From Nitrospirota bacterium (GTDB taxonomy: Bacteria; Nitrospirota; Thermodesulfovibrionia; Thermodesulfovibrionales; Dissulfurispiraceae): a stretch of DNA of 39,491 nucleotides. The translations under genes and the position numbers were made by a program. The notes below the pieces were generated by a model. That model ran no database searches. It was not told where the DNA came from and saw only the letters and a list, made by a program, of their open reading frames with translations. The DNA lies in contig JBFMHE010000028.1 in NCBI GenBank assembly GCA_040752355.1, positions 1 to 39,491 on the forward strand. Reading direction: 5' to 3'. Of the stretch, positions 1 through 39,491 are shown piece by piece; within the stretch, counting starts at the first letter, position 1; the number at the start of each line of letters is the position of its first letter.

Positions 1-124
1 CCAAACTCGGAATTTGCCACTTGTACCTTGGAATCTCCAGTGCGAAGCACTGGTCCGTTCGACTTGCATGTGTTAAGCACGCCGCCAGCGTTCGTTCTGA
101 GCCAGGATCAAACTCTCATAAGTT
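1..124 (-). rRNA. rrs: 16S ribosomal RNA, 5' end (partial)
   Basis: Read on the minus strand, the sequence carries the universal 16S start (GAGAGTTTGATCCTGGCTCA), then the conserved block ending in ACACATGCAAGTCGAACG and the V1 stem. Only the first ~120 bases are in the window; the gene continues to the left. The exact mature 5' end is uncertain by a few bases. Confidence 0.97.
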
Positions 125-165
125 TTCCTGACAAACTCAAATTCACTGACAGAATCTACCTTTAG

Positions 166-180
166 TTTTCAAAGAACAAA
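166..180 (-). promoter_or_regulatory. boxA-like antitermination element in the rRNA leader
   Basis: On the minus strand the leader holds TTTGTTCTTTGAAAA about 45 bases before the 16S start. It resembles the boxA core recognised by NusB/S10 in rRNA leaders. A similar CGTTCTTTGAG lies further upstream at about 278-288. Assigned by sequence similarity only. Confidence 0.5.
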
Positions 181-300
181 AAGCTCCTCGTGCCCGGGAC
201 TCTTTTTTTGCGAAAAAATCATAACAACTTTCGCCTGAATCCAAGACATGATAGAGATAAACAAGAGAATTTGTAAGACTCAAAGAACGGCTATGTGTTT

Positions 301-329
301 ACTATAGCAAATGATGCCCGCTCTGTCAA
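301..329 (-). promoter_or_regulatory. rRNA operon promoter (proximal)
   Basis: Minus strand: TTGACA (324-329), exactly 17 bases, then TATAGT (301-306). This is a near-perfect sigma70 promoter about 180 bases upstream of 16S, consistent with driving the rRNA operon. Confidence 0.85.
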
Positions 330-435
330 CTGCCCGCAAGGCTTGCTCACTCAGCAATATCCCTTACTGTTATCGGCACAGCGTACATCTTCTTCATCTC
401 TATCCGAGGATAACTAAATCAAAGAGCGAATATCT

Positions 436-464
436 AATATAACACAACAAAAGATTCCTGTCAA
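436..464 (-). promoter_or_regulatory. rRNA operon promoter (distal)
   Basis: Minus strand: TTGACA (459-464), 17-base spacer, TATATT (436-441). With the promoter at 301-329 it forms a tandem P1/P2 arrangement typical of rRNA operons. The rest of 125-593 is leader and spacer; I see no gene in it. Confidence 0.8.
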
Positions 465-593
465 CACCAAGAAATACTATATATTACAATTAGTTGTTTG
501 AGTGAAAGGGGAGGGAACCATCGACTATCGGAGATCGTCGCGACGTTCTCTTGAAAGGCCTTACCTCATCGAGTGCAAGGTAAATTCAACGAC

Positions 594-1241
594 TTAGTGA
601 GCTGGAGAGGCAGGCGTATGCCTTTCGCTGACCTTCACCAGGTTTCGCACAAGCGAGGTGAACGGCAGCGGGACGGTCTTGACCTCGTAATGAAGCGAAG
701 GAGAAAGGCCCTTTGTCTCCTCATCGAGCTTCGGCCCCTTGCTGAGCAGGAAGAAACCATCACGGTTGAGGAGATGTCCTGCTTTTTTTATAAGCTCTTC
801 TATGCTGAAGAGCGCTCTCGTAAGGATAATATCGAAGGAACGGTCCTGCACATCCTCGATTCTGGATTCAATGATCTCCAGCGAGGAGAGACCGAGCGTC
901 CTCCTCAGGTGTTTCAGGAAGGCGCACTTCTTCCTCGACGGCTCAACAAGGGTGATTGCGAGCTCCGGCCTGACAATGGCGAGCGGGATGCCGGGGAATC
1001 CTGCGCCACTGCCGACATCGCAGATGCTCTTTTCCTCCTCTATGAACGTGAGGTAAAGAAGAGAATCGAAGAAGTGTTTAATTATGATGTCCCTCTCGCT
1101 CTCCAGCGCCGTGAGATTATAGGCGCGATTCCACTTTTTGAGCTCACGTAAATAGGTGATGAAAGCTGCTATGACGCTGTCGGAGTGAGCAACACCCAGC
1201 TGAAGGAAGCCTTTTCTCAGGAGTTCCTGGCTTGTTTCCAA
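594..1241 (-). CDS. rsmG: 16S rRNA (guanine-N7) methyltransferase RsmG (GidB)
   Basis: RsmG methylates N7 of G527 in 16S rRNA using S-adenosylmethionine; it is cytoplasmic. The 215-residue product has the Rossmann SAM-binding motif DVGSGAGFPGIPLAI and the family's N-terminal helical segment (KWNRAYNLTAL). Length matches the family. The start chosen is TTG at 1239-1241, with GTGGAG about five bases upstream; it overlaps the 3' end of mnmG by 25 bases, so the two are translationally linked. The gidA-gidB order is the classical origin-proximal arrangement. Its 3' end faces the rRNA promoter region. Confidence 0.93.
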   Translation of the reverse strand: METSQELLRKGFLQLGVAHSDSVIAAFITYLRELKKWNRAYNLTALESERDIIIKHFFDSLLYLTFIEEEKSICDVGSGAGFPGIPLAIVRPELAITLVEPSRKKCAFLKHLRRTLGLSSLEIIESRIEDVQDRSFDIILTRALFSIEELIKKAGHLLNRDGFFLLSKGPKLDEETKGLSPSLHYEVKTVPLPFTSLVRNLVKVSERHTPASPAH

Positions 1242-3100
1242 TACCGCTCCACTGCAACGAGCAATATGGCGACTGCTGCGGGGGTGATCCCCGGTATCCT
1301 GCTCGCCTGGCCTATTGTTTCGGGCTGAATCGTCTGGAGCTTCTCGATAACCTCGCTCGATAGCCCGGCAACTGCGCTGAAGCTGAAGCCCTCGGGTATC
1401 CTCTTCACCTCGAACTTGCTCTGCTTCTCCGCCAGCTCCAGCTGCTTCTGGATATAGCCCTCATACTTGATGGTGATCTCCACAAGGGATTCGACCTCGG
1501 GAGGGAGCTCCGCAGGGGCAGGAGCAAAGCTTCTGATCACGGGGTAACGGACTTCCGGTCTCTTGAGGAGCTTATCGAGCGCCGTATCCTCTCCCAGTGC
1601 GGAGGTGCCGAGAGCGGAGAGGGCTCCATTGAGCTCAGGCGACGGCTTGAGGCGCTCTCTCCTCAGCCGGGCGATCTCCTTCTCCATGGACATCTTTTTG
1701 GCCAGGAACCGCTCATACGCCTCATCGGTAACGAGGCCGATCCGGCGCCCCTTGTCGATAAGTCTGAAATCCGCGTTGTCGTGCCGCAGCAGCAAACGGT
1801 ATTCGGCGCGGGAGGTGAACATGCGATAGGGCTCGCTCGTTCCCTTGGTGACGAGATCGTCGATAAGGACGCCGATGTACGCCTCATTACGCCCCAGGAC
1901 GAGCGGCGGCATCCCCTTCAGCTTGAGCGCTGCATTGACCCCTGCCATCAATCCCTGGGCAGCGGCCTCCTCATACCCGGACGTGCCGTTTATCTGTCCT
2001 CCCAGAAACAGTCCCTCTATCCCTTTGACCTCGAGACTATGCTTCAGCTGGGTGGGGAAAGCGAAGTCATACTCGATCGCGTAGGCAGTCCGCATGATCT
2101 CTGCATGCTCGAGCCCCTCGATGCTCCTGACGAGCCTTACCTGTACATCATAAGGCAGGCTGGTCGAAATGCCGTTGGCATAGTATTCCGTGGTCTCGAG
2201 CCCTTCGGGCTCGAGGAAGACCTGGTGCCGCTCCTTTTCGGAGAACCGCACTACTTTATCCTCAATCGAAGGACAGTAGCGCGGGCCGACGCCCTTGATC
2301 CTTCCTCCATAGAGAGGCGACCTGTCGAGGCTGCCCCTGATGATTTCGTGCGTCTGCCGATTGGTGTACGTAATATAACAGGGCAACTGCGGATTGGTGA
2401 TCTTTTCCGTTGCATAGGAGAAGGGGGGAGGGGGCTCGTCGCCCCATTGGGGCGCCGTCTTCGAGAAGTCGATGCTCCGCGCATCGATACGCGGCGGTGT
2501 GCCGGTCTTGAGCCTCCCCAGCTGCAGCCCCAATGCCCTCAATGAATCGGAGAGGCCGACAGAAGGGAATTCACCGGCCCTGCCGGCCTGAAAGCTCTCG
2601 AGGCCTATGTGTATCAGGCCCTTCAGGAATGTGCCGGTGGTCACGACAACCGCTCTCGCGCCGTAGAATACGCCGAGCGTCGTTATGACACCGTTCACCA
2701 CGCCCTCTTCTGCCACGATCTTCTCGACCATTCCCTGCTTTATGGCGAGATTCTTCTGGTGCTCGAGGGCGTGCCGCATGTGCGACCGATAAAGAGCCCT
2801 GTCTGCCTGGGCGCGCAGCGACCGGACTGCCGGGCCTTTCGAAAGGTTCAGCATTCTGAACTGGATTCCCGATTTATCGGCGATCTTCGCCATCTCGCCG
2901 CCGAGCGCATCGATCTCGCGAACGAGATGCCCTTTGGCAAGACCGCCTATGGCCGGATTGCAGGAGAGCTGCGCAATGGTGTCGAGGTTTATGGTGAAAA
3001 GACAGGTCTGCAGGCCCAGACGTGCGGCAGCGAGGGCTGCCTCACATCCGGCATGACCGGCGCCGATCACCACGATGTCGTAATCTTGCTCTTTATACAT
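1217..3100 (-). CDS. mnmG: tRNA uridine-34 carboxymethylaminomethyl-modifying enzyme MnmG (GidA)
   Basis: MnmG is the FAD-binding partner of MnmE and installs the cmnm5 group on wobble U34 of several tRNAs. The 627-residue product begins MYKEQDYDIVVIGAGHAGCE, containing the FAD dinucleotide fold, followed by SCNPAIGGLAKGHLVREIDALGG-type family signatures and GGQINGTSGYEEAAAQG. An upstream in-frame extension exists, but family alignment starts at this ATG. No Shine-Dalgarno is visible; an extended -10 (TGGTATAAT) ends nine bases before the ATG, so the mRNA may be nearly leaderless. Divergent from the HDOD gene with a 21-base gap; followed by overlapping rsmG. Confidence 0.95.
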   Translation of the reverse strand: MYKEQDYDIVVIGAGHAGCEAALAAARLGLQTCLFTINLDTIAQLSCNPAIGGLAKGHLVREIDALGGEMAKIADKSGIQFRMLNLSKGPAVRSLRAQADRALYRSHMRHALEHQKNLAIKQGMVEKIVAEEGVVNGVITTLGVFYGARAVVVTTGTFLKGLIHIGLESFQAGRAGEFPSVGLSDSLRALGLQLGRLKTGTPPRIDARSIDFSKTAPQWGDEPPPPFSYATEKITNPQLPCYITYTNRQTHEIIRGSLDRSPLYGGRIKGVGPRYCPSIEDKVVRFSEKERHQVFLEPEGLETTEYYANGISTSLPYDVQVRLVRSIEGLEHAEIMRTAYAIEYDFAFPTQLKHSLEVKGIEGLFLGGQINGTSGYEEAAAQGLMAGVNAALKLKGMPPLVLGRNEAYIGVLIDDLVTKGTSEPYRMFTSRAEYRLLLRHDNADFRLIDKGRRIGLVTDEAYERFLAKKMSMEKEIARLRRERLKPSPELNGALSALGTSALGEDTALDKLLKRPEVRYPVIRSFAPAPAELPPEVESLVEITIKYEGYIQKQLELAEKQSKFEVKRIPEGFSFSAVAGLSSEVIEKLQTIQPETIGQASRIPGITPAAVAILLVAVERYWKQARNS

Positions 3101-3115
3101 CAATCCATTATTATA
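3086..3115. promoter_or_regulatory. Overlapping bidirectional promoter of mnmG and the HDOD gene
   Basis: On the minus strand TATAAT lies at 3110-3115, preceded by TG as in an extended -10. On the plus strand TATTAT lies at 3109-3114, with TTGCTC at 3086-3091 and a 17-base spacer. The two -10 hexamers share five base pairs. Predicted start sites fall within 0-4 bases of both start codons (3100 minus, 3122 plus). Confidence 0.6.
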
Positions 3116-3121
3116 CCACTG

Positions 3122-4705
3122 ATGAATGCACCGGTTTACGAACATACCGTGATTGCGCTGAGATCCATAATACACAACGAAAACGAGCCGCTCCAGAATA
3201 TCTCTCACCTGCTGAAGTACGATCCCGGGCTCTATTTCTCCCTGCTCAAGTACATCAACTCCTCGGATAAGCGCAACGATATCACCTCGATCTCCCAGGC
3301 GATCACCCTTATAGGCGCCGAGGGAGCCGAACGCTTCATTCTCCAGCAGCAGGACGCGTTCCTGGATGAGCGGTATCACCTGCTGTGGTGTTATGCTGTC
3401 CTGGCTGGGGAGACCGCTGCGCTCATCAATGAGCGGGTGGACCTTGCTGACGAGGACGAGGCGTTCTTCGCCGGGTTGCTGCCGTCCATCGGGATGCTCC
3501 TCATGCTCGAGGCCCGATCGAGCTATAGTAAAATACTCGAGCTCCTCCTCAAGGTTCCCCTGGAGCATAGGGTATTCATCGAAGCGGGACTTTACAAAAG
3601 CACCCTCATCGCCCAACTCGACAGGAACCTGAGCGCACCGAAGGTCTACCGCGATATCGCCGACCTCATGGCTGCGGTATTTTCAGAGGAAGGAAGACGC
3701 AGGAACCATCTCGAGCACCCTGCAAAGCTCTCCATTGCATATAAGTCCTTCCAGCTGTTCAGACTCCTCGACGCCGCCGATACCGCAGCCCGAGCGCTCC
3801 TGTTTCCTGCGGTCGTCGAGGCGCAGGAGAAGTTCAGGGAGCTCTGCAAGCGCTACTTCAGAATACCCGAGAACGAGATCGAAGAGCTTATGGCTGACGT
3901 AATGGAGCGGTTCGAAGCAGTCTGCCAGGAGCTCAACGTCGGAGAGCTCCCCGAACGGTTCTTCGGGAGTGCGGAGAGCTATGTCTCACCGGGCATCACC
4001 TTTCTGACGAAGTCGGAGTCGCTGAAAAGGGTGCTCGATGAGGCCTACGCAGCTGCTCGCGAGGACAAGAATATCTTCATTTACGGCGAGAGCAGCGTGG
4101 GGAAACGGCTCCTCTCCGTAGCCCTGCACCGGCATGCCGACAACCCCCGCCAGACGAAGCCCTTCCTCGCCATTCATTGCAGCACGCTCGACAGCGAAAC
4201 CTTCGAGATGGAGCTCTTCGGAGCCAAAGGGGGATTCCTCGGCTTCGAAAAACATAAAGGCGCTCTCGAACTGGCGAACGGCGGGATCATTCTCCTGAAA
4301 GATATCGACGCCCTCCCCCCGATGCTCCAGGACAGGCTTGCCGATATCCTGACCAACGACGAGTTCTACAAGATAGGAGAGACCCACCCGGCCTCCTTTG
4401 ATATCAAATTCATCGTTACCTCGAGAGTGGATATCGTTAGGGAAACCAGGGAGGGGAGATTTTCCGAGAGGCTGCTCACCGCGATCAATCCGGTGAGCAT
4501 ACCTATCCCTCCCTTGCGGGAGCGTCGGGAAGATATTGAGTTTATCGCGGATTCCATCATAGAGAAATACAATCTCAACCTGACCGACAAGGCGCTGCGC
4601 CTCGGCCTGCACGAATACTACGATGCACACGCCTTTCCCGATAACCTGAGGGACCTGAAGCGGCTGCTATTCTTCCTTTCCGCCAAGCACAGTCTTAAAC
4701 CGTAG
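3122..4705 (+). CDS. HDOD-like domain fused to a degenerate sigma54-type AAA+ domain
   Basis: A 527-residue protein of unknown role. Residues ~1-230 are helical and resemble an HDOD signalling domain. Residues ~290-525 align with the sigma54-activator AAA+ core: Walker A-like GESSVGKR (322-329), an ELFG box (365-368) and LRERREDI (465-472). The GAFTGA loop reads GGFLGF (370-375) and Walker B reads ILLKDI (390-395), so both depart from active enhancer-binding proteins. There is no C-terminal helix-turn-helix. I infer a regulator that no longer remodels sigma54 holoenzyme. The ATG at 3122 is chosen because upstream in-frame sequence lies inside mnmG. Its 3' end overlaps the convergent gene by 39 bases. 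Confidence 0.7.
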   Translation: MNAPVYEHTVIALRSIIHNENEPLQNISHLLKYDPGLYFSLLKYINSSDKRNDITSISQAITLIGAEGAERFILQQQDAFLDERYHLLWCYAVLAGETAALINERVDLADEDEAFFAGLLPSIGMLLMLEARSSYSKILELLLKVPLEHRVFIEAGLYKSTLIAQLDRNLSAPKVYRDIADLMAAVFSEEGRRRNHLEHPAKLSIAYKSFQLFRLLDAADTAARALLFPAVVEAQEKFRELCKRYFRIPENEIEELMADVMERFEAVCQELNVGELPERFFGSAESYVSPGITFLTKSESLKRVLDEAYAAAREDKNIFIYGESSVGKRLLSVALHRHADNPRQTKPFLAIHCSTLDSETFEMELFGAKGGFLGFEKHKGALELANGGIILLKDIDALPPMLQDRLADILTNDEFYKIGETHPASFDIKFIVTSRVDIVRETREGRFSERLLTAINPVSIPIPPLRERREDIEFIADSIIEKYNLNLTDKALRLGLHEYYDAHAFPDNLRDLKRLLFFLSAKHSLKP

Positions 4706-5686
4706 ATACTCGAACAATCCCCATAGGCCTGCAACAAACACCGAGGAGAACCAGACGAGCGAGAGGGTGAACGACCTTTCAGGCGGCACGCCGATCCCTC
4801 CCAGGAGAAAGACAAAGGCGCCCTCACGCAGCCCTATCCCGGAGATCGAGACTGGAATCATCGAGAAGACGATGATGATCGGTAAAAAGACGAGGAGGGA
4901 CAGGAATGAGATATTCAAAGAGAGGCCTTTCGCCAGGACATACACGGCGATGATCCCCAGGAGCTGGAGCGCTACGGAGTAGAGTAAGGCGGTAACGAGC
5001 GTGTCGCGCCTTATTGTATGCGTATGAAAGTACTGGTATGCTCTCTGGAGGAACTGTACCTGCCGTCCCCAGCTGAACTTGAATATAACGATAGTGGCGG
5101 CGATGAAGAGGATCAGAAGAGAGGGGATGGCCCAGAGCACCGGCACGCTCGACGACGCGCTCTCGAGGAGGGATATCCCGAACGGGAAGACCGTCATGCC
5201 TATAAGCAGAAGAGCGCCGAATCCGATATACCTGTCCATGAATACCGACGCAACGGCGATGGTGAGCGGAGCCTCTATCGCCGGACACTGCCGATCACTC
5301 CCGCTCTTCTGCCTGCCGATCATCTCCCGGCTCAGATAGTAGGCCTTAACCGCATCTCCCCCGATCCCGCCGGGGAGGTAGGTATTGAAAAACGAGCCGA
5401 TCATGTACATGCTGAAGAGCCTCCTCGTGCCGACCGTGCAGGGCACGAGAAGCTTCCACCGGAGCGTGGAGAGATATGCGGCGAGGAGATACAGGGCGAC
5501 CGCTCCCAAAAAAGAGAGGGGATTCAGAAGCCGTACATTGCCGAGAATCGCGGAGCCGCCGATGCGCGAGATCAGCAGGTAGAGGAGGGTCGAGCTGATA
5601 AAAAGCTTGAGAAGCAGCAGTGCATATCGCCTTATTCCCGGAGAGCCTTTCGGCGCAGCATCGCTCATGAGCTCATCGCCGTTCAC
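4667..5686 (-). CDS. Flippase-like integral membrane protein (UPF0104 / LPG-synthase TM family)
   Basis: A 339-residue multi-pass membrane protein with the family signatures TYLPGGIGGDAVKAYYLSRE (~107-126) and PVSISGIGLREGAFVFLLGG (~280-299). This family (PF03706) includes the transmembrane part of MprF and many proteins next to lipid-linked glycosyltransferases; an undecaprenyl-lipid or phospholipid transport role is an inference. Start is uncertain: GTG at 5686 or ATG at 5668, neither with a strong Shine-Dalgarno. It is the last gene of a three-gene minus-strand operon, 12 bases after the GT2 gene, and overlaps the convergent HDOD gene. Confidence 0.8.
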   Translation of the reverse strand: MNGDELMSDAAPKGSPGIRRYALLLLKLFISSTLLYLLISRIGGSAILGNVRLLNPLSFLGAVALYLLAAYLSTLRWKLLVPCTVGTRRLFSMYMIGSFFNTYLPGGIGGDAVKAYYLSREMIGRQKSGSDRQCPAIEAPLTIAVASVFMDRYIGFGALLLIGMTVFPFGISLLESASSSVPVLWAIPSLLILFIAATIVIFKFSWGRQVQFLQRAYQYFHTHTIRRDTLVTALLYSVALQLLGIIAVYVLAKGLSLNISFLSLLVFLPIIIVFSMIPVSISGIGLREGAFVFLLGGIGVPPERSFTLSLVWFSSVFVAGLWGLFEYLRFKTVLGGKEE

Positions 5687-5698
5687 GGGCTGCCGACG

Positions 5699-6643
5699 CT
5701 ACCGGCCGGGGCCGAGGATCTTTTTTATCGCGTAGATCGGCTTTTTCTGGCTCTCGTGGTAGACCCGCACCAGCATCTCGCCCAGAAGCCCCATGCCGAC
5801 GAACTGCACTCCGACGATGATAAGCAGCACGCCGAGGAGGAGGAGCGGCCTGCCGCCGATATTGACGCCCCTGAAGAGCTTGTCGAGAGAGAGGTAGAGG
5901 GAGATGGCGAACCCCGAGATGCCGAACAAGACACCCATAGGGCCGAAGAACTGCATCGGCTTTGTCGAAAAGCTCTGGAGGAACTTTACCGTTATCAGGT
6001 CCAGCAGCACCTTCATCGTGCGCGAAATGCCGTACTTCGATTTCCCGCGGAGCCGGGGATGGTGGGTCGTCTCTATCTCGGAGATGCGCACCCCGTACCA
6101 GCTGGCGACTGCGGGTATGAAACGGTGCATCTCGCCGTAGAGCCGCAGGTTCTTCACCACCTCCCGCCGATATGCCTTGAGAGAGCAGCCGTAGTCGTGG
6201 AGCCTGACGCCGGTTACCCTGCTGATGAGCCAGTTGGCGAGCATCGAGGGCAACCGCCTGCTCAGGAACGGGTCTTTTCGCTTCTTTCGCCAGCCGCTCA
6301 CCAGATCGTACTCTTTTATGGCTTCGAGAAGCCGGGGGATATCCGCAGGGTCATTCTGGAGATCGCCGTCTATGGTCACGACGATATCGCCCCGCGCGAA
6401 GTCGAATCCCGCGGCAAACGCTGCAGTCTGTCCGAAGTTCCTCCTCAGGCTGAGGACGAGAATATTCTTGTTGCGCCGCTGTATCTCTTCGAGGAGCGGC
6501 AGGGTTCTGTCGTTGCTGCCGTCATCGACATAGATTATCTCGTAGTCCGCGCCGTATGCATCGAGGACCTCCTTCAGCCGCGCATTCAGAATCTCCACAT
6601 TCTCCTCTTCATTATAGAGGGGAACGACAACGGACACATCCAT
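5699..6643 (-). CDS. GT2 polyprenyl-phosphate glycosyltransferase (ArnC/GtrB/DPM1-like)
   Basis: A 314-residue enzyme expected to transfer a nucleotide-activated sugar to undecaprenyl phosphate at the inner membrane. It has the GT2 N-terminus (VVPLYNEEENVE), the metal-binding YVDDGSNDRT and DGDLQNDP motifs, and two C-terminal membrane helices (~230-295), as in GtrB and ArnC. AGGAGAGAAGC precedes the ATG, a good ribosome site. It lies nine bases downstream of the PAP2-GT39 gene, whose GT39 domain would use a polyprenyl-phosphate sugar donor, so the two probably act in sequence. The sugar cannot be told from sequence. Confidence 0.88.
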   Translation of the reverse strand: MDVSVVVPLYNEEENVEILNARLKEVLDAYGADYEIIYVDDGSNDRTLPLLEEIQRRNKNILVLSLRRNFGQTAAFAAGFDFARGDIVVTIDGDLQNDPADIPRLLEAIKEYDLVSGWRKKRKDPFLSRRLPSMLANWLISRVTGVRLHDYGCSLKAYRREVVKNLRLYGEMHRFIPAVASWYGVRISEIETTHHPRLRGKSKYGISRTMKVLLDLITVKFLQSFSTKPMQFFGPMGVLFGISGFAISLYLSLDKLFRGVNIGGRPLLLLGVLLIIVGVQFVGMGLLGEMLVRVYHESQKKPIYAIKKILGPGR

Positions 6644-6652
6644 GCTTCTCTC

Positions 6653-8815
6653 CTAGTAGCGTTCGGGTTGTTTTGTCGCAAGCGCTCCGAAATTATAACA
6701 GATAAAGAGAGAATATTCTCTCAGGAGCGTCTCTCGTTCATACACCCGGAAGAGCCGCCTCTCCGTGCGCTCGCAGGCTGCGGCAACCTCGGGCGGGACA
6801 TCGCCGCTCCCTATCTTCACGAAAATGGCATCGAGAGATTGCAGCGTGCCCCCGGGGTTTCCCTGTCGCGCTGCCGCTGCAGCGCTGTTGATACCAGGCC
6901 AGAGATCGTACTGGTTCATTCTCCTGCCCAGGTTGATCGCGTAGGTCTTCGGCTGTCCCTTCACGTAGAAGGCGAGCTCGCTCGCCACCTGATAGCTGTC
7001 CGAGAAGATGAGCACCTCTCCCTCCCGGCCGAGCGCCTCCTTGATGCTCCCGACCTCTCTCCCGAGCTCCTCCCAGCCGCGCAGGCGCGAGCTCGGGTCC
7101 ATTTTCGGCGGCAGCTTGAGAAGAGAGGGATAATGGCTTACCGCAGTGAGGAGCAGCGCAAAGCCGACAGCAAAGAGCGAAAGGTACCTGGCACGGGGGC
7201 ACTGCCGCACCCGGCTTCTGAAGAAATATACGATGAAGGCGACGACGCCCGTTATATAGCCGGTCATCGCCCAGTTCGCCTGTACTTTCCCCTGCAGGCT
7301 CTTTAATAGAAAGAACGAAATAATAGGAATCGAGAAATAAAAAAGAACCTTTGACCGGAGATCATTGATGGTATATTTCAGCCTGAAGAGAGCGTACAGC
7401 ATCATTCCGAAGAGCGCCGGCGTGACGACCCCTATCTGCGAGCCGAGGAACTCGGAGAAGCTCTTGAAGGAGAGAGCAAGCCCCTTCGCTATATGCGCCT
7501 GGCCGGCAGTATGCTTCATGGTTACCCAGCCATGCTGCACATTCCACAGGAGTACGGGGCTGAAGACGAGCAGACTCACGATAAGCGCCCCATAGGGTTT
7601 CGGCGATTTCAAGAGCGAGCGCTTATCGGAGAGCAGCAGAAGAAGAAAGGCGGAGAGTAAAAAGAATGCCATGGTGTATTTGGTGAGGAGCCCCAGTCCT
7701 GCGGCGACCCCCACCGCAAGCCAGTCCCTCCAGCGGCCTTCTCCAGGCGCAGCGACCGCTTTGTAAAAGAGATAGAGGGAAAGGATCCAGAAGAAAAGAA
7801 AGGGAGCATCTATGGAAAAGATCACGCCGAAGGGAGCGAAGAGGGGAATCCCCTGGAACAGGAGCGCTGCCATGGCCCCGAGGTCTTTTCCCAGCCGCTG
7901 CTGCCCGACACTGCCCGGGCCGACAGTAGAATCGTTCTTTTCATGGTACATCAGGGCGACAAGCTTATAGAGATAAACGCTGCTCAGCGCGGAAAAGATG
8001 ACCGCCATGATGCGAATACCGAAAACCGTGTCCCCGAAGAGCGCCGTGCCGAGATAGATGAGATAGGCGATCATGGGGCCTTTGGAGTAGTAACTCAGAT
8101 CGAGTCTGCGGGACCACTCCCAGTAGTGTGCCTCATCGGGACTCAGGTCGAGCGGACCATGGAGGATATAGTAGATACGGAAGATGCTGAGAGCTACCAG
8201 CCCCCCAAAGAGGACGGTCGTGTAGGGTTTTGTCCGGTAACGATTGCGGCAGAACGAGAAGAACGCTATGAGCACAAGGGAGAGGGAGGTCCCGAATAGA
8301 GCGCCTGCAACTACATCCGAGGGATAGTGGACACCGACGTAGACCCGCGAAAAGGCGATAAGGCCGGCGAGGACGAGCGGGTAGATCGCCCATGCAGGAG
8401 GTATCTTTCTCCACGTAAAGTAAAAGAGGGATACGGCAGCCGCAAAGGAGTTTATCGCGTGGTTCGAGGGCATCGAAAAGGACCCGCCCTTGCCGACGAG
8501 CACTCGTGCATCATCGAAGACCAGAAAGGGCCGCGGCCTCATGATAATTTTTTTTATCTCGCCGCCCAACCAGTCGCTGACGAGAAAAGCGAAAAGGGCG
8601 ATCACGACGGCCCAGAGTAAATGCGCGCGGGAAATCGCTGCTGGGTCGCTGCCGCTCCGTCCCGGCGACGTTTTCCAGAGGAGATATCCCAGGTAGGGGA
8701 GGAGCAAGAGGTAGCCCCTTGCCGTTATAAAGGGCATTACAGCATCGAACAAGGGATTTGCAATTCCCTGATTTACCAGCAAGAAAATCCTGCTATCACT
8801 ACTCAAGAAATCCAC
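6653..8815 (-). CDS. PAP2 phosphatase fused to a GT39 (ArnT/PMT-type) glycosyltransferase
   Basis: A 720-residue two-domain membrane protein. Residues ~1-200 form a PAP2 lipid phosphatase with all three signatures: KKIIMRPRP, SMPSNHA and SRVYVGVHYPSD. Residues ~205-720 are a GT39-family glycosyltransferase with the acidic LSPDEAHYWEW motif, STDAPFLF-like IFSIDAPFLFFW and many membrane helices; the tail is a soluble periplasmic part. GT39 enzymes take a sugar from a polyprenyl-phosphate donor, and PAP2 enzymes remove lipid phosphates, so the fusion suggests coupled dephosphorylation and glycosylation of an envelope lipid, with the next gene making the donor. Start is GTG at 8815. No internal stop or frameshift is seen. 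Confidence 0.85.
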   Translation of the reverse strand: MDFLSSDSRIFLLVNQGIANPLFDAVMPFITARGYLLLLPYLGYLLWKTSPGRSGSDPAAISRAHLLWAVVIALFAFLVSDWLGGEIKKIIMRPRPFLVFDDARVLVGKGGSFSMPSNHAINSFAAAVSLFYFTWRKIPPAWAIYPLVLAGLIAFSRVYVGVHYPSDVVAGALFGTSLSLVLIAFFSFCRNRYRTKPYTTVLFGGLVALSIFRIYYILHGPLDLSPDEAHYWEWSRRLDLSYYSKGPMIAYLIYLGTALFGDTVFGIRIMAVIFSALSSVYLYKLVALMYHEKNDSTVGPGSVGQQRLGKDLGAMAALLFQGIPLFAPFGVIFSIDAPFLFFWILSLYLFYKAVAAPGEGRWRDWLAVGVAAGLGLLTKYTMAFFLLSAFLLLLLSDKRSLLKSPKPYGALIVSLLVFSPVLLWNVQHGWVTMKHTAGQAHIAKGLALSFKSFSEFLGSQIGVVTPALFGMMLYALFRLKYTINDLRSKVLFYFSIPIISFFLLKSLQGKVQANWAMTGYITGVVAFIVYFFRSRVRQCPRARYLSLFAVGFALLLTAVSHYPSLLKLPPKMDPSSRLRGWEELGREVGSIKEALGREGEVLIFSDSYQVASELAFYVKGQPKTYAINLGRRMNQYDLWPGINSAAAAARQGNPGGTLQSLDAIFVKIGSGDVPPEVAAACERTERRLFRVYERETLLREYSLFICYNFGALATKQPERY

Positions 8816-9061
8816 GGCCTCACTCGCCTCTGCTCGGTTTCATGTCCGGATATGTTACCACAGGGTAACTGTTTTAAGTTTTTCGTGAAATGCCCTGACC
8901 TGCCTGCCGCTGCGCTGCCGGGAAGCTGGAATGGAAATAAAAATATTTATATAATAAAAACAATATCTTGCGTCCTTGATCACATCGAGAGCAGCCCCGG
9001 GATGTCCGGCACAGGGAAGCCTCCCGGCGAAATGAACCGCACTTGAAGAGAAGTCTGCAGA
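8816..9061. other. Intergenic region, AT-rich in the middle
   Basis: No gene seen. It contains a short GTTACC/GGTAAC hairpin followed by T-rich sequence near 8854-8883 and an AT-rich block at about 8930-8970 that could hold the promoter of the PAP2-GT39 operon. I cannot define a convincing -35/-10 pair. Confidence 0.4.
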
Positions 9062-9490
9062 CTACAGGATATCTGCTACGGTCGTCTCGAAGATGAGCGC
9101 CTTCCCTGCGAGCGGATGGTTGCAGTCCATGGTATAGGTTTTTTCCGATATGCCGACGATCTTCGCCATGACCGGCATGCCATCAGCCCGGTAGAGCTGG
9201 AGCGGGTCACCGATCTCGAGATTATAGTCGAGCGGAATCTTCGCCCGTTCGAGCTCGAAGACCTTTTCCTTTACATACGGACCGTAGGCCAGCTCTGCCG
9301 GAATGACGATCACCTTCGTCTCACCCTCGGCCATGCCGATGACACCTTCTTCGAGGCCGGGAATCAGCTCGCCCTCCCCTACCGTGAACTCCAGAGGGTG
9401 GCCCTCCCGCGAAGCGTCAAAGACAGAGCCGTCTTCGAGCGTACCGGTGTAATAAATTCTTATAGTATCGCCCTTCTTTACTGTAGCCAT
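9062..9490 (-). CDS. FKBP-type peptidyl-prolyl isomerase, SlyD-like
   Basis: A 142-residue cytoplasmic prolyl isomerase/chaperone. The FKBP core is split (MATVKKGDTIRIYYTGTLED at the start, GMAEGETKVIVIPAELAYG) with an inserted IF chaperone domain at about 72-120, the SlyD arrangement. It lacks the histidine-rich tail of E. coli SlyD, so nickel delivery is less likely. AAGGAGAA sits three bases before the ATG. It is a stand-alone minus-strand gene, separated from the next upstream gene by a parS-like site. Confidence 0.9.
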   Translation of the reverse strand: MATVKKGDTIRIYYTGTLEDGSVFDASREGHPLEFTVGEGELIPGLEEGVIGMAEGETKVIVIPAELAYGPYVKEKVFELERAKIPLDYNLEIGDPLQLYRADGMPVMAKIVGISEKTYTMDCNHPLAGKALIFETTVADIL

Positions 9491-9556
9491 CGTTTCTCCT
9501 TAACCTTTCTCTTTAGTATAATTGGTCACCGCTTCTTTTTGTCATTGTCTCAGTAA

Positions 9557-9572
9557 TGTTCCACGTGGAACA
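9557..9572. promoter_or_regulatory. parS: parS site (ParB-binding palindrome) 1
   Basis: TGTTCCACGTGGAACA is a perfect 16-bp palindrome identical to a known variant of the ParB-binding parS consensus. It lies between two minus-strand genes and outside coding sequence. Confidence 0.9.
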
Positions 9573-9602
9573 CTACCGGCAAGTCTCAGAGGCTAGGGGA
9601 TA

Positions 9603-10136
9603 TCACTTCCTCTCGAGCAGATCGCCATCGACACGGATATGGTCTGCCTCGATCTCGGAGAGGGCGGTGAATACTCTCTTCACCCGCGGCTCCGCTGCCT
9701 CCTGGGCAGCACGGGCATAGAACGCCGAGGCGAACTGCTCCTTGTCCCGGGCAATCCTCAGGTTCTCTCTATCGCTCTCGGTGGCGACCTCTTTCCCCGG
9801 CTCCGGCTTCGGCGCCTCGCACTTAAGTATCTTCTTCACCGCCGAAGCGTGCTCATTCTCAACCTTGGACAGATACTTGAATATCCCCTGGAGCTCGACA
9901 TCCTTTGTCTTCGCCATCGCATCCCGGTAAAAGGCCGCATTGTTAACCTCGAGCTGGAGGGTCTGCTCGAGATTCTTACGGGATATGTCCGAAAGCGCCG
10001 TAATGCTCGTATTCTCATCCATCCATTCAGCACTCGGGACGAGATAATCGGCATGAGCACCGCAGAAGGGACAATTCGAGGGCTTCTCCTCTCCCATGTA
10101 AGGATCGCCACAGATCAGGCATCGATAGAAATTCAT
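9603..10136 (-). CDS. Rubredoxin-like zinc/iron ribbon plus ferritin-like (rubrerythrin-type) protein
   Basis: A 177-residue protein. Its N-terminus has a C6-x2-C9 ... C22-x2-C25 knuckle pair, as in rubredoxin-like domains. Residues ~45-175 form a four-helix ferritin-like domain with ExxH-type ligands (VENEHAS and EIEADH) and further glutamates (LQLEVNNAAFY). Rubrerythrins reduce peroxide, so an oxidative-stress role is plausible; here the rubredoxin-like domain is N-terminal, the reverse of classical rubrerythrin. ATG at 10136 is chosen because GGGAGGA lies six bases upstream; a longer reading from 10154 has none. Stand-alone gene. Confidence 0.8.
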   Translation of the reverse strand: MNFYRCLICGDPYMGEEKPSNCPFCGAHADYLVPSAEWMDENTSITALSDISRKNLEQTLQLEVNNAAFYRDAMAKTKDVELQGIFKYLSKVENEHASAVKKILKCEAPKPEPGKEVATESDRENLRIARDKEQFASAFYARAAQEAAEPRVKRVFTALSEIEADHIRVDGDLLERK

Positions 10137-10355
10137 TATGCGTCCTCCCGGCAACGATGAAATAACGACCTCTTTATCTTACCATGAAAGCCCCCGATTA
10201 CCTACTCTTCTGCACCCTCCCCCGCCAGCCTGCTTCACCGGAAGATGATGATCCAGCGGTGCTATAACTGAATTACGTGGTCAATCTATCAGGTGGTAAC
10301 TATCTCCATAATATTTTAAAAAGAACTCTTGACAAAGTCAGTGCAAGAGTATAGG

Positions 10356-10488
10356 CTACAAGCAAGGTGGTTGCCTAGCGACGAAAGCCCGGCGTAGCAA
10401 CCTGTAGGTCTCAGGAAGTTAAGTCGTAAGGTGTATAGCTTAAGATGTTGTACCGGTAGTGTCGTAAGAAGTAAATCTCATGACTTAA
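10356..10488 (+). ncRNA. Candidate structured RNA of unknown class
   Basis: Several exact complementary segments are nested: CTACA (10356-10360) with TGTAG (10403-10407), enclosing GGTTGC (10369-10374) with GCAACC (10397-10402); then TTAAGTC (10419-10425) with GACTTAA (10482-10488). Purine-rich loops such as GACGAAAGCCC lie within. The region has no protein-coding signal. It matches no riboswitch consensus that I can recall; a HEARO/omegaRNA-type family is one class to test. The strand is a guess from the TTGACA upstream. Confidence 0.35.
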
Positions 10489-10654
10489 AAACTCCAGGAG
10501 GTTTGGTGCAAGCAGTACCGGGCAAAACGAGCAGGCGCCACCTTTCTATTTTGTTCACGTAGTGTTCAAAAGCAGTTAGTTCCTTCCTAATACTCCTCGC
10601 CACGCAGTCTGCTAAAATTCCGTGCAGTACAGGCAGTAACACGTCTTCTTCCGC

Positions 10655-10785
10655 TGTCATTGCGAGCGGAGCGCGGCAGAAGAAAGTGGCACTGGTTGAA
10701 GGCATGAATCCTGAATAAAAGGACCTCTCTGAAGACCTGAGGAAAAGGCGAGATTGCCGCCGTCGCTCCGCTTCTCGCAATGACA
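10655..10785. repeat. Inverted-repeat (MITE/REP-like) element
   Basis: Perfect 12-bp terminal arms TGTCATTGCGAG (10655-10666) and CTCGCAATGACA (10774-10785) flank about 107 bp. Similarity continues inward (CGGAGCG, then CGGC-rich sequence). TCATTGCGAG-type palindromic repeats are widespread in several bacterial phyla. No transposase is present. Confidence 0.75.
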
Positions 10786-10860
10786 ACCCTCTAATGCTAC
10801 GGCAAGGCACAGCCGTTAGAGCCCACCCCTGCGCCCCTCCCGAGAGGAATCCCCCCAAGT

Positions 10861-10876
10861 TGTTCCACGTGGAACA
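10861..10876. promoter_or_regulatory. parS: parS site (ParB-binding palindrome) 2
   Basis: A second perfect copy of TGTTCCACGTGGAACA, two bases past the dgt stop codon and about 1.3 kb from the first copy. Two exact copies this close make chance very unlikely. Confidence 0.9.
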
Positions 10877-10878
10877 CG

Positions 10879-11916
10879 CTAAATCACCGTCCACTGCTGG
10901 GGGAGGAAGAGCCGGTCGTAGGTCATGAGGGCGAAGCTGTCGGTCATGCCGGCGATGAAGTCGCAGACCATCTTATTCCGATCCAGCTCCTTCTCGGGCG
11001 GGACATCCTTTGCGACTTCGTCGGAATGCTCCAGGTAGTACTCGTAAAGCGCTTTCAGGATGCCTTTCGCCTTGTTGAGCTCCCGTTGTATCGTTTCGCT
11101 TTCGTAGACATGCTCGAAGAGGAAGTCCCGGAGGCGATACATGGTGCTCGAAAGCTCCTCGCTGATGCCGATATGCCCGTGGCTGGCCGCAACCGTGGTC
11201 CTGATGGCATCGCGCACCATGGTGTCGATGCGCTTTGCATACGACTCGCCGAGGACCTTGCTGATCTCCTTCGGGACATCGGCCTTCTTGAGAACTCCTG
11301 CCCTGATGGCGTCGTCGAGGTCGTGGCTGAGGTAGGCGATGACATCCGACAGGCGCACCACCATGCCCTCGAGCGTCGCCGGCCGGTCCTTGGGATTCTC
11401 CGAGATAATGAGGCCCTTGCCTTTTGAATGCTTGGCAATACCGTCGCGGACTTCGTGGGTGAGGTTCAGGCCCTGCCCCTTGCTTTCGAGAAAATCGACG
11501 ACCCTGAGACTCTGCAGGTAATGATCGAAGCCGCCGGGGTGTATCTCGTTGAGCAGCGCCTCCCCAGCATGGCCGAAGGGGGTATGGCCCAGATCGTGGC
11601 CGAGGGCTATCGCCTCGACGAGGTCCTCGTTCAGCCGCAGCGCCCGCGCAATCGTCCGGGCTATCTGGGAGACCTCGAGCACATGGGTGAGGCGGGTCCT
11701 GTAGTGGTCGCCCCTGGGTGCAAGGAATACCTGGGTTTTATGCTTCAGGCGGCGGAAGGCTTTTGAGTGTATGATCCTGTCGCGGTCTCTCTGGAAGCAG
11801 GTCCTGAGGTCGTCCTCGCGCTCGTGCTTCGCCCTCCCCTTGCTCCGGGCGCTCAAGCAGGCCCTGGGATGGAGTATAGTCCGCTCTATTTCCTCTGTCT
11901 GCTCGCGTATGTTCAT
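10879..11916 (-). CDS. dgt: dGTPase-like deoxynucleotide triphosphohydrolase
   Basis: A 345-residue HD-domain enzyme of the Dgt family, which hydrolyses dNTPs to nucleoside and triphosphate and so controls dNTP pools. Visible metal ligands are in [13 protein letters not shown] and [17 protein letters not shown], plus a later D ([16 protein letters not shown]). The N-terminal [15 protein letters not shown] is the family signature. Which dNTP is preferred cannot be said. ATG at 11916 has no clear Shine-Dalgarno; the leader upstream contains a four-unit heptad array. A parS site lies directly beyond its stop. Confidence 0.92.
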
Positions 11917-11922
11917 AAATAC

Positions 11923-11950
11923 CGTGAAGCGTAATGCGTAACGCGTGATG
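11923..11950. repeat. Heptad array A (CGTAACG type), four units
   Basis: Contiguous 7-base units CGTGAAG, CGTAATG, CGTAACG, CGTGATG with no gaps, between selA and dgt and inside the probable dgt leader. Same word family as the arrays at 24191, 31204, 34461, 34900 and 34954. Confidence 0.85.
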
Positions 11951-12007
11951 AGAGCAAAATATAAAAAGCCTGGAAACGTGCTTACAAGCCGAGCAATCAG
12001 AAGGCGC

Positions 12008-13408
12008 CTATATCAATGCAGCTCTCAGCCCTTTTATCAAATCCGGAATCTCACGCTCCCTGATCGTCCTCGCATCGAGGAGCAGCGCATCCTCCTTGAT
12101 CCGGGCGATGATGGGCGGCTTGCCGAGACGGAGCCGCTCTTCGAGTTTGTTCACCGATATCCTTTCCGGCCGTACTGCAACGGCAAAGGTCTCGAACTCT
12201 ATTTCGGGCAAGGCGCCGCCGCCTGATTGGGAGGAGTCGCTGATTACGGCTGCCGTCGCCAGGTCTTCGGCGCCGCCGAGCGCCTTCTTGAGCCTGGCCG
12301 CAATCCTCTTTGCCCTCGCCTGTATTGCGCCGGGGTCCTGCAGCAGCATCTGGAGTGTGGGGATTTCTCTCTTTGCCGTATCCTCATCAAGGTACTTCAT
12401 GAGCACCGCCTCGAAGGCCGACAGGGTCAGCTTATCTATTCTCACAGCCCGCATAAGGGGATATTTAGCAATAATATCAATAAGTCCTCTCCTGCCGACG
12501 ATCACGCCGCCCTGTGGCCCGCCCAGGAGCTTGTCGCCGCTGAAGCTGACGATATCGGCGCCCGCCTTTATCACCTCCTGGACCGTCGGCTCGATAGTTA
12601 TGCCGTAAGGTTTCAGGTCCACGAGACAGCCGCTGCCGAGATCGAACATTACCGGGATACCATGCTTCCTCCCGAGAGTGACCAGCTCATCAATCTCGAC
12701 CTCCTTGGTGAAGCCGATAATCCGGAAATTGGAGCGGTGTATTTTCAGGAGCATCCCGGTATTTCCGGTGATCGCATTCTCGTAATCGCGGAGGTGAGTC
12801 TTGTTCGTTGTCCCCACTTCGACCAGGGTGGCGCCGCTCGCGCTCATGACATCGGGCACTCTGAAGGAGCCGCCTATCTCGACGAGCTCTCCCCGGGAAA
12901 CGATCACTTCCTTTCCCCGGGAGAGCGCGGAGAGGCTCACAAACACCGCAGCGGCATTATTGTTGACGATGAGACTGCTCTCCGCGCCGGTGATGTCATT
13001 CAGGAGCCGTTGCACATGAGAGTATCGCTTTCCTCTTTTCCCCTCTTCGATCTCGTACTCGAGATTGGAGTAGCCGCAGGCGATGCGCTTCACATTCTCG
13101 AGGACATCCTCCGGGAGCACGGACCTGCCGAGGTTGGTGTGCATGACGATGCCGGTTGCGTTAATCACCGGCTGCAGGCTGAAGGCAGAGAGCTTTTCGA
13201 CATGGCTCTGGATATCGGCGAGCATCTCTTCGAGGGTGAATTCTTTCAGATCCCCTTTGAGGATCGCCTGCCGGTAGTCATCGATGGTCTCGCGTATAGC
13301 CTGGAGAAGGTAACGCCGGGGAAAGGTCCCCTGCCATGCCGCGCCCCGCGGTGACTTGAGCAGTTCATCGACAGACGGCAGTGATGACAGGAGCTGTTTT
13401 GTGCTCAT
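12008..13408 (-). CDS. selA: L-seryl-tRNA(Sec) selenium transferase
   Basis: SelA converts seryl-tRNA(Sec) to selenocysteyl-tRNA(Sec) with selenophosphate, using PLP. The 466-residue product has the N-terminal SelA domain ([10 protein letters not shown] ... [14 protein letters not shown]), and the PLP lysine in [16 protein letters not shown] at 13408 is preferred over a longer reading (13480), with a purine-rich GAGGGAGAAG upstream. Neither selB, selD nor a tRNA-Sec is in this window, so they must be elsewhere if the system works. A promoter at 13482-13511 fits this gene. Confidence 0.95.
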
Positions 13409-13481
13409 AGCGGTCTCTTCTCCCTCGTGCTGCTGTGCGGTATCATTGTCCGACTGCCGGGGCGAGCACCGGCGCAGCACT

Positions 13482-13511
13482 ATTTTACTCTTTTGTACAA
13501 AGGCTTTTCAA
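13482..13511 (-). promoter_or_regulatory. Probable selA promoter
   Basis: Minus strand: TTGAAA (13506-13511), 18-base spacer, TAAAAT (13482-13487), about 70 bases before the selA start codon. Confidence 0.5.
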
Positions 13512-13573
13512 AGGCAATACGTTTATATTATTATACATGCTCGGCTTTGTTCCGTCTTTCTTTAATGTACTGA

Positions 13574-13589
13574 GATATTTTGAAATATC
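13574..13589. promoter_or_regulatory. 16-bp dyad upstream of the aminotransferase
   Basis: GATATTT and AAATATC flank a TG centre, a perfect 7-bp inverted repeat 44 bases before the start codon at 13634. It may be an operator or a small hairpin in the leader; nothing else identifies its binding protein. Confidence 0.35.
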
Positions 13590-13633
13590 CAGGTGCTGTC
13601 GTAGACGTCAAATCAATTTTTGTGGAGGGTTGC

Positions 13634-14773
13634 ATGCTGAAGCGCTATCTTTTGGCCCCTGGGCCGACGCCGGTTCCGCCGGAAGTGTTACTCTCGATGG
13701 CGATGCCGATGATACACCACCGGGCGCCGGACTTCCTGCCCATTCTCGATTCGGCCAAAAAGGGATTGCAGTGGCTGTTCCAGACAAAGAACGACGTGCT
13801 TATCCTCACCTCTACCGGTACGGGAGGCATGGTCGGCTCGGTGAACAATTTTTTCAACCCCGGAGAGAAGGTCCTCGTCGTTAACGGCGGAAAGTTCGGC
13901 GAGCGCTGGACGAAGATAGCGCAGGCCTACGGCCTCAAGGTGGAAGAGATCGTCGTGGAGTGGGGTTACTCCATTAAGCCCGAGGCAGTCGAGGCGGCAT
14001 TGAAGAAGGATCCCGAGATCAAGGGCGTCTTTGTTCAGGCTACCGAGACTTCGACCGGCGTTTACCATGACATCGAGGGCCTCGGCAAGGTCATCAGGAA
14101 ATTCGAGAATACCCTCTTCATCGTCGATGCCATCAGCGCGCTCGTTGCGCAGGACCTGAGGACCGACGAGTGGGGCATCGATATAATGGTAGGCGGCTCG
14201 CAGAAGGGGCTGATGCTGCCGCCGGGGCTCGCCTTCGTGAGCGTGAGCGATAAGGCATGGAAGAAGAACGAGGCGTCGAAGATGCCGCGCTTCTATTTCA
14301 ACTTCAAGAAGGAGCGCGAAAACCTCGCCAAGAACCAGACGCTCTTCACCTCGGCGGTGACGCTCATCATCGGTCTCAACGAGGCGATCAAGATCCTCCA
14401 GAAAGAGGGGCTCGAAAATGTCTTCAAGCGCCACGCACGCCTCGCCAATGCGACGAGAGAGGCGGTCAAGGCGATGGGGCTCGGCCTCTACTCGAAAGAG
14501 TCGCCGAGCAACTCGGTGACCGCGATCGAGGCCCCTGCCGGAGTCGACGGCCAGGCGATCTATAAAATGCTGCGGGAGAAATACGGCATTACCGGCGCAG
14601 GCGGCCAGGATAAGGCGAAGGGCAAGATCTTCAGGCTCGCCCACCTCGGCTATGCCGATACCTTCGATGTGATCACCGGCATCGCGGCCCTCGAGATGGT
14701 GCTGAAAGAGCTGGGCTACAATGTGAAGCTCGGCACCGGTGTGGCAAAAGCGCAAGAATTGCTGATGCAATAA
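13634..14773 (+). CDS. Class V aminotransferase (alanine-glyoxylate / serine-pyruvate type)
   Basis: A 379-residue PLP enzyme with the family start MLKRYLLAPGPTPVPPEV, the TSTGTGGM phosphate-binding loop, VDAISALVAQDL and the PLP lysine in GGSQKGLMLPPG. GGAGGG lies four bases before the ATG. The next gene in the same direction is serA, so this enzyme may be the transaminase that follows PGDH in serine synthesis (phosphohydroxypyruvate to phosphoserine); related archaeal class V enzymes have that activity. Glyoxylate or serine-pyruvate transamination is the alternative. An intergenic heptad hairpin separates it from serA. Confidence 0.88.
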   Translation: MLKRYLLAPGPTPVPPEVLLSMAMPMIHHRAPDFLPILDSAKKGLQWLFQTKNDVLILTSTGTGGMVGSVNNFFNPGEKVLVVNGGKFGERWTKIAQAYGLKVEEIVVEWGYSIKPEAVEAALKKDPEIKGVFVQATETSTGVYHDIEGLGKVIRKFENTLFIVDAISALVAQDLRTDEWGIDIMVGGSQKGLMLPPGLAFVSVSDKAWKKNEASKMPRFYFNFKKERENLAKNQTLFTSAVTLIIGLNEAIKILQKEGLENVFKRHARLANATREAVKAMGLGLYSKESPSNSVTAIEAPAGVDGQAIYKMLREKYGITGAGGQDKAKGKIFRLAHLGYADTFDVITGIAALEMVLKELGYNVKLGTGVAKAQELLMQ

Positions 14774-14775
14774 AG

Positions 14776-14864
14776 ACAAGCAAGAGGTGAGAGCTAAGAA
14801 GTAGGAAGTAAAGGCAAAAGGAAATTCTTTTACTCTCACTTCTCACTTCCTGTTTCTTGCTTGT
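14776..14864. repeat. Heptad inverted pair B (GTGAGAA type)
   Basis: The left array has units AGGTGAG, AGCTAAG, AAGTAGG, AAGTAAA (14785-14812). The right half, read on the minus strand, repeats AAGTGAG-type units. The outer arms ACAAGCAAG (14776-14784) and CTTGCTTGT (14856-14864) are perfectly complementary. It fills the aminotransferase-serA gap and can form an imperfect hairpin in RNA. Confidence 0.75.
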
Positions 14865-14919
14865 TGTGCTATTCCGCTCACTCCAACATGAGGAGCTAAT
14901 AACGAAGGAGGTAGTAGGC

Positions 14920-16497
14920 ATGAAGGTTCTTGTAAGCGACAACATCTCATCGAACGGTGTCGAGATTCTCAGGAAGGCGGGGCTCGATGTAGACGTCAAG
15001 ACAGGCCTCAAGCCCGATGAATTGAAGTCCATCATCGGAGAGTACCATGCGCTCATCGTGCGCAGCGCCACAAAAGCGACCGCGGATATCATCGAGGCGG
15101 CGCACAACCTGAGGGTCATCGGCCGCGCGGGCTCCGGACTCGACAATGTCGATAAGGTCGCGGCATCGAAACGGGGCATCGTGGTGATGAACACGCCGGG
15201 CGGCAATACCATCACTACTGCAGAGCACGCGATTGCCATGATGTTCGCGGTCGCGAGGAAGATCCCCCAGGCCAATGCCTCCATGGCACAAGGATTATGG
15301 GAGAAGAAGAAGTTCATGGGCACCGAGCTTTACAACAAGGTCCTCGGCGTTATCGGGCTCGGCAACATCGGCGGCGAAGTGGCGCGGAGGGCGCAGGGAC
15401 TCGGCATGCAGGTCATCGCCTTTGACCCCTTCCTCAGCGAAGAAAAGGCGCGCACCATGGGGATCGAAAAGGTGGAGGTCGCCGAGCTCATAAAGCGTGC
15501 GGAATTCATAACCGTGCATACGCCGCTCACCAACGAGACGAAGGGCCTCATCCGGGCGGAGACCATAAAGACGATGAGAGACGGGGTCTACATTATCAAT
15601 TGCGCCCGCGGCGGCATCATCAATGAGAAGGACCTCTACGAAGCCCTCGAGAGCGGCAAGGTCGCCGGCGCTGCCCTGGACGTCTTCGAAAAGGAGCCGC
15701 CGGAAAACAACCCGCTCGTCGGCCACGACAAGGTGGTGTGCACGCCGCACCTCGGCGCTTCGACGCAGGAGGCGCAGGAGAATGTGGCGATCGCGGTTGC
15801 CGAGCAGATCGTCGATTATCTTGTGCACGGGACCATCAGGAATGCGGTCAACTTTCCCTCGATCCCTGCAGACCAGGTCGCTGTTCTCCAGCCCTACATT
15901 ACGCTGGCCGAGAAGATCGGCGGTTTCGCCTCGCAGATATTCGATGAAGGCATTACGGAGGTGACGCTCGAGTATCGCGGGGAGGCGACGACCCTCAACT
16001 CCTCCCCCATTACGATCGCCGCGCTGAAGGGGCTCCTCGATCCGATCCTTCTCGAGACGGTGAATTTCGTCAATGCGCCGTTCATCGCCAAGGAGAGGGG
16101 AATAGAGGTCAAGGAGACGAAGAGCAGGGACGCCGGCAATTACCAGAGCCTGATCGTCATGAAGGTGAAGTCTCCCCGGAAAGAGATACAGGTGCACGGC
16201 ACTCTCTTCAGCAAAGAGGACCCGCGGATCGTCAAGATAGACAACTTCATCGTGGAGATCGTCCCCGAGGGCAACATGCTGCTCATGTACAACAACGACA
16301 AACCCGGGGTGATCGGCAACATAGGGATGACGCTCGGCAAGAACACTATCAATATCGCCAGGATGCACTTCGGACGGGAGAGTGCAGGCGGGCGGGCGAT
16401 CTCGGTCGTCAATATCGATTCGGCGGTCTCGGACGAGATATTACGGGAGATAAAGAGCCTTCCGAATATCGTCGACGTCAAAGTCATAACGTTGTAA
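14920..16497 (+). CDS. serA: D-3-phosphoglycerate dehydrogenase (three-domain type)
   Basis: SerA oxidises 3-phosphoglycerate to 3-phosphohydroxypyruvate with NAD, the first step of serine synthesis. The 525-residue form has the substrate domain, the Rossmann motif GLGNIGGEVARRAQGLG, the catalytic arginine in NCARGGI and histidine in TPHLGAST, then the intervening (ASB) domain and a C-terminal ACT domain (MLLMYNNDKPGVIGNIG). The ACT domain suggests feedback control by serine. AAGGAGG stands eight bases before the ATG. It follows the class V aminotransferase and ends in a strong hairpin. Confidence 0.95.
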   Translation: MKVLVSDNISSNGVEILRKAGLDVDVKTGLKPDELKSIIGEYHALIVRSATKATADIIEAAHNLRVIGRAGSGLDNVDKVAASKRGIVVMNTPGGNTITTAEHAIAMMFAVARKIPQANASMAQGLWEKKKFMGTELYNKVLGVIGLGNIGGEVARRAQGLGMQVIAFDPFLSEEKARTMGIEKVEVAELIKRAEFITVHTPLTNETKGLIRAETIKTMRDGVYIINCARGGIINEKDLYEALESGKVAGAALDVFEKEPPENNPLVGHDKVVCTPHLGASTQEAQENVAIAVAEQIVDYLVHGTIRNAVNFPSIPADQVAVLQPYITLAEKIGGFASQIFDEGITEVTLEYRGEATTLNSSPITIAALKGLLDPILLETVNFVNAPFIAKERGIEVKETKSRDAGNYQSLIVMKVKSPRKEIQVHGTLFSKEDPRIVKIDNFIVEIVPEGNMLLMYNNDKPGVIGNIGMTLGKNTINIARMHFGRESAGGRAISVVNIDSAVSDEILREIKSLPNIVDVKVITL

Positions 16498-16511
16498 AGG
16501 GCGATACGCAG

Positions 16512-16551
16512 GGGCAACGAGCCGCGGCCGCAGTGCCGCGCCTCGTTGCCC
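16512..16551 (+). terminator. Strong hairpin terminator after serA
   Basis: GGGCAACGAG (16512-16521) pairs with CTCGTTGCCC (16542-16551), with inner pairing CGCGGC/GCCGCG, about 16 bp in all. The tail is only weakly T-rich (GTTTCTGG), so termination is likely but perhaps factor-assisted. purA starts 40 bases further. Confidence 0.65.
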
Positions 16552-16566
16552 GTTTCTGGTGTCTGA

Positions 16567-17877
<1,311 letters not shown>

Positions 17878-17882
17878 AAAAC

Positions 17883-17966
17883 AGGAGCCGGAATTCAGGA
17901 GTCAGAGCTCGGAGGACTGAAATCATTGCTTTCATACCGGCTCCTGACTCCTGAATTCCGGATTCC
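17883..17966. repeat. Heptad inverted pair C (AGGAGTC type)
   Basis: Left units AGGAGCC, GGAATTC, AGGAGTC, AGAGCTC (17883-17910). Right units GGCTCCT, GACTCCT, GAATTCC, GGATTCC (17939-17966) are nearly the reverse complement. The pair forms a long stem with a loop of about 28 bases between purA and comF. Confidence 0.85.
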
Positions 17967-17982
17967 TCTCCCCTGGCAAGAA

Positions 17983-18714
17983 ATGCTCTCGACGCTGCTC
18001 AATGTCCTCTTTCCCTCCCATTGCCCCGTCTGCGACACGCAATCGGACAGCCATGAGCACAATCCCTTCTGTACGGCGTGCTGGAACGGCATCGAGCGGT
18101 ATACGGGTCCGGCGTGCCGCTGCTGCGGCATCCCGACCGTCTCCCGGCAGACCACGCACTGCGAATCCTGCACCGAGGATGCGCCGCCCTTTGCCCGGAT
18201 ACTCTACTACGGCATTTACGAGGGGGCCCTCAAGGAGGCGGTGCACCTCCTCAAATTCGGCGGACTGCGAAGACTCTCAGGCCCGTTGGGGAGCCTGCTT
18301 GCTGCTGCGTACGATGCTCCCTTCATTCCCTCCGAAGGGGATGAGCGCTGCGTTGAAGGAATTATCCCGGTCCCCCTATCGCCCGCCAGGCTCAGGGAGC
18401 GGGAGTTCAACCAGACCGCCCTGCTCTCCTCCACGCTCTCGAAGCGCCTCGGGATACCGCTGTTCCTCGACGTGCTCGCAAAGAGCAGGGAGGTCCCGCC
18501 CCAGACAGAGGTCCGCGGCAGAGAGCGGCTGAAGAACATAAAGAACGCCTTTACGGTGACCGGGGATGTCACTGGCAAACGGGTGCTGCTCGTGGACGAT
18601 GTGATCACCACGGGGGCTACGGTGCGCGAGTGCGCGAAGGTGCTGCGAAAGTCCGGCGCCGAGAGTGTCACCGTAGTCGCCCTGGCCCGCTCCCTGCCGA
18701 AGCATGTCACCTGA
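17983..18714 (+). CDS. ComF-family phosphoribosyltransferase-like protein
   Basis: A 243-residue protein of the ComF/GntX family, linked to DNA uptake in competent bacteria but also present in many non-competent ones. The N-terminus carries cysteine pairs of a zinc-binding domain (CPVC, CTAC, CRCCG, CESC). The C-terminal half has the PRPP-binding motif RVLLVDDVITTGAT. ATG at 17983 is preferred; an upstream in-frame start at 17926 would translate the heptad repeat into an N-terminal tail. No strong Shine-Dalgarno is seen. Exact biochemical function is not established for the family. Confidence 0.88.
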   Translation: MLSTLLNVLFPSHCPVCDTQSDSHEHNPFCTACWNGIERYTGPACRCCGIPTVSRQTTHCESCTEDAPPFARILYYGIYEGALKEAVHLLKFGGLRRLSGPLGSLLAAAYDAPFIPSEGDERCVEGIIPVPLSPARLREREFNQTALLSSTLSKRLGIPLFLDVLAKSREVPPQTEVRGRERLKNIKNAFTVTGDVTGKRVLLVDDVITTGATVRECAKVLRKSGAESVTVVALARSLPKHVT

Positions 18715-18741
18715 GGAGAACACTGCTCGGCGGCCACCTCC

Positions 18742-18771
18742 TTGAAAATGCATTCCTTTAATTGGTATAGT
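18742..18771 (+). promoter_or_regulatory. Probable tRNA-Leu promoter
   Basis: TTGAAA (18742-18747), 18-base spacer, TATAGT (18766-18771), about 90 bases before the tRNA. Confidence 0.5.
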
Positions 18772-18862
18772 AAAAGACGTTAGCGCGTCAGGGGCGATCA
18801 CTCCTTTCCCTCGAACCGATTGCCTTCTATCGATAGCGCGTTGCGGACCACGGATGTAGAAC

Positions 18863-18947
18863 GCCGAAGTGGTGGAACTGGTAGACACGCACGTTTGAGG
18901 GGCGTGTGGGGCAACCTGTGCGGGTTCGAGTCCCGCCTTCGGCACCA
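18863..18947 (+). tRNA. tRNA-Leu(GAG)
   Basis: 85-base type II tRNA. Acceptor GCCGAAG pairs with CTTCGGC, the anticodon stem is CACGT/GCGTG with loop TTGAGGG (anticodon GAG), followed by a long variable arm, TTCGAGT T-loop and encoded CCA. Confidence 0.95.
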
Positions 18948-19033
18948 TTCTTTCCTTCTTGACGGCCCCTGTTCGTCATGACTTTTTCCCGGCGTACTCC
19001 TCCCCAACGGCCTAAAAGTCTGCCGATTTAAGG

Positions 19034-19039
19034 TATACT
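19034..19039 (+). promoter_or_regulatory. -10 element close to the start codon of the MgtE-like gene
   Basis: TATACT ends nine bases before the ATG at 19049, and no Shine-Dalgarno lies between. A -35 is not clear. It would give a leader of about three bases. Confidence 0.45.
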
Positions 19040-19048
19040 AATCGGGTT

Positions 19049-20311
19049 ATGCCGCTCTTCGGTGAGTTATTCCTCAGTGATGTGATCAAGCAGTCCGTCT
19101 TCGATCCGAAAGGCGAGATCATGGGACGGCTGAGGGATACTATTGTCATCAAGGGAGACCCGCTCCCCAAAGTGGCGGCGCTCATCGTGGAACGGAAAAA
19201 GGAGCTCTACCGCATCGAATGGGAGAGCATGAACATCTTCAATAGGAGGATCATCTCGACCTATCTCGATATGGATTCGGTAAAGCCCTACGAGCGGAGC
19301 GAAGAGGATCTCCTGGCTGTGCGCGATATCCTCGATAAGCAGATCGTGGATGCGAACGGCGCCAAGGTGGTGCGGGTCAACGATATCAAGCTCGAAGGGT
19401 ACGAGGGCGATGCCGTACTGGTTGCGGTCGATGTGGGCATGAGGGGCATCATGCGACGCCTCGGCGTAGAGCACGGGAGCGAGGAGTTCCTGCGCCTGTT
19501 CGGGACCTCTTTGCCGTACAATCTTATCAGCTGGAACTACCTCCAGCCGCTCAAGCCCAAGCTGAAGACGATCTCGCTCACGGTCCCGCGCCAGATGGTC
19601 TCCGAGCTCCACCCCGCCGACATCGCCGAGATCATAAGCCAGGTTTCGCGGGAAGAGGGGACCCATCTCTTCAGGGACCTCGATATCGAGACCGCTGCAG
19701 AGGCGCTGTCCGAGCTGAAGCCCGAGATGCAGGCCGAGATCATAACCGCCATGGAGCCCGGAAAGGCCGCGGACATTATCGAGGAGATGCCGCCCGACGA
19801 AGCAGCCGACGTCCTGAGCGATCTCCCGACCGAGAAGGCGAAGGAGATCCTGGAGCACATAGAGAGAGAAGAGGCGGAAGATATCCAGGAGCTCCTCGGG
19901 CACGAAGAAGATACCGCGGGCGGCATCATGACGAATGAGTTCATCGCCTACCCGCCCGACGCGTCGATTGCCGAGGCCTTCGAGCGATTTAAAAAGGATG
20001 GCGAAGAGATCGAGTCCGCCTATTATATTTACATCATCGATGAAGAAGAAAAGCTCATCGGGGTGACCTCGCTCAGGGAGATGCTCCTCGCCGAGCCGAC
20101 GACCCGGCTTTCCGAGATCATGGAGACGAAGCTCAAGACCGTGACACCCGATACGGATGAGATGGTGGCTGCCGAGATCATCTCGAAGTACAATCTTTTC
20201 GCCCTGCCGGTGGTCGACAGCGAAGGCTTCATGCTCGGCATCATCGCTACCGACGATATCATCGACAGGATACTTCCTCCTGCTGCGAAGCGCAAAAGGA
20301 GGAGGGTGTGA
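19049..20311 (+). CDS. PRC-barrel / MgtE N-domain / CBS-pair protein without membrane part
   Basis: A 420-residue soluble protein matching only the cytosolic half of MgtE magnesium channels. Residues ~1-150 hold PRC-barrel-like segments (FLSDVIKQSVFDPKGEIMG). Residues ~185-290 are the MgtE_N superhelical domain (ELHPADIAEII, EEMPPDEAADVLSDLP). Residues ~295-412 are two CBS motifs (TAGGIMTNEFIAYPPDASI; IMETKLKTVTPDTDEM). The transmembrane channel is missing. It overlaps the next gene, an NRAMP-like permease, by four bases (GTGTGA), so the two are co-translated. I infer a magnesium-sensing partner for that permease. Start is ATG 19049; the signal looks leaderless. Confidence 0.85.
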   Translation: MPLFGELFLSDVIKQSVFDPKGEIMGRLRDTIVIKGDPLPKVAALIVERKKELYRIEWESMNIFNRRIISTYLDMDSVKPYERSEEDLLAVRDILDKQIVDANGAKVVRVNDIKLEGYEGDAVLVAVDVGMRGIMRRLGVEHGSEEFLRLFGTSLPYNLISWNYLQPLKPKLKTISLTVPRQMVSELHPADIAEIISQVSREEGTHLFRDLDIETAAEALSELKPEMQAEIITAMEPGKAADIIEEMPPDEAADVLSDLPTEKAKEILEHIEREEAEDIQELLGHEEDTAGGIMTNEFIAYPPDASIAEAFERFKKDGEEIESAYYIYIIDEEEKLIGVTSLREMLLAEPTTRLSEIMETKLKTVTPDTDEMVAAEIISKYNLFALPVVDSEGFMLGIIATDDIIDRILPPAAKRKRRRV

Positions 20312-21558
20312 CGCGGTGGAGGCGGCTCATCCTCTTCTTTGCGGTGATGGGGCCGGGCATCATCACCGCGAACATCGATAACGACGCCAGCGGCATCACG
20401 ACCTATTCCGTTGCCGGCGCCCGCTTCGGCTATGGGCTGCTCTGGACCCTGATCCCGACCACGGTAGCCCTGGTCGTCATACAGGAGATGGTGGCGCGCA
20501 TGGGCGCGGTCACGGGCAAGGGGCTTTCCGATCTCATCCGCGAGCACTACGGGATCAAGATCGCCTTTTACATGATGCTCGGGCTGCTCATCGCGAACCT
20601 GGGGACCACCGTCGCCAACCTCGCCGGATGGGCCGCGAGCATGGAGATCCTCGGCTTCAGCAAGTATATAATGATTCCCGTCGGGGCGCTCTCCATCTGG
20701 ATCCTGGTTACGAAGGGGAGCTACCGCGCGGTCGAACGGTTTCTCCTGATCGCCTGTCTCCTGTATTTCGGCTATGTGATCTCCGGGCTCATGGCGAGGC
20801 CGGAGTGGGGACCGGTGCTCACGAGCACGCTGGTGCCGCAGCTTCGGTGGGATTCGGAGTATATCGTGCTGAGTATCGCCATCATCGGTACAACGATCAC
20901 CCCGTGGATGCAGTTCTATCTCCAGTCGTCCATAGCCGAGAAGGGGATCAAGAAGGAGGATTACGCCGCCTCCCGGCTGGATGTCGTCATCGGGTGCCTC
21001 ATTACCGACATCATCAGCTTCTTTATTATCGTCACTTGCGGGACGCTGCTCTTTCCCCACGGAATACGGATCAATGAGGCTGCCGAGGCTGCTGCTGCGT
21101 TGAAGCCGCTCGCCGGAGAGTACGCTTCGCTCATCTTCGCGCTCAGCCTCGCCAATGCCTCGCTCCTCGGCGCGATTATCGTCCCCCTCGCGACCGCCTA
21201 CTACATCTGTGAGGCGATGGGGTGGGAGGCGGGGATCAACAAGACCTTCAAAGAGGCGCCTCAGTTCATGTGGATCTATACGCTCACGATTGCGCTGGCA
21301 TCCCTCGCGGTATTGCTGCCGGGCGCGCCGCTCGTCTCCCTCATGGTGCTCTCGTCGGTTATCAACGGGCTGGTCCTGCCGTTCGTTCTCATCTATGCAA
21401 TCCTGCTGGTCAATAACGAGAAGCTGATGGGAGAGTATGTCAATCCCCGGAGCTATAATGCCATCGCCTGGGGTACGGTTATTGTCATCATCGGCCTTAC
21501 CGCGTTTCTGGTGGTGACGGCCTTTTTCCCCATCGCCCCCATAGGAGGAAGCACGTAA
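20308..21558 (+). CDS. NRAMP-related divalent-metal permease, possibly for Mg2+
   Basis: A 416-residue membrane protein of the NRAMP fold, with about eleven helices. The helix-1 motif that reads DPGN in manganese/iron NRAMPs is NIDNDASG here (~23-30), and the helix-6 region (canonical MPHN) reads TTITPWMQFYLQSS (~195-208), so the usual soft-metal methionine site is not preserved. Together with the coupled MgtE-type regulator this suggests a harder ion such as magnesium, as described for NRAMP-related magnesium transporters. GTG start at 20308, with AAAAGGAGGAGG directly upstream. Its stop overlaps the mtnA start by one base (TAATG). Confidence 0.82.
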   Translation: MTRWRRLILFFAVMGPGIITANIDNDASGITTYSVAGARFGYGLLWTLIPTTVALVVIQEMVARMGAVTGKGLSDLIREHYGIKIAFYMMLGLLIANLGTTVANLAGWAASMEILGFSKYIMIPVGALSIWILVTKGSYRAVERFLLIACLLYFGYVISGLMARPEWGPVLTSTLVPQLRWDSEYIVLSIAIIGTTITPWMQFYLQSSIAEKGIKKEDYAASRLDVVIGCLITDIISFFIIVTCGTLLFPHGIRINEAAEAAAALKPLAGEYASLIFALSLANASLLGAIIVPLATAYYICEAMGWEAGINKTFKEAPQFMWIYTLTIALASLAVLLPGAPLVSLMVLSSVINGLVLPFVLIYAILLVNNEKLMGEYVNPRSYNAIAWGTVIVIIGLTAFLVVTAFFPIAPIGGST

Positions 21559-22622
21559 TGGTCAAGACGATAGAATGGAAGGACGGGAAGGTCGTCATGC
21601 TCGACCAGAGCAGACTTCCCCTCGAAGTGACGTATGTGGAGTGCGCCGACTACCAGAAGGTGGCCGAGGGCATCAAAAAGCTCTGGATACGCGGCGCGCC
21701 GGCCATAGGAATCGCCGCTGCCATGGGCATCGCCCTCGGAGCGCAGGACCTCAAGGCCGGGAGCGCGGACGACTTCCTCGAGCGGCTCGAGCCGGTCATG
21801 CAGGCGATTCTCGCCACGAGGCCGACAGCGGTGAATATCCGGTGGGCGGTAGAGCGCATCAGGAGGCTCCTCGCCGCGCACCGCGACGAACCGGTTGCGA
21901 AGCTCAAGCAGCTCCTCATCGACGAGAGCTGCAAGATCCTCGCCGAGGATATCGAGATCAATAAAACGATCGGCACATGGGGCGCCCAGTTCATCCGGGA
22001 TGGCGATACCATACTGACCCACTGCAATGCCGGGAGCCTCGCCACCGGCGGCTACGGCACCGCAACGGCGCCCATGCTGGTCGCAAAAGAGCAGGGGAAA
22101 AGAATCCAGGTGATCGCCGACGAGACGCGGCCGGTCCTCCAGGGAGCGCGGCTCACCTCGTGGGAGCTGATGCAGGCAGGCATCCCGGTGACCCTGATAA
22201 CGGATAACATGGCCGGCGCTCTCATGAAGCGGGGCATGATCGACCTCGCCATCGTGGGGACCGACCGCACCACGCGGAACGGCGATGTAGCGAACAAGAT
22301 CGGCACCTATACGGTAGCGGTGCTCTGCAAGGAGCACGGCATACCGTTTTACGTGGCAGCGCCGCTGAGCAGTATCGACTTCACGATGGCCTCGGGGGAC
22401 CTTATCCCGATAGAGGAGCGGGGTGCCGACGAGGTGACCACGGTATGGGGCCACCGAGTTGCGCCGGAGGGAGTAAATGTAATAAACTTAGCCTTTGATG
22501 TGACGCCGTCGACGTATGTGACGGCCCTCTTTACCGAAAAAGGCGCCTTCCGGCCCCATGACCTGAAGAGGCTCATGCGCGATACCGCCGATATCGAGGC
22601 CGTACGGCTGAAACCGTCATAG
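21558..22622 (+). CDS. mtnA: 5-methylthioribose-1-phosphate isomerase
   Basis: MtnA isomerises methylthioribose-1-phosphate to methylthioribulose-1-phosphate in methionine salvage. The 354-residue product has the family motifs IRGAPAIGIAAAMG (~44-57), HCNAGSLATGGYGTA with the catalytic cysteine, DNMAGALM and VGTDRTTRNGDVANKIGTY with a conserved aspartate. ATAGGAGGAAG lies in the end of the permease gene and the start codon overlaps its stop (TAATG), so translation is coupled. No other salvage genes are nearby. It shares sequence with eIF2B-like proteins, but the motifs are those of MtnA. Confidence 0.93.
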   Translation: MVKTIEWKDGKVVMLDQSRLPLEVTYVECADYQKVAEGIKKLWIRGAPAIGIAAAMGIALGAQDLKAGSADDFLERLEPVMQAILATRPTAVNIRWAVERIRRLLAAHRDEPVAKLKQLLIDESCKILAEDIEINKTIGTWGAQFIRDGDTILTHCNAGSLATGGYGTATAPMLVAKEQGKRIQVIADETRPVLQGARLTSWELMQAGIPVTLITDNMAGALMKRGMIDLAIVGTDRTTRNGDVANKIGTYTVAVLCKEHGIPFYVAAPLSSIDFTMASGDLIPIEERGADEVTTVWGHRVAPEGVNVINLAFDVTPSTYVTALFTEKGAFRPHDLKRLMRDTADIEAVRLKPS

Positions 22623-22649
22623 CGCTCATGCGGTGAGCACACGAGCGCT
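22621..22649 (+). other. Small hairpin after mtnA
   Basis: AGCGCTC (22621-22627) and GAGCGCT (22643-22649) pair perfectly around a 15-base loop. There is no T-tract, so it looks more like a processing or coupling structure than a terminator. Confidence 0.4.
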
Positions 22650-22670
22650 GTGTGCAATACATGGATAGGT

Positions 22671-23648
22671 ATGAAGGCAAAAGATATTTTTTCCGACTAT
22701 GCCGATGAGCTGAAAACCGTCGAGCAGCAGCTCATGGGCATCTTCAGCAGCAATGTATTCCTCATCCCGATGATCGGGAAGCACATCCTGAGCAGCGGCG
22801 GCAAGCGGATGCGTCCGCTCTTCCTTCTGCTCAGCGCCGACCTCTGCGGCTATAAAGAGACCAACCGGACCGTGCTGGCAGCGATCATCGAGGCGATCCA
22901 TACCGCCTCGCTCCTCCATGACGATGTGATCGACGGCGCCGACACCAGGCGGGGCAGGCCTACCGCCCATGCGCTCTGGGGCAACCAGGTCGTGATCCTC
23001 GTCGGCGACTATCTTTACTCCAAATCGCTCAAGCTCGCGGTGGCGCAGAGGAAGCAGAAGATCATGGAGGCCCTGTCCGAGGCGACGACACGCATGACCG
23101 AAGGCGAGATACTCCAGCTCCATAAAACCGGCGATCCCGAGATAACCAGGGAGGAGTATTTCGAGATCATCGCTGCCAAGACCGGCGTACTCATCTCGGC
23201 CGCGTGCAGGATAGGCGCCATTCTCGCCGACCAGCCCGAGGAGCGGGAGATGGCCCTGGCCCGCTTCGGCATGAAGGCGGGGATCGCCTTCCAGCTTGCC
23301 GATGATGTGCTCGACTACGTTGCCAGGCAGCAGGACCTCGGGAAGAAGCTCGGCAAGGACCTGGAGGAGGGCAAGATCACGATGCCCTTGATCTACCTCC
23401 TCAAAAGAGCCGCTCCTGACGAACGGGAGGAGATACGCCAGATCGTCAAAACCAGAGGAGAGGGCCGGGAGGATTCTCTCAACAGGATACTCGAGCTCTT
23501 CTCGAAGTACCATGCCATCGACGAGTCGCTGAAAGCGGCGCAGTCGCTTGTCGATGAGGCGAAGGCCGAGCTCGACCTCTTTCCTGCATCGGTCAAGAAA
23601 GAGGAGCTCCTCGCGCTCGCCGAGTACGCGATGCAACGGAAGGAGTAA
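22671..23648 (+). CDS. Polyprenyl diphosphate synthase (trans-isoprenyl family)
   Basis: A 325-residue enzyme that extends isopentenyl units into a long-chain prenyl diphosphate, probably for quinone side chains. Both aspartate-rich motifs are present: [15 protein letters not shown] (~82-96) and [10 protein letters not shown] (~207-216), along with GGKRMRP near the start and GDYLYS. Chain length cannot be read off safely. ATG at 22671 is chosen; a GTG seven codons upstream is possible. Four bases separate its stop from the next gene. Confidence 0.9.
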
Positions 23649-23652
23649 CAGC

Positions 23653-24186
23653 GTGCATCCCTACGCAGCACTCGCCCGAAAGGCGGTCGAGGCGTTCGTC
23701 CTCTCGAGGGTTGTCCTTTCCGGCCCTGAGGACGTTTCCGGAGACGTGGCCGGAGAGCTGGCCGGGAGTATGGACCGGCGCGCCGGCGTCTTCGTCTGCC
23801 TGAAGCGGCACGGCGAGCTGCGGGGCTGCATCGGGACCTTCCTCCCTACCACGGAAAACGTCTGTAACGAGATCGTGAAAAACGCCATAGCCGCTGCTAC
23901 GGAGGATCCGCGCTTCCCCCCGGTGCAGCGGCGTGAGCTCGACAGCCTGGAGTATTCGGTCGATATCCTCACCGAGCCCGAGCGGGTGAGCGGCCTCTCG
24001 CAGCTCGATCCCGGGCGCTACGGGGTTATTGTGGTCAAAGGAGCGAGGAAGGGGCTGCTGCTCCCTGATCTCGAAGGCGTCGATACGGTCGAGGAGCAGC
24101 TGCGGATCGCCAAGATGAAGGCGGGCATCGCCCCTTCCGACGATGATGTCGAGCTCTTCAGGTTCGCGGTGGAACGATACAAATAA
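23653..24186 (+). CDS. AMMECR1-domain protein
   Basis: A 177-residue protein with the AMMECR1 signature [10 protein letters not shown] and [20 protein letters not shown]. The family often occurs with MEMO and a radical SAM protein (AmmeMemoRadiSam), but neither is nearby here and the molecular role is unknown. The start is GTG at 23653, eight bases after AAGGAG; longer readings run back into the prenyl synthase gene. The conserved cysteine in RGCIG is retained. It is followed by an inverted heptad pair that separates it from convergent moaC. Confidence 0.85.
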
Positions 24187-24190
24187 AGAC

Positions 24191-24278
24191 CGTAACGCGT
24201 GATGCGTAATCAGTAAAAGCTAAAAGGAATCTCAAGGAAATCCGTTTACCCGTTACCGATCACGCATTACGCGTCACG
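24191..24278. repeat. Heptad inverted pair D (CGTAACG type)
   Basis: Left units CGTAACG, CGTGATG, CGTAATC, AGTAAAA (24191-24218). Right units CGTTACC, GATCACG, CATTACG, CGTCACG (24251-24278) are the near reverse complement. It sits between convergent genes and could work as a two-way hairpin. The moaC stop codon (24274-24276) is inside the last unit. Confidence 0.85.
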
Positions 24279-24747
24279 GCCTTTTGAATTCCCCGCTCTT
24301 CCCGCCGCGCTTCTCGAGGAGCATGATGCCGGAAATCACCATCTCGCGGTCGACTGCCTTGCACATATCGTAAATCGTCAGCGCGGCGATGCTCGCTGCG
24401 GTGAGGGCCTCCATCTCGACGCCGGTCTGGCCGGTGATCTTCACGGTCGACCGTATATCGATCCTGCTCGCCGCTTCGTCGATGCTGAAGTCGACCGTTA
24501 CCGAGGAGATCGCGAGGGGATGGCACATGGGAATGAGGTCGGCGGTCCTCTTCGCTGCCATGATCCCTGCCACCCGGGCAACGCCGAGCACGTCTCCCTT
24601 CGATATCTGCCGGTCCCTGATGAGCCTGAGGGTCTCGGGCTTCATCGATATCGACCCCGCTGCCACCGCTTCACGCTGTGTGGACGGCTTCTCCGAGACA
24701 TCGACCATCCGCGCCTTTCCTTCGTCATCGAAATGGGTGAGTTTCAT
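24274..24747 (-). CDS. moaC: Cyclic pyranopterin monophosphate synthase
   Basis: MoaC converts the MoaA product (3',8-cyclo-GTP) to cyclic pyranopterin monophosphate, in molybdenum cofactor synthesis. The 157-residue product shows the expected [25 protein letters not shown] and [12 protein letters not shown] motifs and family length. The last residues (GEFKRP) run into the heptad array, which supplies the TGA stop. AAGG lies upstream of the ATG. No other moa genes are in the window. Confidence 0.95.
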
Positions 24748-24861
24748 TCAAAAAACCTTGCCTTTGCTGAATGGGATGGGCGTATGGCCCTCCTCCATTC
24801 TAATCGAAGTGACGGAGCCAAAACAATCCGGCAGGAGAGAGCGTGGTGCGGCTGCGGTGTC

Positions 24862-24897
24862 TTGACAGCCAGGCTGCAAACCATTAAAGTTAATGGT
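24862..24897 (+). promoter_or_regulatory. kup promoter with overlapping palindrome
   Basis: TTGACA (24862-24867), 17-base spacer, TAAAGT (24885-24890). A perfect 8-bp dyad, ACCATTAA / TTAATGGT with AG at the centre (24880-24897), covers the -10. This is the layout of a repressor site. The start codon lies about 50 bases beyond the predicted transcription start. Confidence 0.6.
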
Positions 24898-24947
24898 GCT
24901 GCAAAGAAGATAGCGTAACCGCTTTCTCCATAGAATGAGCATCCTTC

Positions 24948-26762
24948 ATGATTGAACGAGAGTCTCCCGTCAAGGGCATCATAAGGTCGTTAGGCCTTGT
25001 CTTCGGTGATATAGGGACCAGCCCTATTTATACGCTCACTGTTATTTTTCTCCTCACGAGACCTACCGAGGCTAATGTCATAGGGGTGCTGTCGCTGATC
25101 GTCTGGACCCTCATCATTCTTGTGACGGTGGAGTACGCCTGGCTCGCCATGAGCCTGAGCAAGAAGGGAGAGGGGGGCACGATCGTGCTCAGGGAGATCC
25201 TGCTGCCGATGCTCAAGTCGGGCCGGAAGGTCGCCTTCATCACCCTTCTGTCCTTCATCGGCATATCGCTCCTGGTCGGCGACGGCGTGATAACTCCTGC
25301 GATCAGTATCCTCAGTGCGGTCGAAGGCATGCTGCTCATCCCGGGGCTCGAGAAGACGAGCCGGGAGACGCTCATTCTGATTGCGGCGCTGATCGCCATA
25401 GCGCTCTTTGCGGTTCAGCGGAAAGGGACCGAAAAGGTGGCGGGCGCCTTCGGCCCCCTCATGGTCGTATGGTTTTCGTCGCTGGCCGTCTCCGGGGTCG
25501 TCGCGCTCACGGAGGTCCCTTCCATCGTACGAGCAGTCAATCCCTACTACGCCTTCACCTTTCTCTCCGAGAACGGTATTGCCGGCTTCTTTGTTCTTTC
25601 GGAAGTGATCCTCTGCGCCACCGGAGGCGAGGCGCTCTATGCCGATATGGGGCATCTCGGCCGCGCGCCGATCATCAGGGCGTGGGTCTTCGTCTTCGCC
25701 GCCCTGCTCCTGAACTACTTCGGCCAGGGCGCGTTTCTCCTGCAGCATCCCGAGGCGAAGAATGTCCTCTTCGAGATGGTTTTTTACCAGGCGCAGTTTC
25801 TCTATATTCCGTTCCTCATGCTGAGCATCACCGCAACCATCATCGCGTCGCAGGCGATGATCAGCGGGATGTTCTCGATCTTCTACCAGGCGATCATGAC
25901 CCATATCATGCCGCTCTTCAAAGTCGATTACACCTCCACCGAGCTCCGCTCGCAGATATACATCGGCTTCGTGAACTGGTTCCTCCTCATCGCGGTCCTC
26001 TTCATCATGGTGGAGTTCAGAGAATCGCACAACCTTGCGGCGGCGTACGGCCTGGCGGTGACGGTCGATATGACGATAACCGGCATTCTGATCACCATGA
26101 TCTTCTTTTTGAGAAAGAACCGTCTCAAGCTCGCCGTTGCCCTGCTCGTTGTTGCGGTCGATGCGACCTTTCTCCTCTCGAATACCTATAAAATTCCCCA
26201 TGGGGGCTACTGGTCGCTCATCATCGCAGCGGTCCCTTTCAGCATCATCATGATTTATACCAGGGGCCAGCGGCGGCTGTACCGGTCTCTTCAGCCCATG
26301 AGCCTCGAAACGTTTCTCGAAACCTATAGAGAGCGGTACCGGCACGAGGCGACAATAAAGGGAACGGCCCTCTTCTTTGCCCGGGACGTGAACCGTATCC
26401 CGCCGTATATCGTCCAGACCATGTTCGCCAACCGGATCGTCTATACGGACAACATTATCGTCTCCATCGTACGGCGGGACGATCCTTTCGGTGCAACCGG
26501 GTTCTTCAAGGCCTGTTACGCCGAGGGGCTCCGCTCTTTCGAGATACAGCTCGGGTACATGGAGGTGGTCGATATCGAAGAGATCCTCAAAGAGGCGGGC
26601 ATCGAGGAGACGGTGATCTTCTACGGCCTCGAGGATATCTCGACGAGAAACATCATCTGGAAGCTCTTCGCCCTCATAAAGAAGATCACCCCTTCCTATG
26701 TGCAGTTCCACAAGCTGCCTTCATACAAGCTTCACGGTGTGATCACACGGGTCGAGATGTAA
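24948..26762 (+). CDS. kup: KUP-family potassium uptake protein
   Basis: A 604-residue proton-coupled potassium importer with about twelve membrane helices in the first 450 residues and a cytoplasmic C-terminal domain. Signatures: SLGLVFGDIGTSPIYTLTV (~13-31), KKGEGGTIVLREILLP, GDGVITPAISILSAVEG and ALYADMGHLGR. No strong Shine-Dalgarno is seen before ATG 24948. It is a single gene under its own promoter and ends in a hairpin shared with convergent tolB. Confidence 0.95.
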   Translation: MIERESPVKGIIRSLGLVFGDIGTSPIYTLTVIFLLTRPTEANVIGVLSLIVWTLIILVTVEYAWLAMSLSKKGEGGTIVLREILLPMLKSGRKVAFITLLSFIGISLLVGDGVITPAISILSAVEGMLLIPGLEKTSRETLILIAALIAIALFAVQRKGTEKVAGAFGPLMVVWFSSLAVSGVVALTEVPSIVRAVNPYYAFTFLSENGIAGFFVLSEVILCATGGEALYADMGHLGRAPIIRAWVFVFAALLLNYFGQGAFLLQHPEAKNVLFEMVFYQAQFLYIPFLMLSITATIIASQAMISGMFSIFYQAIMTHIMPLFKVDYTSTELRSQIYIGFVNWFLLIAVLFIMVEFRESHNLAAAYGLAVTVDMTITGILITMIFFLRKNRLKLAVALLVVAVDATFLLSNTYKIPHGGYWSLIIAAVPFSIIMIYTRGQRRLYRSLQPMSLETFLETYRERYRHEATIKGTALFFARDVNRIPPYIVQTMFANRIVYTDNIIVSIVRRDDPFGATGFFKACYAEGLRSFEIQLGYMEVVDIEEILKEAGIEETVIFYGLEDISTRNIIWKLFALIKKITPSYVQFHKLPSYKLHGVITRVEM

Positions 26763-26765
26763 GAG

Positions 26766-26790
26766 GCCGCTACAACGCGTTTATAGCGGC
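26766..26790. terminator. Hairpin between convergent kup and tolB
   Basis: GCCGCTA (26766-26772) pairs with TAGCGGC (26784-26790). It lies just after the kup stop and overlaps the tolB stop. No T-tract, so its strength as a terminator is uncertain. Confidence 0.45.
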
Positions 26791-28064
26791 GCCCAGCCCG
26801 GGCTGGTGGCCCTGAGCCCCCGGGGAGTGACACGGACAGCGCCCTCCCCGTTTGCCCTCATGAGGTAAACGCCCTTCGATCCGTCCCTGTCGGACATGAA
26901 CGCAAGATAGCGTCCATCGGGGGAGAAGGATGGGTCCTCGTTGTTTCCTTCATGGGTGAGCTGCTGCAGGCCCGAACCGTCCGGCTTTACGATGAAGATA
27001 TGGTTCCTGCCTCCCGCACGGCCGACAAAGGCGATGCGGTCTCCCTTGGGCGACCAGACCGGCGAGGTATTGTATGTCCCTTCGAAGGAGACCCTCCTTA
27101 CCCCGTACCCGTCCTGGTCGGCAACATAGATGTGAGGGTTGCCTGCGCGGTTCGAGACGAAGGCGATCGATCTCCCGTCACCCGACACCGACGGCGATAC
27201 ATCGATCCAGGGGGAGGATATGATCTTTCGTTCACCTCCGGTGCTGCTATCGGCGACATAGATATCCGGGTTGCCGTCCTTCGAGGAGGTATAGACAAAG
27301 TCCCTGCTGTTCGGGAAGAAGTTCCCGGCCATGGCGAGGCTTTTCGGGAGGGCAATGCCCCGCTCTTTCATGGAGCTCATGTCGAGGAGGAATATCCCCC
27401 ACTGCCGATGCCGCTCCGCGGAATAGAGCAATTTGGCGCCGTCAGGCGACCAGCGCGGGCCGAGGAGAATACCTCCTGTTATCCCGAGCCCGTGAGCACG
27501 GTGGCCATCCCAATCCATCACATAGAGCTCTCTCTTCCCCCCTTTCTCGCCGACAAAGGCGATCCTCGTCCGGAACACTCCCTGCTGGCCGGTGATCAGC
27601 GTGTAGAGGTCGTTGGCGATCGAGTGGGCGAGAGGCCGGAGAAGGTCCGGAGCGGCAGAGTACTCTTTATTGAGGACCTGCCCTCCTGCGGCGACATCAT
27701 AGGCTGCGACAACGACGCTCACCTTTCGGGGGGAGACCAGGGAGACCCTTCCCTTGACCACGAGCTCGGCGCCGATCCCTCTCCAGTTTACGGGATTGAA
27801 GGGCTGATCGGCCTTCTCGATATGAGCGGCCTCATCGATGCAGCTGAAGAGACCGGTAAAGGTGAGATCGTCCTTGACGATGTCCGATATGTCCTTATTG
27901 CCGGTGAAGCTCTGTACGGCAACAGGCAGTCTGCTGAGCCCGGGCGAGGTGATATCGATATATACTTTGGCAAAAGCAGGAGTCAGAGCCAAGAGCATAG
28001 AGCACAGAGCATAGAAAACAAAAAAGGCTAAGAGTTTGCCAACTCTGTTCCGAAGGTTCCTCAT
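26781..28064 (-). CDS. tolB: Tol-Pal system periplasmic protein TolB
   Basis: TolB is a periplasmic beta-propeller that links Pal with the TolQRA motor and supports outer-membrane constriction. The 427-residue product has a signal peptide (basic MRNLRNRVGK, hydrophobic core, PAFA cleavage site before K33), the N-terminal TolB domain, then about five WD/PD40 repeats (RWSPDGAKLLYSA, SFSPDGRYLAFMSD). Residues 16-29 of the signal peptide are encoded by six contiguous heptad units. ATG 28064 is preferred; ATG 28088 falls in a dispersed repeat. It follows tolA after a 179-bp repeat-filled gap. No pal is in the window. Confidence 0.92.
   Translation of the reverse strand: MRNLRNRVGKLLAFFVFYALCSMLLALTPAFAKVYIDITSPGLSRLPVAVQSFTGNKDISDIVKDDLTFTGLFSCIDEAAHIEKADQPFNPVNWRGIGAELVVKGRVSLVSPRKVSVVVAAYDVAAGGQVLNKEYSAAPDLLRPLAHSIANDLYTLITGQQGVFRTRIAFVGEKGGKRELYVMDWDGHRAHGLGITGGILLGPRWSPDGAKLLYSAERHRQWGIFLLDMSSMKERGIALPKSLAMAGNFFPNSRDFVYTSSKDGNPDIYVADSSTGGERKIISSPWIDVSPSVSGDGRSIAFVSNRAGNPHIYVADQDGYGVRRVSFEGTYNTSPVWSPKGDRIAFVGRAGGRNHIFIVKPDGSGLQQLTHEGNNEDPSFSPDGRYLAFMSDRDGSKGVYLMRANGEGAVRVTPRGLRATSPGWAPL
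27978..28019. repeat. Heptad array E (AGAGCAT type) inside tolB
   Basis: Six units in a row on the plus strand: AGGAGTC, AGAGCCA, AGAGCAT, AGAGCAC, AGAGCAT, AGAAAAC. The array lies entirely within the coding sequence for the TolB signal peptide, codons 16-29. The 42 bases equal 14 codons, so the frame is kept. Confidence 0.85.
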
Positions 28065-28083
28065 AGGGATATGATTATTGCTG

Positions 28084-28173
28084 GTCATTCCGGCTTGTCC
28101 GGAATCGTTCTTTCTGAAAGGACTCCCGACGCACGGGGCCTGTCCCGGCCTGTCCGGGGGGTGCGGGAATGAC
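28084..28173. repeat. Inverted-repeat (MITE-like) element between tolA and tolB
   Basis: Terminal arms GTCATTCC (28084-28091) and GGAATGAC (28166-28173) flank 90 bp rich in CCGG and TGTCCGG words (two TGTCCGG copies). GTCATTCCGG-type repeats are widespread dispersed elements. It carries no open frame of note. Confidence 0.65.
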
Positions 28174-28200
28174 ACCCCTCTTATGCTCCTCTTTGTAAGT

Positions 28201-28228
28201 GGTGGCTGTTGGCTGACGGCTGACGGCT
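28201..28228. repeat. Heptad array F (GACGGCT type)
   Basis: Units GGTGGCT, GTTGGCT, GACGGCT, GACGGCT, just downstream of tolA on the minus strand. A different word from arrays A, D, E, but the same strict 7-base period. Confidence 0.8.
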
Positions 28229-28243
28229 TCTTTATGCTGTTGT

Positions 28244-28969
28244 TCATGGTCTGAATCTCACTCCCATCTCGATATCCCTGGGCGGGGGCGGCAGGGGGCT
28301 CGCGTTCGCGATCGCCCTCATGACCGACCGGTCGAAGAGCGGGCTTCCCGAGCTCTTCTCGATCCGGTCGATGGTGACGTTTCCGTCCTTTGCGATCTTG
28401 ATCGAGATGATCGCCTCGAGGTCCCGGTCGATCGTCTCGGGGAATACCCACTGCTGCCTGATCCTGCTCTCGACGAGGGAGTAGTAATCCCCTCCGCCGG
28501 CTGGTCCGCTGCCGGCGCCCGGGGCGTTCCCCTTGGGCCCGGGATTGGCGGGTCTCGTCTGGGGAGTCTTCTGCGCGGCGCCGACGGTAACCACTTTTCT
28601 GAGCGACGCCAGCTGTTCGAGCCTCTTCTTCGCCCGCAGCGCATCGATGCGGTCGTTCACGAGGTGGTCCTCTTCTTTCTTTACTGTCTTCTTCGTCTCC
28701 CGGGGCAGGGTCATCGCAGGCTTCGCAGCAGGAGGCTCGACAGCCCTTGTCTCCCGCTCCTCGGCCTTAACCGGTTCTTTTACGCCACTGCCGGTCGAAG
28801 GGGAAGGCATTGTGCTGTCAACGAGGGAGACAACGTACGGCGAAGGCAGCCGCATGGTGGCGGTCCCTTTTGCTATGAGCAGGGCGACAATGACGGCAAG
28901 AAGGTGGAGGAGGAGAGAGTACGTTACGGCAGCGGAGATGCTCGAATCTTTCAGGCGTGAGGCGATCAT
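28244..28969 (-). CDS. tolA: TolA / TonB C-terminal-domain protein
   Basis: A 241-residue energy-transducing protein of the Tol-Pal system. It has one N-terminal membrane helix (~14-34), a charged proline- and lysine-rich linker (~55-160) and a C-terminal TonB/TolA-like domain (VESRIRQQWVFPETID ... SVMRAIANASPLPPPP). Short compared with E. coli TolA, as in many non-enteric bacteria. The start overlaps the tolR stop by four bases. Placement between tolR and tolB supports TolA over a TonB for import. Confidence 0.85.
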   Translation of the reverse strand: MIASRLKDSSISAAVTYSLLLHLLAVIVALLIAKGTATMRLPSPYVVSLVDSTMPSPSTGSGVKEPVKAEERETRAVEPPAAKPAMTLPRETKKTVKKEEDHLVNDRIDALRAKKRLEQLASLRKVVTVGAAQKTPQTRPANPGPKGNAPGAGSGPAGGGDYYSLVESRIRQQWVFPETIDRDLEAIISIKIAKDGNVTIDRIEKSSGSPLFDRSVMRAIANASPLPPPPRDIEMGVRFRP

Positions 28970-29367
28970 GGCAGCGAAACTTTCGGTTCGGTGATCATAC
29001 CGAGCTTTTCTATACCAGCCTCCTTTACCTCGCCCATTACCTCTACCACCAGCCCGTAGGGGACATCCTGGTCCGCCTTGAGATAGACATTCGGATTGAG
29101 CTTGCTGATCGCCGCGAGCTTCTTCGTCAGGTCGTTCATCGATACGGGGGTGTCGTTCATGTAGAGGGCGCCGCCCTTCTTTATGACAATCGAAATCCGT
29201 TCCTCCGGAGGCAGGTCTTTGCCCTTCGCCTTGGGCAGGTTCACATCGACCCCCTGCTGGAGCAGCGGTGCGGTGACCATGAAGATGATCAGCAGCACGA
29301 GCATGACATCCACGAGGGGGGTGACGTTGATCTCGGAGAGTACGGCTCTATTCTTGGTGGGTCTCAT
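28966..29367 (-). CDS. tolR: TolR (ExbD family)
   Basis: A 133-residue inner-membrane protein with one N-terminal helix holding the functional aspartate (INVTPLVDVMLVLLIIFM, D20), followed by a periplasmic ExbD/TolR domain (GVDVNLPKA, VYLKADQDVPYG). It works with TolQ as the proton-driven stator unit. It is 12 bases downstream of tolQ and overlaps tolA by four bases, a tight operon. Confidence 0.92.
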   Translation of the reverse strand: MRPTKNRAVLSEINVTPLVDVMLVLLIIFMVTAPLLQQGVDVNLPKAKGKDLPPEERISIVIKKGGALYMNDTPVSMNDLTKKLAAISKLNPNVYLKADQDVPYGLVVEVMGEVKEAGIEKLGMITEPKVSLP

Positions 29368-29379
29368 TGGGTGCCGCTG

Positions 29380-30000
29380 CTATTTCAGCATGTAGTCGAT
29401 GAGCTCTTCTGAAAAGTCTTCCATCCCGATGATCATCCGGTTCGATCTGCTCAGAAAATAGTTGTACGCGATGACCGCCGGAATCGCCGCAGCGAGACCG
29501 ATGGCGGTCGCTATGAGCGCTTCGGCAATACCCGGCGCGACAACGGCCAACGACGCCGATCCGGCGGTGCCGATGCCCCTGAAGGCGTTCATGATGCCCC
29601 AGACCGTACCGAAGAGCCCGATGAAGGGCGTCGACGACCCCGTGGTGGCGAGGAAATTGAGATAGCGCTGCAGGCGGGTCCCCTCGAGGGCGCTGTATCT
29701 CCTCAGCATCCGCTTGAGCTCGTCCCGCTCGGTATACGCCTTTTCGGAATAGACCGCCCTGAAGAGGCTCGCCTCCGGGCTGACGAGATGCCGCTTCGAT
29801 ACGGCATAAAGCTCCTGCGGTGAGCGGGTCGACTCGTACGCGCGCATGAAATCGCGGGTCTCTTTATCCGCCTTTGAAAAGTGCCGCCACTTCTGAATGA
29901 TGATCGCCCAGGATACGATCGAAAAGAGGAGGAGAAGGGCGAGGACGAACTTTACGACAAGGCCTGCTTGAAGGATCAATTGCAATGCTGAATGCTCCAT
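29380..30000 (-). CDS. tolQ: TolQ (MotA/TolQ/ExbB proton channel family)
   Basis: A 206-residue inner-membrane protein with three helices: ~12-32, then the conserved pair ~120-145 (GSSTPFIGLFGTVWGIMNAF) and ~155-180 (GIAEALIATAIGLAAAIPAV). Forms the proton channel with TolR. First gene of the tolQRAB operon. The ATG at 30000 has no Shine-Dalgarno; the TATAAT of a consensus promoter ends 12 bases before it, so the leader is predicted to be about six bases. Confidence 0.92.
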   Translation of the reverse strand: MEHSALQLILQAGLVVKFVLALLLLFSIVSWAIIIQKWRHFSKADKETRDFMRAYESTRSPQELYAVSKRHLVSPEASLFRAVYSEKAYTERDELKRMLRRYSALEGTRLQRYLNFLATTGSSTPFIGLFGTVWGIMNAFRGIGTAGSASLAVVAPGIAEALIATAIGLAAAIPAVIAYNYFLSRSNRMIIGMEDFSEELIDYMLK

Positions 30001-30012
30001 AATTCTATAAAG

Positions 30013-30040
30013 ATTATATAAAATGCCCGTGAAATGTCAA
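30013..30040 (-). promoter_or_regulatory. tolQ operon promoter
   Basis: Minus strand: TTGACA (30035-30040), 16-base spacer, TATAAT (30013-30018). Both hexamers are perfect. Predicted start near 30006. Confidence 0.8.
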
Positions 30041-30100
30041 ATAGAGCAGAAGGGCACGCGCGTCCCGGACAGAGGGCGGCATGACCCTGCTGCGGCGATT

Positions 30101-30130
30101 TTGCATTCGCTTTTGCAAATGAGTTATTAT
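30101..30130 (+). promoter_or_regulatory. hldA promoter
   Basis: TTGCAT (30101-30106), 18-base spacer, TATTAT (30125-30130). Predicted start near 30137, three bases before the chosen ATG at 30140. Confidence 0.5.
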
Positions 30131-30139
30131 TTCGACCAT

Positions 30140-31126
30140 ATGAGCTTTGCAGAGATCATCCGTTCCTTCAGGAACAAGAGAGTCCTCATCATAGGCGACC
30201 TGATCCTCGACCATTACATCTTCGGCAAGGTGAGCAGGATCTCTCCGGAAGCGCCGGTGCCGGTCGTCGATGTAGAGCGCGAGACCTTTCTCCTGGGAGG
30301 GGCGACCAATGTCGCCAATAACATAATCGCCCTCGGAGGCCAGGCGTCGATCGCCGGCATTATCGGCGCCGACAGCGCAGGAAGGGCGCTGAGAGAGCTG
30401 CTCGATGAGAAGGGCGTCTCGACCCAGGGTATTATCGAGGACAGGCGGCCGACGACCGTGAAGACGCGTGTCATCGCCCACAACCAGCAGGTGGTGCGCT
30501 TCGACCATGAAGACCGGAAGCGGCTCGAAGGCAGGAGCCTGGAGCAGTTCCTCGCGCATGTGAAGAGTGCGCTCAAGGAGCACGATGCCGTTATCGTGTC
30601 GGACTACAAGAAAGGGATTGTCTCGGCCGCGCTCATCAAGGCGCTCATCCGCTATGGAAAACAGAACAGCGCCTTCATCGCCGTGGACCCGAAGGTGGGG
30701 CACTTCCACTTCTATAAGAATGTCTCGATCATCACCCCGAACCTGCTCGAGGCGTCGCAGGGGTCGGGTGTCGAGATCAGGGATGAAGCGAGTCTCATGA
30801 AAGCAGGGAAGATGCTGATGAGCAGGCTCTCCTGCGGGGCGGTCCTCATCACCCGCGGTGAGGAGGGGATGAGCCTCTTCGAGCGGGACGCATCGAAAGC
30901 GGTCAAAGTAACCCATATCCCTACGGTCGCAAAGAAGGTCTTCGATGTTACGGGCGCAGGAGATACGGTCATCGCGGCGCTCTCTCTCGCCCGCACTGCC
31001 GGCGCGTCGCTGAAGGATGCGGCGATAATCGCCAACCATGCTGCAGGCATCGTCGTCGCCGAGGTCGGCACCGCGGTAGCCACCCCGGACACCCTTCTGA
31101 AGTCGCTCAAAACAAGCGCACGCTAA
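30140..31126 (+). CDS. hldA: D-glycero-beta-D-manno-heptose-7-phosphate kinase
   Basis: A 328-residue PfkB/ribokinase-family enzyme matching the kinase half of HldE (RfaE1), which phosphorylates heptose-7-phosphate for LPS core synthesis. Signatures: RVLIIGDLILDHYIFGKVSRISPEAPVPV-type start, GGATNVANNIIALGG, VSDYKKG and DVTGAGDTVIAALSLA with the catalytic aspartate. The nucleotidyltransferase half is absent, so a separate HldC/RfaE2 is expected elsewhere. Start at ATG 30140 (alternative 30119); neither has a Shine-Dalgarno. Divergent from tolQ. Confidence 0.9.
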   Translation: MSFAEIIRSFRNKRVLIIGDLILDHYIFGKVSRISPEAPVPVVDVERETFLLGGATNVANNIIALGGQASIAGIIGADSAGRALRELLDEKGVSTQGIIEDRRPTTVKTRVIAHNQQVVRFDHEDRKRLEGRSLEQFLAHVKSALKEHDAVIVSDYKKGIVSAALIKALIRYGKQNSAFIAVDPKVGHFHFYKNVSIITPNLLEASQGSGVEIRDEASLMKAGKMLMSRLSCGAVLITRGEEGMSLFERDASKAVKVTHIPTVAKKVFDVTGAGDTVIAALSLARTAGASLKDAAIIANHAAGIVVAEVGTAVATPDTLLKSLKTSAR

Positions 31127-31187
31127 AGAGCCCTCTTGATTATCCGGCCCGCAGCAGCACAAAGAGTACTGCACAAACGATATGAGG

Positions 31188-31193
31188 TATAAT
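31188..31193 (+). promoter_or_regulatory. -10 element of the PP-loop gene
   Basis: TATAAT about 43 bases before the ATG at 31237; the -35 is weak. Transcripts from it would carry heptad array G in the leader. Confidence 0.4.
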
Positions 31194-31203
31194 AGAGAAA
31201 GTT

Positions 31204-31231
31204 TTTACCCATTACGCGTTACGGATCACGG
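31204..31231. repeat. Heptad array G (CGTAACG type) in a 5' leader
   Basis: Plus-strand units TTTACCC, ATTACGC, GTTACGG, ATCACGG end five bases before the start codon of the PP-loop gene. Read on the minus strand they are CGTGAT/CGTAACG words. Confidence 0.8.
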
Positions 31232-31236
31232 TTGTT

Positions 31237-32268
31237 ATGACGAAGGCGATAGCATTATATTCAGGCGGGCTCGACAGCACTCTCGCGATACTCGTTGCCA
31301 TGAGGCAGGGTATCGAGGTGACGGCGGTAACCTTCCTCACCCACTTCGGCTGCGACATCTCCGACAGGTCGTCGTGCTCGAAGGACCCCTTCTCGGCAGC
31401 GCAGAAGTTCGGGTTCGAGGTAAAGCTCTGCCATCTCTCCGATAAATTCATCGAGATCGTGAAGCACCCCAGGTTCGGACACGGAAAGAACATGAACCCG
31501 TGTATCGACTGCCGTATCCTCATGCTGAAGGAGGCCAAAGCGCTCATGGCGATGCGCGGCGCCGATGTCCTCATCACCGGCGAGGTGCTGGGCCAGCGGC
31601 CCATGAGCCAGCGGAGGGATACCTTTCCGAGGATCGACCGGGAGGCGGGCGTGCAGGGCCTCGTGCTCCGGCCGCTCAGCGCGAAGCTGCTGAAGCCTAC
31701 TCTTGCCGAAGAGCAGGGGCTCGTCGACAGAGAATTGCTCTATGCGTTCAACGGCCGCTCCCGGAAGCCACAGATGGCGCTGGCTGCCGAGCTCGGTCTG
31801 ACCGAGTACCCGGCGCCGGCGGGAGGATGCCTCCTGACCGATCCGATCTATTCCTACAGGCTCAGAGAGCTCCTGCGCCGCAACCCTTCTCCTGCGCTTA
31901 ACGACATCCACCTGCTGAGGGTCGGGCGGCACTTCAGGGTGAACGACGCCACAACGGTAGTCGTGGGACGGAAGCAGGAAGAGAATGAGGCGATTCAGGG
32001 CCTGGCCGGCGGCGATGATGTCCTGTTGTGGGTTGAGGGCTGCGGGAGCCCCCTGACCCTTGTCAGAGGAGAAAGCGGTCCCGAGGCGGTGCGCATGGCG
32101 GCATGCCTCTGCGCGCGCTACTCCGATGCAAAGGCGCGGGAGTCGGTCCCCGTTACGGTAAGCACAAAGGGAGAGCGGGTCAGTATCGAGGTGCCGCCTG
32201 CCTCGGAGCAGTTCATTGAAGAGCACATGATCAAGCCGGCGCCGCATAAAGGAGGAGTCTGCCGATGA
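31237..32268 (+). CDS. PP-loop ATP pyrophosphatase, MnmA/ThiI/TtuA-like (tRNA thiolation candidate)
   Basis: A 343-residue protein with the PP-loop SGGLDS at residues 9-14, which binds ATP to adenylate a substrate. Three cysteines, C89 and C92 in NPCIDC plus C198 in PAGGC, match the spacing pattern of thiolases that use a 4Fe-4S cluster. GADVLITGEVLGQRPMSQ is a strongly conserved-looking segment. It lacks the ferredoxin-like and THUMP domains of ThiI. I infer tRNA sulfur transfer but cannot name the target base. The ATG has no Shine-Dalgarno and is preceded by heptad array G. Its last codons overlap the lipoprotein start by four bases. Confidence 0.75.
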   Translation: MTKAIALYSGGLDSTLAILVAMRQGIEVTAVTFLTHFGCDISDRSSCSKDPFSAAQKFGFEVKLCHLSDKFIEIVKHPRFGHGKNMNPCIDCRILMLKEAKALMAMRGADVLITGEVLGQRPMSQRRDTFPRIDREAGVQGLVLRPLSAKLLKPTLAEEQGLVDRELLYAFNGRSRKPQMALAAELGLTEYPAPAGGCLLTDPIYSYRLRELLRRNPSPALNDIHLLRVGRHFRVNDATTVVVGRKQEENEAIQGLAGGDDVLLWVEGCGSPLTLVRGESGPEAVRMAACLCARYSDAKARESVPVTVSTKGERVSIEVPPASEQFIEEHMIKPAPHKGGVCR

Positions 32269-32873
32269 AACGAGCGATGGTATTTTTAGTCCTGCTGGTT
32301 GCTTCCTGTGCAACCGTCACCAACTATCCCCTCGATCTCTCCTATGCGCCGCAGGCCGCCCGCACCGGAGACGGCAAGGGCTCGATCGCCGTTGCCCCGC
32401 TCATCGACAAGCGGGCTGTCCAGGACAGGCGGATCATCGGGAAGAGGGAGAGCGACGCGCCGTTCATCGCGCTGATAGACGAGCCCTCTGCAGCGCTCGC
32501 CAAAGGCTTTGCGCAGCACCTCGAGAGCCGCGGCTATGCGGTTACGCGGCTCACCGGAGGATGGGACGGCTCGGCTGCTGCGATCGACCCTGCCTGGGGC
32601 GACCTGGTGGTCGGCGGCTCCATAGAGGAGTTCAACGTCGTCTCCCGCGGCGATCTGGTCAAGAACGAATACACCTGTACGATACGGCTTACTCTCATCT
32701 TTGCCGACCCCCGCTCCAAAGAGATACGGCACAAGGAGCGCACCGAAGTCTCGACCTCGTACACAACGGTCGGGTTCAGCAGGGAGAAGGCAGAAGAGCT
32801 CATCAACAAGGCGCTCTCCGAAGCCGTGGAACGGGCACTGGCGGAGGCGCCCCGGTATATCGCCAAACCATAG
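32265..32873 (+). CDS. Outer-membrane-type lipoprotein, YajG-like
   Basis: A 202-residue secreted protein with a short signal peptide and lipobox LVASC (cysteine at ~15), so lipid-anchored. The mature part resembles YajG-type lipoproteins (GSIAVAPLIDKR, LAKGFAQHLESRGYAV, alternating strands and helices). Function is unknown. GGAGG stands in the end of the upstream gene, and the start overlaps its stop (ATGA), so the two are co-translated. It ends facing the convergent SufR-like gene with a 15-base gap. Confidence 0.72.
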   Translation: MKRAMVFLVLLVASCATVTNYPLDLSYAPQAARTGDGKGSIAVAPLIDKRAVQDRRIIGKRESDAPFIALIDEPSAALAKGFAQHLESRGYAVTRLTGGWDGSAAAIDPAWGDLVVGGSIEEFNVVSRGDLVKNEYTCTIRLTLIFADPRSKEIRHKERTEVSTSYTTVGFSREKAEELINKALSEAVERALAEAPRYIAKP

Positions 32874-32888
32874 AGAGTGCAGGGCAGG

Positions 32889-33533
32889 TTATGGGGCGGA
32901 GCGCAGCTGCCCTTGATGCTCGGGCATGACATGATAAATGCAGCAGGCGTCGCCGCTATGGATCGAGCGGGCCACCGTGGCCTCGGCGCCGGTCAGCTCC
33001 CGGACGAGCGTCGGGATGATCGTGCACATTTCGCGGTGGCGTAAGGATATCTGCCGGTAAATGCAGTTGAACACGGAGATGGTGTAGTACCCTTCCTCTC
33101 GCTTCAGCGAGGCGATCATGCCGCCCAGGTCGAGGTGGTTGACGATCTTCTTGAGCGCCTCTTCGGCTGGAAGACCCTGAAGCTGCGCCTTCATCCCCTG
33201 CGCCCACCGCTTCGCCATGGCATCGACGAGGATCCGCAGTTTTCCGGGGCCGTCGATAAGCTCGACCTGGGTGATCAGCTCTTCGAGCAGCTGTTCGTAA
33301 CGCTTCGGGAAGAGCCCTTCCGCGCGCTCGCTGAGCTTGTATATCTTGAGCGGCCTCCCCCGCGCCTGTTTCTCCCAGCGGAAGGTGACGAGGCCCTCTT
33401 TCTCGAGAATGGCCATGTGCCCCCGCACCGCGTTGGTCGCGATCCTGAGCGTGCCGGTAAGGACCGGGATGGTGATCTCTCCGTTCTTCTTGATAAGGGT
33501 GAGTATCTCGCCTCGCGTGCCTGCAATCTCCAT
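32889..33533 (-). CDS. Winged-helix regulator with cysteine cluster, SufR-like
   Basis: A 214-residue transcription regulator. Residues ~5-70 form an ArsR/DeoR-like winged helix (ITIPVLTGTLRIATNAVRGH; wing KQARGRPLKIYKLS). The C-terminal half carries C157-x12-C170 and C197-C198 in GDACCIYH, close to the pattern that binds an iron-sulfur cluster in SufR; the third SufR cysteine has no obvious counterpart. I infer an iron-sulfur or redox-sensing repressor. GAGG lies about 10 bases before the ATG. It is 63 bases downstream of hisF; no suf or isc genes are nearby, so the target is unknown. Confidence 0.78.
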   Translation of the reverse strand: MEIAGTRGEILTLIKKNGEITIPVLTGTLRIATNAVRGHMAILEKEGLVTFRWEKQARGRPLKIYKLSERAEGLFPKRYEQLLEELITQVELIDGPGKLRILVDAMAKRWAQGMKAQLQGLPAEEALKKIVNHLDLGGMIASLKREEGYYTISVFNCIYRQISLRHREMCTIIPTLVRELTGAEATVARSIHSGDACCIYHVMPEHQGQLRSAP

Positions 33534-33596
33534 AGCGGACCATCCTCATCGTAAGATTTGAGAGCAACGATACCGGGACCAAAGGCGCCGGGGCTT

Positions 33597-34451
33597 CTAT
33601 ATCCTTACAGGAACCCCCCGCGACCTGAGATACTCCTTGGCCTCTCTGATCGTATACTCCCTGTAGTGAAAAATCGATGCGGCGAGCACCGCATCAGCCT
33701 TCCCTTGCGCAACGCCCTCATAGAGGTGCTCGAGGTTGCCGACCCCTCCTGATGCGATGACCGGTATCGAGACCGCCTCGGCGATCGCCCTGGTGAGCTC
33801 CAGGTCGTACCCGTCCTTGGTGCCGTCCCGGTCCATGCTGGTCAGGAGTATCTCGCCGGCGCCGAGCTCTTCCATATACCGGGCCCACGCGACGGCATCG
33901 ATACCCTTGGGCCTCCTGCCGCCATGCGTATAGACCTCCCAGGCCTTCCGCGAGAAGTCGGTGATAACCAGGCGCTCTCTCTGAAGGGCGTTCTCGTTGA
34001 GCCAGGCAGGTACTTCCCGCGCCTGGTCGATCTCGAACCGCGAATCGTGGACCCGCTTTGCATCGATGGCGACGACGATGCACTGGCTGCCGAAGCGCTC
34101 TGCGCCCCTGCTGATGAACTCCGGATCATTGACCGCGGTGGTATTGACCGAGACCTTATCGCATCCCGCATTGAGCAGGTCCCTGATATCGTCGAGACCT
34201 TTGATTCCGCCGCCCACGGTCAGGGGCATGAAGACGTCGTTCGCCGTACGCTCTACGACATCGAGGATTATCTTCCGCTTCTCATGAGAAGCGGTGATGT
34301 CGAGGAATACCAGCTCATCCGCGCCCTGCTCGTCGTAATAGAGGGCGTTCTCGACAGGATCTCCCGCATCCCTGATATTGACGAAGTTCACGCCCTTCAC
34401 CACCCGGCCGTCCCGTACGTCGAGGCAAGGGATTATTCTCTTCGCCAGCAT
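33597..34451 (-). CDS. hisF: Imidazole glycerol phosphate synthase, cyclase subunit HisF
   Basis: HisF uses ammonia from HisH to form IGP and AICAR in histidine synthesis. The barrel is canonical at its ends: [20 protein letters not shown] with catalytic D11, [22 protein letters not shown] with catalytic D130, [21 protein letters not shown]. At 284 residues it is about 30 longer than the usual ~253. The excess is a segment at ~135-170, directly after D130-A-K-R. hisA lies upstream on the same strand, separated by the inserted four-helix-bundle gene. hisH is not in the window. An array of heptads lies just before the start codon. Confidence 0.94.
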
Positions 34452-34460
34452 ACTAAACCT

Positions 34461-34488
34461 CGTAACGCGTAACGCGTAACGCGTGACC
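34461..34488. repeat. Heptad array H (CGTAACG type)
   Basis: CGTAACG three times exactly, then CGTGACC. Decayed units (CGTAATG, CACAACG) can be followed to about 34523. It lies between hisF and the four-helix-bundle gene. Confidence 0.88.
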
Positions 34489-34532
34489 GGTTAACTGCAA
34501 TTCGTAATGCATGAGGCACAACGAATCGGTAA

Positions 34533-34898
34533 TCATTTTTCTTTCTCCTTCAAAAACTTGCTCAACCCGACAAGCATCTTTCTTATTGCTTCAATATCAT
34601 TGAATACAGGGTGATCGTCAAGATAGTTAAATCTTCTCGAGAGCAGCAATTGGGTCTCTATTTCCGAAAGTGAGCCCATCGCTATGGAAAGAAATTGTAA
34701 AAACTCTTTATTAGATGTTCTCGCCGCGCCTTCAGCTATATTACTCGGGACCGAGACTGCTGAACGTCTGAGTTGTGAAACAATCCCGTACTGCTCATTT
34801 TTCGGGAAATCCGCAGTTAATTGATATGTTTTTTCTGCAAGCTCCATAGCTTTATTCCAGACGTCCAAATCTTTATGCGTTTTTGTCTTATTTGTCAC
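34533..34898 (-). CDS. Four-helix-bundle protein, S23/IVP family
   Basis: A 121-residue all-helical protein of the S23 family (TIGR02436), first known as genes inside 23S rRNA intervening sequences and related to the Avd protein of diversity-generating retroelements. Family features seen: KDLDVWNKAMELAEKTYQLT, QLRRSAVSVPSNIAEGAAR and SLSEIETQLLLS. Function is not established. GTG start at 34896-34898 falls in a degenerate heptad unit; no Shine-Dalgarno is visible. Base composition is clearly more AT-rich than the flanking his genes. Heptad arrays bracket it on both sides and it splits hisA from hisF, which points to insertion. Confidence 0.88.
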   Translation of the reverse strand: MTNKTKTHKDLDVWNKAMELAEKTYQLTADFPKNEQYGIVSQLRRSAVSVPSNIAEGAARTSNKEFLQFLSIAMGSLSEIETQLLLSRRFNYLDDHPVFNDIEAIRKMLVGLSKFLKEKEK

Positions 34899-34927
34899 TG
34901 ATTACGCGTTACTCGTTACGCATCACG
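34893..34927. repeat. Heptad array I (CGTAACG type)
   Basis: Plus-strand units TGTCACT, GATTACG, CGTTACT, CGTTACG, CATCACG, followed by GCCTTTAT. The first unit contains the start codon of the four-helix-bundle gene. Confidence 0.85.
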
Positions 34928-34953
34928 GCCTTTATTTCCTGCTTTTTTCTTTT

Positions 34954-34981
34954 TATCACTGATCACGCGTTACGCGTTACG
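34954..34981. repeat. Heptad array J (CGTAACG type) at the hisA 3' end
   Basis: Plus-strand units TATCACT, GATCACG, CGTTACG, CGTTACG, followed by GCCTTTAT as in array I. It encodes the last residues of HisA (VTRNA) and its TGA stop (34963-34965). Confidence 0.85.
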
Positions 34982-35688
34982 GCCTTTATCGCTTCTTCCA
35001 GATCGAGAGAGCCTGAGTAGAGCGCTTTGCCGGTTATGGCGCCCCAGAGATTCTTGATGGCGAGCAGGTTCTTTATATCCTGAAGGGACGATATCCCTCC
35101 CGAGGCGATGACCGGGATCGCGAGGGCCCCGACCATTTCCCCTGTCGCTTCGACATTCGGGCCGGTCATCATGCCGTCTTTCGAAATATCCGTATAGATG
35201 ATTCCGGCAGCGCCGAAATCCTGCATCTTCAGGGCGAGCTCTTTTGCGTCCGTATCGGTCACCTCAACCCACCCTTTCACTGCCACCCGGCCGTTCTTCG
35301 CATCGATGCCGACGAGCACGCTGCCCGGATACTTTTTCGCCGCCTCTTTAACCAGCTCGGGATTCTGGACCGCCACCGTGCCGAGAATAACTCTGTTCAC
35401 CCCGAGCGCGATGAGCCGGTCGATCCTCTCGATATCCCGGATGCCGCCGCCGACCTCTATATCCATAGCGACGGCCTCGCGTATCCGGCGAATCCCCTCG
35501 AGGTTTTTCTGATTGCCCGTAAAGGCGCCGTCGAGATCGACCACATGGAGCAGTTTGGCCCCGCAGGCCTCCCACTTTCGGGCCGTTGCCGCAGGGTCAT
35601 CCGAATAGACGGTGGCGTCTTCCTTCCTCCCCTGGAGGAGCCGCACACAGACGCCGTCTTTGAGGTCAATGGCTGGAATTACAATCAT
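34963..35688 (-). CDS. hisA: ProFAR isomerase HisA
   Basis: HisA opens the ribose ring of ProFAR in histidine synthesis. The 241-residue half-barrel protein has MIVIPAIDLKDGVCVRLLQG with catalytic D8, LLHVVDLDGAF, EVGGGIR, YTDISKDGMMTGPN with catalytic aspartate, and IASGGISS. The C-terminus EEAIKAVTRNA is partly translated from heptad array J. Start ATG 35688 is five bases from a -10-like TATATT, with no Shine-Dalgarno, so the mRNA may be leaderless. It is divergent from the DUF3108 gene and upstream of hisF. Confidence 0.95.
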   Translation of the reverse strand: MIVIPAIDLKDGVCVRLLQGRKEDATVYSDDPAATARKWEACGAKLLHVVDLDGAFTGNQKNLEGIRRIREAVAMDIEVGGGIRDIERIDRLIALGVNRVILGTVAVQNPELVKEAAKKYPGSVLVGIDAKNGRVAVKGWVEVTDTDAKELALKMQDFGAAGIIYTDISKDGMMTGPNVEATGEMVGALAIPVIASGGISSLQDIKNLLAIKNLWGAITGKALYSGSLDLEEAIKAVTRNA

Positions 35689-35692
35689 GGAG

Positions 35693-35699
35693 TAATATA
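35693..35699. promoter_or_regulatory. Overlapping bidirectional -10 of hisA and the DUF3108 gene
   Basis: Minus strand TATATT (35694-35699) and plus strand TAATAT (35693-35698) overlap in five positions. Both start codons (35688 minus, 35705 plus) are five to six bases away. -35 elements are weak on both sides. Confidence 0.5.
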
Positions 35700-35704
35700 A
35701 CATA

Positions 35705-36523
35705 ATGAAAGATGACTTCAGTAGCCGAAAGGCGGTGCACCCGGACAGCGCGATGATCGCCATTGCCTCCCCATATATCAGGAGAATGCTCCTCCTCTGC
35801 GCCCTCATCTCCTGCCTCGCTGCTCCGCCCCGTGCCGACGCCTTTACCGTGCCGGAGCGCCTGCAGTACGACCTCTCCTGGGGGGTCATCAAGACGGGCG
35901 AGGCAGTGCTCGAAGTGAGGAGAAACGGCAGCGGCGTCCAGCTCATCTCGCGGGCGGCGTCGGCAGGCTGGGTATCGGTCTTCTATAAAGTCGAAGACCT
36001 CGTCGTGAGCACCCTCAAGAAGGGCGTGCTCGGGGGCGCTTTTGAGGACCTGGTGGGTCTTCCCTACCACTACCGGATAACGCTGAGAGAGGGAAAACAC
36101 CGGCGGGACAAGGAGCTCATCATCAGCCAGGAAGCGAGGAGGGTGACCTATATCAACCACCTCGAGAAGGAGCGGAAAGAGTACAGCACTACCGGCGGGC
36201 CGGTGCTCGATCCGCTCTCGAGCTTCTATTATGTGAGAACGCTTCCCCTCGAAGTGGGCAAATCCGTCTATATAAATGTAGTAGACGGCAAGAAGACCTA
36301 TAAGGCCGAGGTGCAGGTGCTCAGGAAAGAGGTCGTCGAGACACCCCGCGGCCCGGTCAGTACCATTCTCATCAAACCTGTCATAAAGTCGGAAGGAATC
36401 TTCTCCCGGAGGGGCGATATCCTCATCTGGCTCACCGATGACCAGAAGCGGGTCCCCGTAATGCTCAAGACCAAAGTAGCCGTCGGCTCGGTGAAGGCGA
36501 TGCTGGTGGGCGGGACATACTGA
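35705..36523 (+). CDS. Secreted DUF3108 protein
   Basis: A 272-residue protein with a signal peptide near its start (MLLLCALISCLAAPPRADA, cleavage after ADA) and a mature domain beginning FTVPERLQYDLSWGVIKTG, typical of DUF3108. The mature part is beta-rich (LDPLSSFYYVRTLPLEVG, GDILIWLTDDQKRVPVML). The family is periplasmic or outer-membrane-associated with no agreed function. Start could be ATG 35705, 35753 or 35786; 35705 fits a leaderless message, while 35786 gives a standard-length signal peptide. Followed by tRNA-Met. Confidence 0.78.
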   Translation: MKDDFSSRKAVHPDSAMIAIASPYIRRMLLLCALISCLAAPPRADAFTVPERLQYDLSWGVIKTGEAVLEVRRNGSGVQLISRAASAGWVSVFYKVEDLVVSTLKKGVLGGAFEDLVGLPYHYRITLREGKHRRDKELIISQEARRVTYINHLEKERKEYSTTGGPVLDPLSSFYYVRTLPLEVGKSVYINVVDGKKTYKAEVQVLRKEVVETPRGPVSTILIKPVIKSEGIFSRRGDILIWLTDDQKRVPVMLKTKVAVGSVKAMLVGGTY

Positions 36524-36541
36524 ACGCCGTCACAGCGTGTA

Positions 36542-36571
36542 TTGCCTTGAAAATCGCCGGTTTGCTATAAT
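36542..36571 (+). promoter_or_regulatory. tRNA-Met promoter
   Basis: TTGCCT (36542-36547), 18-base spacer, TATAAT (36566-36571) with TG one base upstream (extended -10). Predicted start about seven bases before the tRNA. Confidence 0.7.
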
Positions 36572-36584
36572 AAAAAGCTCGGGA

Positions 36585-36661
36585 GGCGGTGTAGCTCAGC
36601 TGGTTAGAGCATGCGACTCATATTCGCAGTGTCCGGGGTTCGATTCCCTGCACCGCCACCA
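36585..36661 (+). tRNA. tRNA-Met(CAT), elongator type
   Basis: 77 bases with encoded CCA. Acceptor GGCGGTG/CACCGCC, D arm GCTC...GAGC, anticodon stem TGCGA/TCGCA with loop CTCATAT (CAT), T arm CGGGG/CCCTG. The paired G1-C72 argues against the initiator tRNA; a tRNA-Ile(CAT, lysidine) is a less likely alternative. Confidence 0.95.
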
Positions 36662-36691
36662 ATTTCCACTCTTTTATAACGCTCTCACAAT

Positions 36692-36719
36692 AGGCTTTTT
36701 GATAAGCCTTGCTGTTTTA
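36692..36719 (+). terminator. Terminator after tRNA-Met
   Basis: AGGCTT (36692-36697) pairs with AAGCCT (36704-36709) and is followed by a T-rich tail (TGCTGTTTTA). Confidence 0.6.
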
Positions 36720-36838
36720 GAGACAGTACCTGTTTCCCTCTCGCATTGAAGAGCTGTATGCGCGCATGCATGCCCATTCCCATTCTTACTCGTTTCGCAC
36801 CTGGCGTAATAAGCCCCGTATATCCTACTTATACGATA

Positions 36839-36881
36839 TTGACTTACTTTCTTATGAAGTGTAAGATAAGCTATAAGTAAG
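36839..36881 (+). promoter_or_regulatory. vapBC promoter and operator
   Basis: TTGACT (36839-36844), 17-base spacer, TAAGAT (36862-36867). Inverted words CTTACTT (36843-36849) and AAGTAAG (36875-36881), with an inner CTTAT/ATAAG, surround the -10. This fits binding and autorepression by the AbrB-type antitoxin. Confidence 0.6.
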
Positions 36882-36894
36882 GAGGTGCAGAGAT

Positions 36895-37155
36895 ATGGAT
36901 TCGTCTACCGTAACCAGCAAAGGGCAGCTCGTCATTCCCGCACGTCTCAGGAAACGCTACGGCATCAAACCCGGAACAAAGGTCAATTTTGTGGAACGGG
37001 GGGCGGAAATCCTCTTCCAGCCCGTGACAAAAGAGTTTATCCGGAGCGTTCACGGCATGCTTACCAGCGAGACTTCGGTGACAGAAGAGCTGCTCAAGGA
37101 GCGGGTAAAGGAAAAAGAGCGGGAGGAAAGGAAGCTTGAAAAACACCGTTCTTGA
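36895..37155 (+). CDS. vapB: AbrB/MazE-type antitoxin (VapB)
   Basis: An 86-residue protein with an N-terminal SpoVT-AbrB swapped-hairpin DNA-binding domain (VTSKGQLVIPARLRKRYGIK, GTKVNFVERG) and a charged C-terminal helix (VKEKEREERKLEK) that should bind the toxin. AAGGAGGT lies ten bases before ATG 36895. It overlaps the toxin gene by 20 bases, as usual for co-regulated toxin-antitoxin pairs. Likely represses its own promoter. Confidence 0.9.
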   Translation: MDSSTVTSKGQLVIPARLRKRYGIKPGTKVNFVERGAEILFQPVTKEFIRSVHGMLTSETSVTEELLKERVKEKEREERKLEKHRS

Positions 37156-37534
37156 CAGCTATGCAGTGTTGGCCTTTCTTTTTAAAGAGAAAGGACACGA
37201 AAAGGTCCTTTCTCTTCTCGAGAAGTCTGCGGATGCCGACAGTCCGCTCCTGATCGCCTCCCCGAACTGGGCCGAAATCAGGTACATGATCGAGCGCAAA
37301 GCGGGCCGTACTAAATGGGGGGAGGTCCGCGCCCGGCTCCTTGGTTTGCCGCTGGAGATTGTTGCTGTTGATAGTGAACTGGCGGAAGCCGCCGGAGCGC
37401 TCAAAGTATCGCATAAAATGTCACTTGCCGATTGTTTTGCCGCGGCGCTTGCGAAGCAGCGCAAGGCCGAGCTCTACACCGGCGATCCGGAGTTCAAAGA
37501 GGTCGAGAAGGAAATGAGGATTGTCTGGCTATAA
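37136..37534 (+). CDS. vapC: PIN-domain toxin (VapC family)
   Basis: A 132-residue PIN-domain ribonuclease. The acidic metal ligands are visible: D7 in VLDSYAVLAFL, the glutamate in NWAEIRYM, D in SLADCFAAALA and D in LYTGDPEF. VapC toxins cleave specific RNAs and are blocked by the partner antitoxin. Start TTG at 37136 has a strong GGGAGGAAAGGAAG upstream. The reading frame is intact, so the pair is probably active. RNA target unknown. Confidence 0.9.
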   Translation: MKNTVLDSYAVLAFLFKEKGHEKVLSLLEKSADADSPLLIASPNWAEIRYMIERKAGRTKWGEVRARLLGLPLEIVAVDSELAEAAGALKVSHKMSLADCFAAALAKQRKAELYTGDPEFKEVEKEMRIVWL

Positions 37535-37660
37535 CCGTAAATCTCCAACAGCTTGTCGGACAAGTACCCTGAGAAATCTAAAATCGTAGTCATCCCTGCC
37601 CGCAGCGCATACTTTCTTCTATCCCATGAGAAAGCCGGAGTGCGGAATAGATTCACCCAG

Positions 37661-37802
37661 AAAAGCAGGGGGGTCAGGTCTTGAATCTTGAATTTCCCAA
37701 TAATTAAATTGCTCCTGCTCCTTCCTGCCCTCATAAAGTCCTCATGTCTGCTCCCGGTGCCACTCAGCACCTCGATTGGGTGAGGGCGGAAAGCCGCTCA
37801 AT
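37661..37802. repeat. Direct repeat, left copy (about 142 bp)
   Basis: Matches 39085-39226 in the same orientation with only scattered substitutions; shared words include AGGTCTTGAATCTTGA, CCCAATAATTAA, TTGCTCCTGCTCCTTCCTGC and CGGAAAGCCGCTCAAT. The two copies flank the ATPase gene. Between vapC and this copy (37535-37660) I see nothing defined. Confidence 0.85.
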
Positions 37803-37814
37803 CACTGATCGATG

Positions 37815-39005
37815 TCACTCTTTCAGCCAAGCGTCGGGCAGCTCCGAGAAAAACTTTTCAAGGGGAATACCGGCTCCGCCCAAAACCAATGATTTTGCCT
37901 TGGGGTATTTTGAGCTGAACTTCTCCATGCCGGACACCTTAGCACTCCGGCCGCTCTTAACCTCTATGGCCCATGTGGACGATCCGCTTGTTATCACAAA
38001 GTCCACCTCTTTATCTCCATCCCGCCAGTACGTAAGCAGATGGCCTGTTCCGGAAAAACCATTGCAAAAGTGTGCCCCGACAGCATTTTCTACAAGCCTG
38101 CCCCACCACGATAGCTCGCCGACCATCTCTTTGAACGTTTTCGTCGATAGCGCATTGATCAGGGCATTGTTCCAAAGGATCAGCTTTGGACTGCTCCCAC
38201 GCTTTCTTGTATGCCCCTGGGAAAAAAGTTCCAGCCCGCTTACGAGAAAAGCCGACTCGAGGAGTTTAAGATAGTGGGCAAGCGTGGTGGTATTGCCGGC
38301 ATCCTGCAACTGGCCCAGCATCTTGTTATAGGAAAATATCCGGGCCGGAAAGGCTGCGGCAAGGGCAAAAAGATGGCGAAGAAGCGCTGGTTTGGCAATC
38401 TTCTGCATCTGCAACACGTCACGGGCAAGGACAGTTTCTACAAGAGAGTCCATGACATATCTCTTCCACTGTTGTTCTTCATGAACAAAGACAGCTGCTC
38501 CAGGATAGCCGCCAAAGTATAGCCATGTATTCAAATCCCAGCCAAAGGCGGACGAACATTCCTTAAAAGACCAGTGAGGACACCGCGTAAGAAAAAAACG
38601 TCCAGCCAGGCTTTCGCTGAGCCCCTCCTGAAGCAATAGTGCCGAGGATCCGAGTGCCAATAAACGGATATCCTGCCCTTGCTGCTGTGCGCGGTCCCAG
38701 AACATTTTCAGGCTCTCGCTCCACCCCTTGACCTTTTGAATTTCATCGAGGACAAGGACCACTGGTTTCCTGGTTCGCTGTAATTCAAACTCTGCCAGAC
38801 GCCACTGAGTTTCGATCCATTCGTGACCGGGCGGCAAAGGGCTGTCTGCCGAAGCATAGACAGACGGATACGGGAGTCTTTTCAACACCTGTTGGGCCAA
38901 GGTCGTTTTGCCGACTTGCCTTGGACCGATAAGCACCTGAAAAACCGGCAGCCGTTTTCTAAGAGTCGCGGTGAGCACTTTTACCATAGGTCGTTCAAAA
39001 GCCAT
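37815..39005 (-). CDS. AAA+ ATPase with DUF4143 / PD-(D/E)XK-like C-terminus
   Basis: A protein of about 396 residues in the AAA_14-DUF4143 group (COG1373). Walker A is GPRQVGKTT, Walker B VLVLDEIQ, sensor LALGSS; the C-terminal half holds LENAVGAHF and EVDFVITSG ... WAIEVKSG, a PD-(D/E)XK-like pattern. These proteins are common in mobile or accessory DNA and their role is not known. Starts at 39071, 39005 or 38987 are possible; 39005 is chosen by family length. TTGACA lies at 39035-39040 (minus). Direct repeats flank it on both sides. Confidence 0.85.
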   Translation of the reverse strand: MAFERPMVKVLTATLRKRLPVFQVLIGPRQVGKTTLAQQVLKRLPYPSVYASADSPLPPGHEWIETQWRLAEFELQRTRKPVVLVLDEIQKVKGWSESLKMFWDRAQQQGQDIRLLALGSSALLLQEGLSESLAGRFFLTRCPHWSFKECSSAFGWDLNTWLYFGGYPGAAVFVHEEQQWKRYVMDSLVETVLARDVLQMQKIAKPALLRHLFALAAAFPARIFSYNKMLGQLQDAGNTTTLAHYLKLLESAFLVSGLELFSQGHTRKRGSSPKLILWNNALINALSTKTFKEMVGELSWWGRLVENAVGAHFCNGFSGTGHLLTYWRDGDKEVDFVITSGSSTWAIEVKSGRSAKVSGMEKFSSKYPKAKSLVLGGAGIPLEKFFSELPDAWLKE

Positions 39006-39084
39006 GAAAAAGCTTAACATCGACCAGGCAGCTATGTCAATATTACTCAATGACTGATTATTATTACTCAATTACAGATAAATG

Positions 39085-39226
39085 AAAAGGCAGGGGGCCA
39101 GGTCTTGAATCTTGAGTTTCCCAATAATTAAGTTGCTCCTGCTCCTTCCTGCCCTCATAAAATCCTCATGTCTGCTCCCGGTGCCACTCAGCACCTCGGT
39201 CGAGTGATGGCGGAAAGCCGCTCAAT
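39085..39226. repeat. Direct repeat, right copy (about 142 bp)
   Basis: Second copy of the 37661-37802 repeat, same orientation. It lies between the start of the ATPase gene and the 3' end of the RAYT relic, so it may be the native 3' flank of that transposase. Confidence 0.85.
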
Positions 39227-39279
39227 TCTTTGTAGCTGTAGAGCTGGAGCTGGGGACGTTGATGAATTAGTTGAGCTAT

Positions 39280-39491
39280 TCATTGGATCATGAGTTTTGA
39301 AATAGCCGAAGTGGAGACCCCTGTTTCACGTGCCACCAGCGCTATGGGGATGCCGTATCTTTCCCAGGCATAAACCGCCGTATCTGTCTTTGCCGCAAGA
39401 TTCCCAAAACGCTCAATGAAATAGTCTCTGTCTCTGTCGTCAGAGACTATAGCTTTCTTTTCTATTCCCCTGCATATTACGTGGTGCAGTG
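39280..39491 (-). pseudogene. Internally deleted REP-associated tyrosine transposase (RAYT / Y1 family), partial
   Basis: Minus-strand frame from the right edge reads LHHVICRGIEKKAIVSDDRD, the HUH-containing N-terminal region of RAYT proteins, up to TAVYAW. It then passes directly into GIPIALVARETGVSTSAISK, a segment that belongs near the C-terminus of this family, and stops at 39280-39282. The middle part, including the catalytic tyrosine region, is missing without loss of frame. The N-terminal start is beyond the window. Confidence 0.78.

Follow-up and report, generated by a model that had tools for sequence, protein, structure and literature searches.

Heptad repeat DNA in the leader of tolB encodes the predicted signal-peptide core in a Nitrospirota genome and often in its relatives

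How does the start of a gene for a cell-envelope protein, tolB, come to be written in tandem 7-base units? The question is raised by an array on the minus strand of the window, the whole stretch of 39,491 nucleotides analysed here, which is contig C28 of a 3.57-Mb genome with Nitrospirota (Thermodesulfovibrionales-type) metagenome genomes as relatives. On this strand the gene order is tolQ, tolR, a tolA/tonB-like gene and tolB (Table 1). The original prediction described six contiguous units, read from 28019 to 27978 as GTTTTCT, ATGCTCT, GTGCTCT, ATGCTCT, TGGCTCT and GACTCCT, which match the consensus GTGCTCT at 5, 6, 7, 6, 5 and 3 of 7 positions, respectively. Tandem Repeats Finder (TRF) returned 3.4 copies at 27992–28015, and lag-7 scoring delimited the interval given in Table 1, which holds ATGCTCT, GTGCTCT, ATGCTCT and TGGCTCT. 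The unit matches and the two extents support these four units firmly and the outer two only marginally; the array is real, yet shorter than first claimed, and six units is an overstatement. Given a tolB start at ATG 28064, the coordinates of the 42-bp stretch, its length of 14 codons and its peptide, VFYALCSMLLALTP, are right. Its assignment to codons 16–29 also holds for that start, but the numbering is uncertain, as the start is probably upstream.

Table 1 Positions in the window of tolB, its neighbour, the IVP-family gene and the associated repeats
Feature	Position	Strand	Evidence
Heptad array, about four units RTGCTCT, TolB hydrophobic core	27985–28015 (originally 27978–28019)	−	TRF, lag-7 scoring, shuffles
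tolB, originally predicted start to stop, 427 aa	26781–28064	−	TIGR02800 above cut-off, PF04052
Putative in-frame upstream extension of tolB, 61 further open codons	28065–28247	−	ATG 28247, analogy with relatives
Palindrome-ended stretch GTCATTCC...GGAATGAC in the tolB extension	28084–28173	−	Sequence
Second heptad array, GCCGTCA type, in the tolB extension	28200–28228	−	TRF, lag-7 scoring
tolA/tonB-like gene immediately upstream of tolB	28244–28969	−	TIGR02794 and TIGR01352 above cut-off
23S_rRNA_IVP (PF05635) four-helix-bundle gene	34533–34898	−	Between inverted heptad arrays
Heptad array CGTAACG, one side of the IVP-family gene	34461–34487	.	Lag-7 scoring
Heptad arrays TTACGCG (34902–34921) and ACGCGTT (34965–34981)	34902–34981	.	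TRF and others

The repeat resides in the DNA and is not imposed by the peptide, because only 3 of 100,000 sequences recoded synonymously for the unchanged protein scored at or above the observed lag-7 value. Codon-order shuffles reached the observed score in 2 of 100,000 cases, and dinucleotide shuffles gave p of about 0.001. Among 85 tolB leaders surveyed from across the class, with a lag-7 score of at least 9 counted as an array, 41 contained one (34 at a score of at least 12), against 0–4 leaders at each of the other lags (4–6, 8–13 and 15–18; lag 14, being twice 7, is excepted). Hydrophobic cores are typically pyrimidine-rich at second codon positions, which speaks for chance, or for protein-level constraint on a low-complexity core, as the source of the array; against the recodings and the lag comparison, this explanation has almost no prospect of being right. 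Chance and codon bias were rejected on the same results.

A unit of seven bases leaves a remainder of one when divided by three, so that successive units are read in each of the three frames in turn and the array gives one cyclic heptapeptide whatever frame it lands in. Computed translations were identical in all frames (TGCTCTA gives CSMLYAL and TTCACTA gives FTIHYSL), which bears out the predicted rotating frame that remains hydrophobic throughout; relatives show that such an array recurs in this slot. Orientation is strongly biased. Pyrimidines predominate on the coding strand of all 38 of 38 core arrays, which are therefore stop-free and hydrophobic wherever they are placed before a cleavage site, and arrays in the n-region are purine-rich in 14 of 22 cases, with peptides rich in K, R, S and Q. 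The window array lies immediately 5′ of the predicted AFA/K cleavage site, in a leader with the basic n-region, hydrophobic core and A-x-A motif (AFA/K) before the mature domain that define Sec signal peptides; the TolB_N domain follows from residue 35 (numbered from ATG 28064). Maximum 12-residue hydropathy is 2.34 in this leader and at least 1.98 in every array leader. From the conserved position, the hydrophobicity and the A-x-A motif, we infer that the array-encoded core acts as the TolB signal peptide.

Some leaders also fold. Strong hairpins (z < −2) were found in 10 of 41 leaders with an array, where the two arms or sequence around them form the fold, versus 3 of 44 without, most clearly in five relatives (L106, L016, L090, L096 and L073), in which one inverted pair writes both the n-region and the h-region. 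A hairpin in the window's own tolB leader is not supported (z 0.04).

The leader in the window is probably longer than originally predicted. The tolB start codon of nearly every relative is an ATG or GTG overlapping the stop of the upstream tolA/tonB-like gene, and in the window ATG 28247 overlaps that stop (ATGA, 28247–28244) in frame with tolB. By this analogy ATG 28247 is probably the real start, which makes a leader of 93 codons likely; starts at 28088 or 28064 are possible alternatives, with no clear ribosome-binding site at either. The 93-codon leader would hold, in frame, the second heptad array, the palindrome-ended stretch and the core array. The palindrome-ended stretch was rejected as a well-copied family, as only fragments of its ends occur elsewhere in the genome.

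Across relatives, the position of the array is conserved while its unit turns over. Within the order, seven families (f1, f4, f5, f9, f11, f12 and f13) have array-bearing leaders, and the small number of tolB leaders examined from f6, f7, f8 and a different order had none. The units include TGCTCTN (in the window and in two genera of another family), TTCACTN (the commonest in several families), TTCTGTN, GTTACTC, CTACTGT, TTACTGC and CTTCTGC; genus-mates often have the same unit, and genus g4 has both TTCACTA and TTCTGTG. On a tree limited to 27 TolBs of one family, most of the sequence pieces comprising the 5′ end only, array presence changes at least five times. Relatives carry unrelated units or none, and leaders with an array are longer (median 40 aa versus 30 aa, p = 2e-5), so the finding named beforehand as fatal to the prediction, the same peptide encoded by unrelated sequence of constant length, did not emerge. 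Steps of 7 or 21 bp, which had also been anticipated, were not cleanly seen in same-genus leader pairs compared by eye. Half of the leaders lack an array, which is therefore dispensable. Most of the genomes are metagenome assemblies, and many independent assemblies agree. Together, the leader sequences point to an order-wide Nitrospirota pattern in which heptads frequently make up the start of the predicted TolB export signal, the unit differing by genus. In a separate observation, two leaders from different genera (L007 and L014) are near-identical, with the n-region QQNGLNSSNGLNGSNRCLLHCC and a second short repeat, NGLNSSNGLN.

Within the window's genome, the unit has no other copy at up to one mismatch in 3.57 Mb and one further match at two mismatches, as does a reversed control pattern; a dispersed TGCTCTN family was rejected there, the unit being seen at tolB only. 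This absence elsewhere speaks for growth in situ and against a recent copy from a dispersed family. Of 176 genomes of the order, 47 contain TGCTCTN triplets, and the reversed control has almost no matches. Heptad arrays of any unit number 21 in 839 kb of the window's genome, both genic and intergenic. Genome-wide statements rest on these 839 kb, on 400 kb of the complete genome G009 and on about 399 kb from six others. About two thirds of the arrays in the 400 kb of G009 lie inside genes predicted with a simple in-house caller, among them what we take, from conserved motifs, to be leuS, hisF, tgt, lpxB and aroA.

The tolB leader is accordingly a favoured slot but one among several, and the choice of query favours it. 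In the window's genome, carB (L191, C1:341945–342292) contains two heptad-pair insertions, the second of which adds 31 residues in frame between residues that are adjacent (549/550) in Escherichia coli CarB; the hairpin test was strong for one carB element and not significant for the other. This carB slot holds different heptad arrays in other genera (G006, G014, G024, G026 and G030) and elsewhere a PPLLKGG-type repeat instead of heptads. Peptides of the PPSPPFSKGG/PPLLKGG type, encoded by a palindromic DNA repeat, occur in two tolB leaders (L109 and L134) and four carB slots (L192, L195, L203 and L218), so that heptad arrays share their slots with a second type of repeat. A SurA-like leader of the window's genome (L254, C1:379003–379581) is an inverted heptad hairpin (z = −5.1) that encodes both n- and h-regions; the start of this gene overlaps the end of a BamA-like gene. 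Arrays are present in 5 of 24 BamA-like and 6 of 26 SurA-like leaders of the same family and in about 1–2% of other signal-like genes in the sampled genome stretches (tolB removed by hand), rates that rest on genes chosen in different ways, as tolB was the starting point and the SurA-like query was taken from an array-bearing gene. Just 3′ of tolB in one relative, the leader of a gene for what is possibly a CpoB/YbgF-like protein (L171, G106:C55:14122–15196) consists of paired heptad arrays (score 43). The proposal that a repeat became the export signal thus stands in so far as intergenic-type repeat DNA encodes the TolB core and recurs in relatives, but tolB is not its unique slot.

A further setting of the arrays is suggested by the IVP-family gene of the window, where the arrays on one side are the inverted complement of the array on the other. 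Of 59 IVP genes in two families (L282–L341), 39 lie no more than 260 bp from an array on one side or the other, and 23 have arrays on both sides, compared with 0 of 963 other genes in the sampled stretches; 22 of the 23 flanking pairs are inverted, one is a tie and none is direct. The window's IVP flanks and the two arms of the hairpin in the SurA-like leader have the canonical unit AACGCGT in common; the unit at the genome's other IVP locus is that of a large intergenic array at C1:166327. The shared units and inverted flanks suggest, without proving, that heptad hairpins are the ends of elements, of which gene-free versions landed in leaders. We tentatively extend this to a mobile or self-propagating family, full members of which would carry a 23S_rRNA_IVP gene between inverted arrays and gene-free hairpins of which would insert in frame, preferably in signal leaders, the purine arm giving the n-region and the pyrimidine arm the core; this extension may well prove wrong.

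The most probable account, and one that we regard as likely, is that the tolB leader is a tolerant slot in which heptad repeat DNA entered or expanded and now serves as the signal-peptide core. An array landing before the cleavage site in pyrimidine-rich orientation would yield the hydrophobic core and a purine-rich arm the basic n-region, and an inverted pair of arms, as in several relatives, would allow one heptad hairpin to encode both. Selection would retain only in-frame, correctly oriented arrays and leave the unit sequence free to turn over, so that genera would come to differ in their unit. Heptad hairpin elements would accumulate in tolerant slots, the tolB leader being a favoured one. 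We infer that the arrays arrived as hairpin elements related to those bracketing IVP genes, by a putative mobility mechanism, and did not grow by local slippage alone.

The most probable of the rivals is local slippage. Arrays extended locally wherever they are tolerated, whether by slipping of the polymerase or by template switching, in leaders of low constraint and with no mobile element, would suit a unit found nowhere else in its genome; heptamers are over-represented in many bacteria, with slippage of the polymerase as a proposed origin (PMC4692102). The pairing of arrays as inverted repeats and the recurrence of unit families across genera, with reversed controls near zero, tell against it, and the exact 31-residue CarB insertion better fits the arrival of an element; slippage alone is a possible but doubtful explanation. 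Somewhat less probable is a single array in the ancestral tolB leader of the order, inherited vertically with drifting units and lost in some lineages. The constancy of position and of the ATGA overlap start, the frequent likeness of genus-mates in presence and unit and the prevalence of TTCACTN in several families agree with such descent, but the state changes within one family, the switch of unit within genus g4, close relatives with unrelated n-region arrays and the lack of arrays in the family's basal-looking genera do not. Short tandem repeats near N-termini are the classic arrangement of phase variation, and a change by a single 7-bp unit, in either direction, would put the gene out of frame and switch TolB off. 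A contingency locus of this kind is nevertheless very improbable here, as the window's units are imperfect, the frame is open in nearly all 85 leaders and TolB is of the essential type.

On the reading of the leader as a tolerant slot, selfish-looking repeat DNA seems to have been put to use again and again as a functional piece of a cell-envelope protein. Repeat DNA would here have turned into a targeting signal on many occasions, an idea open to direct test, and a simple reason why it could do so is that a 7-base unit reads alike in every frame. The inverted arrays around IVP-family genes supply a candidate element for the origin of the unexplained heptamer arrays of many bacteria. Annotation should also recognise that the predicted proteins of such genomes include insertions derived from repeats.

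Several known systems resemble the one described here. Intervening sequences of 23S rRNA encode IVP/S23 proteins, with a four-helix-bundle gene between complementary, stem-forming ends. The window's IVP gene also lies between complementary ends able to form a stem, but its ends consist of heptad arrays, and the gene with its flanks is surrounded by protein genes. A search of open-access papers found no report of IVP genes with heptad flanks, of heptanucleotide repeats in Nitrospirae, or of heptad arrays as signal-peptide cores or inverted IVP brackets. As period-7 head-to-tail repeats beyond chance, enriched over other periods, the arrays resemble tandem heptamers of the SSR/STRR type; those of the window's genome are dispersed and intergenic as well, the tolB unit itself not being dispersed there. 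Abundant, dispersed heptamer arrays are a feature that they share with cyanobacterial short tandemly repeated sequences and with the GGGAATC and GGGGA(C/T)T heptamers of Xanthomonas and Nostoc (PMC4692102), which, unlike the arrays here, are G-rich, quadruplex-forming and under-represented on the coding strands of ORFs. The TAACTGA heptamers of Beggiatoaceae, Cyanobacteria and Bacteroidetes are likewise tandem and intergenic, with some in the ends of ORFs, where the three frames give a repeating heptapeptide (MacGregor 2015, PMC4679880). They consist, however, of a single unit, mostly just 5′ of start codons, in a paper that does not mention signal peptides or TolB (PMC4679880), and the arrays described here, whose units differ, are not members of that family. 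The arrays also resemble the Rickettsia palindromic elements, repeat DNA that lies in frame in unrelated coding genes and is tolerated as extra peptide (review, PMC10969869). In-frame insertion into conserved genes is common to both, as in the split of CarB at 549/550, a slot whose contents turn over between genera. Palindromic (hairpin) structure is mixed in the present arrays: it is strong in one carB element and the SurA-like leader, is present in 10 of 41 relatives' leaders, is not significant in the second carB element and is absent from the window's tolB leader. The Rickettsia elements are sequence families of about 150 bp, whereas here heptad arrays of many sequences, often in inverted pairs, form the signal-peptide core.
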